From Phytoactinopolyspora mesophila (GTDB taxonomy: Bacteria > Actinomycetota > Actinomycetes > Jiangellales > Jiangellaceae): 64,000 nucleotides of DNA. The stretch spans positions 1 to 64,000 of the forward strand of contig NZ_WLZY01000016.1 of the NCBI RefSeq assembly GCF_010122465.1. The letters run 5' to 3'. The translations under genes were made by a program, and so were the position numbers. Shown here one piece after another: positions 1-64,000 of the stretch; within the stretch, counting starts at the first letter, position 1, and the number at the start of each line of letters is the position of its first letter. The notes below the pieces were generated by a model, which saw only the letters and a list, made by a program, of their open reading frames with translations, ran no database searches and was not told the origin of the DNA.

Positions 1-6
1 TGCACT

Positions 7-78
7 GAAAGTGCCTTCCGACGCAGAGACGATTAGGGCCTAGACAATCCTCATTGTCCCTGCACAGAAGGCACTTTC
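7..78. repeat. Nested inverted repeats at the left window edge
   Basis: GAAAGTGCCTTC at 7-18 is exactly complementary to GAAGGCACTTTC at 67-78, with 48 bases between. Inside lies a second hairpin, GACAAT-CCTC-ATTGTC at 43-58. It sits beyond the 3' end of the minus-strand GntR gene, so it may be a terminator or folded RNA, or the end of something outside the window. No protein-coding frame is evident in 1-170. Confidence 0.5.
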
Positions 79-170
79 TCTATTCACCACGCCGAACGAT
101 CAACCAACCGGTCCACGGATCCAGGCTTAGAGGGCGAGCGGGACAGACATACGCGGTTGGCTTGCGAGGG

Positions 171-845
171 TCAGAGATGAGCGCGCAACCAGGTCTCGGT
201 CGTGTTGACATGCATCATCGCCGCTGATTGCGCCAAGACGGCATCCCCGACGGCAAGTGCGGAGTAGATGGCTTCATGCTCGGCCAGCGTGCGCCCAGCG
301 GCGCGATCGTTGACCAGTCCATGCCAGACCCGAGCGCGCACGGTTCGTCCGGCGATACCATCCAGCATGGCGGAAAGGGTGTCGTTGCCGGTGGCGGCGA
401 TCACCTCCCGGTGAAAGGCCGCGTCGTGGTAGTTGAGCAACTCAACATCGTCCGCCGCCGCGCGCATGGCATCGAGATGTTCCTTGACTAAGGCCAACTG
501 ATGTGGCGACATCCGGCTCGCGGCGAGCGCGGTGGCGACCGGCTCGAACAGGCGGCGCACTTCTATCACCTCGAGGAGCGTGTCGCCACGGAGAAGCTCG
601 ACCGCCGCGCCGACCCCTTGCAGTAGCTCCTTGGGCTCCAGGCTGGTAACGAACGTGCCGCTGCCGCGTCTCACCTCCAGAACGTGCATCGCCACCAACG
701 CCTGAACGGCCTCACGTAGCAGGTTACGTCCCAAACCCAACTCGGCTGCCAACTCTTGCTCAGGCGGGAGCTTCGCCCCTGGCTGGAGCTCGCCGGACTG
801 GATGAGCTCCCGGATCCGGGCAATGGCCTGGTTGGTCAGCGACAT
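171..845 (-). CDS. GntR/FadR-family (FCD) transcriptional regulator
   Basis: This is a 224-residue DNA-binding repressor or activator of the FadR subfamily. Residues about 5-68 form the GntR winged helix (LPPEQELAAELG, then the recognition helix and the GSGTFV wing). Residues about 85-220 form an all-helical FCD effector domain with likely metal-ligand positions in HDAAFH, the HEAIYS helix and the final MMHVN helix. FCD regulators usually sense sugar acids or organic acids. The nearest catabolic gene is L-fuconate dehydratase at 1868, so sensing of a fuconate-pathway intermediate is a reasonable inference but not shown. Length is normal for the family. Candidate ATGGG/CCCAT palindromes lie directly upstream at 885-910 and 1022-1040. 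Confidence 0.9.
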   Translation of the reverse strand: MSLTNQAIARIRELIQSGELQPGAKLPPEQELAAELGLGRNLLREAVQALVAMHVLEVRRGSGTFVTSLEPKELLQGVGAAVELLRGDTLLEVIEVRRLFEPVATALAASRMSPHQLALVKEHLDAMRAAADDVELLNYHDAAFHREVIAATGNDTLSAMLDGIAGRTVRARVWHGLVNDRAAGRTLAEHEAIYSALAVGDAVLAQSAAMMHVNTTETWLRAHL

Positions 846-884
846 ACGTGCCCCTGCCTATTCGGCCCGCGCTGTGGCGGGGAT

Positions 885-910
885 GAATGGGTCGGTACCG
901 ACGCCCATTC
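885..910. promoter_or_regulatory. Candidate operator, hairpin-like palindrome
   Basis: GAATGGG (885-891) and CCCATTC (904-910) are inverted copies. They enclose the perfect decamer palindrome TCGGTACCGA (892-901) plus a two-base bulge. The site is 40-65 bases upstream of the GntR start, where an autoregulatory operator would be expected. Confidence 0.4.
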
Positions 911-1021
911 TAGAGTCATCCCATGTCTGGATATCAGTTGTCGCTGTCGCTTCAACGTATCCGCGCCTCGCTGGCATTTTTCCAGCACCGATATTGGCTA
1001 ACAGGGCAGTGGCCATGGAGG

Positions 1022-1040
1022 ATGGGAGATGACATCCCAT
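1022..1040. promoter_or_regulatory. Candidate operator ATGGGA-N7-TCCCAT
   Basis: ATGGGA (1022-1027) and TCCCAT (1035-1040) are a perfect inverted pair with a 7-base spacer. The right-hand part, GATGACATCCCAT (1028-1040), recurs exactly at 1629-1641, and ACATCCCAT recurs at 1762-1770 ahead of the L-fuconate dehydratase gene. This suggests a shared operator for the GntR regulator. Confidence 0.35.
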
Positions 1041-1188
1041 GACAGTTGGACTGTCTTTGCCCTTGGGCACCGCCACATTGGCACGATGGGCCGATCGGAG
1101 TGGCTGCGGACCTCATGACCAGCGGGGAGGTCTCTCGGCCCCATCGCCTCAGTCACAAGGCGCCCCAGCGGGCCCCGGAGGTTCATGA

Positions 1189-1605
1189 TCACGTTCTCAG
1201 GATCTTCTCCATCGGCTTACCTCTGGCGAGCTCGTCGACCAACTTATCTAGGTAGCGGATCTTCTGCATCAATGGATCGTCGATGTCCTCGACACGCACG
1301 CCGCACACCACGCCGGTGATCAACGAGGCATTCGGGTTGAGTCGCGAATCTGCGAAGAAGTCCTCGAAGGTTGTGCCGTTGTCGAGGTGGCTCCTCAACT
1401 CGGCCTCGTCAAAGCCGGTTAGCCACTGGATGACCTGATCCAACTCGGCCCTCGTGCGCCCCTTTTTCTCCGCTTTGGTGACGTAGTGGGGGTACACCGA
1501 CGCGAAGCTGGTGCCGAATATCCTGCTCACCTTCTCCAGGGTAGGCCGCCGCGCCCTGAGGGGCGACTCCGCTGGCCGGCTCGGCCCATCTCCCTGATCA
1601 GTCAT
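1189..1605 (-). CDS. DUF2200 family protein
   Basis: The sequence [53 protein letters not shown] and the closing [11 protein letters not shown] are the signature of DUF2200, a small cytoplasmic family of about 115-120 residues with no known reaction. Family similarity starts near residue 40 of the longest frame, so the N-terminus is uncertain. I place the start at the internal ATG at 1605; the alternative is the ATG at 1641, which overlaps one of the CATCCCAT motifs. Neither has a good ribosome binding site. The gene lies alone, divergent from the fuconate operon, and its link to sugar metabolism is not evident. Confidence 0.8.
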
Positions 1606-1867
1606 CAGCAAAAAGCGACACGTTCGACGATGACATCCCATCTCTTGACGTTAAGGTAGCAGTCAGGGTGCCCGAGATCTTTCCGACGAGCAGCATAAAT
1701 CCAGGTCAAAGACTTTTCATCACTTGGGCATGGACACCTCCGAAGATGAGGCGATATAAATACATCCCATTACTTCAGGATGTCCATCCGGTGACAGATC
1801 GGAGACGTGAACCGTGGCGCATCATCAGACCGGGCCAAGCCCGTACCTCGACGAGAGCGTGTGACCG

Positions 1868-3154
1868 GTGGCCGAGGTGATCAGCGCGCTCGAGGCAGTC
1901 GACGTCCGCTTTCCCACGTCACGTGATCTTGATGGTTCGGATGCGATGAATCCCGAACCCGATTACTCGGCAGCGTACGTCGTTATCCGTACCACTGCCG
2001 GGCGGGAAGGGTTCGGGCTGGCATTCACCGTGGGACGCGGCAACGATGCTCAGGTTGCCGCCATCGAGGCCCTCGCGCCGCTGGTGATCGGTCTTCCCTT
2101 GCCGGACGTGCTCTCCGATTTGGGCGGGTTCTCCGAGATGCTCACCGGCGACAGCCAGCTGCGCTGGCTTGGCCCGTACAAGGGCGTCATTCATATGGCC
2201 GCCGCGGCAATCATCAACGCGACCTGGGATCTGTACGGCCGGGTGGAAGACAAACCGGTCTGGCGGTTGCTGGCGGAGATGTCGCCGCAACAGTTGGTTG
2301 ATCTCGTCGACTTCCGCTACCTGGAAGATGCCCTGACTCCGGCCGAGGCGCTGGAAATCCTGGAACAGGCTCAGCCTGGCCGCGGAGCTCGCCAGGCGGA
2401 TCTCATCGCCAACGGTTATCCGGCCTACACGACTACTCCGGGGTGGCTGGGCTACACCGACGACAAACTGGTCCGGCTCGCTAAGGAAGCGGTGGCGGAC
2501 GGGTTCGATCACATCAAGCTCAAAGTCGGCGCGGATTTGGACACCGACATACGACGTCTCGGGCTGGCGCGCGAGACGCTCGGCCCGGCGGCGCGTATCG
2601 CCATCGACGCCAACCAGGCCTGGGGCGTCCAGCAAGCCATCGAGTGGCTGGAGCCCCTGGCGCGTTTCGATCCGTACTGGATCGAGGAGCCCACGTCGCC
2701 CGACGACGTATTGGGCCACGCCGCTATCCGGGACGCGGTGGCGCCCATCAAGGTGGCCGCCGGTGAGCACATCCACAACCAGGTGATGTTCAAGCAGTTT
2801 CTGCAGGCAGGCGCCCTCGACGTCGTTCAGCTGGATGCATCCCGCGTGGCAGGGGTCACCGAGAACGTGGCGGTCATCCTTCTCGCGGCGAAGTACGGCG
2901 TGCCCATCTGCCCTCACGCTGGCGGCGTAGGCCTATGCGAGATGGTCCAGCACCTGGCCATGTTCGATTACGTCGCGGTCAGCGCCAGCACGGACGGGCG
3001 GGCCATCGAGTACATCGATCACCTGCACGAGCATTTCGTCGACCCAGTTGTGATCCGCGACGGGCGGTATCTCGCACCCTCGGCGCCAGGAATCGGCGCC
3101 GAGATGCACCGCCACTCGGTTGACACGTACCGCTGGCAGGAGGACGGCCCATGA
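1868..3154 (+). CDS. fucD: L-fuconate dehydratase (enolase superfamily)
   Basis: This cytoplasmic enzyme dehydrates L-fuconate to 2-keto-3-deoxy-L-fuconate in the non-phosphorylative L-fucose pathway. The 428-residue product has the characteristic N-terminus [25 protein letters not shown] (read as two parts) and the enolase-superfamily barrel. The lysine pair is in IKLKV (K217/K219), with metal ligands D247 (AIDANQ), E273 ([10 protein letters not shown]) and the glutamate in AAGEH. The general-base histidine is in [11 protein letters not shown]. The start is the GTG at 1868; its ribosome binding site is weak. The stop overlaps the next ATG (ATGA at 3151-3154), so it is coupled to the GH2 gene. 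A fuconolactonase and fucose dehydrogenase are not in the window. Confidence 0.93.
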
Positions 3155-5583
3155 CGCGCCGGACGGAGCTGCTCAACCGCTCGTGGAAGTTCGCGTACGG
3201 CGACCCTCCGGGCGCGGTCCACTCGGATTTCGACGACAGCCGCTGGTTCGACGTCGGTCTTCCCCACTCGTTCGGCATCCCGTACTTCATGGAAGGCGGC
3301 TTCTACGTCGGCAAGGGTGTCTACCGCAGGACGATTCACCTTGGGGATGACGACGTCGACCGATACGTCGCGCTGGAGTTCCACGGGGTGTTCCAGGACG
3401 CCGAGGTGTACGTGAACGGCGAGCGAGCCGGCCGCCACCTCGGCGGCTACACCGCGTTCATCGTGGACATCTCCAGCCTTGTGCGACCGGGCTCGAACCT
3501 GATCGCTGTACGAGTGAGCAATGAGTGGAACCCACGGCTCGCACCGCGAGCGGGAGAACATGTCTTCAACGGCGGCATCTATCGCGACGTCTCGTTGATC
3601 GTGGCCGAACAGACGCGCATCGCGTGGTACGGCACCGGGATCAGCACCACACGGGTAGACGGCAGCGACGCCACAGTGACGGTCGCGACCGAACTCGTCA
3701 ACGACTCCGACCTGGCGTTCACCGGCGACCTGCTCGCGGAGGTGTCCTTGGACGAGACCCCCGTGCTCACTGCCGAGATCCCCGTCACGCTGGCGGCCGG
3801 CGAGACTCGCACGTTCCGTCAGGAGATCACTATTCCGGACGTGCGCCTGTGGCACCCGGACACGCCGACGCTGTACCGGCTCGATCAGGCGCTCGCCGGC
3901 GGGTCCGGCCCGATTGACAATACGCGGACCGAGTTCGGCGTACGGACCGTCGAGTTCACCACCGACGACGGCTTCTTCCTCAACGGACGCCGGCTGGCCA
4001 TCCATGGTGCCAATGTCCACCAGGACCATGCCGGCTGGAGTGACGCCGTGACACACGCTGGCATCCGGCGTGACGTGGCCCTGATCCGTGAGTGCGGAAT
4101 GAACTTCATCCGCGGCTCGCACTATCCCCACCACGAGCAGTTTGCCACCGAGTGCGACCGGCAAGGTCTTCTCTTCTGGTCCGAGCTGTGCTTCTGGGGA
4201 ACCGGCGGAGACAACGTCGACGGCTACTGGACTGCCAGCGCGTATCCGCCGGAGCCTGCGGACCGGGCCGAGTTCGAGGAGAGCTGCCTACAGGCTTTGT
4301 CCGAGATGATCAGGGTCAACCGGAACCATCCGAGCATCATCGCCTGGAGCGTCGGCAACGAGGCATTCTTCACCGATGACGAGGTGATCCCCGAAGCCAA
4401 GAAGCTCACCCGCCGCCTCGTCGACCTCGCGCATGAACTCGACCCCACCCGACCGGCCGCTGTCGGAGGCGCGCAACGACGAGGTTTCGACGAACTCGGC
4501 GACATCGCCGGCTACAACGGCGACGGCGCTTCTCTCTTCCACGCACCGCCGTGGCCGAACATAGTGTCCGAGTACGGCTGCGTCATGGAGGACCGGCCGG
4601 GCGTGTACGGCCCGCGGTACAGCCACGGAGTCGAAATCGAACACCGCTGGCGGTCGGGAATCGCGCTCTGGTGCGGCTTCCACCACGGCAGCATCTTGCC
4701 CGGCATGGGGTCCATGGGTTTCATCGACTATTTTCGGGTCCCGCTGCGGTCCTGGTACTGGTACCGGCACGCATTGCGAGGCGTCGACCCGCCGCCATGG
4801 CCCGTTTCCGGTACCGCGACCGCGATACGGCTTACCGCGGACCGCACCACGATCAGGACCGACGGCACTGATGACGCCCAGTTGAGGGTGGAACTGCTCG
4901 ACGAGACCGGACGAGTGGTCGCCGACGACAGGCCGGTGACCATCGACGTTGTTGACGGGGGCGGCATTTTCCCGACGGGCACCTCGATCGAACTCTCGGC
5001 GCGAAACCGGGGACTGCTCGACGGCCACGGCGCTATCGAGTTCCGCTCGTACTACTCCGGCACTAATGTGCTGCGTGCCCACGCCGACGGGCTGCAGCCG
5101 GCGACACTGCACGTCGAGGCGACCGGCGGTGAGTCGTGGACGGGTCAGGATCGGCGCCTTTCCACCGGGCCGCCATCGCTCACCCACCCGCCGGCCGGCA
5201 ACGTACCGAAGTTGCTCTCCGCCGACCGCCCGGTCTTCAGCAGCGGATACCGCAGCGGATCGCCGGCCAGCCTCGTCACGGACTACCGCGTCGATCGAGG
5301 ATGGGTCAGTGATGTCGACCAGCCTGGCACGTGGGCCCACGTTGATCTCGAGGCTGCTTGGCACGCGGACGTCGTCACTGCCATGTTCGGCGCAGGCATC
5401 GATGTCCCGTTCGTGATCGAGACCAGCAGCGGCACTGGCGGTGGATTCACCCAGGTGGCCAATGGCACCACCGGGCGCGGTTCTGCGGTGGTGGTTCTGG
5501 GGGGCCGCACCGTTCGCGCCGTCCGGGTGGTATTCCCCGGCTCGCCCGCTGAACTGATCGAGGTGCGCGTCCATGGCCGCTGA
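3151..5583 (+). CDS. Glycoside hydrolase family 2 protein (beta-galactosidase/glucuronidase-like)
   Basis: This 810-residue retaining beta-glycosidase has the GH2 order: jelly-roll sugar-binding domain (about 1-165), immunoglobulin-like domain (about 170-275) and TIM barrel (about 280-560). The acid/base is E404 in SVGNEAFF and the nucleophile is E474 in VSEYGCV. After the barrel come an Ig-like segment ([17 protein letters not shown]) and a C-terminal domain from about 685 resembling a discoidin-type carbohydrate-binding module ([21 protein letters not shown]). There is no signal peptide, so it probably acts on imported oligosaccharides. It is translationally coupled to fucD and followed by two sugar permeases. 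The exact substrate (beta-galactoside, glucuronide or other) cannot be read from the sequence. Confidence 0.9.
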
Positions 5584-5634
5584 GTATGAGCTCGCAGTGC
5601 CGCAGCAGCACTCCGAAACAGAGGAGGTGTTTTG

Positions 5635-6624
5635 ATGGCGTCCGGCGCACCCATCACCCCACACCCCGCCGTGGGTACGACCGCCCGCCCACTGCAGACG
5701 ACCAGGTCACGGACCGGCTGGCAGCTGGCCAAGCGCAGGATGCGCCGCCGCTGGCAGTTGTACCTGCTGGCCGCCGTGCCTCTGATCTACTTCCTCGTCT
5801 TCAAATACGTGCCGATGGTCAATGCTGTCATCGCGTTCAAGGATTACAGCCCCGTGGTCGGGATATGGGGCAGCCCTTGGGTCGGCTTGCAGCACTTCCA
5901 AGCGTTCTTCGATAACCCTGCGTTCTGGCGGATAGTCCGCAACACCTTCATTCTTTCGGCGTACACACTCCTCGCGGCATTCCCCATTCCGATCATCTTG
6001 GCGCTCGCGCTCAACGAGGTGCGACACAGGTTCTTCAAGCGCACGGTCCAGATGGTGACATTCGCGCCGTACTTCATCTCGACCGTCATCGTCGTGTCGA
6101 TGACGATCTTGTTCCTCTCGCCGCGCATTGGGCTGGCGAATGACGCGCTCGGTCTGTTCGGGATCGGATCGATCGACTTCCTGGGGAACCCCGACTATTT
6201 CCGCCACATCTACGTCTGGAGCGATGTCTGGCAAACCGCGGGCTATTCCGCGGTGATCTACATGGCTGCCCTCGCCGGCATCGACCCAACGCTCTACGAA
6301 TCCGCGAAAGTGGACGGCGCCTCCCGAATTCAGAAGATCATCCATGTCGACCTTCCGGGCATCATGCCCACAGCCGCCATCTTGATGATCCTCGGCGTCG
6401 GCAACATCATGGCCATCGGATTCGAGAAGGCATTTCTGCTGCAGAATCCCTTGAATCTGAGCCATTCGGAGATCATCCCGACCTACGTCTACAAGACCGG
6501 CTTGCTCAATGCGGACTTCAGCCTTGCAGCAGCGGTCGGACTGTTCAACTCGGTGATCAATCTCGGGTTGCTCGTAGGGGTGAACTTCATCGCCAAGCGC
6601 GTATTCGGCCATGGCCTGTGGTGA
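5635..6624 (+). CDS. CUT1 sugar ABC permease, LplB type
   Basis: Integral membrane subunit of an oligosaccharide importer, about 329 residues with six predicted helices. The first starts near LYLLAAVPLIYFLVFKYVPM and the last is LFNSVINLGLLVGVNFI. The cytoplasmic EAA loop that contacts the ATPase is seen as ESAKVDGAS...LPGIMP. I start at the ATG at 5635 because GAGGAGG (5621-5627) is spaced 7 bases from it; the TTG three bases upstream is less well placed. It pairs with the permease at 6654 and the lipoprotein at 7705. No ATP-binding subunit is encoded nearby. Confidence 0.92.
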   Translation: MASGAPITPHPAVGTTARPLQTTRSRTGWQLAKRRMRRRWQLYLLAAVPLIYFLVFKYVPMVNAVIAFKDYSPVVGIWGSPWVGLQHFQAFFDNPAFWRIVRNTFILSAYTLLAAFPIPIILALALNEVRHRFFKRTVQMVTFAPYFISTVIVVSMTILFLSPRIGLANDALGLFGIGSIDFLGNPDYFRHIYVWSDVWQTAGYSAVIYMAALAGIDPTLYESAKVDGASRIQKIIHVDLPGIMPTAAILMILGVGNIMAIGFEKAFLLQNPLNLSHSEIIPTYVYKTGLLNADFSLAAAVGLFNSVINLGLLVGVNFIAKRVFGHGLW

Positions 6625-6653
6625 GCGAGACCGATGAAGGGAGGGACCTAGCG

Positions 6654-7622
6654 ATGACCGATTCCACCGCAGTGCACAATCACGACGACGGGACCGTAGC
6701 GAAGGCACGGAAGCCGGCCCCGGCGGAGAAACGCCGGCGGTCCCGGCGAATCCGGGATAGCAATGTCGACCGCGTCTTCATGATCGGCGTCTACGCGCTC
6801 TTGCTGACATTCCTCGCGGTCGTACTGATCCCCCTGCTGCATATTCTGGCCAGCTCGTTCAGCAGCCCGAACGCGGTGTCGTCCGGACGGGTCACCCTAT
6901 GGCCGGTCGAGTTCTCCGTCCGCGGCTACGAGGTTGCCATGTCCAACCCGCAGGTGGTGACCGGTTTTGTCAACTCGTTGATCTACACGAGCGCGGGCAC
7001 GTTCATCAGCTTGACCCTCACCATCGCCATCGCGTACCCGCTCTCCCGCGTGGACTTCGTCGGCGCGGGCATCATCACCCGCTTCGTGGTGTTCACCATG
7101 CTGTTCGCGGGCGGCGTCATCCCGACTTACCTGGTGGTCCAATCCCTGGGGATGCTCGACACCAGGTGGGCGATGATCCTCCCACAGGCGGTGGGCGTCT
7201 GGCAGGTGATCATCGCTCGAACCTATCTCCGGCATTCGATACCGAGTGAGCTGTACGAAGCCGCCGAGATCGACGGTGCCAGTGACCTGCGGGTGCTGTG
7301 GTCCGTGGTTCTTCCGCTGGCCAAACCGATGCTCGCGGTCATCGCGCTCATGTACGCCATTTATCAGTGGAACTCGTACTTCGACGCCTTGCTCTACCTG
7401 AGGAGCGATGACCTCTACCCGCTGCAGTTGGTGTTGCGCAACATCCTCATCCTCAACACCGAAGGCGGCACGGACACCACCACGATGATGGAACGGCGCC
7501 AGATGGCCGACCTGCTCAAATACTCCCTCATCGTGATCTCGACCGTGCCCGTCCTGCTCATCTATCCCTTCGTCGCCCGTCACTTCAGCAAGGGAGCGAC
7601 GCTGGGCGCGGTCAAGGGCTGA
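6654..7622 (+). CDS. CUT1 sugar ABC permease, YtcP/CarB type
   Basis: Second membrane subunit of the same importer, 322 residues. A basic N-terminal tail (EKRRRSRRIRD) precedes six helices, and the EAA loop reads EAAEIDGAS...VLPLAKP. The C-terminus HFSKGATLGAVKG is typical of YtcP-type permeases. The open frame extends up to a GTG at 6618 that overlaps the previous gene, but GAAGGGAGGG at 6636-6645 favours the ATG at 6654. It is likely in one operon with 1868-11829. Confidence 0.92.
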   Translation: MTDSTAVHNHDDGTVAKARKPAPAEKRRRSRRIRDSNVDRVFMIGVYALLLTFLAVVLIPLLHILASSFSSPNAVSSGRVTLWPVEFSVRGYEVAMSNPQVVTGFVNSLIYTSAGTFISLTLTIAIAYPLSRVDFVGAGIITRFVVFTMLFAGGVIPTYLVVQSLGMLDTRWAMILPQAVGVWQVIIARTYLRHSIPSELYEAAEIDGASDLRVLWSVVLPLAKPMLAVIALMYAIYQWNSYFDALLYLRSDDLYPLQLVLRNILILNTEGGTDTTTMMERRQMADLLKYSLIVISTVPVLLIYPFVARHFSKGATLGAVKG

Positions 7623-7704
7623 CGGCGATGCCGAACTCTCGACCTTTCATCTGACACGTAGTGGTACAACCCACCCCGTCCCATCCAGTACACGAGGTGC
7701 AACC

Positions 7705-9345
7705 ATGATCTCCACCATCAAGAGACCGGTCGCTGCGTTCGCAGCGCTGCTCGTCTGTGTGCTGCCGGCCGCCTGTTCGGGCGGCGGCGCAGGGTCCGAC
7801 GACGGCACGCTCACCATCTTCGCGCCGCAGGGGGCGACCGGGAACCTGAACAACGCCTGGTTTACCGAGCACGTCGAGGAGATGTTCGATGTCGAGCTCT
7901 CGTTCGAAACGACCACGTATGACGCCAACGCGGCCAGGGAGACACGGCAGATCTCCCTCGCCAGCGGCGACCTCCCCGACGTGTACATGCTGGTCCCATG
8001 GGTCGATCAGTTCAACAAGATCGAGCTGCAGCGGCTAGCCAACCAGGGCGTCATCGAGCCGCTCAACGACCTGATCGAAGAACACGCTCCCAACATCACC
8101 GCGGAGTTCGAGCGGACACCGGAGTACCAAGAGTTCGCCACGGCCCCTGATGGCAACATCTACGGGCTGCCCCAGTGGAACGACTGCTACCACTGCTCCT
8201 ACTCCGCGAAGCTGTGGATGAGATCCGACTGGCTCGACGAGCTCGGTCTGGATGTTCCGACGACAACAGATGAGATGCACGAAGTGCTGCTGGCTTTCAA
8301 GACAGAGGACCCCAACGGCAACGGCAAGGCCGATGAGATCCCGCTCTCCGGTAGCACGTCAGACCTCGTGCTGCCGTACTTCATGAATGCATTCCTGTAT
8401 AACCCGCAGGCGTCCGACGCCTATCCGTCGACGCTGGCGCTCAACGACGGCCAGGTGCAGCTGCAGGCGAGCCAGGACGGCTGGCGGGAAGGGCTACGCT
8501 ACATGGCGTCTCTCTTCGAGGACGGCCTCATCGATCCGGGTGCGTTCACCGACAACCGGGACGCGCTCATAGCCAAGGGTGACAACGCCGATGCGCCCAT
8601 CGTCGGCGCCGCTACCGTGCAGCATCCCGGCCTCGTCGTCACTCTGAACCAGGCCGACGGCCGGGACAAGGACTACGATCCGGTTCCGCCGCTCACCGGG
8701 CCCGACGGTGCGCAGTACGCGACGTACAACCTCCCGAGCATTGCCGGCGCGACCTTCGTTCTCACGGCCGAGGCCAGTGAGGAAGCCCAGATCACCGCCA
8801 TCAAGATCCTCGACTACATGTTCAGCGAGGAGGGCCATATTTTCGCGCAGTTCGGCCAGGAGGGTATTGGCTGGGAGCCGGCGCGAGAGGGCGATGTGGC
8901 GCTCGATGAAAGCCTGGAGCCGACCTTCAGGGTCATCCCGGTTGATCCGGATGAGCAAGCCGAGGCAGGTGGCTGGGGCCCCATGGCTCAGTACAACGAC
9001 ACCGAGGAGTTCCGCAACTCGCAGGTCGCGGATACCGATATCTATTCGGCTGACGGCTTCGAACGTCGCCTCTTCGAGGCCACCCAGCTGTACGAGGGCA
9101 AGGAAGCAGAAGACCAGATCTATCCGTACTGGAACGTGTGGTTCGACCCCGAGCACTCCAGTGAACTCGCCACCCTGCAGACGAACATCGACGACTTCGT
9201 CAACCAGAACAGTTTGCAGTTCGTGACCGGCGAGCTAGACATCGACAGCGACGCCGCCTGGGAGTCGTACCTCGATGGCTTGGAAGGCCTGGGCTTGCAG
9301 CGTTACTTGGAACTCCATCAGGAAGCCTACGAAGCTTCAATGTGA
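7705..9345 (+). CDS. Extracellular sugar-binding lipoprotein (LipO/YtcQ type)
   Basis: This 546-residue solute-binding protein captures oligosaccharide outside the membrane. It has a classical lipoprotein signal (KRPVAAFAALLVCVLPAAC, with the lipidated cysteine in LPAAC) and a Ser/Gly-rich linker. The body is of the long type (about 500 residues) that pairs with LplB/YtcP permeases. Features include PDVYMLVPW, KTEDPNGNGKADEIPLSG (a calcium-loop-like DPNGNGKAD) and an extended C-terminal helix region. It follows the two permease genes and precedes the GH95 gene, supporting uptake of fucose-containing oligosaccharides. Confidence 0.92.
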   Translation: MISTIKRPVAAFAALLVCVLPAACSGGGAGSDDGTLTIFAPQGATGNLNNAWFTEHVEEMFDVELSFETTTYDANAARETRQISLASGDLPDVYMLVPWVDQFNKIELQRLANQGVIEPLNDLIEEHAPNITAEFERTPEYQEFATAPDGNIYGLPQWNDCYHCSYSAKLWMRSDWLDELGLDVPTTTDEMHEVLLAFKTEDPNGNGKADEIPLSGSTSDLVLPYFMNAFLYNPQASDAYPSTLALNDGQVQLQASQDGWREGLRYMASLFEDGLIDPGAFTDNRDALIAKGDNADAPIVGAATVQHPGLVVTLNQADGRDKDYDPVPPLTGPDGAQYATYNLPSIAGATFVLTAEASEEAQITAIKILDYMFSEEGHIFAQFGQEGIGWEPAREGDVALDESLEPTFRVIPVDPDEQAEAGGWGPMAQYNDTEEFRNSQVADTDIYSADGFERRLFEATQLYEGKEAEDQIYPYWNVWFDPEHSSELATLQTNIDDFVNQNSLQFVTGELDIDSDAAWESYLDGLEGLGLQRYLELHQEAYEASM

Positions 9346-9441
9346 CAGCAGTTCGGCGGGACAGCCGGCAGTCCGAGGTGATCGACGCGGCCTGCCGGCT
9401 TCCTCAGGACCCACTGCCGCCAAGACTCCGAGAGAGGGCAC

Positions 9442-11829
9442 ATGCCGTCGCGTCACCGCATCCGCCTCACCAGCCCAGCCACCACGTTTCACAACGGATT
9501 CCCGATCGGCAACGGTGCGCTCGGCGCCATGATGCATGGCCGTCCCGCCACGGAACGCATCGATCTCAACATCGATACCCTCTGGTCCGGCGGTCCCGTG
9601 CCGGCCGAGCAGGGAGCGCCGCCCCGCAGGTTCCTGCCCGATGTGCGCAGGGCCATCAGCGCCCGCGACTTCATCCAGGCCGACGCCGTAGCGCGCCAGA
9701 TGCAGGGACCAGGCTGGACGCAGTCCTACCAGCCGCTCGGCTGGCTGGACTGGCACTACGCCCCGGACCACGAGCCGGATCTCTACCACCGCGAGCTTGA
9801 TCTCACTCGGGCGGTCGCGACCACCAGTGCTCGAAGCGCGCACGGGCAGTTCCAGGTCGAGAGCTTCGTCTCGGCTCCGGCCAGCGTGCTGGTGGCATCC
9901 GCTCGTGGAACGACGCTACGCCTTGATTCCCTCATACGGTTCTCTTCTCCGCATCCGTCGACCGAGGTGATCGAGGAGGGCGACGACGACGAACGATGGC
10001 TGGTCGCCACCGGACGGGTGCCGTCCCAGGTATTCCCCAACTACATCCAGCGCGATCCCGCGGTCATCTATGCGGACGACACCCCAGGTCCCGACGGCAC
10101 GGTGGCTGCCGGAATGGGGTTCGCTGTGGTCGTCGCGGTACAGCGCACCGGTCCCGACGAGGTACGTCTCGTCGTATCGGCAGCCTCCGGCTTCCGCGGA
10201 TTCGACCAACGGCCCAGCGCCGACCTGCGGGCCATCGCCGCGGAAGCGAGGCGCCCAGTGGTCGCGGCCACGAGCAGGCCGACCTCGGAGCTCATGGCCG
10301 AGCACACGGGGGATTACCAGCACTTCTTCGACCGCGTGGATCTCGACCTGTCCCCGTCGGTCCAGGACAGGGAGCCGGACGGCGACGCCGACGTGGCGCG
10401 TGCCGAACTGCTCTTCCACTTCGGCCGCTACCTGCTCATCTCCAGTTCCCGGCCGGGAACTCAGGCGGCAAACCTGCAGGGCATCTGGAATGCCGATGTC
10501 CGGCCAGGATGGAGCTGCAACTACACGACCAACATCAATGTTGAGATGAATTACTGGCCCGCGGAAACCACGGCGCTGCCAGAATTGCACCAGCCACTCT
10601 TCGAGCTCATCCGCGATCTCACGGTCACGGGTGCCCAGACAGCTTCCCGCTATTACGGCGCCGCGGGGTCCGCGGCACACCACAACACCGACATCTGGCG
10701 CTTCTCTACCCCGGTGCCCGGCGATCCGCAGCACGCGAACTGGCCGTCGGCCCTGTTCTGGCTGGCCGCCCACGTGTGGGACCACCTGGACTTCGGAGCA
10801 GGAGAGGCCTTCGCACGCGAGACAGTTCTGCCTGTGCTGCGCAACGTTGTCGCCTTCGCGCTGGACATGCTGGTTCCTGACGACGACGGCGCGCTGGTGA
10901 TGAGCCCGTCGACGTCTCCGGAGCATCATTTCCTGGCCGGAGCCGGCCACGCCGCAACGTCCGCCGGCGCAGCGATGGACCGCGAGCTGATACGCGAAGT
11001 CCTGACCCGCTACGTCTCCCTGACCGACCGGCTGACTGCGGATGCGTCCGACGATCTCGACCTCAGGGGCCGTGCCCGCGCCGCCCTGGCGAAACTCGCG
11101 CCGGTCGCGATCGGCGTCGACGGCACGCTGCTGGAGTGGGGCGACGAGCGCCCGCCCCGGGAACCGGGCCATCGGCACCTCTCTCACCTTTATGGGCTCT
11201 ACCCCGGCACCCGGATCACCGAAGCCGGCACACCCGACGACTTCGCGGCCGCGCGGCAAGCGCTGCAGAACAGGCTGGACAACGGCAGTGGGCACACCGG
11301 CTGGAGCCAGGCCTGGATTCTCTGTCTGGCAGCTCGGTTGCGCGATCCCGAACTGGCCGAACAGTCGATCAGGATCCTCCTCGATGATCTGAGTTCGGCG
11401 TCGATGCTCGACCTACATCCGTTGGAAGGCTGGCCTACCGGTTACATCTTCCAGATCGAGGGCAACTTCGGCGCGGTCGCCGGAATGACGGAGTTGCTGG
11501 TACAAAGCCATGAAGGCGCGATCAGCCTGCTCAAGGCCCTGCCGCCGAGCTGGCACAGCGGGCAGGTACGGGGAATCCGCTGCCGCGGCGGTCATCGGGT
11601 CGACGTCACATGGTCCGGGGGAGCGCTCACCGGCGCGACTGTGACCTCCGGCGACCGCGGGGACGTCGTTCTCGATATCCCCGCATCCACACCACAGCTT
11701 ACGGTTATCGATCCTGCCGGACACCCGGTTGCCGCCGTCGCCGAAGCCAGCGCCGTCGCGGCGAGACGAAGACTCAGCTGGTCCGGCGTTGCGAACGCCA
11801 CCTATGAGGTCTGGGTGGAGCGCACCTGA
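9442..11829 (+). CDS. GH95 family alpha-L-fucosidase (or alpha-L-galactosidase)
   Basis: This 795-residue inverting glycosidase has the GH95 N-terminal beta-domain (FHNGFPIGNGALGAMMHG, then NIDTLWSGGP) and an (alpha/alpha)6 barrel. The conserved catalytic asparagines are in TTNINVEMNYWPAE (N364 and N366). Downstream are LLEWGDE and GHRHLSHLYGLYPG, and the C-terminal beta-domain begins near LLQS and LPPSWHSG. The family mostly releases alpha-1,2-linked L-fucose; some members act on L-galactose. There is no signal peptide, so it is predicted intracellular and to act on imported oligosaccharides. Together with L-fuconate dehydratase in the same gene run, this supports L-fucose as the released sugar. 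GAGAGGG precedes the ATG at 9442. Confidence 0.93.
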   Translation: MPSRHRIRLTSPATTFHNGFPIGNGALGAMMHGRPATERIDLNIDTLWSGGPVPAEQGAPPRRFLPDVRRAISARDFIQADAVARQMQGPGWTQSYQPLGWLDWHYAPDHEPDLYHRELDLTRAVATTSARSAHGQFQVESFVSAPASVLVASARGTTLRLDSLIRFSSPHPSTEVIEEGDDDERWLVATGRVPSQVFPNYIQRDPAVIYADDTPGPDGTVAAGMGFAVVVAVQRTGPDEVRLVVSAASGFRGFDQRPSADLRAIAAEARRPVVAATSRPTSELMAEHTGDYQHFFDRVDLDLSPSVQDREPDGDADVARAELLFHFGRYLLISSSRPGTQAANLQGIWNADVRPGWSCNYTTNINVEMNYWPAETTALPELHQPLFELIRDLTVTGAQTASRYYGAAGSAAHHNTDIWRFSTPVPGDPQHANWPSALFWLAAHVWDHLDFGAGEAFARETVLPVLRNVVAFALDMLVPDDDGALVMSPSTSPEHHFLAGAGHAATSAGAAMDRELIREVLTRYVSLTDRLTADASDDLDLRGRARAALAKLAPVAIGVDGTLLEWGDERPPREPGHRHLSHLYGLYPGTRITEAGTPDDFAAARQALQNRLDNGSGHTGWSQAWILCLAARLRDPELAEQSIRILLDDLSSASMLDLHPLEGWPTGYIFQIEGNFGAVAGMTELLVQSHEGAISLLKALPPSWHSGQVRGIRCRGGHRVDVTWSGGALTGATVTSGDRGDVVLDIPASTPQLTVIDPAGHPVAAVAEASAVAARRRLSWSGVANATYEVWVERT

Positions 11830-11916
11830 CCTTCGCCGCTGTCGCTGCTGGGCCGCCGGACCGAAGCCCGGAAAACAACATCGAATCGAATCTGGCCACC
11901 GCCGGGTCTTGACCGA

Positions 11917-11976
11917 TGTAAACGTTACCGATTACGTTTACGGCACTTCACGAAAACGTAATCGACATCGTTTACA
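11917..11976. promoter_or_regulatory. LacI-type operator cluster upstream of the LacI gene
   Basis: GTAAACGT (11918-11925) and ACGTTTAC (11934-11941) are perfect inverted copies with an 8-base spacer. A third half-site, CGTTTACA, is at 11969-11976, and the 14-mer at 11963-11976 read on the minus strand is TGTAAACGATGTCG, close to the CcpA/LacI consensus TGWNANCGNTNWCA. This fits autoregulation of the regulator that starts near 11991. Confidence 0.65.
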
Positions 11977-11990
11977 TCAAGGTGGCAAGG

Positions 11991-13001
11991 GTGACAGAGG
12001 TCAGAGGCCCCGTGACGATGCACGACGTCGCGCGAAGCGCAGGCGTCTCTATCGCGACGGTGTCGCGCGTCGTCAATGGGCACTATGGCGTCAGCGCCGA
12101 CACCATGTCACAAGTCCGTGCCGCGATCGAGGAGCTCGGCTACGAGTCGAGCTTGGTCGCCACCAGCCTTCGCCGAAACCGCACCAACGTCTTCGGCCTG
12201 GTAACCCATAGCTTCGAGTCGTACACCGCCGAGGTGCTCAAGGGCGTCATGGAGGCGCTCAACGGCACCGGCCTCGACTTGATCATCTATGCGAACAGCG
12301 ACACATTCGCATCTCCCTCCCCCGGCTGGGAGCAACGCAACCTCGCCCGCCTGTCGGGGACCCTGACGGACGGGTGCATCGTGGTCACACCGTGGAGCGA
12401 GGTGAAAAGTAGAACGCCTGTGGTGGCGATCGACCCGGTGCGCGATTCGACCATGCCGTCGGTGACCGCTGACAACCTCACTGGTGCGGTCACCGCGGTG
12501 AATCACCTGCTCGGCCTCGGGCACCGTCGCATCGGCTTCATCGGCGGCCGATCTAGCCTCGCGGCGGCCTGGGCCCGCGAGGAGGGCTACCGCGCAGCGC
12601 TTACCGATGCGGATTTGCCCGTCGATCCGGCACTGATCGGCAGAGGCGATTTTCACCCCGAGACCGCGATCGCACCAGCCCGCGCACTCCTCGAGCCGGC
12701 TGACCGCCCCACGGCCATCTTCACCGCAAGCGATGGGATGGCGTTGAAGGTGCTGGAGGTCGCCAGAGAACTGGGCCTCGACGTCCCGGGGGACCTGTCA
12801 GTCGTCGGCTTCGACAACATTCCCGAGTCAGGACTGGCGCAACCGGCTTTGACCACGATCGACCAGTCCATGCACCAGCTGGGATACGAGGCGGCCCGTT
12901 TGCTGCAGGAGCTGGTCGCCGGTTCAACCGACCAGCCGCTGCAGCGATTCGTCCCAACCGAGCTCGTTGTTCGCGAGTCGACCGCGCCTCCGAGCACGTA
13001 G
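11991..13001 (+). CDS. LacI-family transcriptional regulator
   Basis: A DNA-binding sugar-responsive repressor. The LacI helix-turn-helix is at the N-terminus (TMHDVARSAGVSIATVSRVVNG), followed by the hinge helix (VATSLRRNRTN) and a periplasmic-binding-protein-like effector domain (FGLVTHSF, IGFIGGRSS, SVVGFDNIPES). Start choice is uncertain among GTG codons at 11982, 11991 and 12012. I prefer 11991 because the AAGG at about 11979-11982 lies some 8 bases upstream. It is followed by the second ABC/GH3 cluster, which carries a matching operator at 13188-13201, so this is the likely local regulator. Confidence 0.9.
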   Translation: MTEVRGPVTMHDVARSAGVSIATVSRVVNGHYGVSADTMSQVRAAIEELGYESSLVATSLRRNRTNVFGLVTHSFESYTAEVLKGVMEALNGTGLDLIIYANSDTFASPSPGWEQRNLARLSGTLTDGCIVVTPWSEVKSRTPVVAIDPVRDSTMPSVTADNLTGAVTAVNHLLGLGHRRIGFIGGRSSLAAAWAREEGYRAALTDADLPVDPALIGRGDFHPETAIAPARALLEPADRPTAIFTASDGMALKVLEVARELGLDVPGDLSVVGFDNIPESGLAQPALTTIDQSMHQLGYEAARLLQELVAGSTDQPLQRFVPTELVVRESTAPPST

Positions 13002-13187
13002 GCACAACATCGCAGTCCGGTAGGCAAGGAAGGAGAGAAGTCAACAGTGCTGAAATCTCCGAGCAGGACATGCACATACTCCGGCCATGGGTCGTCGTCT
13101 GGTGGTGTTGCTCGCCACCGCCGCGAGCCCGCTTCGGCGGATACCCGCGGCTGGGCGCTCTGAGACCGGGTCCGATGGCGCGCATGA

Positions 13188-13201
13188 TGTTAACGCTCAC
13201 A
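13188..13201 (+). promoter_or_regulatory. cre-like LacI operator TGTTAACGCTCACA
   Basis: The 14-mer matches TGWNANCGNTNWCA at every defined position and lies 74 bases upstream of the binding-protein start at 13275. It shares the AACG core with the sites at 11917-11976, so the LacI protein encoded at 11991 is the obvious candidate to bind it. Confidence 0.6.
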
Positions 13202-13274
13202 TAGCAGGTGCCGGCACGGACTTGTGGCAGAAGAACTTCGACGAAATACCCCACAAGCGAAGGGAAATGAACCG

Positions 13275-14675
13275 ATGACTACAACGCGAGCATTCCCCCG
13301 ATCAATGCAACTTCACGGGCAGCGAGCTGGCTTCAGGCCGCTGCTGCTGTCCGTTCTCGCCTCGGCGGCGATAGTGGTCGCCGCGTGTGACAGCGGAGGA
13401 AGTGTCGCTGATCTAGACAATGGCGGCGACGACGGGGAAGCCATGGAGGCCAATCCGGATCACGAGGGTGAAGAGATCGAGCTGACGTTCTGGACCTTCG
13501 TCGACGCCCACGCCGATTTCCTGAAAGAACGCGCCGAAGAGTTCAACGCCCAGAGCTCCGAGTACAACATCGTCATCAACTCGTCGGTGGCTGACTTCGG
13601 AGAGATGCATGACCGCCTGCTGGTCTCCCTTCAGTCCGCCACCGGCGCCCCGGACCTCGTCGACATCGAGATCGGCAGGTTCGGCACCTTCCTGCGCGGG
13701 GAGGTCCCGCTGCACCCACTCAACGACGTCGTGGATGAACACCGGAGCGAACTGGTCGAAGAACGATTGGCGCCGTACCAGCTCGACGGCGTCGAGTACG
13801 GGATCGACTACCACCTCGGCACCTACGCCATGTATTACAACAAGGCCATCCTGGACGAGGCCGGAGTCGACGCCGATGACATCGTCACCTGGGACGACTA
13901 CATCGAAGCCGGCAAGCAGGTGGTGGCGAACACCGACGCGATGATGACGTCGGTAGAGCCCGCCTCCGCCAGCACACTGCTCGGCTTGATGAAACAGAAC
14001 GGCGGCGGCATCTACGACGAGAACAACGAGTTCATCCTGGACAGCCCGGCGAATGTCGAAGCGGTTCAGCTGGTCTCCGACCTGGTCCACGAGCACGGGA
14101 TCGCCGAGGCCACACCGGGCGGTGAGAACCACGAAGCGGTCTATTACGAGGCGTTCAACAATGGCGAGTACGCATCGGTGTGGATGCCGCAGTGGTACAT
14201 GATCCGGTTCACCGACTTCATGCCGGAGACCGAAGGCGACATTCTGGTCCGGCCTTTGCCCGAGTTCGAGCCAGGTGGATTCGTCAGCACGATGGGTGGC
14301 GGCACGGGAACGGCGATCACCACGCAGATCGACGACGACAAGCTGGACGCGGCCAAACAGTTCCTCGAGTTCGCCAAACTCACCCATGACGCCCAAGTAG
14401 CGCTCTGGACCGACCTCGGGTTCGATCCGTTCCGCGACGACGTTTACGACCACGAGGCGCTGGCCGAGCCGGACCCGTGGTTCAACGACGAGCCGGTGAT
14501 GGTCAACCTCCAGCAGACGTTCGACCGCCTCGCCCCCGAGTACACCGGCCCGCGGTACCCGGAAGCCAGCCTCCAGCTGGGTGAGAACGTGGCCTACGAA
14601 GTGATCGAAGAGGCGGCTGACCCGCAGGAGTCGCTGGAACGCGCCGCCGAGCAGGTTCGCTCCCTCGACGAGTAG
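13275..14675 (+). CDS. Extracellular sugar-binding lipoprotein (family 1)
   Basis: Solute-binding protein of a second CUT1 importer, about 466 residues. The lipoprotein signal is RPLLLSVLASAAIVVAAC with the lipidated cysteine in VAAC. The MalE-like body includes IELTFWTFVDAHADFL, the ligand-cleft region APDLVDIEIGRFGTFL, and VWMPQWYM. I start at the ATG at 13275, which has AAGGGA at about 13260-13265; the open frame upstream to 13224 lacks signal-peptide character. It is followed after 11 bases by permease 14687 and is under the operator at 13188. Confidence 0.92.
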   Translation: MTTTRAFPRSMQLHGQRAGFRPLLLSVLASAAIVVAACDSGGSVADLDNGGDDGEAMEANPDHEGEEIELTFWTFVDAHADFLKERAEEFNAQSSEYNIVINSSVADFGEMHDRLLVSLQSATGAPDLVDIEIGRFGTFLRGEVPLHPLNDVVDEHRSELVEERLAPYQLDGVEYGIDYHLGTYAMYYNKAILDEAGVDADDIVTWDDYIEAGKQVVANTDAMMTSVEPASASTLLGLMKQNGGGIYDENNEFILDSPANVEAVQLVSDLVHEHGIAEATPGGENHEAVYYEAFNNGEYASVWMPQWYMIRFTDFMPETEGDILVRPLPEFEPGGFVSTMGGGTGTAITTQIDDDKLDAAKQFLEFAKLTHDAQVALWTDLGFDPFRDDVYDHEALAEPDPWFNDEPVMVNLQQTFDRLAPEYTGPRYPEASLQLGENVAYEVIEEAADPQESLERAAEQVRSLDE

Positions 14676-14686
14676 CGAGGTTTGCC

Positions 14687-15619
14687 ATGTCGGTCATGAC
14701 AGAACAGCACGCACCGCGACGCAAAGAGCGCCGGCGCAAGCCACCCTTCTTCCAGCGTCCCTGGGTGGTGGCGGCGGTCTTCATCCTGCCGTTCCTCGTG
14801 CTGTACGGGGTCTTCCGCGTTTATGCGGTCGGGTACGCCGTCGTGCTGAGTTTCCAGGACATCCAAGGCATCGGCGTCACCGACTGGACCGGATTCAGCA
14901 ATTACCGCCGGCTGCTGTCGGACAGCACGTTCTTCCTAGCGTTGCGGAATACAGCGCTGTACACAGCCGGCACACTGCTGGTGCTGATTCCTGTCCCGTT
15001 CGTGCTGGCGGCGGTGCTGCAGTCAAAGCTGATAGCACGGCCGGTTGCGCTGCGATCGGCGTTCTTCCTGCCGGTGCTGACGTCGCTGGTGGTCGTTGGT
15101 GTCGTGTTCTCCCTGCTTCTCACCACCAACGGGCTGGTCAACAGCTTCCTGGGGCTGTTCGGCGTTCCGGCGCAGGGGTGGCTGGAGACACGCCATCTGG
15201 CGATCCCGGCGATGATCATCATGGCGACGTGGCGATGGACCGGCATCAACATCATCTATTTCACGACCGGCCTGTCCAACATACCGAAAGAGCTCTACGA
15301 GTCGGCATCGGTGGACGGAGCGGGCCCACTGCGCCGGTTCTGGCACCTTTCGGTGCCCCTGTCGAAGCCGATCATCCTCTTTGTCACCGTCCTGACCATC
15401 TTCGGCGGGTTCCAGCTCTTCGTGGAACCGCTGATCCTGTGGGGCGGTGGCGGCGGACCGGGCCAAGGCGGCTTGAGCGTAGTCATGCACCTCTACCGGA
15501 CCGCCTTCACGTCGTTCCAGCTCGGCTACGCCTCAGCGATCGGTGTGGTGCTGGCCCTGATCATCATGGCGGTGTCGCTGATCACGCTGAAGCTCTTCGG
15601 ATTCTTCAAGAAGGAGTGA
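14687..15619 (+). CDS. CUT1 sugar ABC permease, MalF type
   Basis: A 310-residue membrane subunit with six predicted helices. A basic N-terminus (PRRKERRRKPPF) leads into the first helix, and the EAA loop reads ESASVDGAG...VPLSKP. A glycine-rich loop (GGGGGPGQGGLS) lies before the last helices. It lies directly between its binding protein and the MalG-type partner, with only a few bases between genes, so one operon is likely. The substrate is unknown; the downstream GH3 enzyme suggests a beta-glucoside or beta-xyloside. Confidence 0.92.
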   Translation: MSVMTEQHAPRRKERRRKPPFFQRPWVVAAVFILPFLVLYGVFRVYAVGYAVVLSFQDIQGIGVTDWTGFSNYRRLLSDSTFFLALRNTALYTAGTLLVLIPVPFVLAAVLQSKLIARPVALRSAFFLPVLTSLVVVGVVFSLLLTTNGLVNSFLGLFGVPAQGWLETRHLAIPAMIIMATWRWTGINIIYFTTGLSNIPKELYESASVDGAGPLRRFWHLSVPLSKPIILFVTVLTIFGGFQLFVEPLILWGGGGGPGQGGLSVVMHLYRTAFTSFQLGYASAIGVVLALIIMAVSLITLKLFGFFKKE

Positions 15620-15626
15620 GACGGTC

Positions 15627-16559
15627 GTGACTCAGCACAACGTCATCACGTCGCCACCAACCCAGCCCAGCCCAACGGACGGCGGCGAGCCGGCCTGGCC
15701 ATCCGGTCTACACCCGGATGGCCGGCGCCGCCGGTTCCTGGGAGGGCCTAAGAAGGCAATCGCGACGGCTCTGGTCACCGTCGTCGCCCTGCTGTTCATT
15801 GTCCCGTTCTATTGGCTGCTCGTCAGCGCGCTGCGCCCGTCGGAGCGGATCTTCGCCGACGCGGGCAACTTCTTACCGTCGGCGATCACGCTGGAGAACT
15901 TCCAGAACCTGTTCGCCCAGACGCCCATCGTGACCTGGTTCTTCAATTCGGTCATCCTCACGGTGGGATCCACGGTCGGCTCAATGGTCGTGGTGACGAT
16001 GGCGGCATATGCGCTGGCGAAGATCCAGTTCCCGTTCCGCAACACGATCTTCGTCGGCATCCTCGCCTCGCAGATGCTGCCGTTCCACCTGCTGTTGATC
16101 CCGCTCTTCCTGCTCATGATCGACCTGAGCCTGATCGACACCCACCTGGGCGTCATCGTGCCGATGCTCGCGCATCCGTTCGGGCTGTTCTACATGCGTC
16201 AATACATGCTCGGCCTGCCGCAGGAGGTGTTCGACGCGGCGCGAGTGGACGGCGCGTCGGAGTACCGCATCTTCTTCGGCATCGTGGTGCCGATGGTGAA
16301 GCCGGCGATGGCGACGCTGGCCATCATCTTCTCCCTCGAGCAGTGGAACGACCTGCTGTGGCCGCTGATCGTCATGCGCTCGGAGGAGAACTATCCGCTC
16401 TCGGTGGGGATCACCACACTCGTCGGCCTGTACCGGCCGCGCTGGGACCTCGTCATGACCGCGGCCGTGCTCGCCGTCATTCCGATCATGATCCTCTTCT
16501 TCCTCCTCCGGCGGCAGTTCATCAACGGTCTCGGGCAACTCGGGACCGGCAGCAAATAG
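15627..16559 (+). CDS. CUT1 sugar ABC permease, MalG type
   Basis: A 310-residue partner permease with six predicted helices and the EAA loop DAARVDGAS...VPMVKP. The start is the GTG at 15627, 8 bases after the stop of the previous permease, with AGGAG near 15613. The C-terminus (LLRRQFINGLGQLGTGSK) is typical of MalG-type subunits. As with the other two transport systems in the window, no ATPase is encoded with it. Confidence 0.92.
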   Translation: MTQHNVITSPPTQPSPTDGGEPAWPSGLHPDGRRRRFLGGPKKAIATALVTVVALLFIVPFYWLLVSALRPSERIFADAGNFLPSAITLENFQNLFAQTPIVTWFFNSVILTVGSTVGSMVVVTMAAYALAKIQFPFRNTIFVGILASQMLPFHLLLIPLFLLMIDLSLIDTHLGVIVPMLAHPFGLFYMRQYMLGLPQEVFDAARVDGASEYRIFFGIVVPMVKPAMATLAIIFSLEQWNDLLWPLIVMRSEENYPLSVGITTLVGLYRPRWDLVMTAAVLAVIPIMILFFLLRRQFINGLGQLGTGSK

Positions 16560-16596
16560 CCATTGCCGCGAAAGCCAGAGCAACAAAGGAGCCAAT

Positions 16597-18987
16597 GTGC
16601 CGAGTACGAACCCCCTGACCGCAGCGGTCTACCGCGACCCGGCCGCGTCCACCGAGGACCGGGTCGACGACCTGTTGGGGAGGATGACCACCGCTGAGAA
16701 GCTCGCACAGCTCGGCAGCGTGTGGGCGTTCTCGCTGCTCGAAGGGAATCGATTCGCTGCGCACCGGGCACGCCCCACACTGGCTCTGGGCGTCGGACAC
16801 CTGACCCGTCCCGCTGGTTCGACCAGCATGAAGGCCCGTGATGCCGCCCGGCTGACCAACGACGTTCAACGGTTTCTGGTGAATGAGACCCGCCTCGGTA
16901 TTCCCGCCATCGCACATGAAGAGGTGTGCTCAGGTGTGATGGCGCGCGAGGCGGTGATATACCCCCAAGCCATCGGGGTCGCCAGCACATGGGATCCGGA
17001 ACTCAACCGGATGCTCGCCGAATCGGTCAAGACCCAGATGCGAGCCATGGGAAGTCACCAGGGTCTGTCACCGGTGCTCGACGTCGTCCGCGATTCCCGC
17101 TGGGGACGCACGGAAGAAACGTATGGCGAAGACCCACACCTGGTGGCTCAGATGGGGCTGGCCTTCGTTCGTGGTCTCCAAGGAGACTCCCTCGCCGACG
17201 GGGTGATCGCCACCGCCAAGCACCTCGTCGGCTACGGAGCTTCGGAAGGCGGCATGAACTGGGCGCCCGCACACCTGCCACCACGCCTGCTGAGGGAGGT
17301 TTACCTATATCCCTTTGAGGTCGCCGTACGCGAGGGCGGTCTTGAGTCAGTCATGGCCGGATATCACGAGGTCGACGGCATTCCGTGTCACGCCAACCAC
17401 GCTCTCGTGACGTCGGTGCTGCGTGAAGAATGGGGATTCGGCGGGACGGTCGTGTCCGACTACTTCGCGGTGGAGCAGCTGTACTCGTACCACCAGCTGG
17501 CGGTCAGCAATGAGGACGCCGCGGGCCTGGCGCTCGACGCGGGCATCGACGTGGAACTACCGGCCACCGACGCTTACGGCGAGCCGCTGGCCAACGCGCT
17601 CGATGCGGGACGGGTCAAGATCGACAGACTCGACCACGCCGTGGCTCGGGTCCTGCGGCACAAGTTCGATCTGGGCCTGTTCGAAGACCCGTTTGTGGAC
17701 GAGGCGGCGGTGGACGGGGCCGTCATGACGAGTGGTCAGCGGGCTTTGGCCCTCAACATCGCTCGTCACAGCATAGTGCTGTTGAAGAACGACGCGGCGA
17801 TCCTGCCGGTCGGTGACTCAGTGCGATCGGTAGCGCTCATCGGCCCCACCGCCGATGATGCTCGAAATCTGCTCGGGGATTACACATTCCCCGCCCACGC
17901 CGAGACCCTCGCCGCGGCACGCCGCCAGGGCGGTCTGCTCGGTGGCGACATGTCAATCCCGGACGACCTCGAGATCAACGAACACGTCGACGGTGTGCCG
18001 ACGATCCGGGACGCACTCGCGGAGCGGCTCGGCGACCGCCTGCGGTTCGCGGCCGGATGCGAGATCGACTCGGCGTCGACCGACGGGTTCGCCGACGCCG
18101 TGGCGGCGGCGAAGGACGCCGACGTCGCGATCATGGTCCTGGGCGACCGCTCTGGTCTAACGCTCGAGGCGACCTCTGGGGAGTCGCGTGATCGCGCATC
18201 GCTGGATCTGCCCGGCGTGCAGGAGGACCTGGTTCGCGCGGTCGCCGCCACGGGTACTCCGATTGTCGCGGTGCTCGTCGCCGGCCGGCCGGTAGGCAGC
18301 GATTTCCTGCATGCCCACAGCCGCGCCGTCATCATGGCCTGGCTACCAGGAGAGTTCGGCGCCGATGCCATCGCCGAGACACTGTTGGGCGAGAACAACC
18401 CCAGTGGAAAGCTCCCCATCTCCTACCCACGTGGTGTCGGACAACTCCCCGTCTACTACGGCCATAAGACCTCCGGGGGCCGGTCTCACTGGCATGGGGA
18501 TTATGTCGACATGCCGACCAGCCCCAGATATGCCTTCGGGCACGGCCTGACGTACACGGCGTTCGCCATCGAACAGGCCAGCGTCTCCCCCGCCGACGTC
18601 GTCGCAGGCGAAACTCTGGACGTGGAGGCCGTCATCACCAATACCGGTCACCGAGGCGGTGAGGATGTGCTCCAGCTTTATGTCCGCGACCCTCAGGCCA
18701 GTGTCACCCGGCCGGTCTTGGAACTGAAGAGTTTTGCCCGCGTGTCCGCCGCGCCCGGCGAACGGAAGACCGTGCGGTTCCAGCTTCCAACCGGCCAGCT
18801 GGGCTTCTACGGCCATCAGATGGACTACACGGTTGAAGCAGGAGACATCGAGGTGCATGTTGGCTTCGCCTCCGACGCACTCATGCACGCCGGGACGGCT
18901 ACGATCCTGGCCGCCCCGGACGGCCGTCCGATCTCCCGGGCCTACGGGGGGCTAGTCACCATCAAGCCGACTGCCACAGGGCCATAA
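16597..18987 (+). CDS. Glycoside hydrolase family 3 (beta-glucosidase/beta-xylosidase type)
   Basis: A 796-residue exo-acting retaining glycosidase without a signal peptide. The GH3 N-terminal barrel carries the nucleophile D288 in GGTVVSDYFAVEQL and the substrate-binding KHLVGYG. The GH3 C-terminal alpha/beta domain starts around 390 (SIVLLKNDAAILPV), and a fibronectin-III-like domain follows (YAFGHGLTYTAF, then DVLQLYVRDP). GTG start with AAAGGAG about 7 bases upstream. It is the last gene of the cluster beginning at 13275. Its 3' end overlaps the convergent GH39 gene by 26 bases. Beta-D-glucosides or beta-D-xylosides are the usual substrates. Confidence 0.92.
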   Translation: MPSTNPLTAAVYRDPAASTEDRVDDLLGRMTTAEKLAQLGSVWAFSLLEGNRFAAHRARPTLALGVGHLTRPAGSTSMKARDAARLTNDVQRFLVNETRLGIPAIAHEEVCSGVMAREAVIYPQAIGVASTWDPELNRMLAESVKTQMRAMGSHQGLSPVLDVVRDSRWGRTEETYGEDPHLVAQMGLAFVRGLQGDSLADGVIATAKHLVGYGASEGGMNWAPAHLPPRLLREVYLYPFEVAVREGGLESVMAGYHEVDGIPCHANHALVTSVLREEWGFGGTVVSDYFAVEQLYSYHQLAVSNEDAAGLALDAGIDVELPATDAYGEPLANALDAGRVKIDRLDHAVARVLRHKFDLGLFEDPFVDEAAVDGAVMTSGQRALALNIARHSIVLLKNDAAILPVGDSVRSVALIGPTADDARNLLGDYTFPAHAETLAAARRQGGLLGGDMSIPDDLEINEHVDGVPTIRDALAERLGDRLRFAAGCEIDSASTDGFADAVAAAKDADVAIMVLGDRSGLTLEATSGESRDRASLDLPGVQEDLVRAVAATGTPIVAVLVAGRPVGSDFLHAHSRAVIMAWLPGEFGADAIAETLLGENNPSGKLPISYPRGVGQLPVYYGHKTSGGRSHWHGDYVDMPTSPRYAFGHGLTYTAFAIEQASVSPADVVAGETLDVEAVITNTGHRGGEDVLQLYVRDPQASVTRPVLELKSFARVSAAPGERKTVRFQLPTGQLGFYGHQMDYTVEAGDIEVHVGFASDALMHAGTATILAAPDGRPISRAYGGLVTIKPTATGP

Positions 18988-20593
18988 CCGCCCACGGCGG
19001 CAGGTCGACATCGAGATCGAGCACGCCGGTGTCGGGCACGGTCAGGGTGTAACGCTGGAGTGAGTCCGCGACTCGGCTCAAGTAGGCGGTCTCTTCCCGG
19101 GACGGGTTCACGGGGGAACCCATCTGGTACCAGGCCTCGGCGACGTTCCCGTGGTCCCAGTCGATGATCTCCACAAAGAACGTCGTGCCCGGTTGGAGTC
19201 CAGCGATGGAGTGCTGGATCCTGCGGCTCGAACCCACCTCGGCCAGTCCGCGTGCCGCCGAGTACGAGCTGTGCGAGCCGACCGCCTTCATGCCCATCTC
19301 CTCGGGATAGTTGAAAAACACCGCGGACACAGCTGACGTCTGGCTGTCTCGTGTGAGGACCCCGTCGGAAGTCGACAGAAGAAGCCGGTCCCCGAGGCGT
19401 TCGAGCATCGCGAACGCGTGGAAGGTCGGCTTGCGGATACCGGTCTCATTGACCAGGCCGAACCCGCCGTGAAACGGCCCGATCCCGGCGCCCCCCTCCT
19501 CGAATACGTCGGTGAAGGTCCAATAGGCGATCGAATCGGCGAGGGTGGCGCATTTCAGGTACGACCGGGTGATGTATGTGGCGGCGAACAGTGAATCGTG
19601 GACGTGGTCGCGCGACGACGGCGACGAGGACCACTCCGTGATGTGAATCTCCGCTTCGGGATACGCGCTGTTCGCGACCAGCTTGCGAAGCAGGACGAGG
19701 TCGTCGGATGTCGCGTCGGCGTAGCGCGCGATCTGGATGCCCGCACCATCGGAGTCGAACGCGAAGTCGGTCGGATACAGGTGAGTCGAGATGAAGTCGA
19801 CCGGAAGAGCGCGCTCGGCGCACCAGTCGATGAACTCCTCGATCCAGACCGGGCGCCAGTCGAGACCGTCGACATCGGTCGCCGTGGCTGTCTCATGCAT
19901 CGCCGAGCGGTCCTCGGTCTCGCCCCGGTAGCGGTCGTCAGGCACGAAGACGCTGGTGGAGGGTCCGCCCACCCTCAGCTCGGGGTCGATGTCCTTGATC
20001 GCGGTGACGGTGTGCGCGTAGAGGTCGAAATACTCTGTCTTCGTCCCGGTCCAGAAGTGCGGAACCAGGTTCGGCTCGTTCCACACCTCGAAGCGCCACT
20101 CACGAACCTCGGCCAGGCCGTACCGATCGATCCAATGCTGGACTGTGCTGCTGACCAGCTCAACCCACCGGGCCATGTCTTTGGGTGGGCTACAGTGCGC
20201 GCCCCACCAGAACACCGTCTCCCGCACCGTCGCGAGCTCGCTCGGCATGAAGCCCAGCTCGACGAAGGGGCGGGCACCGCAGTCCAAGATGAAGTCGAAC
20301 ACTTTGTCCACGTAGCTGAAAGTGTGTATCGGGGACGCCAGGCGGGTGTTCGGCCCGAACCCGCCGCCGTAGCTCTCCCGGTACACGAACATGTCGTCGT
20401 GAAACAGCCCATGGAACCGGACGAATCGGAACCCCAGTGCGTCGACGGCTTCCTTGAACTGCTGTTGCCAATCGGCGCGCAGTGCCTCGTTCGCCCGTCC
20501 GGCGCCAACGCATTCTCTCCACACGTGGGGGAGTGGGATCTCGGCGCATGGTGCGCCGTCGACCTGCAGTTGGCGTTCGATCGTGTTACTCAT
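18962..20593 (-). CDS. GH39 family glycosidase (beta-xylosidase-like)
   Basis: About 543 residues with a GH39 TIM barrel. The acid/base is E173 in FEVWNEPNL and the nucleophile is E320 in HITEWSSS, followed by a C-terminal beta-sandwich. GH39 enzymes are mostly beta-xylosidases, some alpha-L-iduronidases; there is no signal peptide. I start at MSNTIERQ (20593), which has GTGAGG about 5 bases upstream; the frame stays open to 20644. Divergent LacI gene 20818 and the paired CGAAA-N3-TTTCG sites at 20667 and 20791 lie in the shared control region. Confidence 0.88.
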   Translation of the reverse strand: MSNTIERQLQVDGAPCAEIPLPHVWRECVGAGRANEALRADWQQQFKEAVDALGFRFVRFHGLFHDDMFVYRESYGGGFGPNTRLASPIHTFSYVDKVFDFILDCGARPFVELGFMPSELATVRETVFWWGAHCSPPKDMARWVELVSSTVQHWIDRYGLAEVREWRFEVWNEPNLVPHFWTGTKTEYFDLYAHTVTAIKDIDPELRVGGPSTSVFVPDDRYRGETEDRSAMHETATATDVDGLDWRPVWIEEFIDWCAERALPVDFISTHLYPTDFAFDSDGAGIQIARYADATSDDLVLLRKLVANSAYPEAEIHITEWSSSPSSRDHVHDSLFAATYITRSYLKCATLADSIAYWTFTDVFEEGGAGIGPFHGGFGLVNETGIRKPTFHAFAMLERLGDRLLLSTSDGVLTRDSQTSAVSAVFFNYPEEMGMKAVGSHSSYSAARGLAEVGSSRRIQHSIAGLQPGTTFFVEIIDWDHGNVAEAWYQMGSPVNPSREETAYLSRVADSLQRYTLTVPDTGVLDLDVDLPPWAVMALWQSA

Positions 20594-20666
20594 CCCGGCC
20601 TCACTTCTCTGCGCCACTGGTTGGGCAAAGGTGATTGGTCGCATCGCGCCATCCCTTTGCTGGTTT

Positions 20667-20679
20667 CGAAATGTTTTCG
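20667..20679. promoter_or_regulatory. Candidate LacI operator CGAAA-TGT-TTTCG
   Basis: Perfect 5-bp inverted pair with a 3-base centre, embedded in a longer TTTCGAAA...TTTTCGAAAA tract. It lies about 75 bases upstream of the GH39 start. A second copy with a different centre is at 20791-20803. Confidence 0.6.
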
Positions 20680-20790
20680 AAAATTATCGCTGGCAATCAG
20701 AGGCTACTGACCTGGTATTCGTCCGTCAATGAGCCGGAAGAGCGGAGATAATGCTGGCGACAGGGTTCTAGGTCGGCTAAGATGGCGGCT

Positions 20791-20803
20791 CGAAATACTT
20801 TCG
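20791..20803. promoter_or_regulatory. Candidate LacI operator CGAAA-TAC-TTTCG
   Basis: Second copy of the CGAAA-N3-TTTCG palindrome, ending 14 bases before the first ATG of the LacI gene at 20818. It is placed to block that gene's own transcription. The spacing between the two centres is 124 bases, compatible with looping. Confidence 0.6.
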
Positions 20804-20817
20804 GTCGCTGAGGAGGG

Positions 20818-21861
20818 ATGATGAACGGTCGACCCCGTTCTGAACGTCCCACGCTTACGGATGTAGCCCATCGCGCCGGTGTCTCGCTGGCGACTGCCTC
20901 GAAGGTCCTCAACGGGCGCACCGATGTGGCAGCCAGCACTCGTGAACGCGTCCTTGGCATCGTCACCGAGATCGGCTACAAGCCCACCACGGCACCTCCC
21001 ACCCGGGGAAGGGATCGGACCCTCGTCACCGTCCTCGACATCGTCGAGTCTCAGTACGCGGCCACTGTCCTCCAGGGGATCCTGGTGGCCGCGACCGCCG
21101 CGCGGGCCGAGCTGCTCGTGCGGCTGCCGCCGGAAGAGTCGATTGGCATGAGCCGTGCGGCCGCCCGGTCGTGGATCGCCGAGCAGAGATCATCCGGCGC
21201 CATCGGGATCATCGAACTTGCGGTCACCGTGCCTGACTCGGTGCTGCTTGCCGCACGTGATCTCGAACTCCCGGTCGTGACGATCGATCCGATCGACACG
21301 ACAGACCCCCGGGTGGTCAGCATTGGATCCACCAACTGGGCAGGTGGCCGCTCGGCAACCGAACACGTCATAGAGCTCGGACACCGCAGGGTCGCTTGGA
21401 TAGGCGGCCCCCTGGGCTCGGCTCCGTCGGCCGATCGCTTTCACGGGTACCAGGCCGCGCTCGACTCCGCCGGCGTCCTGCCGGATCCCACCCTGATTCG
21501 CCACGACGCGTTCTCGGTCGAAGCCGGACGCCGCCACGGCCGGGACTTCCTCGGGCTACATGAACCGCCGACCGCAATTGTCGCCGGTAACGACGAGATC
21601 GCCGTCGGCGTGCTCGCCGCCGCCGAGGAACTCCGCATCAGCGTTCCGGGTGAGCTGTCGGTCACCGGATTCGACGACACACCGCAGACCCAATGGACCA
21701 CCCCCCGGCTCACGTCCGTCCGGCAGCCTCTTGCCGGCATGGGGCGGATGGCGGTCGAGACCGTCCTCGGTATGGCGGAGGGCACGCAACCCGCCTCCCG
21801 GCATGTCGAGCTGGCCACAACTCTCAATGTTCGCGACTCAACAGGCCCGGTGCCGTCGTGA
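20818..21861 (+). CDS. LacI-family transcriptional regulator
   Basis: A 347-residue sugar-responsive repressor. The DNA-binding domain is RPTLTDVAHRAGVSLATASK, and the effector-binding domain has RRVAWIGGPLGSAPSAD and SVTGFDDTP. AGGAGGG (20811-20817) abuts the ATG at 20818, so the second ATG at 20821 may be the true start. It is divergent from the GH39 gene with two CGAAA-N3-TTTCG palindromes between them, which makes GH39 and itself the likely targets. A YesL-like gene follows after 25 bases and may be cotranscribed. Confidence 0.9.
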   Translation: MMNGRPRSERPTLTDVAHRAGVSLATASKVLNGRTDVAASTRERVLGIVTEIGYKPTTAPPTRGRDRTLVTVLDIVESQYAATVLQGILVAATAARAELLVRLPPEESIGMSRAAARSWIAEQRSSGAIGIIELAVTVPDSVLLAARDLELPVVTIDPIDTTDPRVVSIGSTNWAGGRSATEHVIELGHRRVAWIGGPLGSAPSADRFHGYQAALDSAGVLPDPTLIRHDAFSVEAGRRHGRDFLGLHEPPTAIVAGNDEIAVGVLAAAEELRISVPGELSVTGFDDTPQTQWTTPRLTSVRQPLAGMGRMAVETVLGMAEGTQPASRHVELATTLNVRDSTGPVPS

Positions 21862-21886
21862 CCCGTCCAAATAGTGTGGGGCCCTG

Positions 21887-22561
21887 ATGAGCCAGAACCG
21901 CGAGTTAGGAAGCGGCCCCCTGGGACAGCTGACCGGAGCCTTGTACTGGTATCTGGTGGTGTCACTGCTGCTGATCTTGGCGACGCTGCCCGGGTTGGTC
22001 GGCCTTGCGCTGCTCGACCGTTCGACGGGCAACGCACCGCTAGCCGCCTTGTGCCTGGTTCCGCTCGGTCCGGCGTTGTCTGCCGCGTTGTTCGCATTGC
22101 AGGACAGGACAGGTGCCGAATGGCTGACTCCGGCGTCCTCGTTCTGGCGTGGCTATCGGCTCAACGCGGTTGACGTGCTGCGGCTGTGGGTGCCGACGCT
22201 GGTGGTACTGACCCTTATCACGATAAGTCTCGCCAATCTTGATGGCGCGGCAGTTCCCCGTGGCTACGGCGGTGCTCTGCTCGCGATCACGGCGTTAGTG
22301 CTGGTGTGGGCCGTCAACGCGCTCGTGATCGCGTCCTTCTTCACGTTCCGGGCTCGGGACGTCGCCCGGCTGGCCGCGCATTACCTGTTCAAGCAGCCGC
22401 GCGTGACGCTGGGCACGGTGTCTATGCTCATCGTGGCTTCCGCGATCGTCGTCGTCACCTTCGACGTGGTCATGGCAATGCTGGGTGGAGTATGGGCGGG
22501 CTTCCTGCTGCACAACCACCGGCCGCTCGTCCGAGACGTGCGGGAACGCTTCACCGAATAG
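21887..22561 (+). CDS. YesL/DUF624 family membrane protein
   Basis: A 224-residue integral membrane protein with about five predicted helices (YWYLVVSLLLILATLPGLVG; VLRLWVPTLVVLTLITISLA; LLAITALVLVWAVNALVIAS; VSMLIVASAIVVVTFDVVM). DUF624/YesL proteins are commonly encoded beside LplB/YtcP-type sugar transporters, and their function is unknown. The context here fits: the third ABC system lies just beyond, on the other strand. The gene follows the LacI gene by 25 bases. Confidence 0.85.
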   Translation: MSQNRELGSGPLGQLTGALYWYLVVSLLLILATLPGLVGLALLDRSTGNAPLAALCLVPLGPALSAALFALQDRTGAEWLTPASSFWRGYRLNAVDVLRLWVPTLVVLTLITISLANLDGAAVPRGYGGALLAITALVLVWAVNALVIASFFTFRARDVARLAAHYLFKQPRVTLGTVSMLIVASAIVVVTFDVVMAMLGGVWAGFLLHNHRPLVRDVRERFTE

Positions 22562-22578
22562 ACCGGCGGCGGGCTCGG

Positions 22579-23604
22579 CTAGACCGACTCGCGGACAGTC
22601 AAAGTGGTCGGCAGCAGCACATGCCGGGGATAGTCCTGTGGATTGACGAGCGAGTCCAGTGCCATCTCAGCGGCCCTCGCGCCCATGTCCCGGAACGGCT
22701 GCCGGACCGACGTCAGGGGTGGGTCGGCTGTTTCGGCCACCACTGTGTCGTCGTAGCTCACTATTGACACGTCGTCCGGCACTCGCCGGCCACTCGCCTC
22801 GATGACGCGCAGGGCGCCAACGGCCATCAGATCGTTGGCGACGAACAACCCGTCGATGTCGGGCATCCTGCGCATCAGTTGGGCGGCCGCCCGCGAACCG
22901 GAAGGCATCTCGAAGTCGCCGTGGGCGGCCGGTCCGGGCGAGACACCCCACTCGTCGAGTTCGTTCTGGAAACCGCGCACACGCTCGGCCGCCGGGAAAT
23001 ACGACGGGGGACCGCCGATCATCGCGATGTGGCGGCGCCCGGCCTCGAGTAGAGCACGGACAGCCATCCGCGCGCCGCCGTAGTGGTCGCAATCGACAAA
23101 CGACCGGCCGGGGTCAAGTTCGACCGTCGGGTGACCGACATAGATGACCGGAATACTCGCCTCGTCGAGTTCGCGGTACAGCGGTTCTGACTCGCTGTGC
23201 AGGATGACCACCGCCGCGTCGACATGGCCGGAGGAAAGGTGCCGGATGAGCGGCGCCGAATTCCGGCCGTCGTCCAGTAGCAGGACAGGTTGCAACGCCC
23301 GGTCGAAGAGGACCGCGGAGGCGCCCTGCAACGGCGCGCCGACAAATGGCCCGAGAAAGCCATCGAGGTGGCTGCTGGGGGCGATAAGGGCGATAGACCC
23401 CGAAGCGCCGCGCCTCAGGGCCCGTGCCGCGGTGTTCGTCCGGTAGTTCAGCCGTTCGGCGGCCGCGGCGACGCGCTGCGCGAGATCGGCGCGTACGCTC
23501 TCGTTGCCGGCCATCACCCGCGACGCGGTTGCTCGCGAGACTCCAGCCGCGCGTGCTACGTCGACAAGTGTCGGACGACTCACCGGGTTGGTCACGCCAC
23601 ACAT
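22579..23604 (-). CDS. LacI-family transcriptional regulator of the third ABC cluster
   Basis: A 341-residue repressor. The helix-turn-helix is RPTLVDVARAAGVSRATASRV with a hinge at AARALRRGASG; the effector domain has RHIAMIGGPPSYFPAAERV and SIVSYDDTVVAETADPPL. The start codon is ATG at 23604, though starts a few codons inside are possible. It begins only 12 bases after the stop of the upstream permease gene, so it is the last gene of the minus-strand operon beginning at 27196. Its most likely operator is the 16-bp palindrome at 27249-27264. Confidence 0.9.
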   Translation of the reverse strand: MCGVTNPVSRPTLVDVARAAGVSRATASRVMAGNESVRADLAQRVAAAAERLNYRTNTAARALRRGASGSIALIAPSSHLDGFLGPFVGAPLQGASAVLFDRALQPVLLLDDGRNSAPLIRHLSSGHVDAAVVILHSESEPLYRELDEASIPVIYVGHPTVELDPGRSFVDCDHYGGARMAVRALLEAGRRHIAMIGGPPSYFPAAERVRGFQNELDEWGVSPGPAAHGDFEMPSGSRAAAQLMRRMPDIDGLFVANDLMAVGALRVIEASGRRVPDDVSIVSYDDTVVAETADPPLTSVRQPFRDMGARAAEMALDSLVNPQDYPRHVLLPTTLTVRESV

Positions 23605-23616
23605 CGTGCCACCGGC

Positions 23617-24549
23617 TCAGCCCTTCACCGAACCGAGCATGATGCCGGTGACGAAATAGCGCTGGATGAACGGGTACACGCACAAGATCGGAATCACCGT
23701 GAGGACCATGGTCACAGCCTGGATGTTGGCGGAGACTGCCGAGGTCAGCATGCCCTGCCCGGCCGCCCCCTCGGACGCTGCGGACGACGCCCCGGCGATG
23801 AGGTTCCGCAGGAACATCGTTACCGGCATCAGATCCTGGCGATCGATATACAGGAAGGCCGTGAACCAATCGTTCCAATACATGACCGCGTAGAACAGCA
23901 CCATCGTGGCGATAACCGCCTTCGAAAGCGGCAGCACGATCCGGAACAGGATTCCGAACCAATTGAGGCCGTCGATCTGTGCCGATTCCTCGAGTTCGGT
24001 CGGGAGATTCTCGAAGAACGACTTCATCACCAGCAGGTTGAACACGGAGAGCGCCCCTGGAAGTACCACGGCCCACATCGTGTTCTTCAACCCGAGATTC
24101 ATGATGAGCACGTAGTTCGGGATCAGTCCACCGTTGAAGAACATGGTGAACACCGCAATGCCGATGAGAAGGCCGCGGCCCCGCAGATGTTTCTTGGAGA
24201 TCACGAACGCCAGCGATGTCGTCAGAATCATCGCGACAGTCGTTCCGACAACCGTGTAGGTCACCGTGTTGCGGTAGTTCCTCCAGAACAGCGGATTCTC
24301 GGCCACTGCACGGTACGTGTCCAGGTTGAATCCGACGGGGAACAGGTTCACCTGGCCGGTGCGGATCGCTCCTTCGCTGCTGAACGACTGCGCGACGATC
24401 GTCAGTAACGGATACAAGATGATTGCGACGAACAGGAGCAACAGGATGGTGTTGACCCAAGTGAACACCCGGTATCCGGTACTGTCTTTGATCCCGGCCG
24501 ATGCGGTCTTCGGCACCGTCCGGCCTTCTTGTGCGCCTTGGATCACCAT
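23617..24549 (-). CDS. CUT1 sugar ABC permease, YtcP/CarB type
   Basis: A 310-residue membrane subunit. I start at MVIQGAQEG (24549), which overlaps the stop of the upstream permease by 7 bases; the frame runs much further upstream but only as an out-of-frame reading of that permease. There are six predicted helices, the EAA loop ESAQIDGLN...VLPLSKA, and the C-terminus RYFVTGIMLGSVKG typical of YtcP. The third importer comprises this gene, 24543-25529 and the lipoprotein at 25547. Confidence 0.92.
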   Translation of the reverse strand: MVIQGAQEGRTVPKTASAGIKDSTGYRVFTWVNTILLLLFVAIILYPLLTIVAQSFSSEGAIRTGQVNLFPVGFNLDTYRAVAENPLFWRNYRNTVTYTVVGTTVAMILTTSLAFVISKKHLRGRGLLIGIAVFTMFFNGGLIPNYVLIMNLGLKNTMWAVVLPGALSVFNLLVMKSFFENLPTELEESAQIDGLNWFGILFRIVLPLSKAVIATMVLFYAVMYWNDWFTAFLYIDRQDLMPVTMFLRNLIAGASSAASEGAAGQGMLTSAVSANIQAVTMVLTVIPILCVYPFIQRYFVTGIMLGSVKG

Positions 24550-25529
24550 AGGCTCGACCCCACCAATCGACGCGAGATCATGTTCGCCGAGAGGATCATG
24601 GCCAGGCCGATGAGCGCCTGGAACAAGCCGATCGCCGCGGCATAGCTGAGGTTGTTGGCAACGAGACCTACGCGATAGAGATAGGTGGACACGACGTCGG
24701 CCGTGGCGTAGGTCATGGGGTTGTACAGCAGGAGGACCTTCTCGAACCCGACGTTGAGGAACATGCCCGTGTTGAGGATCAGCAGCGTGACCATCATCGG
24801 CCGGATGCCGGGGAGCGTGACGTGCCAGGTCTGGCGCCACCGGTTCGCGCCGTCGATGCGCGCCGCCTCGTACAGCTGCTGATCGACGGTGGTCAGTGCC
24901 GCGAGGTAAAGGATGGTGCCCCACCCGACGGTCTGCCACACCTCGGAGCCGACGTAGATGGCCCGGAACCACTCGGGGCGTTGCAGGAACGGGATCGGGT
25001 CGAAATCGAACGCCCGGAGAATCTGGTTGACCGTGCCCTCGACCGACAGCAACTGCATGAGCATGCCGACGACGATGACTATCGAGAGAAAGTGTGGCAG
25101 GTATGAGATGGATTGCACGATCTTCTTGAACCGGCGGACCCGCACCTCGTTCAGCATGAGCGCGAGGATGATCGGCAATGGGAAGCAGACCGCAAGCGTC
25201 AATCCACCGAGGATCGCCGTGTTGGTGAACACATTCCAGAAGGCGGGATCGTTGATGAACATCCGCACGTAGCGCAAACCCACCCACTGCTCGCCGAATA
25301 TCGACCCACCCGGCCTGAATGTCCGGAACGCGATCACGTTGCCGACCATCGGTGCGTATCGGAAGATCGCGAGGAAGGCGAGCGGCAGGATAGCCAGCGC
25401 GTACAACTGCCAGTCACGTTTTAGCGTACGCCGCCAGTTCCGCTTCGCCGGCCGGCGAGCTCGTCCCGGCTTCCGGGAGCGCGCGGCGCTCCCGGAGCCG
25501 AGCCGACTCTGTTGTTCGATCGTTGTCAT
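24543..25529 (-). CDS. CUT1 sugar ABC permease, LplB type
   Basis: About 328 residues from MTTIEQQSR; the longer frame to 25643 has an unlikely Arg-rich leader that would run into the binding-protein gene. A basic N-terminal tail (KRNWRRTLKRDW) precedes the helices, which begin with LYALAILPLAFLAIFRYAPM. The EAA loop is EAARIDGAN...TLPGIRP. It lies 17 bases after the binding-protein gene and overlaps the partner permease. Confidence 0.92.
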   Translation of the reverse strand: MTTIEQQSRLGSGSAARSRKPGRARRPAKRNWRRTLKRDWQLYALAILPLAFLAIFRYAPMVGNVIAFRTFRPGGSIFGEQWVGLRYVRMFINDPAFWNVFTNTAILGGLTLAVCFPLPIILALMLNEVRVRRFKKIVQSISYLPHFLSIVIVVGMLMQLLSVEGTVNQILRAFDFDPIPFLQRPEWFRAIYVGSEVWQTVGWGTILYLAALTTVDQQLYEAARIDGANRWRQTWHVTLPGIRPMMVTLLILNTGMFLNVGFEKVLLLYNPMTYATADVVSTYLYRVGLVANNLSYAAAIGLFQALIGLAMILSANMISRRLVGSSLW

Positions 25530-25546
25530 AGGTCTGGTCCGCTGAC

Positions 25547-27196
25547 CTAGTTGCTCTCCGCGAACCGTTGCTGAGCACCGTTGACGAGATCGACGTAGGA
25601 CTGCAGGCCCTGCGCCTCGAGCTCGGCAACGTAAGAATCCCATTCACTCAGCGGTCGCTCTCCGAGGATGAACTGGAGATTGCTCGTGTTCACCGTGTCG
25701 TTCAGCGCGGTGAACAACAGCGACGACTGCTCGAGCTCTTCCTCGGTGAGCGGCGCGGGGGGCGGCGGGGGAAGCGGCGTCCGGGTCTCCAGCACTTGTT
25801 CGATGTAGTCGACCGTCTGCTGGCTGTCGTATGAGCTGCGCAACTCGAGTGACTCTGTCGACTCGGCGAGGAAGCCGCTGTAGCCGAGGTCCGTGGCGAT
25901 GTCGATCGAGCCAGACGGGTTGATCTTCCGCGTCGCCCACGTGTAGTCGGGCTCCAGCGTGATATTGCCGTCGGCATCCTTGGTGTACTGCTCACCTTCG
26001 ACGCCCCACCGGAGGAACTCCCGGGACTCGGGGGAGTAATAGAGCCAGTCGAGGAACTGAATCAGCGCGATGAAATCGGGGCTGTCTTTGGCATCCGCGG
26101 TGATCATGAACCCGTGCCAGAACCCGCGTGGCTCGACGACGGCACCGGCGGGCCCGGCCGGAGGCGGCACCTGGACGAGCTCGTAATTGTCTTCGCCGAC
26201 TGTCTCATCGAGCGCCACTGACCATTCGAGAAGGGTGCCGCTTGCCCCGGAGCCGGCGAATGCCTCACCGTTGGCGATCTTGCGTTCGACACGTTCAACG
26301 CCATCGGTGGTCGTGGTGAACGACTCGGGGTCGAGCAGGCCATCGTCGACGAGACCGTGGAAGAACTCGAGCATCTCCCGGTACTCGTCGGACGTGGCGG
26401 CGAACTCGTACTGTCCGGCATCGTCGTCCCACTGCACGCCGTTGCCGAAGCCCCACCCTGCCTGTGTGCCGAACGCCCGGGCGGCGTAGTTGAGCAGTGA
26501 GCCGCCTTCGAAGCCGTCCTGCAGCGGGTAGGAGTCCGGGTGCGCCTGCTTGATTTCGAGGAACGCCTCGCGGAAGCCCTCCCAGGTGTCCGGAATGTCA
26601 AGTCCGAGTTCGTCGAATGTGTCCTTGCGGACCAGGAGGGTGAACATGGGCACCGACACCTCCAGCAGTCCCGGCAGCATGTACAGCTTGCCGTCGTCCT
26701 GTCGCAGGGTGTCGAGCAGCTCCTCCAGATCCCAGTCGTCGATGAGCTTGTTGAAGTGCGGCATGTAGTCGAGGTAGTCGCTGACCGGCAGCACGGCGCG
26801 CGACGCCGCGAACTGCCGGTCCTCACCGCTGTAGACGAGCGGGATGATCTGCGGAGCGTCGCCGGCGCTGATCAGCAGGCTGCGCTTCTCCACGTGATCG
26901 CTGAGTGGGATCACCGTCGTCTCGAGTGTGACGTTGGTACGCTCCTCCAGGACGTCGAAGAACTCCCAGGAGTCCTTGATGGGGAGCTCCGGCCACTCTG
27001 TCCACAGGATGGAGAAGTTCAGCGGTTCGGTCGCCGTGAACTGGTCACCAGCTTCATAGCTCTCCATGGCGCCTTGCATGAGGGCCGATGGGTCCGTCTC
27101 CTCGCTTGACGACCCTCCTCCGCCATCCCCGGAACAGGCGGCCAATGTGAGCGAGGCCGTGGCGACGAAAGTGGGCAGTACGTACCGAAGTCTCAT
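25547..27196 (-). CDS. Extracellular sugar-binding lipoprotein (LipO/YtcQ type)
   Basis: A 549-residue solute-binding protein. The start is ATG at 27196 (MRLRYVLPTF), with a GGGGGA-type ribosome binding site close upstream. Signal and lipobox are FVATASLTLAACSGDGGGG. The long body typical of YtcQ proteins includes PLVYSGEDRQF, YMLPGLLEVSVPMFTLLVRK, and a proline-rich stretch (TPLPPPPPAPLTEEEL) near residue 480. It is the first gene of the minus-strand operon 27196-22579 and has an AAGAGATCGATCTCTT palindrome about 55 bases upstream. Confidence 0.92.
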   Translation of the reverse strand: MRLRYVLPTFVATASLTLAACSGDGGGGSSSEETDPSALMQGAMESYEAGDQFTATEPLNFSILWTEWPELPIKDSWEFFDVLEERTNVTLETTVIPLSDHVEKRSLLISAGDAPQIIPLVYSGEDRQFAASRAVLPVSDYLDYMPHFNKLIDDWDLEELLDTLRQDDGKLYMLPGLLEVSVPMFTLLVRKDTFDELGLDIPDTWEGFREAFLEIKQAHPDSYPLQDGFEGGSLLNYAARAFGTQAGWGFGNGVQWDDDAGQYEFAATSDEYREMLEFFHGLVDDGLLDPESFTTTTDGVERVERKIANGEAFAGSGASGTLLEWSVALDETVGEDNYELVQVPPPAGPAGAVVEPRGFWHGFMITADAKDSPDFIALIQFLDWLYYSPESREFLRWGVEGEQYTKDADGNITLEPDYTWATRKINPSGSIDIATDLGYSGFLAESTESLELRSSYDSQQTVDYIEQVLETRTPLPPPPPAPLTEEELEQSSLLFTALNDTVNTSNLQFILGERPLSEWDSYVAELEAQGLQSYVDLVNGAQQRFAESN

Positions 27197-27248
27197 GTCA
27201 ATCCCCCTTCTTCGCGGGATTCCAGCACGGTGGGGGTCACCAAGCTGG

Positions 27249-27264
27249 AAGAGATCGATCTCTT
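27249..27264. promoter_or_regulatory. Perfect 16-bp palindrome AAGAGATCGATCTCTT
   Basis: Perfect dyad in the divergent promoter region between the binding-protein gene (start 27196, minus) and the ThuA-like gene (start 27401, plus). It is symmetrical around a central CG, as expected for a LacI-family operator. A 14/16 copy is at 27362-27377. Confidence 0.7.
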
Positions 27265-27361
27265 GAAGGCAGGAGGTTACTACCGGGTCTATATGGTTGT
27301 CTACCCTAAGTTGTCCGAGGTGACATGCATTTTTTCCGCTAAAATTGCTTCGGGACAAGCT

Positions 27362-27377
27362 GAGAGAACGATCTCTT
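27362..27377. promoter_or_regulatory. Second, imperfect copy of the palindrome
   Basis: GAGAGAACGATCTCTT matches AAGAGATCGATCTCTT at 14 of 16 positions. It ends 23 bases before the ThuA-like ATG at 27401, so it could repress the plus-strand genes, while 27249-27264 covers the minus-strand operon. Confidence 0.6.
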
Positions 27378-27400
27378 CGATCAACGCGAAAGGATGCGCC

Positions 27401-28087
27401 ATGCGGCAGGCCCTCGTGGTCAGAGGCGGCTGGGAAGGGCATTCCCCAACTCAGGCGACGGAGCTTTTCATCCCTTTTCTCGAGGCCAGCGGCTACGCCG
27501 TGCGCATCGAAGACTCACCGGAGGTGTATGCCAAGGGTGAGGACCTCGACGTCGACCTGATCGTCCAGTGCTACACGATGGGCAAGGCCTCGCACGAGGC
27601 AGTCATGGGCCTGCGGGCGGCCGTCGCCGCTGGTATCGGTCTGACCGGCTGGCACGGCGGGATTGCCGATTCGTTCCGCGAGAGCTCGGACTACCTGCAC
27701 CTCGTCGGCGGACAGTTCGCGACCCACCCGGGAAAGCATCCCGACGAGGTCCATGGCGATCAGAGCGACTACTACCTGCCCCACACGATCGACGTCCTGC
27801 CGGAGGCCGCCGATCATCCGATCGTCGCCGGGCTCGAGTCATTCGAGCTGACCACCGAGCAGTACTGGGTGCTCACGGACTCCCTATGTGACGTGCTCGC
27901 GACCACCACACATCCGGCGCCGGACTGGCACCCATGGCACCGTGCCGTGACCTGCCCTGCCGTCTGGACCCGGCATTGGGGTGCTGGGCGAATAGCTGTT
28001 GTCACGCCTGGCCACAGTGTGGATGTGCTTCAGCACCCGACGGTACGCACGTTGGTCGAGAGGAGCATGCTGTGGGTGAGCCGTTGA
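27401..28087 (+). CDS. ThuA-like domain protein
   Basis: About 228 residues. ALVVRGGWEGHSPTQATELF and GLTGWHGGIADSFRESSDY fit the ThuA (trehalose-utilization A-like) fold, a class-I glutamine-amidotransferase-like family often encoded with sugar oxidoreductases; the reaction is not established. The frame extends to 27230, but GAAAGGA at 27388-27394 supports the ATG at 27401. It overlaps the following oxidoreductase gene by 16 bases, so both are one transcription unit, divergent from the third ABC operon and sharing its palindromes. Confidence 0.88.
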   Translation: MRQALVVRGGWEGHSPTQATELFIPFLEASGYAVRIEDSPEVYAKGEDLDVDLIVQCYTMGKASHEAVMGLRAAVAAGIGLTGWHGGIADSFRESSDYLHLVGGQFATHPGKHPDEVHGDQSDYYLPHTIDVLPEAADHPIVAGLESFELTTEQYWVLTDSLCDVLATTTHPAPDWHPWHRAVTCPAVWTRHWGAGRIAVVTPGHSVDVLQHPTVRTLVERSMLWVSR

Positions 28088-29187
28088 GGATGGGCATCGT
28101 TGGATGCGGCAACATCAGCGCGCAGTACCTCAGGACTCTGACCTCGGCCGACGAGACGTCCGTCGTCGCCGTCGCCGATCTCGACGCCGACAAGGCCGCG
28201 CACGCCGCCGCGACGTACGGGGCACGGGCCTTCAGTGTGGACGAGATCTTCGGCGTGGACGAGATCGAATGGATCCTCAATCTCACCACACCTGCGGCCC
28301 ATGAGGACGTCTCACTCGCGGCCATCGGCCAGGGATTGTCTGTGTATAACGAGAAGCCGTTGTGTGCGACCGTCGCCGCGGCGCAACGGGTGCTGGAAGC
28401 CGCACACGCGGCCGGCGTCGCGGTCGGTTCCGCGCCGGATACCGTGCTCGGGACCGGGTTGCAGACCGCCCGCGCGACCCTCGCCTCCGGCGCTATCGGC
28501 CGGCCGGTATTCGCGACCGCGACCATGGCTGTTCCAGGGCACGAGCTGTGGCACCCCGCACCGGACTTCTATTACGCCCCCGGCGGGGGGCCCTTGCTGG
28601 ACATGGGGCCGTACTACCTGACGGCCCTCGTCACTCTCCTCGGGCCGGTTGCCGCCGTGTACGGAGCCGCGAGCCGAACTCGGGACGAGCGGATAATCAG
28701 CTCCGGCCCCCGTAAGGGGGAGCGGATCGGTGTCGCGGTGGATTCTCACATCACAGCCATCTGTGAGCACGCGTCGGGGGCTCTGACCACATTGATCATG
28801 AGTTTCGATGCCGCCGCCAGTCAGGCAGCGCGTATCGAGGTGCACGGCGAGGAAGGATCGATGGCAGTTCCGGATCCGAACGAGTTCCACGGAGCAGTTC
28901 AAGTCCACTCAGTCGGCGGCACGTGGGAGATGGTCACTCCCTCGGCCGGGTACACCGGCGCGGGCCGGGGCCTCGGTCTGATCGACATCGCCCGCAGCGC
29001 CGACCGGCGCACCGGCCGGGCCAGCGCCGAGCTCGGGTTTCACGTGTTGGACGTGATGTCCAGCATCCTTCGCTCCGCCGATGACGGGCAGCGTCGCATG
29101 GTTTCCAGCACATGCACCGTGCCTGACCCCGTCCCGCTGACAGAGCTGTCGTATGCGCGTACTGGCGGCGCCGGTCAACGGGCATGA
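28072..29187 (+). CDS. Gfo/Idh/MocA family oxidoreductase
   Basis: A NAD(P)-dependent sugar or inositol dehydrogenase-like protein of about 371 residues. The Rossmann fold is at the N-terminus (MGIVGCGNISAQYLR) and the conserved EKP motif is in VYNEKPLCATV. The C-terminal alpha/beta domain includes GGGPLLDMGPYYLTALV. GTG at 28072 has AGAGGAG (28059-28065) 6 bases upstream; ATG at 28090 is the alternative. It overlaps the ThuA-like gene. The pair ThuA plus Gfo/Idh/MocA suggests oxidation of a sugar imported by the third ABC system. Confidence 0.9.
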   Translation: MGEPLRMGIVGCGNISAQYLRTLTSADETSVVAVADLDADKAAHAAATYGARAFSVDEIFGVDEIEWILNLTTPAAHEDVSLAAIGQGLSVYNEKPLCATVAAAQRVLEAAHAAGVAVGSAPDTVLGTGLQTARATLASGAIGRPVFATATMAVPGHELWHPAPDFYYAPGGGPLLDMGPYYLTALVTLLGPVAAVYGAASRTRDERIISSGPRKGERIGVAVDSHITAICEHASGALTTLIMSFDAAASQAARIEVHGEEGSMAVPDPNEFHGAVQVHSVGGTWEMVTPSAGYTGAGRGLGLIDIARSADRRTGRASAELGFHVLDVMSSILRSADDGQRRMVSSTCTVPDPVPLTELSYARTGGAGQRA

Positions 29188-29348
29188 TCACGGCTGCTCA
29201 CGATGGCCACTCCGGTTACGCCGAGGCGCAGTTGCTGGCAGGGATACCGAAGGACTCGCGCGCAGACCCCGGACGGGGCTGTCTCGTCTCCACCGGGCTA
29301 CTCGCTACGGGCAACGACCTCGTCCTCTACTGCGGCGACCAGCCCCCA

Positions 29349-30467
29349 CTACGGCGGCATCGTTATTCTGGGCCGCCTGCTCGGCGCCGCTGCCGCCTTC
29401 GACAACGCGAACCGGGGCCCGGTGAACCGGTCAGCCGCGGCCTTGGCGCGGCGGAACTCGTCCGGGGTTTGTCCGGTCCAGCGCTGGAATGCCCGCCGAA
29501 ACGCCCGGGCGTCGGCGTATTCCAGTCGGGCGGCGATCGATTGAACGCTTAACCGGCCGTCATGTAGCAGGCGGACCGCGAGGGTGTGCCTGGCGCGGTC
29601 GAGTTCCCTACGCCAACTGGTTTCGCGCTGTTGTAGCTGCCGCTGGAGGGTACGTGGGCTCACCGTCAGGCGATGGGCTACGGCATCGAGGCTAGGCGTG
29701 CCCTGGCTCAGTGCAGTCTCGATGGCCAGGTGAAGTTTGTCTTCCCACGATGGCAGGCCTCTCGTGGCTTCGAGGTGCATTGCGGTGTGCCGTCGCAAGA
29801 TCTGATGGAGCCGTGCATCGGCATTCGGCAGGGGTGCCAAGGCGTCGGCCGCCAGCAGCGTCATCGTGTTCGCACCGGCATCGACCTCAATACGGCTGGT
29901 GCCGAAGACGTCGGCCAACTCGCGCCGGGGCACTGACGTCGGATGCGCGAAGGTCAGACGGACCGGAACCAGTGGCGCCGACTGGCCGGCGTTCACCAAT
30001 CGAAGCAGGGAGCGCATGACGAACTGGTCGATCAATGCGGTGATGTCGTCGGGCAACTCGTCCTGGTACGGCCCGCCACGGTAGTGGATGACGAACTGGC
30101 TGCCGTCTTCGTCAATGCGCAGTATGTCGCCGGGGTCGGTGACGACGGGGAACAGTTCACCAGCCGCATGCAGGGACTGGACCACATTCTCGCCGGTCGA
30201 GAACAGATAACCCCACGAGTCGAAGTGACCCTTGGGGAAGGAGTCGGCGACCAGCAGGCCTGCCTGACGGTGATCGGTGGCATGAGTAACGAGCTGCCAT
30301 AGCCGCATGGCGGTTTCGGTCGGGATGCGGACGAGGTCGTCCTGAAGCACATCCGGATCGAGCCCCGGCAGTTGGGCGAATTCGATGGGAGATACTCCGA
30401 GCCGACGCAGCGTGTCGATGAGCAGACGCACCACGTGAGGCGGAAAAGTACCGTCAAGCACCTGCAC
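29349..30467 (-). CDS. AraC-family regulator with N-terminal AraC-binding-like domain
   Basis: A 372-residue regulator. The N-terminal ligand-sensing domain (about 1-215) is of the 'Arabinose_bd' type seen in OruR-like proteins. The C-terminal double helix-turn-helix (about 245-340) includes SLDAVAHRLTVSPRTLQRQL and SIAARLEYADARAFRRAFQ. It ends with a basic tail (FALSKAAAAPSRRPRI). The start is a GTG (VQVLDG). It is divergent from the AhpD-like genes at 30718 and is the natural candidate to control them. The ligand is unknown. Confidence 0.9.
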   Translation of the reverse strand: MQVLDGTFPPHVVRLLIDTLRRLGVSPIEFAQLPGLDPDVLQDDLVRIPTETAMRLWQLVTHATDHRQAGLLVADSFPKGHFDSWGYLFSTGENVVQSLHAAGELFPVVTDPGDILRIDEDGSQFVIHYRGGPYQDELPDDITALIDQFVMRSLLRLVNAGQSAPLVPVRLTFAHPTSVPRRELADVFGTSRIEVDAGANTMTLLAADALAPLPNADARLHQILRRHTAMHLEATRGLPSWEDKLHLAIETALSQGTPSLDAVAHRLTVSPRTLQRQLQQRETSWRRELDRARHTLAVRLLHDGRLSVQSIAARLEYADARAFRRAFQRWTGQTPDEFRRAKAAADRFTGPRFALSKAAAAPSRRPRITMPP

Positions 30468-30649
30468 ACCTTACTCGGGTGGCGCGAAGAGTCCTCGTGA
30501 TGTCGCTCACTGTCCCCCGTTAGCACCTGCGGTCTTCTCGGTGGCAGAAGGTGTCCCCCATGGCCGGTTTCGTCCCGGAGGTGACGCGTTGCGTCCCGAC
30601 GCCGGGCAGTGGTCGCGCCGCACCATGGATGACGTGAGGCCACGGATCA

Positions 30650-30664
30650 CACCTGGTACAGGTG
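30650..30664. promoter_or_regulatory. Palindrome CACCTG-GTA-CAGGTG
   Basis: Perfect 6-bp inverted pair around GTA, 54 bases upstream of the GTG start of the first AhpD-like gene. A smaller dyad, GACGC-GTT-GCGTC, is at 30583-30595. Either could be a binding site in the 250-base AraC/AhpD intergenic region. Confidence 0.35.
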
Positions 30665-30717
30665 GGCGGCCGCTGGGGCCTCCTCAATCCATTGACTCGA
30701 AACGAAAGGTGCGAGCT

Positions 30718-31260
30718 GTGTCTCGTCTTCCCTTGATTCAGCATGAAAACGCCACCGGTAAGGCTGCAGAGTTGTTGGCCGGGGTCCAGAAGGCGCTGGG
30801 CGTCACCCCGAACATGACCAAGGCGATGGCCAACAGCCCGGCTGTGCTCAAGGCCTACCTTGAGTTCTCCGGTGCGCTGAGCGGCGGACAACTGCCTGCC
30901 CCGGTCCGGGAGCGCATCGCGATCCTGGTCGCGCAGGAGAACGGGTGTGACTACTGCCTCTCGGCCCACAGCTACATCGGTCTCAACCTGGCTGGTCTGG
31001 ACCAGGCCGAAGTGGACCAGGCGCGGAAGGGTGAAGCCACCGACCCCGTTGCCGAGGCCACGCTCACGCTGGCGGCGGCGGTCCTGCGATCCCGCGGCGG
31101 CATCGACGACGCCGACCTCAAGACGGCCCGCGAGGGTGGCCTGTCCGACGGCGACGTGACCGAGGTAATCGCGCACGTGGCGCTGAATGTGTTCACGAAC
31201 TATTTCAACAAGGCCGCCGACGTTGACATCGACTGGCCGGTTGTGCGCCACGACCAGTGA
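30718..31260 (+). CDS. AhpD-like (carboxymuconolactone decarboxylase family) protein 1
   Basis: A 180-residue all-helical peroxidase-like protein. The redox motif CDYCLSAHS (Cys-x-x-Cys then His) lies in IAILVAQENGCDYCLSAHS, the AhpD core of alkylhydroperoxidase-type enzymes. GTG start at 30718 with GAAAGG about 7 bases upstream; the frame upstream to 30541 is not protein-like. It is closely related to the gene at 31372 over the whole length (shared MSRLPLIQ, LGVTPNM, HVALNVFTNYFNKAADV). It probably reduces peroxides or protects against oxidative stress, but the substrate is unknown. Confidence 0.9.
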   Translation: MSRLPLIQHENATGKAAELLAGVQKALGVTPNMTKAMANSPAVLKAYLEFSGALSGGQLPAPVRERIAILVAQENGCDYCLSAHSYIGLNLAGLDQAEVDQARKGEATDPVAEATLTLAAAVLRSRGGIDDADLKTAREGGLSDGDVTEVIAHVALNVFTNYFNKAADVDIDWPVVRHDQ

Positions 31261-31371
31261 TCGCGTCACAGGGTGGCTCCGCCGCGACGGAGCGCGGAGC
31301 CACCCGATGGCTCGTCGTCATGTTGTCGCCGCTGTGTGGCTATGGAGTCTCGACGAAAGGAGCGCTGAGCG

Positions 31372-31920
31372 TTGTCCCGACTTCCCCTGATCCAGCCGGA
31401 AGATGCTACGGGGCCGGCAGCTGAGCTGCTGGCCGGCGTACGGAATGTCCTGGGTGTCACCCCCAACATGGTCAAGGCGATGGCGAACAGTGCAACGGTG
31501 CTGGACGCCTATCTCGAATTCAACGCCGCGCTGGCCGACGGCGTTCTACCTGTCGGCATTCGCGAACGAATCGCCATCCTGGTGGCCCAGGAGAACGAGT
31601 GCGACTACTGCCTGTCAGCGCACAGCTTCGCGGCCAGCCGTCAGGCCAAGCTCGACAACGACGAACTGCGGCGAGTGCGGAACGGTACCTCGTCCGACCC
31701 CCGATCCGAGGCGATTGTGGGTTTCGCTGCTGCTGTCGTGCGGTGCCGGGGCGACATCACCGAGGAGCAGTTGCGGCAGGCTCGGGCGTCCGGTCTGACC
31801 GAGCAGGAGATCGCCGAGGTGGTGGGCCACGTGGCACTGAACGTGTTCAGCAACTATTTCAACAAGGCCGCCGACGTGGAGATCGACGCTGCGTGGCCAT
31901 CCGTCCGGCACGATCTCTGA
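31372..31920 (+). CDS. AhpD-like (carboxymuconolactone decarboxylase family) protein 2
   Basis: A 182-residue paralogue of the preceding gene, with the same CDYCLSAHS motif and the same C-terminal HVALNVFSNYFNKAADVEID. Middle and acidic surface regions have diverged (LDNDELRRVRNGTSSD). The start is TTG at 31372 with AAAGGA at 31356-31361. The tandem arrangement, 111 bases apart, indicates an old local duplication. It is the last chromosomal gene before the integrated element; a terminator stem follows at 31975. Confidence 0.88.
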   Translation: MSRLPLIQPEDATGPAAELLAGVRNVLGVTPNMVKAMANSATVLDAYLEFNAALADGVLPVGIRERIAILVAQENECDYCLSAHSFAASRQAKLDNDELRRVRNGTSSDPRSEAIVGFAAAVVRCRGDITEEQLRQARASGLTEQEIAEVVGHVALNVFSNYFNKAADVEIDAAWPSVRHDL

Positions 31921-31974
31921 GCAGCACACCGAGTCTTAGCGCCGTGACGCCCGTGTGACGCCCGGAACATGGCA

Positions 31975-31994
31975 AGAGGCCGGTTTCCCAATGA

Positions 31995-32007
<13 letters not shown>
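31975..32007 (+). terminator. Terminator hairpin fused to the left attachment repeat
   Basis: AGAGGCCGGTTTC (31975-31987) and GAAACCGGCCTCT (31995-32007) form a perfect 13-bp stem with a 7-base loop. The right arm is the start of the 64-bp attachment repeat. It is placed to end transcription of the AhpD-like genes and originally of tRNA-Pro. At the right junction, the element supplies a different, less perfect left arm. Confidence 0.75.
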
Positions 32008-32058
<51 letters not shown>

Positions 32059-32140
32059 TACCGGCACTGTGGCCAGCGAGGGGCATTTGCGCTGGTGGGT
32101 GGCCTTTGACGGTCTTGTTCGGTCGGCTTCAGCTGCTGGC

Positions 32141-32163
32141 GTTGCTGTACTTCCCTGCTGTAC
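32141..32163 (+). promoter_or_regulatory. Candidate integrase arm site, left end
   Basis: A 23-base block carrying TTGCTGTAC and CTGCTGTAC in tandem. It matches 54482-54504 at 21 of 23 positions in the same orientation. Both copies are just inside the element next to the attachment repeats, the expected place for arm-type integrase or excisionase sites. Confidence 0.65.
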
Positions 32164-32275
32164 CCGTTCCGGGCGCGCGAGGGGCGGTGATTGACCTTTC
32201 GTTGCCTCGCGACACTCGGTGACGCTGGCCGGGGTCTGAGTCCCATCTGAGCGTCGCCCTTCTATCAAATATGGC

Positions 32276-32310
32276 GGCCCCGCCGGGAGCTGGCACTCCG
32301 TGGCGGGGCC
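32276..32310. terminator. GGCCCCGCC stem-loop near the left end
   Basis: GGCCCCGCC (32276-32284) and GGCGGGGCC (32302-32310) form a perfect 9-bp stem with a 17-base loop, 30 bases before the GTG of the HicB-like gene. It could insulate the element from chromosomal transcription entering from the left, or act as a leader attenuator. Confidence 0.45.
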
Positions 32311-32339
32311 TGGACCGAACCTGCGTAGGAGGTTCAGCC

Positions 32340-32783
32340 GTGGAACAGACCTTATACACAGTCAAGATCATTGGTAACGGTGGGAAGGAGAATACGTATG
32401 GGTGTATCGCGACACGAGACGGGAATCGCTGGCTCGTCGATTGCCCCGGCGCAAGTGTCAGCATTCATGCCCGACAGTTGGCCCACGGTGCGAGACTGGT
32501 CCGGCACGCCCTGGCGTCGGCGATCGGCATTGAGCACACGCGGATCACTGTCCATGTGCACCCGGTCATCCCTCGCCTTGCGTCTGAGCATCTGGCTCGG
32601 GCGCACTGGCTTCGCAGTACGGCAGCGGGGGCTAAGCGGCGATCAGCCGAGGAGTACCGTGCTGCTGCTCGGGTCCTAGCGGATCATCAGCTTTCATTGC
32701 GGGACATCGGCACCATCCTGGGCGTCTCGCATCAACGGGTTCACCAGCTGTTGAGGGCAAATACAGGGGCGGGACCAGCATGA
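32340..32783 (+). CDS. HicB-like domain protein with C-terminal helix-turn-helix
   Basis: 147 residues. The N-terminal half (YTVKIIGNGGKENTYGCIAT, RWLVDCPGASVSI, ARLVRHALASAIG) has the pattern of a HicB-type antitoxin fold. The C-terminus (LSLRDIGTILGVSHQRVHQLL) is a sigma-like helix-turn-helix. No HicA-type toxin is encoded next to it, so it is more likely a regulator of the element than half of a toxin-antitoxin pair. GTG start at 32340 with AGGAGG at about 32327-32332. Its stop overlaps the start of a 47-residue frame (ATGA at 32780). It is the first gene inside the left end. Confidence 0.75.
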   Translation: MEQTLYTVKIIGNGGKENTYGCIATRDGNRWLVDCPGASVSIHARQLAHGARLVRHALASAIGIEHTRITVHVHPVIPRLASEHLARAHWLRSTAAGAKRRSAEEYRAAARVLADHQLSLRDIGTILGVSHQRVHQLLRANTGAGPA

Positions 32784-32923
32784 ACGACGCTGAGATTCGC
32801 GCCGCTGTCGATCGGCTCGGCGAGGCTATCACCGAAGTGCGGAACGCCCTGGGCACGCTTGATCGGGAGTTCATCCGGCTCGACGTGATCATGTCCGACC
32901 GGACCGGTGGCGAGCAACCATGA
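32780..32923 (+). CDS. Small coupled protein, 47 residues
   Basis: The predicted product begins MNDAEIRAAVDRLGEAITEV and continues as charged helix to GGEQP; no family is recognised. It has heptad-like hydrophobic spacing (I, V, L, I, V, L, L, F, I, L, V, I) compatible with one long amphipathic helix or short coiled coil. Coding status is supported by ATGA overlaps at both ends: its ATG overlaps the HicB-like stop, and its TGA overlaps the ATG of the GntR-type gene. It could be a small partner of either regulator. Confidence 0.7.
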   Translation: MNDAEIRAAVDRLGEAITEVRNALGTLDREFIRLDVIMSDRTGGEQP

Positions 32924-33249
32924 ACAGCGCCGGTGGCGGATTGGGCGGGTCGTTTAGACGGGATGATGAAGTCCCTGGATACCTGTATCACCAAGTGGCC
33001 CAACACATCGAAGCCCGTATCTCGTCCGGCGAGCTTCCCCCCGGTGCGAGACTCCCCGGCGAGCGTGACTTGGCGGAAGAGTACGGGGTCTCCCTCGGCA
33101 CCGTGCGCCGTGCCAGCCGAGCACTGCGGGAGCGTGGTGTGGTCTCAACGTTGCCAGCCAAAGGCACTTTTGTGACTCCTTTAGGCCAAACTTCGCACTT
33201 CTCAAGTGCGCTGCGCGAGTACACCTCTTGCGGCGCAGACGTAACTTAG
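32920..33249 (+). CDS. Short GntR-type winged-helix protein without effector domain
   Basis: 109 residues. GYLYHQVAQHIEARISSGEL, LPGERDLAEEYGVSLGTVRR and LPAKGTFV form a full GntR DNA-binding domain. Only about 20 residues follow, whereas KorSA-type regulators of AICEs carry an additional UTRA effector domain (about 240-250 residues in total). It is either a naturally minimal regulator or a truncated KorSA. It is coupled (ATGA) to the 47-residue gene. In pSAM2, a GntR-type repressor acts on the pra promoter; the palindrome at 48786-48806 is an obvious target to test. Confidence 0.8.
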   Translation: MNSAGGGLGGSFRRDDEVPGYLYHQVAQHIEARISSGELPPGARLPGERDLAEEYGVSLGTVRRASRALRERGVVSTLPAKGTFVTPLGQTSHFSSALREYTSCGADVT

Positions 33250-33354
33250 CGAGACTTTCTAACAACTCAGAGTCACGACGGTGAGACATATCGGGCGTAA
33301 TGACTCATGGAGGAAGTCCCTAGTTGACTTCGATGGATAGGAGCGGAACCTGAC

Positions 33355-33681
33355 ATGTTGAATGACGCGTCGATTCGTAACTTCTTGATCGTGGTGGCGG
33401 GGCTGGTTCTGATGGGGGTCGGAATCGCCGTGCTTGCCAGTAGTCGCCGGGCGCAGTTCTCCGAGGTCGCTCGCACGGGCGTCAACGCGCTGGTTGGGGT
33501 GATCATCCTGGCAGCGGGTGCAGGTGCGCTGCTCTTGGTGGCCTTTGGCGAGTCTGTACTGGAGACGATCTTTCCGGGCGACACGGTACGTGACACGAAT
33601 CCGAGCAGTCTTGTTGAGCGTGGTGCTGAGCTGTTGACGTCCTTGCCGCTGGATGTAATGTCTCTGCTGCCCTGGGCGTAA
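33355..33681 (+). CDS. Small two-helix membrane protein, VirB2-like position
   Basis: 108 residues with two predicted membrane helices (FLIVVAGLVLMGVGIAVLA and NALVGVIILAAGAGALLLVAF) separated by a short basic loop (SSRRAQ). Size, topology and position at the head of a VirB3/VirB4-like run suggest a VirB2/TrbC-type pilin or channel subunit, but there is no sequence-level identification. ATG at 33355 has TAGGAG about 10 bases upstream. It starts an apparent seven-gene operon ending at 41539. Confidence 0.7.
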   Translation: MLNDASIRNFLIVVAGLVLMGVGIAVLASSRRAQFSEVARTGVNALVGVIILAAGAGALLLVAFGESVLETIFPGDTVRDTNPSSLVERGAELLTSLPLDVMSLLPWA

Positions 33682-33683
33682 GC

Positions 33684-34136
33684 GTGCCGCTATGTCGCAC
33701 AGATGATGGGCCGCGTCGTCTGCGAGCGGTGTGGCTGGGTCCTCGTGGGGCGCGTTTCTGGGTCGAATGGACTTATGTCCAGTGGGCCGTTTTCGCGGGT
33801 CTCGCTCTGCTTTTGAGCGCGATGGTGCTGGCCTTGATCTGGCCATTCAACGCGCAGCTCGCGGCGATGGCGTGCGTTCCGTGGGGGACTATGGGCTCCT
33901 ATGTTCTCACCAAATTGATCATGGAACACGCGGATCACGACCGGCCACTTCGGTACTGGCGCTGGGCGCTTCGGTCTGAGTTCAAACGGTCACGCAGGAC
34001 TCCCAGGGAACAAGCGGTGCGCGTAGTTGCTCCACCGGTCGTTGACATGTCTCCGGGTGTGCGTGACGCCCTGAGAACGGGCCGACGGTCACGTCCTCGT
34101 CCACATCTTGGACTCGTAGTGGAGGATTCGAAATGA
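33684..34136 (+). CDS. Two-helix membrane protein, VirB3/PrgI-like position
   Basis: 150 residues, GTG start directly after the previous stop. Two predicted helices (VQWAVFAGLALLLSAMVLAL and MACVPWGTMGSYVLTKLIM) are followed by a soluble basic C-terminus (RSEFKRSRRTPREQ). Proteins of this size and topology immediately upstream of a VirB4 ATPase are usually VirB3- or PrgI-type channel components. Its TGA overlaps the ATG of the ATPase gene (34133). Confidence 0.7.
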   Translation: MPLCRTDDGPRRLRAVWLGPRGARFWVEWTYVQWAVFAGLALLLSAMVLALIWPFNAQLAAMACVPWGTMGSYVLTKLIMEHADHDRPLRYWRWALRSEFKRSRRTPREQAVRVVAPPVVDMSPGVRDALRTGRRSRPRPHLGLVVEDSK

Positions 34137-36760
34137 GCAAGTTCAGGAATATCGCGGCACGTTTCGTCGGTGGGGAACGGGTCTCGGAGCTGGATCTATC
34201 AAGTCGTTTGATTATTGGTCATCTTCAGATTACCGGGACATCGTTGTGGGCCTGGTACCAGCTCGGCTCACAGAAGTGGCAGTTCACGACCACTACTCAG
34301 CGAGAGCAATTGTGGGACCAGCTCACTGCTCGTTTGGCGCGGCTGGCAGGGCACGTGATCAAGCTGCGCACGACGACCAAGCCTTACCCCTCCTTTGAGT
34401 TCGCGCGCGATCTAGATCACGACACTCCGCATCCCCTGCCGGATGTTCCGAGTGCGCCGACTTGGGACGACTACCTCGAGCGTCAACAGCGACGGCTGCA
34501 TACACGTTTGCTTGATGAGAAGGTCGTCACGCTTGGCGTACGTGTTGGCCCGGCGCCGAAGCGCGACGTTGTCAATGCGCTCCGGAATCTTCAGACACAT
34601 CCGGTATCTAGGTCTGAGGTAGGAAAGCTGGTCGATCGGCTCCGTACCTTGGACGACATTGTGGCCGGTAGCGGGTTGAACGGTCGTCCGCTCGATGCCG
34701 GCCAGATGGCCTGGCTGATGTATCGGTCCGTGGGCATGGGAATGCCCGTGCCAACACAAGCGGGCATGGCAGGCAAGGTTTGGGAATCAGATGATCTTCT
34801 GGCATTCACCGATCCTGTCAACTGGTTCTATCGGCCTTGGTCGCCCACGATTCGTGTGGCCGGGACTATCGCCGGTCGGGAGATCGTCCGTCACGTTGCT
34901 GTCCTCACCGTGGGCCGCATGGCAGATAGACGATTTCCAGAGGACGGCGGTCCGCCCTGGATGCTGGAGACAGACCGGCTCGATTTCCCAGTTGAGTGGT
35001 CGCTCTCGGGGCTGCTCGTTCCACCCCGTGAACTCACCCGCACCGTGGAGTACGAACGCAACCGTGCCCAGGGTATTGAATCGCACTACGCCGAGCATGC
35101 GGAGGAACCACCGCCTGCCGTCGCGCGCGCCATCGAACAGGCGACGCAGACGTACGACGAGGTAACAGAGGGCGACAGCCGCGTTGCCGTTCGCTTCGCT
35201 GGTCCGATTCGTCTGGCGGTTCACGCACCATCGCGTGATGAGGCACTGAGTCGCGTTCGCAGAGTGATCGACCAGTACGGGGACCGTCTCCGGATCGAGA
35301 TTGCACATCCACAGGGTCAGCACGAGTTGCTGCGAGAGTTCATCCCAGGTGAACCGTGGTCTACGACTGGTTACCAGCGCCGGTTTCCTGTGGGGTACCT
35401 GGCGGCTGCCATGCCACATGTCTCGTCCAGTCTCGGCACGCCGACCGGTCCGTATCTCGGTTACACCATCGGATCGGCCAGGCGCGCGGTCAGGCATGAC
35501 GGTCACTATCCGATGGAACATCTGAACGCACCTGGCCTCGTGCCCGTTACCGCCGAGCCTGGCGCCGGAAAGTCTTACCTGCTAGGAACCCTCGCCTACC
35601 ACGCGGTGCGCCGTGGCCAGCCCACGTGCATTCTTGATCCATCTGGGCCACTTGCGCGCTTATGCGAGTTGTCTGAGCTGTCACCCTTTGCGCGTCAACT
35701 TGATCTGACCGAGGCAGACCCTGGGACCTTGGCCCCTTGGCAGCTGATCCCGGAGCCGAGGCGGAACGAGTTTCAGTCCGACAAGGAGTATCAGCGTGCC
35801 GTCCGCCGCGCACACGCAGAGCGGCAGCAACTGGGATATGACGTGATGCGGATGATGTTGCCCAACTCGTTGTTGACGAATCACGAGGCAGATACAGCGT
35901 TGCATGATGCTATCCGTGTACTCGGGGGCGCGCCGTCAGTGAACCCGAGCAGAGCCATCGAGGTTCTAGATGCCCACGCATCGAACATTTCGAAGGAGCT
36001 GGCGCAGCACCTCCGTGACGCCGCGAAATTCCCATTGGGTGAGCTGATATTTCCCGAGCACAGTGAGCCTATCGAGCCCTCGGCTGCTGACGATAAAACC
36101 CTCGTTGTAATAACGATGCCCGGCTTGCAGGTGCCCGATCCAGATATGCCGCGCGAGAGATGGTCTACAGAAGAACTGTACGCGGCGCCGTTGATGCATC
36201 TCGCTGCGTTCTATACGGCGCGGTTTATCTACGGCCGCCGTCGCGGAATTCGGAAGAACCTATTAATGGATGAGAACCATATAATGGCGCGTTGGGGTTC
36301 GGGTCGAGCGTTGTTTGTTCGCCTTGCACGCGACAGCAGAAAGCATGATACTGCTACCTACGCATCAAGCCAGCACCCAATGGATCACCTAGATATCGGG
36401 AAAATTGAAGCGTTGATCGGTAGTGCATTTGTTGGAAGGCTCGAAGATGAGGAAGCCGCGACTGCTGCAATGCGCTTGCTGCGAGCGCCAGAGGAATATG
36501 CGAATGCTGCAATGTCGCTCTCGCCGAAGATGACAGGAGAGATCGCGTCTGATCGGTCGGGCGAGTTTCTTTATCGTGATGCTTCGGGCCGGATTGAGAC
36601 GTTTCGTGTGGATGCGCGATGGCATCCAGAGCTGCATGAGGCGTTAATTTCGACGCCTGGCAGGGAGTCCGGACAAGCGCGCGTTCAACCTTTACACCAA
36701 TCGGTCGGTAGTTCTGCGCCATTCCTAGATCCGGGGTATTTCGATGATGAAGCGGCGTAG
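34133..36760 (+). CDS. VirB4-like conjugation/secretion ATPase
   Basis: 875-residue ATPase of a type IV secretion-like system. The N-terminal half (about 1-430) is the VirB4-specific domain. The P-loop is EPGAGKS (G477-S481) and Walker B is NLLMDEN (D713, E714). The following QHPMDHL and the helical tail are typical of the VirB4/TraC C-terminal domain. It lacks membrane helices and would energise the channel on the cytoplasmic face. It is coupled to the VirB3-like gene (ATGA). Pelagic similarity aside, it is distinct from the FtsK-type TraB at 49769, so the element has two DNA-transfer-type motors. Confidence 0.85.
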   Translation: MSKFRNIAARFVGGERVSELDLSSRLIIGHLQITGTSLWAWYQLGSQKWQFTTTTQREQLWDQLTARLARLAGHVIKLRTTTKPYPSFEFARDLDHDTPHPLPDVPSAPTWDDYLERQQRRLHTRLLDEKVVTLGVRVGPAPKRDVVNALRNLQTHPVSRSEVGKLVDRLRTLDDIVAGSGLNGRPLDAGQMAWLMYRSVGMGMPVPTQAGMAGKVWESDDLLAFTDPVNWFYRPWSPTIRVAGTIAGREIVRHVAVLTVGRMADRRFPEDGGPPWMLETDRLDFPVEWSLSGLLVPPRELTRTVEYERNRAQGIESHYAEHAEEPPPAVARAIEQATQTYDEVTEGDSRVAVRFAGPIRLAVHAPSRDEALSRVRRVIDQYGDRLRIEIAHPQGQHELLREFIPGEPWSTTGYQRRFPVGYLAAAMPHVSSSLGTPTGPYLGYTIGSARRAVRHDGHYPMEHLNAPGLVPVTAEPGAGKSYLLGTLAYHAVRRGQPTCILDPSGPLARLCELSELSPFARQLDLTEADPGTLAPWQLIPEPRRNEFQSDKEYQRAVRRAHAERQQLGYDVMRMMLPNSLLTNHEADTALHDAIRVLGGAPSVNPSRAIEVLDAHASNISKELAQHLRDAAKFPLGELIFPEHSEPIEPSAADDKTLVVITMPGLQVPDPDMPRERWSTEELYAAPLMHLAAFYTARFIYGRRRGIRKNLLMDENHIMARWGSGRALFVRLARDSRKHDTATYASSQHPMDHLDIGKIEALIGSAFVGRLEDEEAATAAMRLLRAPEEYANAAMSLSPKMTGEIASDRSGEFLYRDASGRIETFRVDARWHPELHEALISTPGRESGQARVQPLHQSVGSSAPFLDPGYFDDEAA

Positions 36761-36769
36761 GCGGCTATT

Positions 36770-39007
36770 GTGAGTTTACGTGTCGCGTTCCACCGCGCCG
36801 TTCTCGTCGCGATCATGGTTGGCATATCGTTCTTTGGCTTTCTCCCTTCGGCATGGTCGATATGCGAGGGAGATCCACCCGCGCCGAAATCTCCCGATAG
36901 CGGCATGCCGGGCTGGTTCGTTGATCCGGTGGACGTAGATGTGTCGTCAATTGGCGACTTGGACGATGCTTGGACTGCGGTCGAGAATCAGCCTGATCCG
37001 TTCACCGAGGATGACGTTAGCCTTGTTGATACGTACGGGTATGGTTACCACTGGGGTACGTACGATCTCGGTTGTGGCCCTAATGCCTTGAGAGACCCGG
37101 CAGCTATCGCGTTCACGGGTATCGCCAATTTCATATTTGATATGGGCCTGCTGGCAGGCGCGGCGTCGCAGGCAGTCAGTGACGTGATATTCGATTCGCC
37201 GCTGTCGTTTTTGAACTCGACGATATCCGTCACGCAAGCGTCTGTACTGGATCAAATATGGACCGTGTGGTTTCCCATAACGATAATAATGGTGGGAATC
37301 TACCTGGTCACACGATCTCGCCGTGCCGAGTTCTCTGATACGAGTACGGCGGCCTTGGTTCTGGTCGTGGTCCTCGTTGCATCTGTATACTTTCTGTCGT
37401 GGCCTTTGCGCGCGCTTGGGGCGGCGGATGCGGCGATCTCCGAGGGCGTTCAAGCGGTTACTACCACCTTCTCCGAAGAGCGCCTTGAGGAAGACGTCGC
37501 CCGGAACATCTATTATCCCGCTTGGCTTCGCGGCCAGCTCGGATCGGACACGTCGGTTGCGGCACAGCGCTACGGGCCTGAGTTGTTCTGGACGCAGCAC
37601 TATACGTGGACCGAAGTGGCATTGATTCGGCTCATCGAAGATAAGGTCGGAGACGAGGATGACCTCGTTCGGGAACTAGCTGTTGGTGCGATCGCATCGG
37701 CCAAGATGGAACGGTATGCGGAGTTGGCCGCTGAGATTCAGGAAGATTACCCAGGTGCATATGACTATCTCAGGGGCAAGGAATCGACGGACCGCATAGG
37801 AACGGCGGCCATCCAAACGGTATACTCATTCGCTGCCGCGTTCTTCTACTTGGTCGCCATGGCTTTTCTGCTGCTAGCCATGATGGTAGTGCGGGGATTT
37901 ATCATCGGATTCCCTATCGCCGGAATCTTAGGAGCGTACCCGCCGGCTCGGGCCGTACTATCAAGGCTCTGGGATATTGTGACAGCCGCAATTTGGAATG
38001 TGGTGAAGTTCGCATTCGGTGCGGGATTGTATCTGGTCGTTGGCGGCGCTCTACTTCGTTCAGATATGAATGTGGTGTGGCAAATATTCATACTGATTGT
38101 TCTGACCATCGCGTTGATGATGATTTTGCGGCCACTTAGATCTTTGAAGACTATGACGCCCGGTCTAGATCCGAACCGCAGTTACATGATGGCCTTAGCG
38201 CGTCGAATGGGGAGCTACCGAAGCGTTCGCCGTGCGACTCGTCAAGGTGTGGAGGAAGCGCGGAACGATAACGAGGTCGCCGACTCCGCTGATGATGACC
38301 AGCCCAGCGAGGAACGACCTCGGCGCAGGCAACGGGCAGAGAGCGACGTGCTTGATCCAATTCCCGACAATGCGGGCGCATCGAACGTGCGCTTGGAGCT
38401 GGAACCAGCAAGAGCCGATGATCGGAGCCACCCAGAGCAACCTATGCCGCCCATTGGTCCCGGCCCGCATGAGCCTCAGGGAGGTGCCCACACGCCCCCA
38501 CAGCGACCTGAAGGCGCCCCCGGCGTCCACCAGGCCGCGATACGTCCGGGGGAAGGCGGCCAAGATTTCAAGGGCGGCAACCAAGAGCCAACACCACAAG
38601 AGGTTCCGGTTCGGGTGACGTTGGAGCGGAACGAGCCGATGCCAGTCAGGCCGGTGCCCAACGTCGGTTCTGGCGAAGTCGGTCGGCCGGATCAATGGGC
38701 AGTAGGAGAAACAAGACCTGATCAGCCACTGGCGCGACAGATTGCCGTCTCGTCGGGCGGTTCACGATCGTTGGCTGACGCTCAGCCATCATCGGCCAAT
38801 GCAGGTGCCGCCGACCGGGCGGAGGATGCCGCAACAGATTCAACTGGTCGACGCTCCTCACATGTGATTAAGGGCGAGGTAGTCGAACCGGTGTACAGGC
38901 GGGGCAATGACACCGTTGCCGAGCCGGCCGAATTGGACGTGGCGGATCCAGTTATCGACGAGAACGGCCAGCAAGTCTATGTGATCTACAAGCGGGAGCA
39001 GGTGTAG
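36770..39007 (+). CDS. VirB6/TrbL-like polytopic membrane protein with disordered tail
   Basis: 745 residues. A signal-like N-terminus (AVLVAIMVGISFFGFLPSAW) leads into an extracytoplasmic segment with several Trp and Cys residues. About six to seven predicted helices follow between 125 and 460 (WFPITIIMVGIYLVTRSRR; TAALVLVVVLVASVYFLSW; FFYLVAMAFLLLAMMVVRG; NVVKFAFGAGLYLVVGGAL). The last 275 residues are Pro/Glu/Arg-rich and look unstructured. The architecture fits the VirB6/TrbL channel component of Gram-positive conjugation systems. GTG start at 36770, 10 bases after the VirB4 stop, with a weak ribosome binding site. Confidence 0.75.
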   Translation: MSLRVAFHRAVLVAIMVGISFFGFLPSAWSICEGDPPAPKSPDSGMPGWFVDPVDVDVSSIGDLDDAWTAVENQPDPFTEDDVSLVDTYGYGYHWGTYDLGCGPNALRDPAAIAFTGIANFIFDMGLLAGAASQAVSDVIFDSPLSFLNSTISVTQASVLDQIWTVWFPITIIMVGIYLVTRSRRAEFSDTSTAALVLVVVLVASVYFLSWPLRALGAADAAISEGVQAVTTTFSEERLEEDVARNIYYPAWLRGQLGSDTSVAAQRYGPELFWTQHYTWTEVALIRLIEDKVGDEDDLVRELAVGAIASAKMERYAELAAEIQEDYPGAYDYLRGKESTDRIGTAAIQTVYSFAAAFFYLVAMAFLLLAMMVVRGFIIGFPIAGILGAYPPARAVLSRLWDIVTAAIWNVVKFAFGAGLYLVVGGALLRSDMNVVWQIFILIVLTIALMMILRPLRSLKTMTPGLDPNRSYMMALARRMGSYRSVRRATRQGVEEARNDNEVADSADDDQPSEERPRRRQRAESDVLDPIPDNAGASNVRLELEPARADDRSHPEQPMPPIGPGPHEPQGGAHTPPQRPEGAPGVHQAAIRPGEGGQDFKGGNQEPTPQEVPVRVTLERNEPMPVRPVPNVGSGEVGRPDQWAVGETRPDQPLARQIAVSSGGSRSLADAQPSSANAGAADRAEDAATDSTGRRSSHVIKGEVVEPVYRRGNDTVAEPAELDVADPVIDENGQQVYVIYKREQV

Positions 39008-39013
39008 GAACAG

Positions 39014-39661
39014 ATGCGTGGCCAACGGTCTCGATTCACTGACGGTGCGGTGGAGATCGGTACGGAGAAGGAAAGAGAGCGGAGCGGACGCCAACTTTGG
39101 CTGGTCGGCGTGGCGGTAGTTGCGATCATGTTCATGATGACTCTTGTGGTCGCCGCGTTAGTGGGAGGTGGCAATGGCCGGAACGAGACGACCGCTGTGC
39201 CGGAGTCATCGCAAGTCGAAGAGGTCGAAGTAGATGGCGTGTCGGAGCCGGGCGAAGTAGATGAATCCGATTTGGAAACGTCGATGCCAACCGCGTCGTC
39301 TCAGGGGCGGGGCGACGCTGGTCATGGACAACATGAGCACGAGGCTGACTCGTCGACCGTGCTTGATGCGGCGGTGGCAGCCTCGACATTCGTGGATGCG
39401 TGGTTACTGGTAGGGGATTCGGTCGAGCGTACTCGCGCGCTCGAACCCGTCACGGCTCCGCCGTTGTTACGTGCCCTCGCTGATATTGACCTCGGGCGTT
39501 TGCCTGACGCGTCCAGAGCTGGGGAGCCTGAGTCGGTGGCGTCGGGTACTTATCAAGTTGCCTTTCACATCGAATTGACCGATGACAGCGTTGTGGAGGT
39601 CGTGATGGTTGACGACGGCAACGGCGGATGGCGTGCCACGAATATTCACACGGTGAACTGA
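39014..39661 (+). CDS. Single-pass membrane protein, VirB8/TcpC-like
   Basis: 215 residues. A basic cytoplasmic head (EKERERSGRQ) precedes one helix (LWLVGVAVVAIMFMMTLVVAAL), an acidic linker with a His-rich patch (GHGQHEHEAD), and a small C-terminal domain (STFVDAWLLVGDSVERTRAL, VAFHIELTDDSVVEVVMVDD). This has the layout of VirB8/TcpC NTF2-like scaffold proteins, but the domain assignment rests on topology and position. It lies 7 bases after the VirB6-like gene and 5 bases before the wall hydrolase. Confidence 0.65.
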   Translation: MRGQRSRFTDGAVEIGTEKERERSGRQLWLVGVAVVAIMFMMTLVVAALVGGGNGRNETTAVPESSQVEEVEVDGVSEPGEVDESDLETSMPTASSQGRGDAGHGQHEHEADSSTVLDAAVAASTFVDAWLLVGDSVERTRALEPVTAPPLLRALADIDLGRLPDASRAGEPESVASGTYQVAFHIELTDDSVVEVVMVDDGNGGWRATNIHTVN

Positions 39662-39665
39662 TTGC

Positions 39666-41201
39666 ATGCATCCGATCGTTGCAAAGGCCGCATTGCGGCT
39701 GATGATGAGTCGCCGGAATTGGCGCTCGGTGTTTTTTGTGGTGGCAATAGCTTCAGTGCTGCCGTTGCTGGTCATTGGCGTGCCAATATTCGTGCTCATT
39801 GCGATTGTCGCGGCGTCGTCGGGTCCAGGAAACACTGCACCTCCACCTGGATCCGAGTGCGACTTTCCTGAAGTTATGTCAGTCGAGATCGGCGATCTCA
39901 GTTCTGAGCAACTCGTCAATGCCAAAACAATCGTTGATGTCGGAATGAAGGTGGATGTTCCTGAATATGGTTGGGTTATTGCTGTTGCCACAGCGCTGCA
40001 AGAGTCCTCCCTAAAGAATCTGGAACACGGCGACAGGGACTCACTCGGCCTCTTCCAACAGCGGCCTTCCTCGGGCTGGGGTGCGCCGTCGGAGATTCTA
40101 GATCCCGTCTTCGCGTCGGAGGCGTTCTACGGTGGCGCAACCAGTCCACATTGGCGCGCTCCCGCGGACCGGGCCGAACCCCCTGGACTGCAGGACATTG
40201 CCGGGTGGGAGGCGATGACAGTCACGCAGGCAGCACAAGCGGTTCAGCGCAGCGCCTTCCCGGATGCGTATGCGCGGTGGGAACCGTTGGCAAGGGCAAT
40301 TGTCGTCGAGCTGACGGGGCTTGGTGGAGATCAGTGCGGTACCGGGGAGGCAATGACGTGCCCGGCGACCGAGCGTGAGGTTGAACGTGGGCTTACACCC
40401 GACGCATTGAGGGTGTTGCGCTGCCTCGTCGATCGATACCCAACGATTCAGGAATATCACGGTGTGGGGAATCGCCCAGAGAATCCTGACAGTGATCACC
40501 CGACAGGTCGCGCTGTCGATGCCATGATTCCTGATTGGGACAAAGACGACGGTCGCGAATTTGGGTGGGAAGTCGCCGAATGGCTGCAATCGAATTCTCG
40601 GGCGTTAGGCGTTAGGTATATCATCTGGGACTCCCACGTATGGAGCATCGAAGACTCTGGCAATCAATGGCGTGACTACGAGCATCCCAGTGGTGCAACA
40701 GATCCGACGAGTCTGCACCTCGATCACATTCACGTCAGTGTTTATGGAGATAGTGCAGGAAGTGATGAGCTGGGCGAGGTCGTGTTACCGATTGAGCGAG
40801 GACGATATCGGCTTACGGCTCGATTCGGTGACTGTGGCGAGCTTTGGCAGACATGCCACACCGGCCTAGATTTTGCCGCAGAGATGCACACCTTTGTCAG
40901 GGCTGTTGCTGCTGCGGAGGTTGTTTCCGCCGCCGACGCGGGCGCCTACGGCTTCCTCGTCAAACTGCGCCACGACGACGGTACCGAGACCTGGTACGCC
41001 CACCTGGTTGATCAGTCTCTTGGCGGTGGTGGGTTGATCAGCGTCAGCCCTGGTCAGATGGTAGGTGCTGGGCAAGTGATCGGGGAGGTTGGAATGACTG
41101 GTAACACCACAGGTCCACATCTCCATTTCGAGGTCAGGCCGGGCGGCGGGGCACCGGTTGATCCAGAGGGATGGCTGTCAGCTCGGGGCGTTGATCCGTG
41201 A
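39666..41201 (+). CDS. Three-module cell-wall hydrolase (SLT-like, peptidase-like, M23)
   Basis: 511 residues with an N-terminal membrane anchor (VFFVVAIASVLPLLVIGVPI). Module 1 (about 90-215) resembles a lysozyme/transglycosylase domain (VATALQESSLKNL with candidate glutamate E113, then DSLGLFQQRPSSGWG). Module 2 (about 240-360; HPTGRAVDAMIPDW, DHIHVS) resembles the wall-hydrolase-like C-terminal domain found in some actinobacterial proteins. Module 3 (about 375-505) is an M23/LytM metallopeptidase with zinc ligands H398 and D402 (HTGLDFA) and H485/H487 (HLHFE). It would open peptidoglycan for the secretion channel, the role of VirB1/PrgK-type proteins. Confidence 0.85.
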   Translation: MHPIVAKAALRLMMSRRNWRSVFFVVAIASVLPLLVIGVPIFVLIAIVAASSGPGNTAPPPGSECDFPEVMSVEIGDLSSEQLVNAKTIVDVGMKVDVPEYGWVIAVATALQESSLKNLEHGDRDSLGLFQQRPSSGWGAPSEILDPVFASEAFYGGATSPHWRAPADRAEPPGLQDIAGWEAMTVTQAAQAVQRSAFPDAYARWEPLARAIVVELTGLGGDQCGTGEAMTCPATEREVERGLTPDALRVLRCLVDRYPTIQEYHGVGNRPENPDSDHPTGRAVDAMIPDWDKDDGREFGWEVAEWLQSNSRALGVRYIIWDSHVWSIEDSGNQWRDYEHPSGATDPTSLHLDHIHVSVYGDSAGSDELGEVVLPIERGRYRLTARFGDCGELWQTCHTGLDFAAEMHTFVRAVAAAEVVSAADAGAYGFLVKLRHDDGTETWYAHLVDQSLGGGGLISVSPGQMVGAGQVIGEVGMTGNTTGPHLHFEVRPGGGAPVDPEGWLSARGVDP

Positions 41202-41539
41202 TGCGAGAGTCAACAGGAGATACTAGTCCCGTGGTTGAGGACGGTGAATCGGTAGAGATGCGGCGGCGGTCGTATGGCCCTCCGCCGAATCCTCGTCCGC
41301 CACGGCATGTGTTGGACGTGCCGTCAGTGGAGGGCTGCCGGATTATTCTTATGACGCCAGACGGTCCCGTGTACGACTACCGGGCGGCGTCTGAGGTGAC
41401 CATTGACGAAAGTGGCTCGTGGATTCGCGTCGTGCCTGAATGGCGGTGGTATGCATGGCACGAGATGGACGCCGAGTCTCGCCCCTCCTCGTGTCCGCGA
41501 GCACGTGCGTGGTCAACTACCAACGTGTGGGTGGAGTGA
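41198..41539 (+). CDS. Hypothetical protein, last gene of the secretion-like operon
   Basis: 113 residues, GTG start overlapping the stop of the wall hydrolase. A Pro/Arg-rich segment (RRRSYGPPPNPRPPRHVLD) precedes a compact region (CRIILMTPDGPVYDYRAASE, IRVVPEWRWYAW) that may form a small beta domain. No family is recognised and there is no membrane segment. Its position suggests a cytoplasmic accessory factor. Confidence 0.55.
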   Translation: MMRESTGDTSPVVEDGESVEMRRRSYGPPPNPRPPRHVLDVPSVEGCRIILMTPDGPVYDYRAASEVTIDESGSWIRVVPEWRWYAWHEMDAESRPSSCPRARAWSTTNVWVE

Positions 41540-41946
41540 CATCGGAACTTCGGTTGTGGTCCTCGTGCCCATTCTGAGGCGTTCCCCTCATAGCCGCCAT
41601 CCGTAGGCCGAAGCGGAGTAGGTCAAGGGTGATCGGAGATCATCACGAAGTGACGCGAGCCTGCGAGCGCCCTTGACGTACGTAGTGGAGGCCGCAGAAT
41701 GGCCGTGATGAGGGGAACGTGGCTGCGCGCCCGGTTCAGCACAGCAGACCAAAGTTCTGTGACAGTCGGGTCGTAACCTAGAGACACAAACTTCCAAGTG
41801 CCCCCGCCAGGTCGTATCCCGTCAGCGTCCGGACTCTGGCGGTTGAGGCCAGCAGCCATACGCCGGCTGCGCAGCACCACACTGGCTAGATAACGAGACT
41901 TGGCCGTGCGGGCCGCCGCCCACTTGACGTCCGGCTATGATCAGCT
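41540..41946. other. 407-base gap, possible gene remnant on the minus strand
   Basis: No intact gene is evident. A minus-strand frame at 41623-41880 reads protein-like in part (GGGTWKFVSLGYDPTVTELW, then NRARSHVPLITAILRPPLRT). It lacks a good start and any recognisable family, so it may be a fragment of a lost gene. The promoter for the GHKL/methyltransferase pair should lie near the right edge, but I cannot identify it. Confidence 0.4.
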
Positions 41947-44490
41947 ATGGCCACAGCGAGGTTAGGCGAGGTTATGAGTGAGAGTAAGGAGTCACCCGGC
42001 AGCGCGCTTGAACGTGAACTATTGGACGACTCCGGTTCGTCCGAAGAGTTACCAGTTCAGATAAGCTTTGAGATAATTAGACTCTTTTCCGAAGGTCTAT
42101 ACCAAAGTCCACATAAGGCGATAGAAGAGCTCGTATCCAACAGTTATGATGCAGGCGCAAGGAATGTTCATGTTCTCATTCCTCGATCTGGTAGCGATTC
42201 GCCGGAACTTCAGGATTCGCTTTGGGTGATTGATGATGGCACCGGTATGGATGCCAGCGGATTCAAACAACTTTGGTTAGTAGCTGAGTCGTCGAAGAAT
42301 GATCAGCCGGCACTCTCAGGCAGAAGCCCTATCGGCCAATTCGGCATCGGTAAGCTTGCAGCGTACGTCCTGGCATGGAGGCTTACGCATATTAGCAAGA
42401 AGGATGGCCGTTACTACCTCGCCACGATGGACTTCAGGCAAGTGCGAGGGCGTCGGCAGAACGACCCTGCCGCACCGCCGGTGACAGTTCCGCTACAGGA
42501 AGTGAACGAAGAGCGTGCACAATCGCTACTCGCGGAAATTGAAAACCGTGACGGCGCTGCGTGGCAGTTGTTGTTCGGAGACGAGTCGTCTGAGAGCTGG
42601 ACCGCCGCGGCACTCACTGATTTTAAGGATCTGTTTTCAAAATTTCGTCCTGGCGTCCTGAGTTGGGTGCTTCGGACCGGATTGCCTTTGGTGAGTGATT
42701 TCACGATCTTTCTTGATGGCGCCGCCCTAGAGTCTGCCAAGGAGGAAGGGAATCTGCTTCTAGCACTTCCAGTAGGCGGCAAAGAAGACGAGCAAGCCGA
42801 AAAGCTCGAATTTACGATTACGGAAACTGGCGTGCAGATCCCGGGCATCGAGGGGGAGGTGCAGGGGACAGCAAAACTTTATGAGACTCCTCTCTCTAGA
42901 GGGAAATCGTTGCAGTATGGCCGAAGTCATGGGTTCTTTGTCCGTGTCCGTGGACGGGTCATCAACTTAGAAGATGAATTATTCGGCATCGAGGCGTTGA
43001 ACCACGCAGCCTGGTCGAGATTTGTATTCGAGGTCAATGTAGATGGCCTGAGGGAATTCTTGTTGTCGTCCCGCGAAGGTGTACGTGAATCTGAGCCTAT
43101 CTACCTTTTGAAGGAGTATCTGCGCGCGAAATTCAATGCTTGTCGGGCGTACTACGAAAAGCAAAAGAGGCAGGAGCTAGTCGGGCTAGATATAAAGCTC
43201 TTGCTTCAGGACGCCTCGGCGAGCGTGTTAGCGGAGCCGCTAATCGAAGCTGTACGTCAGTCACTCACTGCGAGCAAACAGCCGTCTCATTACATTACAT
43301 CGCCCACCGATATCCCAGAGCATCAGCGCGAATCCTGGCTGACAGAGTTCGAGAAAGAGCTAGCTAAAGGGCCTTTTGACGAACTTGAATTTCAGAATGT
43401 TGGGCCTTATGATCGTCTGGCGGAATATAACGCGGCTGACCGAAAGCTTATCGTGAACGAGGAGCATCCCTTTGTTGCGAAGGTTATTAGTCATTCGAAG
43501 AATATGACACCGGCAACTCTCTTCGCCACTTCGGAGATAATCACTGATGCCTTGATTCGAGAGGCGGGCATCGACCCGATCATTTCTCTAGAGCTTTTCT
43601 CGCTCCGGGACCGTGCGCTGCGACAAATTGCTGGTGACCAAGGGCCAGACCCGGCTACAGTACTGCGGCACTTGTCAATTGCCGATCAGGACAAGGATGC
43701 CCTTGAACGCGCTGTGGGTGAAGCATTCATTACATTGGGATTCCGATATGATCGTCGTGGTGGAAACCGAGGTGGGCCGGATGGCGTTCTGGATGCTCGC
43801 CTTGGATTCGGTGATCGTCAGGTTGAGGATTTCCGAGTTGTTTACGATGCTAAAACGACTGCGAGCTCAAGCATCTCTGTAGGGCACTTAGACTTCGGGG
43901 CCCTTTGGGACTTTAAGCTCAGTGAGGATGCTGATCACGGGTTTATCATCGGTAAAGCTTTTCAAGGTCAAGATGATCCTGAATCGGCGGTTAATCGCCG
44001 CACTTCTCAAGGTCGAGGGGATCGACCTATGACGGTGATGACAACAGCGCAACTAAAGAGACTTGTGGAACTGCATTATCAATTCGGCGTAACGCTCATA
44101 CAGATACGCAAGTTCTTTGTGGAAGCGTTAACGTTTGCTGAAGTAACCGAGTTTTTGGATAGCTTGGAAGCTGAGCTGAGCACTGAGCAGCCCCCTGTCC
44201 CACTTCGGCGGCTGCTACATGGACTTGAGAGGGAAAAGGATGACCCCTTGAGCAGGCCGAATATTATCGCTGTTCGAGCTCAAGATCAGACATTGAAGGC
44301 ATACGAGGTGGAACGTTTAGCTGCTGCTCTTCGTGCCGTCCAGACAATCGTAGGATCGCGTTGGATAGAAGTGAACGAAGCCAACAACGATGTTCGTATG
44401 GGTCATACAGCTGATCAGATTCTGGCGGAGCTCGACAGGCGGTCTCAGAAGGAACTTGGTCTGACGGCCCGAACTGGCGAGGGGCCCTAG
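41947..44490 (+). CDS. GHKL (MutL/MORC/Hsp90-type) ATPase fused to a PD-(D/E)xK-like nuclease domain
   Basis: 847 residues. The N-terminus has the full Bergerat ATP fold: N-box EELVSNSYDAGA (N65, D68), G1 box DDGTGM (97-101) and G2 box GQFGIGK (G130-K136). The C-terminal half has GGPDG (D612) and, after a strand, VVYDAKTT (D634, K636), matching the D...(D/E)xK core of restriction-type nucleases. Later GHLDFGALWDF and a helical tail follow. MutL/MORC-like ATPases linked to methyltransferases have been described in restriction-modification loci, and this pair fits that pattern. The ATG at 41974 (MSESKE) is an alternative start. The methyltransferase gene begins one base after its stop. Codon use is less GC-rich than in the element's backbone. 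Confidence 0.8.
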   Translation: MATARLGEVMSESKESPGSALERELLDDSGSSEELPVQISFEIIRLFSEGLYQSPHKAIEELVSNSYDAGARNVHVLIPRSGSDSPELQDSLWVIDDGTGMDASGFKQLWLVAESSKNDQPALSGRSPIGQFGIGKLAAYVLAWRLTHISKKDGRYYLATMDFRQVRGRRQNDPAAPPVTVPLQEVNEERAQSLLAEIENRDGAAWQLLFGDESSESWTAAALTDFKDLFSKFRPGVLSWVLRTGLPLVSDFTIFLDGAALESAKEEGNLLLALPVGGKEDEQAEKLEFTITETGVQIPGIEGEVQGTAKLYETPLSRGKSLQYGRSHGFFVRVRGRVINLEDELFGIEALNHAAWSRFVFEVNVDGLREFLLSSREGVRESEPIYLLKEYLRAKFNACRAYYEKQKRQELVGLDIKLLLQDASASVLAEPLIEAVRQSLTASKQPSHYITSPTDIPEHQRESWLTEFEKELAKGPFDELEFQNVGPYDRLAEYNAADRKLIVNEEHPFVAKVISHSKNMTPATLFATSEIITDALIREAGIDPIISLELFSLRDRALRQIAGDQGPDPATVLRHLSIADQDKDALERAVGEAFITLGFRYDRRGGNRGGPDGVLDARLGFGDRQVEDFRVVYDAKTTASSSISVGHLDFGALWDFKLSEDADHGFIIGKAFQGQDDPESAVNRRTSQGRGDRPMTVMTTAQLKRLVELHYQFGVTLIQIRKFFVEALTFAEVTEFLDSLEAELSTEQPPVPLRRLLHGLEREKDDPLSRPNIIAVRAQDQTLKAYEVERLAAALRAVQTIVGSRWIEVNEANNDVRMGHTADQILAELDRRSQKELGLTARTGEGP

Positions 44491-44491
44491 G

Positions 44492-45661
44492 GTGCGTGCG
44501 CCACACCCATTTCCCGCGCGAATGGCGCCGGAACTCGCCCTTTCCAGCGTATCCCGGGCCGATGGTGAGCCGATACTCGATCCAATGTGCGGTTCTGGCA
44601 TGGTGCTTAAGGCCGCGCTTCAGGCGGGGAAACAAGCGATCGGTTTCGATCTAGACCCGCTTGCTGTGCTTATGAGCCGTGTGTGGACGACAGCAGCTCC
44701 AGATGACCTTGAAGGATGCGCCGCGTCGGTCATAGCGAGGGCTAATACAATATCGGTTCCGGACTTGCCCTGGATCGACTTCGATCACGAGACGGCTGAA
44801 TTTGTAGACTTCTGGTTCGGGAAGACTCAGCAGCATGATCTTCGAAAGATTGCTGCTGTTTTGTGGGAACTTGATGACTCGGCTGAACATAATGCGCTGA
44901 GGCTGGCACTGAGTCGTACGATCATCACTAAAGATCGGGGCGCCTCGCTCGCGAGTGACGTCTCCCATAGCAGGCCTCATCGTACGCGAACTACCAACGA
45001 CTACGATGTGATATCGGGCTTCAAGCTTGCTGCCCGAAATGTAGGGCGTATACTCGCCGTTTCGTCGACATCGGGTGCTGCGAGTGTAAGTCTTGGTGAT
45101 GCAAGAGATCTAAAAGGGCTGCCGGACAATTCCGCCGGCATGATTGTTACTTCACCGCCTTATCTGAATGCAATAGATTACCTGCGAGGGCATCGGCTAG
45201 CATTGGTTTGGTTGGGCTATCGGGTTGGCGATTTGCGCGCAGTGCGGTCTTCGAGCATTGGGGCCGAGCGTGGTTTAAGTGAGGAGTCGATTGAAGCTGA
45301 GTTGCGCGATATAATAAGAGAGTTGTCGATTGATGAGTATGACCGCCAACTTGGTCGGATGCTAGTACGGTATTTCTTCGACTTGGATCGCATGATGGCT
45401 GAGGCAAGTCGAGTGCTGAAGCATGGCTCAGATGCTGTCTTCGTGGTTGGAAATTCCACCATTAGGTCTCAGTTCGTTGACAACGCAACGCTTACCGCGC
45501 GCGCGGCTGAGCGGCACGGCTTACGGCTTGTCGATCGGTCGGAGCGCGAGCTGCCTGCCAACCGCCGGTATCTGCCGCCACCTCGGATCAACGCGAGTGA
45601 TCAGCTATCGCGGCGGATGAGGACCGAAGTGATACTGAGACTTAGCAAGTCTGCCGCGTGA
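44492..45661 (+). CDS. DNA methyltransferase, motif order I then IV (TSPPY)
   Basis: 389-residue SAM-dependent amino-methyltransferase acting on exocyclic adenine or cytosine N. It begins HPFPARMAPELA. Motif I is LDPMCGSG (D30-G36), and catalytic motif IV is TSPPY (220-224) followed by LNAIDYLRGHR. Motif I before IV, with about 185 residues between, differs from the IV-then-I order of common beta-class enzymes. The insert may hold target recognition. GTG start at 44492, one base after the GHKL-nuclease stop, implies coupled expression, with this enzyme protecting self DNA. No separate specificity subunit is present. Confidence 0.85.
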   Translation: MRAPHPFPARMAPELALSSVSRADGEPILDPMCGSGMVLKAALQAGKQAIGFDLDPLAVLMSRVWTTAAPDDLEGCAASVIARANTISVPDLPWIDFDHETAEFVDFWFGKTQQHDLRKIAAVLWELDDSAEHNALRLALSRTIITKDRGASLASDVSHSRPHRTRTTNDYDVISGFKLAARNVGRILAVSSTSGAASVSLGDARDLKGLPDNSAGMIVTSPPYLNAIDYLRGHRLALVWLGYRVGDLRAVRSSSIGAERGLSEESIEAELRDIIRELSIDEYDRQLGRMLVRYFFDLDRMMAEASRVLKHGSDAVFVVGNSTIRSQFVDNATLTARAAERHGLRLVDRSERELPANRRYLPPPRINASDQLSRRMRTEVILRLSKSAA

Positions 45662-45985
45662 GAGGGACGACGGGCCTGTGTGCGGGCGGTTGCTGGCGTG
45701 GTATGTGTTCTGGTCTGCGCGTGTGGGGACGCTGCCCCGGAGGGACCGGCCGCCAGGCCGCATGCCCGAAGGGCAGCGTCCCCACACGCGCAGACCAGGG
45801 CAGCTAGCTGATCTTGATCTAGTAGAGGTCAACTCGGCAACCACGCCCGTTGATGCTCCGGCGTTGTTGAGCCGTGGGCGTCGTCGTGGGGGACAGAGGG
45901 TTGCCGCCTGACCGATGCGCTCGCGGTACCTGCAACTAAGAGCGAATGTCGGTTAGTCTTGAGGCACGGTGAGGAGGTGATCGCG
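45662..45985. other. 324-base gap holding the 27-bp inverted repeat
   Basis: I see no supported gene between the methyltransferase stop and the antitoxin start. The gap holds the inverted repeat at 45711-45797 and, at its right end, the GAGGAGG ribosome binding site (45971-45977) of the antitoxin gene. Confidence 0.6.
45711..45797. repeat. Perfect 27-bp inverted repeat with a 33-base structured loop
   Basis: Bases 45711-45737 (beginning TGGTCTGCGCGTGTGGGG) are exactly complementary to 45771-45797. The loop contains GGCCGCCAGGCC, and TGCCC-GAA-GGGCA sits at the base of the right arm. It begins 50 bases after the methyltransferase stop. There is no T-run, so it is more than an ordinary terminator. 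Candidates are a bidirectional terminator, a structured RNA, or a single-strand origin/transfer site of the element. Confidence 0.85.
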
Positions 45986-46165
45986 ATGTCTGAACCAGCA
46001 GTCGCGCCTGATGCGCTTGACGAGGCTAGCGCCTCGTTCTGGGGTAAGCCTGATCTGGACGAGGTGATGGCTGGTGCTGAGCCTCTCCGGGAAGATGAAT
46101 CGTTCGAGATCGCTGACCTCACTGATGACGAGTGGGATGTGTTTATTCGAGCGATCCACGAGTGA
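45986..46165 (+). CDS. Small acidic antitoxin-like protein
   Basis: 59 residues, very acidic, starting MSEPAVAPDALDEAS and ending DLTDDEWDVFIRAIHE. There is no clear DNA-binding motif and the family is not recognised. GAGGAGG (45971-45977) lies 8 bases upstream of the ATG. Its TGA overlaps the ATG of the PIN-domain gene (TGATG), the usual antitoxin-first order. By size, charge and coupling it is the probable antitoxin that neutralises the PIN nuclease. Confidence 0.75.
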   Translation: MSEPAVAPDALDEASASFWGKPDLDEVMAGAEPLREDESFEIADLTDDEWDVFIRAIHE

Positions 46166-46590
46166 TGGCCGCAACCGTACTCCTCGATACGAATGTCTTC
46201 ACTGCCTGGCTAAGACCACGGTCGCCCCTCGTCAAGCTGTATGGCAGGCATGTCTATGGGAATCGGCTTGCAGTTGCTCAGCAGACTGTCGCCGAAGCTC
46301 GGTATGGAGCGGTAGTCGCTGGATGGGGTGACAAGCGCCTTGAACAGCTTGAACGCCTAATCCGCCGTAGTCGGCCGCTGCCTGTTGATGACGAGACGGT
46401 GTGGTCGTATGCCAGGTTGCGGGCAGAATGCCGCCGTCTTGGCCACCCTCTGCATCAGAAAGAGCACTTGGGTGATCTATGGATCGCTGCTACCGCGATG
46501 CGTTGGCAGATCCCGCTAGTCGCTCACGATGCCGTGTTTCTTGGCTGTCCGAGCATTGAGCTTCGCACGGAGTTGGAGCGTGACGGCTAG
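46165..46590 (+). CDS. PIN-domain ribonuclease toxin, VapC-like
   Basis: 141 residues spanning one PIN domain. The acidic active-site residues are visible: D8 in VLLDTNVF, E44 in TVAEARYG, D104 in HLGDLWIAATA, and D122 in VAHDAVF. PIN toxins cleave tRNA or other RNA when their antitoxin is lost. Coupled to the 59-residue acidic gene upstream, it would serve to stabilise the element or act in defence. The ATG at 46165 overlaps the antitoxin stop; the frame upstream to 46132 lies within the antitoxin and is not used. Confidence 0.87.
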   Translation: MAATVLLDTNVFTAWLRPRSPLVKLYGRHVYGNRLAVAQQTVAEARYGAVVAGWGDKRLEQLERLIRRSRPLPVDDETVWSYARLRAECRRLGHPLHQKEHLGDLWIAATAMRWQIPLVAHDAVFLGCPSIELRTELERDG

Positions 46591-46623
46591 CGCGATGCCT
46601 CACCGGCGGTCGTCTCGGGTCTG

Positions 46624-46887
46624 ATGGTGGAGAATGGCGGGGTGACGACGCCGGATCTTGACGCGGAGTGGTGGACCACTTCTGACGTGGCAGCCTATCT
46701 CGGCGTCCGAGTTGGCACGGTGAGTTCGTACCGGCAACGGGGCCAGATGCCCGAACCAGATCTGACTGTCGGGCGGACACACATGTGGCGTCCTTCGCGG
46801 ATCGTGGAATGGCACGGATCGAGGCCGCGTCCAGGTGTCGGGGGTCGGCCGGTGCATGATCGGAGTTCGGCCGGCGAGTCTGAATAG
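46624..46887 (+). CDS. Helix-turn-helix (excisionase/AlpA-like) protein
   Basis: 87 residues. WWTTSDVAAYLGVRVGTVSSYRQRGQMPEPDLTVGRTHMW (read as two parts) is a MerR/AlpA-type winged helix of the kind found in excisionases and small regulators, followed by a disordered tail. It differs from the excisionase-like gene at 53051 next to the integrase, so it is more probably a regulator. It is 33 bases after the PIN gene and 26 bases before the Nudix gene. Confidence 0.75.
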   Translation: MVENGGVTTPDLDAEWWTTSDVAAYLGVRVGTVSSYRQRGQMPEPDLTVGRTHMWRPSRIVEWHGSRPRPGVGGRPVHDRSSAGESE

Positions 46888-46913
46888 TCGGTGGTGTTGG
46901 GTACTGTCGGGGC

Positions 46914-47489
46914 GTGGACGCACAGCAAGGTGAGACAAGTACCCGGTGGATCACGCATGGTGAGCGGACCCTGTACGAGAGCAAGTGGGTGCGCCTCGGT
47001 CTGGTAGATGTTGAGCTGCCGGATGGTGAGCGCTTCGAGCATCACAAGGTGTGGCTGCCATCTGCGGCCATGGTCGTGCTCCTGGACGACGCCCAAGAAC
47101 ATGCTCTTATGCTGTGGCGGCACCGGTTCATCTCCGACGTTTGGAACTGGGAGCTGCCTGGCGGCCTGGTGGACGAAGGCGAGTCTCCCTCGCAGACTGC
47201 TGCGCGAGAGCTTGAGGAAGAGACGGGATACCAGGCGCGCACATTAGAACATCTTGTGACGTTCGAACCAATGATCGGCACAGTGACGTGCCCTCACCAT
47301 GTCTTCCTTGCCCGTCACGGCGAGCCTACTGGTGCGCCCACGGAGACCACAGAGATGCAAAGGATGGAATGGGTTCGGCTGCAGCAGATCCCGGAACTCA
47401 TCCGTGTGGGCGAAGTGAAGAACTCCGGGACCCTGGTCGCGTTGCTTCACGTGCTGGCGATCAAGGGCACCGATGGGTGTTCCCGCTAG
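46914..47489 (+). CDS. Nudix hydrolase, Pif-like
   Basis: 191 residues. The Nudix box is GGLVDEGESPSQTAARELEE-ETG (residues 84 onwards; G, E, RE, EE, G positions intact). These enzymes hydrolyse nucleoside diphosphates linked to another moiety; this one resembles ADP-ribose/ADP-sugar pyrophosphatase types. pSAM2 and other AICEs encode a Nudix protein, Pif, that limits redundant transfer between cells already carrying the element, and this gene sits in an equivalent backbone. GTG start at 46914. Its 3' end overlaps the convergent regulator gene by 29 bases. Confidence 0.87.
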   Translation: MDAQQGETSTRWITHGERTLYESKWVRLGLVDVELPDGERFEHHKVWLPSAAMVVLLDDAQEHALMLWRHRFISDVWNWELPGGLVDEGESPSQTAARELEEETGYQARTLEHLVTFEPMIGTVTCPHHVFLARHGEPTGAPTETTEMQRMEWVRLQQIPELIRVGEVKNSGTLVALLHVLAIKGTDGCSR

Positions 47490-48624
47490 CTATCAAGGTT
47501 GTGATCCGGCGGTGCTGCCTTGCTGAACCGGTGCGTGCCGCCAACTGTTCGGCCGTCTGAGCTTCAGCCCTGGCCTCCTGGTGGTCTCCACGTACCGAGT
47601 GAGTCAGGGCGAGGTCGCAATGCAAGGCTGCAGCAGCGCGTGTGAACGAGGGATCGAGATCAGCCAGCGCGCTCCTCAGATCATGGACGGCTTCGGCGGA
47701 GCCGAGCCGAGCGAGGCAATGACCGCGCCAGCGCATCAAATGAACCTCGTCAAGCACGACGAACGGCAGTTCCGGATCGACCGGATCAGATGGCAGCACG
47801 TCGGCCGCGCGGTCGATCGCCTGCCGGGTTTGCTGTTCCTCGCCGCGAGCAGCAGCGGCCTCTGCCTGGACGGCTGAAAGCCACGACCACAGCAAGTTGG
47901 GCACCTTACCTCGCGCGGCGGTTAACGCCTGGGTAACGAGCGGCAGGGCGTGCTCGTGTTGTTCGGCGTCAAGTAGTGCGTATGCCTGCTGGGCGGTTAC
48001 GTGGGCAAGGATGACAACATTGCCGGACTCGTATGCCGCAGCTTTGGCGGTCTCATGATGTCTCCATGCCCCGGCCGGGTCTCCCAGATCGAGAGCCTGC
48101 CAACCCGCAAGCGCTGCGGCCTCGGCGATCGCGGCCCCCAGAGCGGAGCGGTGTCCGCCCGGCAGGGAGTACCGCAGCAGTTCGGTCATCTGCACGATAT
48201 GAGCTTCCGTCTGCGCAAGGAGGCGAGCGGCGCCGAGCTGGCGGTCTAGCAATCGGAGAGATTGAGTTTGGCTCTCGAACAACTCGATGAGCTGTCCATC
48301 AACGACAACCGACGCCTTCAGGCGGTCCGCCAGTTCAGCGGCTCCGTTCTGAGTAGCGGGAGCATCGTCGTCGCCGAGTTGATCAGAGCCGACCGGCGAG
48401 CTGGCTGTGAACGGTACGCCGAACACTGCTGTGAACAACTCCGCGTACATCTCGGAGAGCCCTCGTCTGCCGTTTGCCCATTCGCGGATCATGCGCGTCA
48501 GACTCTCGTCGCTCGGTAACGAAGCCTTCCGGTCCCGTCCGGCCTTCCGAAGCTCGTGAATCAGACGGGCGCGTGACCAGCCACGTTGCGCAGCCAGCGG
48601 GTTAATCGCCGTTCCGTCCATCAC
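47461..48624 (-). CDS. Helix-turn-helix/TPR-like regulator
   Basis: 387 residues. The N-terminus (NPLAAQRGWSRARLIHELRK, then LTRMIREWANGRRGLSEMYA) resembles the XRE-like domain of large actinobacterial regulators, and the remainder (about 130-380) is alanine-rich helical repeats of TPR type (AYALLDAEQHEHALPLVTQAL, GHCLARLGSAEAVHDLRSAL). Such proteins act as signal-sensing regulators in actinomycetes. It is divergent from the Pra/TraB/Rep/Int operon and is separated from it by the promoter with a 21-bp palindrome, so it is one of two candidates to bind there. The second codon is also ATG. Confidence 0.8.
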   Translation of the reverse strand: MMDGTAINPLAAQRGWSRARLIHELRKAGRDRKASLPSDESLTRMIREWANGRRGLSEMYAELFTAVFGVPFTASSPVGSDQLGDDDAPATQNGAAELADRLKASVVVDGQLIELFESQTQSLRLLDRQLGAARLLAQTEAHIVQMTELLRYSLPGGHRSALGAAIAEAAALAGWQALDLGDPAGAWRHHETAKAAAYESGNVVILAHVTAQQAYALLDAEQHEHALPLVTQALTAARGKVPNLLWSWLSAVQAEAAAARGEEQQTRQAIDRAADVLPSDPVDPELPFVVLDEVHLMRWRGHCLARLGSAEAVHDLRSALADLDPSFTRAAAALHCDLALTHSVRGDHQEARAEAQTAEQLAARTGSARQHRRITTLIASGNTHRCP

Positions 48625-48779
48625 AGTCAGCTCACCGGTCCCATGTAGCTAACGCGTGTTCCTGAGTCCCCTGGAGTCCTCCCGAGTCCTCTGTCATCGA
48701 CCATTCTGCCTGTTTGACACTCGTCACATGAAGCAGACGACGAATTGAAGAGTCATTGGTCAATGAGAGCAAACGACCC

Positions 48780-48808
48780 TTGACAAGTACTGACTGAGTC
48801 AGTACTTT
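48780..48808 (+). promoter_or_regulatory. Promoter with a perfect 21-bp palindrome between -35 and -10
   Basis: TTGACA (48780-48785) and TACTTT (48803-48808) are separated by 17 bases. The palindrome AGTACTGAC-TGA-GTCAGTACT (48786-48806) fills the spacer and overlaps the -10. A protein bound there would exclude RNA polymerase. The start codon of the Pra-like gene is 37 bases downstream of the -10. In pSAM2 the equivalent pra promoter is silenced by the GntR-type KorSA repressor. Confidence 0.8.
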
Positions 48809-48844
48809 GTATTCAAGTTCCACCATCGAAACAGGAGGTCAGCA

Positions 48845-49285
48845 ATGGCGATCAACGGTCCGATCCCAGTGGATTTCGGGGCAGTGTTTCCCCATGGGGC
48901 GTACGTGATCGGTGAGGTGGTGCCGGAAGTGGATTTCGACTCATCGACCAAGGAGAACCGGGTGCAGAAGCGGGATAAGACGTCGGGTCTTCCCGTATGG
49001 CAGGTGCCGGTGATGGACGCCGATCCAGACGCTCGTAAAGGGCAGCGTGAGGTCACGGTCAAGGTGATCGCGGACGTGCAGCCGGTTCCGCCGGAAACAG
49101 TTGCGAGTTTGCCGTTCAGGCCGGTGGAGTTCACCGACATGACCGTGACACCTTACGTAGACACAAACGGCGCGCGTCCTCGTCAGGCGTTCTCGTTGCG
49201 GGCGTCGGGTCTGCGCAAGCCGTCCGGCGGGAAGATGGCAACGGGACCTGCCGGTAAGGATCAGGCTGCGAAGGATGCCGCCTGA
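48845..49285 (+). CDS. pra: Pra-like activator of replication, integration and excision
   Basis: 146 residues. MAINGPIPVDFGAVFPHGAY, VDFDSSTKENRVQKRDKTSG and LPFRPVEFTDMTVTPYVDTN match the small beta-rich protein annotated in AICEs as the plasmid replication, integration and excision activator. In pSAM2, Pra switches on the rep-xis-int genes. The C-terminus is Lys/Ala-rich. AGGAGG (48833-48838) is ideally placed before the ATG at 48845. It is the first gene of the operon to 54477, driven by the palindrome-containing promoter. Assignment rests on family resemblance and position. Confidence 0.72.
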   Translation: MAINGPIPVDFGAVFPHGAYVIGEVVPEVDFDSSTKENRVQKRDKTSGLPVWQVPVMDADPDARKGQREVTVKVIADVQPVPPETVASLPFRPVEFTDMTVTPYVDTNGARPRQAFSLRASGLRKPSGGKMATGPAGKDQAAKDAA

Positions 49286-49629
49286 TGGCGACACCAGAGC
49301 GAGCCGGTGAACCCCGCCCGGACGTGGTCACGGCTGCGTGGAGTGTGTTGGCCACGCACGACGAACTCGCACGTGTGCGCGCTGAGCTCAGGAAGGTGCG
49401 CCACGGAGATTGGGCATCGTTCGCGCGGTGGCGGGAGCGTGGCTATGTTCCGGCGGTAGCCTGCTGGGCATCGGCCGTGGCGACGCTGGTTGCTCTGATC
49501 GGCCCCGTCCGCGTTGACCCGGTGACGCTGGCTGAACGTCTCGTGGCGGCGGACATCGCGGCCTCCTTGGCCGCCGTCGTTTCCGAGTCCGAGCCTGTCA
49601 TGAGCGTCACGGACGCTGCCTCCCTATAA
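49285..49629 (+). CDS. Hypothetical AICE operon protein
   Basis: 114 residues; the ATG at 49285 overlaps the stop of the Pra-like gene (TGATG). The first half is Arg-rich and probably helical (LATHDELARVRAELRKVRHG), and a hydrophobic stretch follows (YVPAVACWASAVATLVALIG) that could be one membrane helix. No family is recognised. It is followed by a strong stem-loop (49634-49677) and a short leader peptide before traB. Confidence 0.6.
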   Translation: MATPERAGEPRPDVVTAAWSVLATHDELARVRAELRKVRHGDWASFARWRERGYVPAVACWASAVATLVALIGPVRVDPVTLAERLVAADIAASLAAVVSESEPVMSVTDAASL

Positions 49630-49633
49630 GACC

Positions 49634-49677
49634 GGCGCGGGAACAGGACCGGCCTGCAAACCTTCTGTTCCCGCGCC
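49634..49677 (+). terminator. Stem-loop upstream of the traB leader peptide
   Basis: GGCGCGGGAACAG (49634-49646) and CTGTTCCCGCGCC (49665-49677) form a perfect 13-bp stem with an 18-base loop, starting 5 bases after the previous stop codon. It lies inside the operon, so it would terminate or attenuate transcription into traB, or protect the upstream message end. Confidence 0.7.
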
Positions 49678-49712
49678 TTCCAAACCCCACCAGCTAAGGG
49701 AAGGGACTTGGC

Positions 49713-49772
49713 ATGTCCAAGCGTACGAGCGCACTCACACCACGTCATCGGCGGTGGTCGTGGTGGGCGTGA
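49713..49772 (+). CDS. 19-residue leader peptide coupled to traB
   Basis: An ATG at 49713 with AAGGGAAGGG upstream opens a frame reading MSKRTSALTPRHRRWSWWA, with TGA at 49770-49772. The traB GTG at 49769 overlaps this stop (GTGA). The peptide is strongly basic and ends with a Trp-Ser-Trp-Trp run. Translational coupling, or attenuation together with the stem-loop at 49634, is the plausible role. No homologue is recognised. Confidence 0.6.
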   Translation: MSKRTSALTPRHRRWSWWA

Positions 49773-51202
49773 ACTTCGCATCTGATCAGTCGAATGGTGA
49801 TGCATACGAGCTACCGGAGCGCACTGACCCGGAAGAGCCGCTAGCCAATTCGCTGTTCGTCGGATTGATCTTGCTGCTGTTGGTAGTGCCGTGGTACGCG
49901 ATTCGGCATCCGATCATCTCGGTGCTTGTGGGCGGGTCGGCGTGGATCGCCCTGCTTCACGGGCCGTTCGGGCTGGCTGTCGCATATGTCGCCGTGGCCT
50001 CAGTTCTCGTCATCTGGCGGCTAGTGCACAAGCCCTCATTTGTCCGTTTCGTATCTCGCCCGGTGCGGTCGAAGTGGCGTGGGGCGTGGGTGTATCGGCG
50101 GCGCTGGACGTCGGCTATGCACATGTGTGGCTTGAGCAAGGGCTTCGGAGCGAAACGCTATGTTCCGCATGTTGTGCGGGTTCGCTCGGATGAGTTCGGC
50201 GACCGGGTTCGGATCAAGCTTCTGATGGGCCAGTCGGCCGATGACTTCGAGGCCAAGACCGAAGCGCTCGCCTCTACTTTCGGTGCCACCGGCTGCCGGG
50301 TGGAGACGGGCAAACCCGGCGTGATCTGGCTGCACTTCAAACACCGCGACGCGCTGATGGTTCCGCTGCCTGCACCAAAGGTGGGCAGCGTGGTGAACCT
50401 CGGAGCGCTGTCGGTCGGGCGATGTGAGGATGGGCAGCCGTGGCGGCTGCAACTGCTCGGCACTCACGTCCTAGTCGCTGGGGCCACCAATTCAGGGAAG
50501 GGATCAGTGATCTGGTCCACGCTTCGCGCCCTGGCTCCAGGGGTGCGCGCCGGTTTGGTGGACGTGTGGGCCGTCGATCCGAAGGGCGGGGTCGAACTCG
50601 CGTCTGGCGCACCGATGTTCGCTCGGTTCGCCTACGAGCCCGAAGACATGGTGGCACTCGTCGAGGACGCCGCTGCGCTCATTCGGAACCGGGCGGCCAC
50701 GATGCGTGGTCACACTCGGCTCCATACCCCCACCACGAGTGAACCGTTCGTGCTGCTCGTGGTCGACGAGTTGGCGTTCCTGACGGCGTACATGCCCGAC
50801 CGTGCTCTGAGCAAGCGGCTAAATGCCGCGCTGTCCGTGGTGCTGTCGCAGGGCCGTGCGGTCGGGGTTTCAGTGATGGCAGCCGTGCAGGATCCACGCA
50901 AGGAGATCATCAATATGCGTGATCTGTTCCCCACTCGCATCGGGTTGCGGCTGACCGAATCAGACCAGGTGGACATGGTCCTCGGCGACGGTGCACGTAA
51001 ACGTGGCGCGCGGTGTGACCAGATCCCCGAATCCACGCCCGGCATCGGCTACGTACTTCTGGAGGGGCAACGCGAACCCACACGCGTGCGCGCCGCCTAC
51101 GTGTCCGACTACGACATCTCCGCCATGACGGCCACCTATCAAGCCGCACGGACCGACCATGCGCTGTCTGTTCCTGTCGTCGCTGGGGAGGTCGTGGGAT
51201 GA
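49769..51202 (+). CDS. traB: FtsK/SpoIIIE-type DNA translocase TraB
   Basis: About 477 residues. Two N-terminal membrane helices (SLFVGLILLLLVVPWYAI; FGLAVAYVAVASVLVIW) are followed by a RecA-like motor: Walker A GATNSGKGS (238-246) and Walker B LLVVDELAFL. TraB proteins of AICEs move double-stranded DNA between mycelial cells as hexamers, with no relaxase. I start at GTG 49769, which overlaps the 19-residue leader stop; the frame continues to 49754. A C-terminal winged helix is not evident. The stop overlaps the next gene's ATG (51199). Confidence 0.9.
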   Translation: MNFASDQSNGDAYELPERTDPEEPLANSLFVGLILLLLVVPWYAIRHPIISVLVGGSAWIALLHGPFGLAVAYVAVASVLVIWRLVHKPSFVRFVSRPVRSKWRGAWVYRRRWTSAMHMCGLSKGFGAKRYVPHVVRVRSDEFGDRVRIKLLMGQSADDFEAKTEALASTFGATGCRVETGKPGVIWLHFKHRDALMVPLPAPKVGSVVNLGALSVGRCEDGQPWRLQLLGTHVLVAGATNSGKGSVIWSTLRALAPGVRAGLVDVWAVDPKGGVELASGAPMFARFAYEPEDMVALVEDAAALIRNRAATMRGHTRLHTPTTSEPFVLLVVDELAFLTAYMPDRALSKRLNAALSVVLSQGRAVGVSVMAAVQDPRKEIINMRDLFPTRIGLRLTESDQVDMVLGDGARKRGARCDQIPESTPGIGYVLLEGQREPTRVRAAYVSDYDISAMTATYQAARTDHALSVPVVAGEVVG

Positions 51203-51483
51203 GCATCGAGATCACTAACGAGCGCATGAGCAGCGACACGACTAAGCACCATGCCTGGCGAACTGACCCGGACGGTGGTCTGTGGGAGGTGTCCTGGTTA
51301 CCCACAAGGCGGCTGGACCGCAACGCCGCGGTTACGGCGATGGTGCTCGCGGAAACCGTCGCCATCACGACCGCAGGTGGTGGTGGGCTCTGCCACGACG
51401 ATCCGGTGTGGGCGTTCATCGACGCCTGGGCCAGCGAACTCGGGCTCACCGGGGCCGTAGCCGTCGCGTCCCTAGGAGCATGA
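51199..51483 (+). CDS. Small AICE operon protein
   Basis: 94 residues; its ATG overlaps the traB stop. HHAWRTDPDGGLWEVSWLPT and LDRNAAVTAMVLAETVAITT suggest a compact cytoplasmic domain. Proteins of this size are regularly found between tra and rep genes in AICEs, with no function known to me. The rep gene starts 5 bases after its stop. Confidence 0.65.
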   Translation: MSIEITNERMSSDTTKHHAWRTDPDGGLWEVSWLPTRRLDRNAAVTAMVLAETVAITTAGGGGLCHDDPVWAFIDAWASELGLTGAVAVASLGA

Positions 51484-51487
51484 CCGG

Positions 51488-53035
51488 ATGACATTGCCTC
51501 GACTGGATAACGACACGGTACGCGGGCTCGCCGTCGCGGAGCGGGTGTGTGTGCGCCCGATCATGTCCCGGCTGACCGATACCGAAACCGGCGACACCAG
51601 GACGGTCCTGATCCCGTGCGGCTCCACGAGAGAGACCGTGTGCCCGTCGTGCGCCGACCGGGCGCGTCGGTTGCGGATGCAGCAATGCCGCGAAGGGTGG
51701 CATCTCACAGAAGAACCCACCACCGACCACGACGACAACGGCCAGAACGACGACGAGAACGAGGAGAACGACAGCGACGGCAACGGCCAGGACGACGGGG
51801 ATGGTGGGGCGCGTCGGGTCCGCTCCACTCGTCGCCGCGACGACGCCGACGACCTACCCCGACCGCCGAAACAGCACACCACCCTCGGACGCAGCTTCGA
51901 CACCCCGGACGGGAAGACCTACCGGCCGTCGATGTTTGTCACCCTCACCATGCCCAGCTACGGGCGCGTGACCCGTGAAGGCGTCCCGGTTGATCCGGAC
52001 AGCTATGACTACCGGCGCGCCGCGTTGGACGCGTTGCATTTCCCGAAGGTGGTGGACCGGTTCTGGCAGAACCTGCGCCGCGCCACCGGTATGCCAGTGC
52101 AGTACTTCGCCACCGTCGAACCACAACGCCGACTCGCCCCGCACCTGCACGCCGCCGTACGGGGCACCTTCCCACGTGCCCTGATCCGCCAAGTGGTCGC
52201 GGCCACCTACCACCAGCTCTGGTGGCCACCCCATGACGAGGTCGTCTACGACGGTGACCGGTTGCCGGTGTGGGATGAGCACGCGGGCGGCTACTGCGAC
52301 CCGGACACCGGGGCGTTGCTGCCGACCTGGGACGCGGCCCTCGATGCGCTCGACGCCGACCCCGACGCGGAACCCGCACATGTCGTCCGGTTCGGGACCC
52401 AGATCGACATGCAAGGCATCCTCGCCGGAACCCCCGCCGCTGACCGCCGCGTCGGCTACCTCACCAAATACCTCACCAAGAACATCTCCGACGACATCGA
52501 CACCGACGAGCCCTCGGCGGCCCGCCAAGCCCACATCGACCGCATCGCTCACGAGGTCCGCTGGCTGCCCTGCGCGCCGACATGCGCGAACTGGCTCCGC
52601 TTCGGTGTCCAGCCCAAGAACACCCGTCCTGGATTGGTACCGGGGCTGTGCCGATCCAAAGCACATGACCGGGACCATCTCGGCCTCGGTGGCCGTCGTG
52701 TGCTCGTGTCGCGCCGCTGGACCGGCAAGACACTCACCGAACACAAGGCCGACCGCGCCGCCGTCGTCCGCACCGTCCTCGCTGAGGCGGGTGTCGAGAT
52801 GGACGACCACGGCGAGTTCTCGGCAACCGCCACCCGCTCGGACGGACAGCCTCGCTACGTGTGGTCAACCGTCAAACCCGGCGACACCGACGCGCCCTCC
52901 TACTTGCGGCTCATCGCCCACGCCATCACCCGAAGACAGGCATGGCGCGAGCAATACGAGCAGGCCAAACAACGCGCCGGACCACCCGGCCCGAATCTTT
53001 CGGCAACCATCCCCGGAGCCGCCACAGCGGCATGA
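51488..53035 (+). CDS. repSA: RepSA-like rolling-circle replication initiator
   Basis: 515 residues. An N-terminal zinc-type cluster (VCPSCADRARRLRMQQC) leads into the catalytic region, which holds the HUH-type metal motif LAPHLHAAV (H219, H221). Candidate catalytic tyrosines are in YLTKYLTKNI (Y324, Y328). It should nick the element's origin so that it replicates as a rolling circle after excision. An Asp/Asn/Glu-rich insert of about 40 residues (77-117; NGQNDDENEENDSDGNGQDD) lies between zinc cluster and catalytic domain, unusual in composition. It sits upstream of xis and int, as in pSAM2. Confidence 0.87.
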   Translation: MTLPRLDNDTVRGLAVAERVCVRPIMSRLTDTETGDTRTVLIPCGSTRETVCPSCADRARRLRMQQCREGWHLTEEPTTDHDDNGQNDDENEENDSDGNGQDDGDGGARRVRSTRRRDDADDLPRPPKQHTTLGRSFDTPDGKTYRPSMFVTLTMPSYGRVTREGVPVDPDSYDYRRAALDALHFPKVVDRFWQNLRRATGMPVQYFATVEPQRRLAPHLHAAVRGTFPRALIRQVVAATYHQLWWPPHDEVVYDGDRLPVWDEHAGGYCDPDTGALLPTWDAALDALDADPDAEPAHVVRFGTQIDMQGILAGTPAADRRVGYLTKYLTKNISDDIDTDEPSAARQAHIDRIAHEVRWLPCAPTCANWLRFGVQPKNTRPGLVPGLCRSKAHDRDHLGLGGRRVLVSRRWTGKTLTEHKADRAAVVRTVLAEAGVEMDDHGEFSATATRSDGQPRYVWSTVKPGDTDAPSYLRLIAHAITRRQAWREQYEQAKQRAGPPGPNLSATIPGAATAA

Positions 53036-53050
53036 TCGAAAGGAAGAGGC

Positions 53051-53248
53051 ATGACGGAGACAACGATCAAACCCAGGTGGCACACGACAGCCGAAGTAGC
53101 GGGGATGCTCGGCTTCGGTTTGTCTAAGACGAAAATGCTGGTCATCACCGGTGAGATTCGCTCGGTCAAGGTCGGCGCGCATCGGCGCATCCTGCCGGAA
53201 TGGGTGGATGAGTACGTGGCCCGCGTAACTGAAGAGTGCGCGGCATGA
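53051..53248 (+). CDS. xis: Excisionase (helix-turn-helix)
   Basis: 65 residues. WHTTAEVAGMLGFGLSKTKM and SVKVGAHRRILPEWVDEYVA form the MerR/Xis-like winged helix of small directionality factors that bend DNA at the attachment sites. AAAGGAAGAGG precedes the ATG. Its stop overlaps the integrase ATG (ATGA at 53245), the usual arrangement for xis-int pairs. Confidence 0.88.
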   Translation: MTETTIKPRWHTTAEVAGMLGFGLSKTKMLVITGEIRSVKVGAHRRILPEWVDEYVARVTEECAA

Positions 53249-54477
53249 GCGGGCGAGCCAGGGCGAACGGCGAAGGATCGATCTTTCCGTACCGCAACGG
53301 TTTCGCCGCGTATGCGTGGGTCGTCCGGCCGGACGGTCGCCGGATGCGCAAGTACGTCTACGGCAAGACGCGTGAGATCGTCCACGAGAAATGGATCAAA
53401 CTCCAGCAAGACGCTAAACAAGGTCCGATGACGTCCACGGACATGACGGTCGCGGACTACATGACTTACTGGCTGGAGGAGGTGATCAAACCGAACAAGG
53501 CACCGCTGACGTACGCGACGTATGAGACGTTCATACGGCTCTACATCGTGCCCGGCCTCGGAGCCGAGAAGCTGTCTCGCCTACAGGTTCAACCGCGCAA
53601 GGTTCAGAAATGGCTCAACGCCGTTGCCGCTACGTGCCAGTGCTGCGCACAGGGCAAGGACGCGGCGCGCCATCCCGAGCGTCGCCGCTGTTGCGCTCTT
53701 GAACGCCCTGAGTGCTGTGAAAACCTCCTGAGTCCCCGAAGCTTGAGCGACATCCGCACGTGCTTTCGATCGGCCTTATCTAATGCGATCGACGACGAGT
53801 TGATCACCAAGAACGTAGCCAAGTCGATCAAACTCCCGACCGTACGCAAGCCAAAACGGAAGCGGTGGACTAGCGAACAGGCACGGCAGTTCCTGGAGTC
53901 GGCTCGCTCGGACTGCGACCCCTTCTACGCGGCATACGTCTTGGTGCTGGTGATGGCGATGCGCAAGGGCGAAGTCCTTGGTCTCCTGGTCGATGCGGTC
54001 GATCTCGACGCTGGCGAGCTTGGCATCGAGCACCAGTTACAACGTGTCCGCCGCCAGCTTCTACACCGCGAGACGAAAACGGAGGCATCAGACGACACAC
54101 TCCCGCTCCCGGGCATCGCATCGACGGCACTCAGCCAGCGCTTGGCTCGGCGAGACCGCGACCGCGAGCAGGCAGGCGAGGCCTGGCAGGAGTTCGGCCT
54201 GATGTTCTGCACTCGCTATGGCACACCAATCGAGCCGCGCAACTTCAACCGTGCTTGGGATGCGCGGTGCCGTAAGGCGGAAGTGCCGAAGATCTCGGTG
54301 CACGACGGCCGCCGAACCTGTGGCTCACTGCTCGCTGACCTCGATGTCCACCCGCGCGTCGCCATGCGCATCCTGCGTCACGCACAATTCGCCGTCACCA
54401 TGGAGATCTACACAGAGGTGTCCTCGGAAGCCACACAGGCGGGCCTCAAACGGCTCGGAGAGAGCTTGGAAAGGTGA
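53245..54477 (+). CDS. int: Tyrosine integrase with Cys-rich insertion
   Basis: 410 residues. The N-terminal arm-binding region (GEGSIFPYRNGFAAYAWVVR), a core-binding domain, and the catalytic domain are all present. R240 is in AMRKGE, H353 and R356 in HDGRRTC, H379 in RHAQF, and the nucleophile is Y389 in EIYTEV. Between the core-binding helices lies a segment (about 131-158; TCQCCAQGKD, RRCCALERPECC) with seven cysteines that could bind zinc. It recombines the attP and attB sites in tRNA-Pro. ATG at 53245 overlaps xis. The gene ends 55 bases before the attR repeat. Confidence 0.93.
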   Translation: MSGRARANGEGSIFPYRNGFAAYAWVVRPDGRRMRKYVYGKTREIVHEKWIKLQQDAKQGPMTSTDMTVADYMTYWLEEVIKPNKAPLTYATYETFIRLYIVPGLGAEKLSRLQVQPRKVQKWLNAVAATCQCCAQGKDAARHPERRRCCALERPECCENLLSPRSLSDIRTCFRSALSNAIDDELITKNVAKSIKLPTVRKPKRKRWTSEQARQFLESARSDCDPFYAAYVLVLVMAMRKGEVLGLLVDAVDLDAGELGIEHQLQRVRRQLLHRETKTEASDDTLPLPGIASTALSQRLARRDRDREQAGEAWQEFGLMFCTRYGTPIEPRNFNRAWDARCRKAEVPKISVHDGRRTCGSLLADLDVHPRVAMRILRHAQFAVTMEIYTEVSSEATQAGLKRLGESLER

Positions 54478-54481
54478 AGCT

Positions 54482-54504
54482 GTTGCTGTACTTTGCTGCT
54501 GTAC
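54482..54504 (+). promoter_or_regulatory. Candidate integrase arm site, right end
   Basis: Copy of the tandem TTGCTGTAC/CTGCTGTAC block, 21 of 23 bases identical to 32141-32163. It lies just after the int stop and 28 bases from the attR repeat. Confidence 0.65.
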
Positions 54505-54532
54505 TGAACGCGAGGGGCCGGTCCCCATTGTG

Positions 54533-54627
<95 letters not shown>

Positions 54628-54954
54628 AAAGCTGCCGGCCCAGCATATCCGAGATCAGTCGCGTACCCGAAATCGGCTGGTGATCGACGTGATTGGTATC
54701 CCGCACCGGAAATCCTTGCTCCTGAGTCTGCCGCCAGCGGCGCGCTGTGTTGTCGTCGTGGCTCGAACTGTTGTCGTGGCTCGAAGAACCCAGATCGGAC
54801 CCTCGTCCGCCTCCCACCCCGCCCCTCAGGTGATCGTCAGGGCGCTGTGGTCGTTGTGGGGTGATCGTCAGTACGTTGTGGTCGCGGGCTAGCAACCACA
54901 ACGTACTGACGATCACCCGGAGGAGTGCGAACGCCGACCACCCAAGCCAAGTGG
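54628..54954. other. Non-coding stretch with repeats
   Basis: This 327-base stretch has no convincing gene. It contains the tRNA promoter region, a short tandem repeat (TTGTCGTGGCTCGAA-like units at about 54750-54786), an imperfect 30-base direct repeat starting GGTGATCGTCAG at 54829 and 54860, and the 24-bp inverted repeat at 54859-54918. Confidence 0.7.
54859..54918. repeat. Perfect 24-bp inverted repeat
   Basis: Bases 54859-54882 (beginning GGGTGATCGTCAGTACG) are exactly complementary to 54895-54918, with a 12-base loop. It lies 37 bases beyond the stop of the minus-strand metallophosphoesterase, so it can act as its terminator. A partial third copy of the arm at 54829 suggests a repeat element rather than a simple terminator. 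Confidence 0.85.
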
Positions 54955-55845
54955 CTAGGGCCTGGCCACGAGCTTGAGTAGGCTCGCCTCAGGTGGGCAG
55001 GCAAACCGCACCGGCGTGTACGGCGACGTGCCAAGGCCGGCCGAGACGTGCATCCAGGCGGTGTCGGGGCCGCCGTCGGCCGGATGCCTGGAGACGCCTT
55101 TGACCCGGTCGGTATCGAGGTCACAGTTGGTCACCAGGGCGCCGTAGCCGGGCACACACAACTGGCCGCCATGGGTGTGTCCGGCGAGCAGCAATCGGTA
55201 TCCATCGGCAGCCATGGCGTCGAGCACCCGGAGATACGGGGCATGGGTCACGCCGATGGCCAGGTCGGTACCGGCCACCGGGGGGCCTGCGACGGCGTTG
55301 TACCTGTCTCGTCCGAGATGGGGGTCGTCGACGCCGGCGAACGACAGGCGGTGATCGGCGACGGTCAAGTCGCCGCGGGCATTCGTGAGATCGAGCCATC
55401 CCGCGTCGGTCAGCCCGTCTCGAAGATCTCGCCAGGGCAGATCGGGTTGGTGGACACGGGCAGCGCCTCGGGTAGGCAGGAGGTAGGCGGCCGGGTTCTT
55501 GGGGCGTGGACTGTAGTAGTCGTTCGAGCCGAAGACGAAGACACCTGGCCTGGACAGCAACGGCTCGAAGGCGTAAAGCACGGCCGACACGGCCTCGGAA
55601 TGCGCGAGGTTGTCTCCGGTGTTGACCACCAGGTCCGGCTCGAGCGCGGCCAACCCGCGCACCCACTCGATCTTGCTCTGCTGGTTGGGTGTCATATGCA
55701 GATCAGAGACATGCAGGACGCGGATCGGCCGGCTTCCAGGAGGAAGCACCGGTACTTCGAACCTTCGGAGGCGATATGAACGCACTTCGTACCCGGCAGC
55801 GTATGCGAGACCGCCGAGTGCGAGTCCGGTCAGGCCGATCATCAT
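54955..55845 (-). CDS. Membrane-anchored metallophosphoesterase
   Basis: About 296 residues. The calcineurin-like metal motifs are VLHVSDLHM, VNTGDN, GSNDYYS (in place of GNHD), GVTHAPYL and LLAGHTHGGQL. One N-terminal helix (IGLTGLALGGLAYAAGYEV) anchors it. The frame is open past 55917 into the divergent MFS gene; ATG codons at 55917 (MPITYDD) and 55845 (MMIGLT) are both possible, and I take the inner one because it leaves room for promoters. Related actinobacterial proteins act on phosphoesters or nucleotides; the substrate is unknown. Confidence 0.88.
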   Translation of the reverse strand: MMIGLTGLALGGLAYAAGYEVRSYRLRRFEVPVLPPGSRPIRVLHVSDLHMTPNQQSKIEWVRGLAALEPDLVVNTGDNLAHSEAVSAVLYAFEPLLSRPGVFVFGSNDYYSPRPKNPAAYLLPTRGAARVHQPDLPWRDLRDGLTDAGWLDLTNARGDLTVADHRLSFAGVDDPHLGRDRYNAVAGPPVAGTDLAIGVTHAPYLRVLDAMAADGYRLLLAGHTHGGQLCVPGYGALVTNCDLDTDRVKGVSRHPADGGPDTAWMHVSAGLGTSPYTPVRFACPPEASLLKLVARP

Positions 55846-55915
55846 CCGTTTGGCAACCACCAGCCAAGGTTCCCACACCAGCGCCGGTGTCGGCGCATCG
55901 TCATAGGTTATGGGC

Positions 55916-57403
55916 ATGAGCGGCGAGGCTGTCGACGACATCATCCGGTTGCGCAGCGGCCGCGGCCGGGCTTTGCTCGCGGCGATGGCGCTCGGGTCGG
56001 GCATGGCCTTTCTGGACAGCACCGTGGTCAATGTCGCCCTGCCCACCATCGGCCGCGACTTCGACGCCGGTATGGCGGCACTGCAATGGACCGTCAACGC
56101 CTACACGCTGATGCTCGCGTCGCTGATCTTGCTCGGTGGCGCGCTTGGAGACCGGTTCGGCCGGCGGCGGATCTTCCTGATCGGCGTCGCGTGGTTCACC
56201 GTGGCGTCGGTGCTCTGTGCGGTCGCGCCCAGCGTGGAGGTCCTCGTCGTGGCTCGGGCACTGCAGGGCATCGGTGGGGCATTGCTGACGCCCGGAGCCT
56301 TGTCCATCCTGCAAACCTCGATCCACCCGGATGACCGGGCGAAGGCGATCGGCGCATGGGCCGGGCTCACCGGCATGTCCGGCGTCGTGGGCCCGCTGCT
56401 CGGTGGCTGGCTGCTGGAGTTCGACTGGCGATGGGTGTTCTGGATCAATGTGCCCATCGCCGCCGTCACGGTGTGGTTGACCAGGCGCTGCGCACCCGAG
56501 TCTCGCCAGTTGCGCCCTGAACAGAGCTTCGACTGGGCGGGTGCGGCGTTCGGGGCCGTCGCCCTGGGGGCCGGCACATACGCCCTGATCGCCGCCGCTG
56601 ACGCGCCTGAGCCAGGGCCGCTGGTGGGTGCCATGGTCCTCACGATCACCGCCGCGGCAGCGTTTCTCCGGCGGCAGGCGACGGCCTCGGCGCCCATGGT
56701 GCCGTTGTCGCTGTTCGCCGACCGTACGTTCAGCGTGATCAACGCGATGACGTTCGCTGTATATGCCGGCCTGTCCGGCGTGATGTTCTTCCTGGTCATC
56801 CATCTGCAGGTGTCACTGGGGTGGAGTCCTCTAGCCGCCGGACTGTCCAGTCTGCCGATCACGCTGTTGATGCTGCTCCTCTCCGGGCGCAGCGCCGAGC
56901 TCGCCACCAAGGTGGGCGTGCGCCTGCCCCTGGTAGCCGGTTCGGTGATCGGCGGAGTAGGCACGGCGCTGCTGACCACGGCCGCTCCCGGCTCCAGCTA
57001 CGTCACTGCCGTCTTGCCGGGCATGACCCTGCTCGGTATCGGCTTGGTCATCTTGGTTCCCACCTTGACCGCCACGGTGATGTCGTCGGCCCCGGCCGAG
57101 CTGGCCGGTGTGGCCAGCGGCGTCAACAACGGGGTGTCACGAGCGGCCGGACTGATGGCCGTTGCCGCCATTCCGGCGATGGTCGGGCTGGCCGGCACCA
57201 GCTATGCCGATGCTGACCTCATGACCGCCGCCTTCCGGGGCGCAATGCTCATCTGTGCGGGTTTGCTGGTCGCCGGTGGAGCGCTCGCGGCGTTCCTGCT
57301 GCCGATGCCCGGTGCGAAGCTCGACCACGAAGCCACCGAAGAAGCAGGTGAGACCTCGGCGCCGTGTCCGGCCCCGGGGCTGCCGCCGGCGCACGGGCAT
57401 TGA
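55916..57403 (+). CDS. MFS transporter, DHA2 (14-helix drug:H+ antiporter) type
   Basis: About 495 residues. Family signature LDSTVVNVALPTIGRDF lies in helix 1, and GDRFGRRR is the motif A loop. ARALQGIGGALLTPGALSIL lies in helix 4/5 (motif C-like region). About 14 helices are predicted, consistent with EmrB/QacA-type exporters. ATG at 55916 or 55910. It exports drugs or other small amphipathic molecules by proton antiport; the specific substrate cannot be inferred. It is divergent from the metallophosphoesterase. Confidence 0.9.
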   Translation: MSGEAVDDIIRLRSGRGRALLAAMALGSGMAFLDSTVVNVALPTIGRDFDAGMAALQWTVNAYTLMLASLILLGGALGDRFGRRRIFLIGVAWFTVASVLCAVAPSVEVLVVARALQGIGGALLTPGALSILQTSIHPDDRAKAIGAWAGLTGMSGVVGPLLGGWLLEFDWRWVFWINVPIAAVTVWLTRRCAPESRQLRPEQSFDWAGAAFGAVALGAGTYALIAAADAPEPGPLVGAMVLTITAAAAFLRRQATASAPMVPLSLFADRTFSVINAMTFAVYAGLSGVMFFLVIHLQVSLGWSPLAAGLSSLPITLLMLLLSGRSAELATKVGVRLPLVAGSVIGGVGTALLTTAAPGSSYVTAVLPGMTLLGIGLVILVPTLTATVMSSAPAELAGVASGVNNGVSRAAGLMAVAAIPAMVGLAGTSYADADLMTAAFRGAMLICAGLLVAGGALAAFLLPMPGAKLDHEATEEAGETSAPCPAPGLPPAHGH

Positions 57404-57489
57404 GCCGCTCCGGTCTGGAAACCTCCGTCGGCCGTGGTGAATCGGTCTGGAGCAACTCGTTATGTCCAGCCGCGCCTTTCCGGCACACT

Positions 57490-57951
57490 ATGCCCATGGC
57501 CTCTCTCAAAGACCGGATCAAGAGCGATCTCACCGACGCGATGCGGGCGCGTGACGACGTGCGCAAGGGCACACTCCGGATGACTCTGTCCGCCATCGGC
57601 ACCGCTGAGGTAGCTGGTAGCGCCGCGAAGGAACTCAGCGACGACGAGGTCATCACCGTGCTCACGCGTGAGGTCAAACGCCGTCGGGAGGCCGCCGAAG
57701 CGTTCCGTGCGGGCGGGCGCGCCGACAGCGCTCAGCGCGAAGAGGCGGAGGCTGCCATCATCTCCGAGTATCTCCCCGCACAACTGTCCGGCGAAGAGTT
57801 GGCCCAGCTGGTTGATCAGGCCGTGGCAGAGGCCGGGGCTGAGTCACCACGCGACATGGGCAAGGTCATGAAGGTCCTGCAACCGAAGGTGGCCGGCCGG
57901 GCCGAAGGCCGCGTCGTCGCGGATGCTGTCAAGCAGCGGCTCACAACCTGA
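57490..57951 (+). CDS. GatB/YqeY domain protein
   Basis: About 153 residues. MASLKDRIKSDLTDAMRARD, LRMTLSAIGTAEV, AIISEYLPAQLS and the closing MKVLQPKVAGRAEGRVVADA define the YqeY family, related to the tail domain of the GatB amidotransferase subunit. Function is unclear, possibly tRNA-linked. The start is ATG at 57490 or 57496; the upstream open frame to 57364 overlaps the MFS gene and is not supported. It is convergent with the gene at 57957. Confidence 0.9.
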   Translation: MPMASLKDRIKSDLTDAMRARDDVRKGTLRMTLSAIGTAEVAGSAAKELSDDEVITVLTREVKRRREAAEAFRAGGRADSAQREEAEAAIISEYLPAQLSGEELAQLVDQAVAEAGAESPRDMGKVMKVLQPKVAGRAEGRVVADAVKQRLTT

Positions 57952-57956
57952 TGTGT

Positions 57957-59423
57957 TCAGGAGTCGTCGCTTTCCTCACGGAAGCTGATGTACTCACCAT
58001 CCGCACTGTGGACACGGAACCCGCCGTTGTACGAAGTCAGGAACTGCGCTTCGAAATCGCCGTCGGATGGGACTGAAACCATCCACAATTGATGATCATC
58101 GCGGTCGAGGTCGTAGCCGGTGACCGTCCCGTCAACCCGGTTCAGGACGTAGACGGTCGACTCAGCCAGCGCGTATGTGTGCTCCTCGCGTGGGCCAGGG
58201 AGCTCGAACAGTTGGTCACCCGTCGCTGAGAAGATCCGGGCCGGCAGGTCGGAGTCATGCGGCGAGATCCCGATCAGGGCGGGCTCCCGGGGCGAACGCG
58301 GAGCCAGTGCGTAGTCGATGCGGGCCGAACCGATGCCGCGGCGCAGCCACGACCATTGGCGGCGCTCGACGCTGCGCACCGCTATGTCGGTTCCGAAATT
58401 CAGCAGGGCGGCGTGGTCCTCGTCCACCTGTGTGACATGTACGTAGCTGGCGGCGTCGTCGCCGGTTACCAGGTCCCACGTGAGCTGACCGTCGCTGGTG
58501 TCGAATGTCAGTAGCCTGATGCCTCCGTCGCGGTACGCGTATAACTCGTCGCCGACGACGGCCAGCCGCCAGGAGTCATCTTCTGGGCGGGATCCGCCGT
58601 GAGACCGCGGCCGGTCCGGCCAGCGCGTAACCGTATCTGTCTCCCATTCCGTCTCTCCGGATGCGAGCCCGATCGCCGAAATCTTCTCGCCGGTGGCGGC
58701 ATAGGCTCGTTCGGCGTCGACCGTGAACGACACCGCCGGCGCCGACCATAGATGCTCGCCGGTGGTAGTGGCGTGGGCGTGCAGCCACACGTGCCGGTCT
58801 TCGTCGAGGCTCTGGACCAGCAGGACGTCGGCGGCACGTGAAAAAGTCGGACCGCCGACGTCGTCATGGACTGGCACACCGTAAGCCGCACAGCTGAGCA
58901 GGACTTCCTCGTCGTCCAGCAACACCGCGAGCGCGGAGTTGTCTTCGGGGACCCGAGCGAAGACCTGAGCGAGCGCACGATCACCGGGAAAGCCTGCCAC
59001 CGTCGCCACGATGTACAGGGGGCTGTCGGCCAGTTGATGGCTGAGCGAAGGCTCGCCGTCCATGACGGTGTCGCCGATGAAGGTGACCGTCGCGGCGTCA
59101 ACATCGATAACGAACCCATGCGGCGACCCGCTGCCTTGCCGCATGGGTGTCACGTAATCGAGCTCCCGGTATGTGCTGCGCCGACCGGATGTGACCGGCT
59201 CCTCGAGTACCGCCTCCGGTACTCGGGCCACCTGAGGCTCGTGGACCTCGTGGTCCTCGGGTAGCCCCGGGCCCGTACATTCGACGCTCAACGGTTCGGG
59301 CGGAGCGTCGTCGTCGCCGGAGTTGATCCACCACAAGGTCCCGGCGGCAGCGATCAGTACGGCCGCCATGCCGCCGTACTTCACCACCTGCTGACGTCTC
59401 GCGTCCTCACTCGCTCTCGGCAC
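57957..59423 (-). CDS. Membrane-anchored PQQ/BamB-like beta-propeller protein
   Basis: 488 residues. One N-terminal helix (KYGGMAAVLIAAAGTLWWI) is followed by an extracytoplasmic domain of repeated beta-strand units with WD/PQQ-like spacing (TTGEHLWSAPAVSFTVDAER, LASGETEWETDTVTRW, TSDGQLTWDLVTG, TVTGYDLDRDDHQLWMV). It probably scaffolds or binds something at the cell surface; no enzymatic motif is seen. It lies between the YqeY gene (5-base gap, convergent) and asd. The family is assigned from repeat pattern only. Confidence 0.7.
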   Translation of the reverse strand: MPRASEDARRQQVVKYGGMAAVLIAAAGTLWWINSGDDDAPPEPLSVECTGPGLPEDHEVHEPQVARVPEAVLEEPVTSGRRSTYRELDYVTPMRQGSGSPHGFVIDVDAATVTFIGDTVMDGEPSLSHQLADSPLYIVATVAGFPGDRALAQVFARVPEDNSALAVLLDDEEVLLSCAAYGVPVHDDVGGPTFSRAADVLLVQSLDEDRHVWLHAHATTTGEHLWSAPAVSFTVDAERAYAATGEKISAIGLASGETEWETDTVTRWPDRPRSHGGSRPEDDSWRLAVVGDELYAYRDGGIRLLTFDTSDGQLTWDLVTGDDAASYVHVTQVDEDHAALLNFGTDIAVRSVERRQWSWLRRGIGSARIDYALAPRSPREPALIGISPHDSDLPARIFSATGDQLFELPGPREEHTYALAESTVYVLNRVDGTVTGYDLDRDDHQLWMVSVPSDGDFEAQFLTSYNGGFRVHSADGEYISFREESDDS

Positions 59424-59470
59424 CCGCGAAGCTTACCGGTGGTCTTGATCTATGCGACGTTCAACCCTGA

Positions 59471-60540
59471 CTATTTGTGACTCCCGGTCAGCTCGGCCGC
59501 GACCAGCTCGGCGATCTGGGCGGTATTCAGGGCCGCGCCTTTGCGTAGGTTGTCGCCGCAGACGAACAGGTCGAGGGAGTGGGTGTCGTCCAAGGAGCGC
59601 CGGACCCGGCCGACCCAGGTGGGGTCGGTGCCGACGACGTCGGCGGGTGTGGGGAACTCGCCGCGCGCGGCGTCGTCGTACAGCACGACGCCCGGCGCGT
59701 CTCGCAGGATCTCCCAAGCAAGCTCGGTGCTGACTTCACGGTCGAAGGTGGCGTGCATGGCTACCGAGTGGGTGGTGACCACTGGCACTCGGACGCAGGT
59801 AGCTGAGACCTTGAGGTCGGGTAGATCGAGGATCTTGCGGGACTCGTTGCGGATTTTGAGCTCTTCGGAGCTCCAGCCGCCGTCCTTGAGGGAACCGGCC
59901 CAGGGGACGACGTTCATCGCCAGCGGCGCGGGAAACGGACCGAGGTCGTCGCCGACAACCCGGCGGACGTCGCCGGGCTGCGAGCCCACGTCGCGGTTAC
60001 CGGCGACCTTGCTGAGCTGGTCGTGCAGCGTGTCGATGCCGCCCTGTCCGGCACCCGAAGCGGCCTGGTACGAGGCGGCGAAGACCTGGGTCAGCTCGAG
60101 TTCAGCGTGCAGCGCACCCAGCACCACGATCATGGACAGCGTGGTGCAGTTCGGATTCGCGATGATGCCTTTCGGCCGGTTTCGTGCGGCCGGCGCGTTG
60201 ACCTCGGGCACGACCAGCGGCACGTCGGAGTCCATCCGGAAAGCGCCGGAGTTGTCGACGGCGACGGCTCCGCGCGCGGCCGCTACTGGCGCCCATTCGG
60301 CCGAGACCTCGTCGGGTACGTCGAACATGGCGACGTCGACGTCGTCGAACACCTCGGGTGCCAGCGCCTGGACTTCGACGTCCTCTCCGCGCACGGACAA
60401 CAGGCGTCCGGCGGAGCGTGGTGAGGCGATCAGTCGGATCTCACCCCACACGTTCTGCCGGGTCGAGAGGATCTGGCGCATCACGGTGCCCACCGCTCCG
60501 GTGGCACCGACAATCGCGAGCGTAGGAAGATCGTGATTGC

Positions 60541-60544
<4 letters not shown>
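59471..60544 (-). CDS. asd: Aspartate-semialdehyde dehydrogenase
   Basis: 357 residues. It reduces aspartyl phosphate to aspartate semialdehyde with NADPH in lysine, threonine, methionine and diaminopimelate synthesis. The NADP-binding loop is [17 protein letters not shown], and the catalytic cysteine is C133 in [12 protein letters not shown], followed by [10 protein letters not shown] histidine-containing motif is in RVPVVTTHS. The ATG overlaps the aspartate kinase stop (ATGA at 60541), so the two first pathway steps are coupled. Confidence 0.96.
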
Positions 60545-61818
<1,274 letters not shown>

Positions 61819-61917
61819 GGCGTGCTCCTAGAGTCAGCGTAATTCGTGCCATGGCAGTCTATGCGAGGCACCGCCCTGACCGGCGACTGTCCGGATCGCG
61901 GAACGCTCCGGGAACTG

Positions 61918-62517
61918 TCAGCTGTCGACCTGGTCCAGCAGCGAGCGCTCTTCGGCGCCGGTGGCGTCGTCGCGTTCGTGGTCGAGGCGAGTGTGCGCGA
62001 TGAGCGAGTGCAGCGCCCGCATGGCCGCGCCACAGGTGGACCCCCAGGACGACATGTAGGAGAACTGCCACCACCACAGCGCCTCCACGGTGCGTCCGTC
62101 GCGATAGTGCGACAGCCCATGCAAGAGGTCAGCGGCAATGCTGGCGAGGTCGTCAGAGAGGCGGAAGCCAGTGACGCCACGCTCGGGATCAATGGGATCG
62201 ATGACCTCGACATACGGATCAATCGGGTCAAGCAGCTTCGCCAGCCGCTCCCGGAGTTCGTCGACGTCGGCGTCCGGTCCGGTGTCGGGTTCGAAGCGGC
62301 CGTGTGGAACGACGTCGCTGATCGCACCCAGCCGGCCACCAGCCAGAGAAAGCTGGCTGACCTCGAGCAGCAGCAGCGACAGCGTGCTGGCCGGGTCTTC
62401 ACCGCGGGCGATCTCACGCAGTGCGAGCAGGAAGCTCTCCACCTGGTCGGCGATCTCGGCTCCGAACTCGGAGTACTCGTCACCGGGTTTGGTCATGGTT
62501 GCTGTTTCCTCAGACAT
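61918..62517 (-). CDS. DUF5063 family protein
   Basis: About 199 residues. [40 protein letters not shown] and [20 protein letters not shown] fit DUF5063, an actinobacterial family always near recR and ask, of unknown function. The ATG at 62517 overlaps the recR stop by 8 bases; the ATG at 62496 is the alternative. Confidence 0.88.
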
Positions 62518-63109
62518 CAAGCTGCCTCCTGCCCTCGAATGCGCGGCCCAGGGTGACCTCGTCGGCGTACTCGAGGTCACCTCCCACCGGGAGGCCACTA
62601 GCCAAGCGTGTCACACGTAGGCCCATCGGTTTGACCAACCTCGCGAGATAAGTGGCGGTCGCCTCTCCTTCGAGGTTTGGGTCGGTGGCGATGATCAGCT
62701 CGGTAATGGTTCCGTCGGCCAGGCGGGTCATCAGTTCTTTCACCCGAAGTTCATCTGGGCCGACGCCCTCGATTGGGCTGATGGCGCCGCCCAGTACGTG
62801 ATAGCGGCCGCGGAACTCGCGGGTGCGCTCAATGGCGACCACGTCTTTGGGTTCTTCGACGACGCAGAGGACGGACCGGTCACGGCGCGGGTCACGGCAG
62901 ATCTGGCATTGCTCGGCCTCGGCCACGTTTCCGCACGTGGCGCAGAACCGCACCTTCTCCTTGACCTCGGTCAGTGCCTCGGCAAGGCGTCGGACGTCGT
63001 CGGGTTCGGCGGCGAGAACATGGAAGGCGATACGTTGCGCGCTCTTGGGGCCGACGCCGGGAAGCCGGCCGAGCTCGTCTATGAGACTCTGAACGACGCC
63101 TTCGTACAT
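62510..63109 (-). CDS. recR: Recombination protein RecR
   Basis: 199 residues of the RecFOR gap-repair mediator. The helix-hairpin-helix ([20 protein letters not shown]), the four-cysteine zinc finger (CATCGN...CQIC) and the Toprim domain ([37 protein letters not shown]) are all intact, of normal length. It is downstream of ybaB by 18 bases, in the dnaX-ybaB-recR order conserved in many bacteria. Confidence 0.97.
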
Positions 63110-63127
63110 GCCCGGTCCCGGCCTTCT

Positions 63128-63565
63128 TTAAGCGTCGTTGTCGCGGCGCGGGTCGGACTCGGGCGACTCGTCACCCTGTGTAACAGCGCCGGGGATGGAC
63201 GACGCGCCACCGAACAGTCCTTCGCCGCCGCCACCGCCCAGTAGCCCTTCAACGCCACCGCCGATGGAGCCCAGCTGTTCGCTGGCCTGCCGCTGAATCT
63301 CGGCATGGGCGTCGCGTACGGCGGCGACAATGAGGTCGGTCAAGGTGTCGATGTCTTCGGGGTCGACCACAGACGGATCGAGCTGGAGGTCGGTGAGCTC
63401 GCCACCGCCGGTCATGGTCGCGCGGACGAGGCCCCCGCCCGCCGTGCCGGTGACCTCGCTCTCGGCGAGATCTTGCTGGGCGGCCATCAGCTGCTCCTGC
63501 ATACGCTGAGCCTGCTCGAGCAACTGACTCATGTCGAAACCTTCGGAACCACCGGGCGGAAACAC
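63128..63565 (-). CDS. YbaB/EbfC nucleoid-associated protein
   Basis: 145 residues. QLLEQAQRMQEQLMAAQQDL, MTGGGELTDLQLDPSVVDPE and LIVAAVRDAHAEIQRQASEQ form the YbaB dimer fold, which binds DNA broadly. A glycine-rich C-terminal tail (GGGVEGLLGGGGGEGLFGG) is longer than in E. coli. ATG at 63565, or at 63532 (MSQLLE). Confidence 0.93.
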   Translation of the reverse strand: MFPPGGSEGFDMSQLLEQAQRMQEQLMAAQQDLAESEVTGTAGGGLVRATMTGGGELTDLQLDPSVVDPEDIDTLTDLIVAAVRDAHAEIQRQASEQLGSIGGGVEGLLGGGGGEGLFGGASSIPGAVTQGDESPESDPRRDNDA

Positions 63566-63636
63566 TGCGGGAACTCCTAGAGACGGGTCAAGTTCGGTGA
63601 GTCGAGCCTACGGCACAGTAAGGGGTCTTCTGCGCG

Positions 63637-64000
63637 TCAGGTGCTCTCGGACTCCGAGATCACGGTGGCGCCGAGAGTGCGGGCCAGTAATTCCTGCTCG
63701 GACTCGCCCGAGTTGTCGAGATTGTCGTCGTCGAGGTCGGCACCGTGGTCGCCGGCGTCATCGGGCTCGGCCTTCTCGGCAAGCGCCGTCTTCTCTGCCA
63801 CGGCCGGGTCGGCCTGCCTGGCGCGGTGCTGTTGAATCGCCGCCCGCGCGGCGGCCTGCGCCGCGCTGGACGGGGTCTCAGCGGGTGCTTCGGTGCTGGC
63901 AGGAGCCGGCTGGACACCGGCCGGCTCGGGCACGGCTTGCGGTCCAGCGGGCGCTGGAGTTCGTGCGGCGACGGCGCCGCCGCCGGACGTTGAGGTGGGA
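63637..64000 (-). CDS. dnaX: DNA polymerase III subunit gamma/tau, C-terminal part
   Basis: The frame is open through the window edge at 64000, so only the last 120 residues of DnaX are visible. The segment is Ala/Pro/Glu-rich and ends ELLARTLGATVISESEST, as in actinobacterial tau tails. Location upstream of ybaB and recR supports the call. The ATPase domain is outside the window. Confidence 0.85.
   Translation of the reverse strand, partial: PTSTSGGGAVAARTPAPAGPQAVPEPAGVQPAPASTEAPAETPSSAAQAAARAAIQQHRARQADPAVAEKTALAEKAEPDDAGDHGADLDDDNLDNSGESEQELLARTLGATVISESEST

Follow-up and report, generated by a model that had tools for sequence, protein, structure and literature searches.

Proteins that join a GHKL ATPase to a nuclease are already known among restriction and defence systems. 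In paraMORC3, a PD-(D/E)xK nuclease is described as joined to a GHKL ATPase (PMC2292703), and VcSduA (Shedu type I-D), which combines the same two parts, is presented as a proven anti-phage protein that requires both sites (PMC12137116). The BbrUII/HgiDII family (NF050001), named by NCBI as restriction enzymes, shares the GHKL N-terminus and has characterised cognate methyltransferases, M.BbrUII and M.HgiDII, of which the second is described as a 5mC enzyme on GTCGAC (PMC5867850). In the MORC/paraMORC helicase restriction loci (Iyer 2008; MZA), a GHKL ATPase is found with DNA methylase and nuclease genes, and for MORC proper a GhXhhpXXRhl motif is described in the S5 domain (PMC2292703).

Here, we analysed a window of 64,000 nucleotides from Phytoactinopolyspora mesophila (contig NZ_WLZY01000016.1, positions 1 to 64,000), in which a GHKL-nuclease gene is separated from the start of a DNA methyltransferase gene by a single base (44491). 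We read the pair, with a probability of about 0.7, as a type II-like restriction-modification system of two genes that is cargo of an integrative element. The first protein resembles paraMORC3 and VcSduA in having an N-terminal GHKL ATPase and a C-terminal PD-(D/E)xK nuclease in a single chain, and the novelty that a first-pass annotation had implied for this fusion is thus lessened by these two proteins, BbrUII/HgiDII sharing the GHKL part. What sets the pair apart is the nuclease family, which has no match to the Shedu domain, and the recurrent amino-methyltransferase partner. The features of the first gene are as follows:

41947..44490, + strand: GHKL ATPase - PD-(D/E)xK nuclease gene, ORF of 847 aa
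42106..42468, + strand: GHKL/Bergerat ATP-binding domain, residues 54-174 (Pfam HATPase_c_3, Hsp90 alignment, invariance in 7/7)
42574..43176, + strand: putative S5-like transducer region, about residues 210-410 (conservation)
43648..44157, + strand: PD-(D/E)xK nuclease domain, FokI/Mrr/HindIII-like, residues 568-737 (profiles, structure alignment)
43705..43854, + strand: nuclease core, E-[DE]-[DE]-x-K kept in 7/7
43705-43707, 43780-43782, 43846-43848 and 43852-43854, + strand: core residues E587, D612, D634 and K636
44191..44439, + strand: winged-helix-like C-terminal segment, candidate DNA-binding part, residues 749-831 (secondary structure, both models)

The ORF has the 847 residues first given for the protein, and translation probably starts at ATG 41974, with GGCGAGG ahead of it, which would leave 838 aa. 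The full Bergerat ATP-binding fold proposed earlier was borne out, as residues 54-174 match Pfam HATPase_c_3 with 65.4 bits (cut-off 25, E 7e-18) and the landmarks of the ATP site are E61, N65, D68, D96-x-G98, DDGTGM and GQFGIGK. We aligned the window protein with six further full-length relatives (four from genomes of its own phylum, one from a viral contig and one from an archaeal plasmid) and found E60, E61, N65, D68, D96, G98, M101, G130, F132, G133, G135 and K136 invariant in 7/7 members. In an alignment with Hsp90, E61-L-V-S-N65 lies opposite E-L-I-S-N, which places E61 on the Glu that precedes the Asn of the ATP site by four residues, a position that we take to be that of the catalytic Glu. 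Because the Hsp90 alignment matches E61 to that residue, E61 replaces E60 as the catalytic Glu of the site first proposed as E60, N65 and D68, of which the other two stand. When the window ATPase was used as a single sequence to search the PDB, only Hsp90-type chains were found among the best 60 of 94 matches. Residues 210-410 or so, which drew no tool match, may form an S5-like transducer as in the GHKL family; R376 is invariant in 7/7 members, and E377 is kept in 6/7, with D in the archaeal member.

The nuclease-like core previously proposed (D612, D634-x-K636) was correctly numbered and is kept as [DE]612, [DE]634 and K636 in 7/7 full-length members, as is E587, an invariant Glu ahead of the core that the earlier list did not include. 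The D/E exchange at 612 and 634 is the pattern expected of a PD-(D/E)xK site. A nuclease fold at the C-terminus, for which a structure comparison had been suggested, found support in sequence profiles and in a low-confidence model. More specifically, the top PDB match of a 13-domain nuclease profile was the FokI cleavage domain (E 0.0017), and Pfam FokI (PF09254) matched 3 of the 13 domains (best E 0.0047) and 1 of 7 in a second set (E 0.078). Two AlphaFold2 models, each made from a two-sequence alignment, had mean pLDDT values of 38 (full protein) and 51 (C-terminal part). In the full model the GHKL part was unusable, and the matches listed for this model included no restriction-type nuclease. 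Foldseek found nothing at E <= 0.001 with the C-terminal model, and FokI ranked first solely by VIA-align as a second look (2fok_B, Z 7.0, rmsd 4.5, 129 aligned, next row Z 4.4), the best alignment of this low-confidence model spanning FokI 403-579. Besides the low pLDDT values and the Foldseek outcome, two sequence results count against the restriction-modification reading, namely that the window nuclease domain alone matched no Pfam family and that a nuclease profile of GHKL-linked members only gave HindIII at E 0.067, with FokI not listed. In summary, the nuclease part resembles, by profiles and model, the FokI cleavage domain in its PDG...D-x-K core and surrounding sequence, a likeness that no single GHKL-linked member proves alone, and it differs from FokI in being joined to a GHKL ATPase and a winged-helix-like segment instead of the FokI recognition domain. 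This winged-helix-like segment (residues 749-831) had gone unmentioned in the first-pass annotation; structure rows over it reach Z 6.0, a level that may mean mere common arrangement.

The second gene has these features:

44492..45661, + strand: amino-DNA-methyltransferase, alpha-class motif order, 389 aa, GTG start (motifs, PADLOC)
44504-44524, + strand: motif X, HPFPARM
44579-44599, + strand: motif I, DPMCGSG
45149-45163, + strand: motif IV, TSPPY, residues 220-224

The TSPPY methyltransferase lies where it had been announced, and HPFPARM, TSPPY and DPMxGSG are invariant across 10 aligned members, so that the SAM-binding and catalytic motifs are both present. PADLOC, a check proposed at the outset, matched the methyltransferase with MTase_II at E 4e-31 and the ATPase with REase_II, weakly, in 6/6 members. 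The coupling of the two genes proved to be recurrent, since the same methyltransferase family adjoins the GHKL-nuclease in 5/7 members (window, L043, L089, L104 and L198), with a 4-bp overlap in L043, a 1-bp overlap in L198 and a divergent arrangement about 1 kb apart in L089. Five relatives were found independently of the methyltransferase, and in three of them (L043, L198 and L089) the two genes are adjacent; the viral contig L104, where the pair is also adjacent, was found via the methyltransferase and is kept apart from this count. Among 396 genomes, two methyltransferase matches exceeded 500 bits (571 and 533; the next was 201), and both adjoin a GHKL-nuclease gene; as the genome searches scored the best two (GHKL) or best four (methyltransferase) candidates per genome, such counts are lower bounds. 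Two relatives count against the restriction-modification reading: in L045 no methyltransferase of this family turned up in 18 kb, and the amino-methyltransferase of L182 is a different one, separated from the GHKL-nuclease gene by four others. The distances of the two proteins across five pairs showed no co-variation (Mantel r 0.27, 30/120 permutations as high), and an informal reading of the pair loci revealed no third gene common to them.

The wider searches gave few relatives. In seven genome-contig loci (L002-L008) the ATPase end only was matched, and no ORF of at least 120 aa matched the nuclease profile. No GHKL relative was found at E 1e-5 in 50,697 phage records, and of five scans of IMG/VR with GHKL queries one gave a distant GHKL locus (L009), two gave the L104 contig again and two found nothing. 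Eight viral or plasmid loci (L100-L103, L105-L107 and L183) hold close methyltransferase relatives with no GHKL-nuclease partner in the fetched DNA. Methyltransferase relatives were found in 36 plasmid records, one of which (H26) was examined. In L103 and L183 the methyltransferase has two HATPase neighbours, which we compared with the HEF_HK/Response_reg_2 pair (PMC8011034); since neither family matched in the three proteins at Pfam E up to 0.01, these loci are alike to that pair in layout only.

We then considered whether the pair belongs to a described system. Assignment to Shedu was rejected: the GHKL N-terminus agrees, and SduA_C (PF14082/DUF4263) had no match at E up to 1 in 16 distinct nuclease domains scanned singly (13 + 7, 4 shared), HMMER filters dropping most matches above about 0.1. 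VcSduA differs from the present family in this nuclease, which here has FokI/Mrr/HindIII-like matches instead, and in being one gene, whereas a methyltransferase adjoins in most members here. The BbrUII/HgiDII model was also set aside (49.8 bits, cut-off 550, residues 38-173 only); the window partner is an amino-methyltransferase, in contrast with the 5mC enzyme M.HgiDII, and L228, a sub-threshold BbrUII/HgiDII relative, has a sub-threshold SduA_C match and none to the window-family nuclease profile. Finally, the MORC/paraMORC helicase loci differ in that the window nuclease is fused, and filing under MZA was rejected because no helicase was seen next to the pair (MzaB model 17.5 bits against 850), although L044, a cut-off family member, sits among Vsr, m5C methylase, NaeI, Z1 and DUF4420 genes.

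The pair had been described as cargo, and it does lie inside a 22.6-kb tRNA-Pro element bounded by 64-bp att repeats, with these components:

31995..32058: left att repeat, 64 bp, 98.4% identical to 54533-54596
34133..36760, + strand: AAA_10 (VirB4-like) ATPase, conjugation module (Pfam AAA_10, E 2e-24)
46132-46590: PIN-domain gene and small upstream ORF, toxin-antitoxin-like, adjoining the pair
49754..51202, + strand: FtsK/SpoIIIE-type transfer ATPase (Pfam FtsK_SpoIIIE, E 7e-8)
51488..53035, + strand: pSAM2-type replication initiator RepSA (Pfam RepSA, E 1e-97)
53236..54477, + strand: tyrosine integrase (Pfam Phage_integrase, E 6e-14)
54533..54596: right att repeat, overlapping tRNA-Pro (54553-54627, - strand)

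With a tRNA-sited integrase, att repeats, a pSAM2-type Rep and an FtsK-like transfer gene, the element has the make-up of an actinomycete integrative element (AICE), and its transfer is predicted. No joined left and right flank was found in four other genomes of the genus, so the integration claim rests on the att repeat and the integrase. In L236 the order of the conjugation module is kept without the GHKL/methyltransferase pair.

Other explanations of the pair were weighed. The GHKL-nuclease may be a Shedu/VcSduA-like defence that senses a phage feature and cuts alone, the methyltransferase being a passenger or a shield against another system; VcSduA is described as working as a single gene (PMC12137116), L045 lacks such a methyltransferase within 18 kb, and the methyltransferase family also occurs without the nuclease. 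We consider this unlikely, as the pair is adjacent in most independently found relatives, both in tandem and divergently, and SduA_C is not matched in the 16 domains scanned. The toxin-antitoxin-like neighbour and the position of the pair inside att repeats would also suit an addiction module, in which the host chromosome is restricted after loss of the element, favouring its retention, with defence secondary; this reading is compatible with a restriction system rather than exclusive of it, and other copies lie in differing surroundings, by ORF reading; we regard it as very unlikely.

A MutL/Vsr-like role, be it methylation-guided repair or a methylation-dependent nuclease whose substrate would be hemimethylated or modified DNA in place of unmethylated DNA, appears highly improbable. 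GHKL ATPases do include MutL, and in L046 the same nuclease domain is joined to an EVE domain, a reader of modified bases, which suggests reading of such bases; however, the NCBIfam mutl model (TIGR00585) gave the window ATPase 25 bits, far under its cut-off of 180, and the Pfam matches of 11 further element proteins included neither MutS nor Vsr.

Under the restriction-modification reading, the methyltransferase would mark a short target on element and host DNA by amino-methylation, N4-cytosine being a guess from TSPPY. The GHKL-nuclease would be the cognate endonuclease, of matching specificity, with the winged helix, the middle region or both contacting DNA, and ATP probably gates its activity. 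With ATP, a dimer may close its GHKL domains to form a clamp, pairing two FokI-like nuclease domains and leading to cutting of unmethylated incoming DNA, be it of phage or plasmid. By analogy, VcSduA, described as restricting phage (PMC12137116), offers a precedent. That clamp closure, and not a second recognition event, pairs the nuclease domains on unmethylated DNA is a proposal that we advance tentatively, as one possibility.

In conclusion, if this reading is true, the pair would represent a restriction enzyme dependent on ATP binding but on neither a translocase nor a separate specificity subunit, with members from actinobacteria, one viral contig and one archaeal plasmid. It would join a MutL/Hsp90-type ATP dimer clamp with a FokI-like nuclease for which cutting is expected to require a dimer, giving a testable model for the control of nucleases by GHKL domains, a question posed in the 2008 paraMORC proposal and again hypothesised for VcSduA, and it would help to name some mobile-element genes annotated merely as 'ATP-binding protein'.

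Taken together, the evidence on the GHKL-nuclease and methyltransferase genes is best read as predicting a restriction-modification system. Both lie on C16, a contig in a 6.5-Mb genome:

41947-44490, + strand: GHKL-nuclease ORF, 847 residues
44492-45661, + strand: methyltransferase ORF, 389 residues, one base after the GHKL-nuclease ORF

Across the whole GHKL-nuclease protein, Pfam placed HATPase_c_3 on residues 54-174 (E 7e-18) and no other family above its cut-off. The methyltransferase protein exceeded the Pfam cut-offs for N6_N4_Mtase, UPF0020 and Methyltransf_11, and the PADLOC type II methyltransferase model covered almost its entire length (E 4e-31). Its motifs are ordered X (HPFPARM), I (DPMCGSG) and, beyond an insert some 180 residues long, IV (TSPPY), as in an alpha-class amino-methyltransferase; the SPPY motif presumably goes with N4-cytosine methylation.

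Close relatives of the GHKL-nuclease protein are rare. When the protein or its profiles were searched against 1,223 genome slots (from overlapping sets, the larger of which were scored for no more than two GHKL candidates per genome), four full-length members turned up besides the window's, in G045 (locus L043), G279 (L045), G670 (L089) and G858 (L198); the many matches to the GHKL domain only were left out of the count. One further member, in G040 (L044), is cut by a contig end, with its downstream side out of view. It sits among Vsr, m5C methylase, NaeI, Z1 ATPase and DUF4420 genes, and this locus (L044, 1-11051) is by its predicted gene content a dense restriction island. A tblastn search of plasmids added a member from an archaeon, on a plasmid of Salarchaeum japonicum (L182), and an IMG/VR scan with the methyltransferase as query added one on a viral contig (L104). 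L089 shares 43% identity with the window protein, and the remaining members share about 24-32%. The ATP-site residues E61, N65, D68, D96, G98, M101 and GxFGxGK are invariant in all seven full-length members, as is R376 in the putative transducer region, and residue 377 is E except in the archaeal member, which has D.

A PD-(D/E)xK fold of the C-terminal domain is well supported. Among the same seven proteins E587 and K636 do not vary, position 612 holds D in all but one, which has E, and position 634 has D in four of them and E in the other three; the resulting E-[DE]-[DE]-x-K pattern is the signature of this fold. An AlphaFold2 model of residues 545-847, made from a two-sequence alignment (pLDDT 51), has the alpha-beta-beta-beta-alpha-beta order that the fold predicts. 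With this model Foldseek gave no significant match, and VIA-align ranked the FokI cleavage domain first (2fok_B; Z 7.0, rmsd 4.5, 129 aligned, 18% identity, model 24-193 against FokI 403-579); a Z below 8 may reflect a common arrangement, but this row nonetheless stands far above the others, the second having Z 4.4. Residues 749-831 resemble a winged helix (Z up to 6.0, also below 8 and possibly a common arrangement).

Other proteins of the phylum carry the domain with no GHKL part, and hhalign matched the seven GHKL-linked domains to a set of nine non-GHKL ones with a probability of 99.6% (E 1.5e-24). A joint profile of 13 domains (four GHKL-linked and the nine others) matched FokI (1fok/2fok, E 0.0017) and HindIII (E 0.008) in the PDB, with an alignment spanning FokI's PDG...D-x-K. 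Used alone, the GHKL-linked profile had HindIII as its sole match (E 0.067), and the non-GHKL profile matched FokI (0.024) and HindIII (0.04). When the 13 domains were run singly against Pfam at E up to 1, Mrr_cat was matched by 10 (best 7.8e-6), FokI_cleav_dom by three and RE_HindIII by one; for the seven GHKL-linked domains the counts were three for Mrr_cat and one for FokI_cleav_dom. The window's own domain, run singly at E up to 1, matched no family, and SduA_C was absent from the Pfam matches of both sets. Kinship of the domain to FokI is likely, though less firm than the assignment to the PD-(D/E)xK fold.

FokI/Mrr-like nuclease domain proteins of 621-644 aa, which are candidate modification-dependent nucleases, are encoded at these loci:

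L046, 6192-8057
L047, 7914-9809
L048, 814-2706
L090, 7339-9240
L093, 7025-8959

Whole-protein Pfam runs among the non-GHKL carriers covered L046, which has an N-terminal EVE domain (E 1.3e-6), and the shorter L091 protein, where no EVE domain was found; by eye, the L047, L048, L090 and L093 proteins start like that of L046. The L199 protein (7720-9327) opens with the family's nuclease domain and C-terminal tail, without GHKL, its final stretch being unplaced. Weak nuclease-profile matches were seen in two viral-contig ORFs, L110 1602-2543 (313 aa, E 0.001) and L143 5686-6565 (at least 293 aa, E 0.0002). Because a methyltransferase ORF directly follows the L110 ORF, the latter could encode an ordinary type II endonuclease.

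A methyltransferase of the window's family lies near the GHKL-nuclease gene in three of the five members found independently of it: directly after, with a 4-bp overlap in L043 and a 1-bp overlap in L198, and divergent, about 1 kb off, in L089 (46% identity to the window's). L045 has no methyltransferase of the window's family in 18 kb, and the amino-methyltransferase of L182, which lies upstream and is separated from the GHKL-nuclease gene by four others, is a different one. L104, found via its methyltransferase, carries a window-type pair with a 4-bp overlap. Among 396 sampled genomes of the phylum, with scoring limited to four candidates per genome, the methyltransferase had matches at E <= 1e-20 in 15 and above 500 bits in only two, the window's and G045 (next best 201); both of these genes adjoin a GHKL-nuclease gene. 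Eight close methyltransferase relatives, viral or plasmid-borne (L100-L103, L105-L107, L183) had no GHKL-nuclease in the DNA fetched, which for some was short on one side, and this counts against exclusive coupling. Those of L103 and L183 neighbour a two-HATPase-domain protein and a second methyltransferase, and one viral contig holds a possible second partner set, as judged from its genes:

L106, 5669-9224: Z1-domain ATPase, small ORF and window-family methyltransferase in a row

Over five pairs, distances within the two proteins did not co-vary (r 0.27, 30 of 120 permutations as high), and partner exchange is therefore possible.

The first-pass annotation had taken the pair to be cargo, and the analysis bore this out. 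Two features of the setting are:

31995-32058 and 54533-54596: att-type repeat, 64 bp, 98.4% identical, 48 bp exact
45974-46590: small ORF and PIN-domain gene, downstream of the methyltransferase

The repeat overlaps tRNA-Pro(CGG) at 54553-54627, and 22.6 kb is enclosed, including an integrase, a pSAM2-type RepSA, an FtsK-type ATPase and an AAA_10 (VirB4-like) conjugation gene. In G204 the order of four conjugation genes is retained, and the 20 kb fetched there shows no match to either gene of the pair. G+C is 52.1% in the GHKL gene and 55.6% in the methyltransferase, against 55.8 to 67.5% in the window's 2-kb steps clear of the pair. Because of these repeats, the element genes, the G204 order and the G+C contrast, cargo status in an integrative element is well supported; an uninterrupted integration site was not found in the four other genomes of the genus. 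The element (31995-54596) joins a pSAM2-type RepSA/FtsK/integrase set to a VirB4-like conjugation module, and such transfer modules are usually separate in actinobacteria. The small ORF, which had no Pfam match, and the PIN-domain gene are likely a VapBC-type toxin-antitoxin pair. An Ms_IGR-7 RNA in the window and the pSAM2-type RepSA suggest that the host is an actinobacterium.

The GHKL-nuclease architecture is already known. In published work, paraMORC families occur in restriction loci and paraMORC3 has a restriction-fold domain at its C-terminus (Iyer and colleagues, PMC2292703), VcSduA is an anti-phage protein of paraMORC3-like architecture with a Shedu nuclease (PMC12137116), and two-component-like GHKL genes are found near restriction systems (PMC8011034). 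The BbrUII/HgiDII restriction family (NCBI) has its GHKL part in common with the window protein and is represented at one fetched locus:

L228, 1501-3400: BbrUII/HgiDII-like GHKL protein (positions 1-648 of 659 of the family model, 261.8 bits, under cut-off)

A sub-threshold SduA_C match in this protein (23.6 bits, cut-off 27), which did not match our family's nuclease profile at E 0.01, suggests that BbrUII/HgiDII enzymes may carry a Shedu-type nuclease. In the literature, of which few subscription papers were covered, and outside REBASE, we found no description of GHKL with this nuclease and an amino-methyltransferase; the available part of PMC7824862 deals with other proteins. Compared with paraMORC3/VcSduA and BbrUII/HgiDII, the window's family differs in its nuclease and in the recurrence of an amino-methyltransferase beside it.

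In the proposed restriction-modification system, methylation by the methyltransferase would shield DNA, and the GHKL-nuclease would cleave DNA that is unprotected. An ATP step would be expected because the Bergerat motifs are intact and by analogy with MutL, Hsp90 and VcSduA, and, since dimerisation is established behaviour for FokI, dimerisation of the FokI-like domains may be tied to that step.
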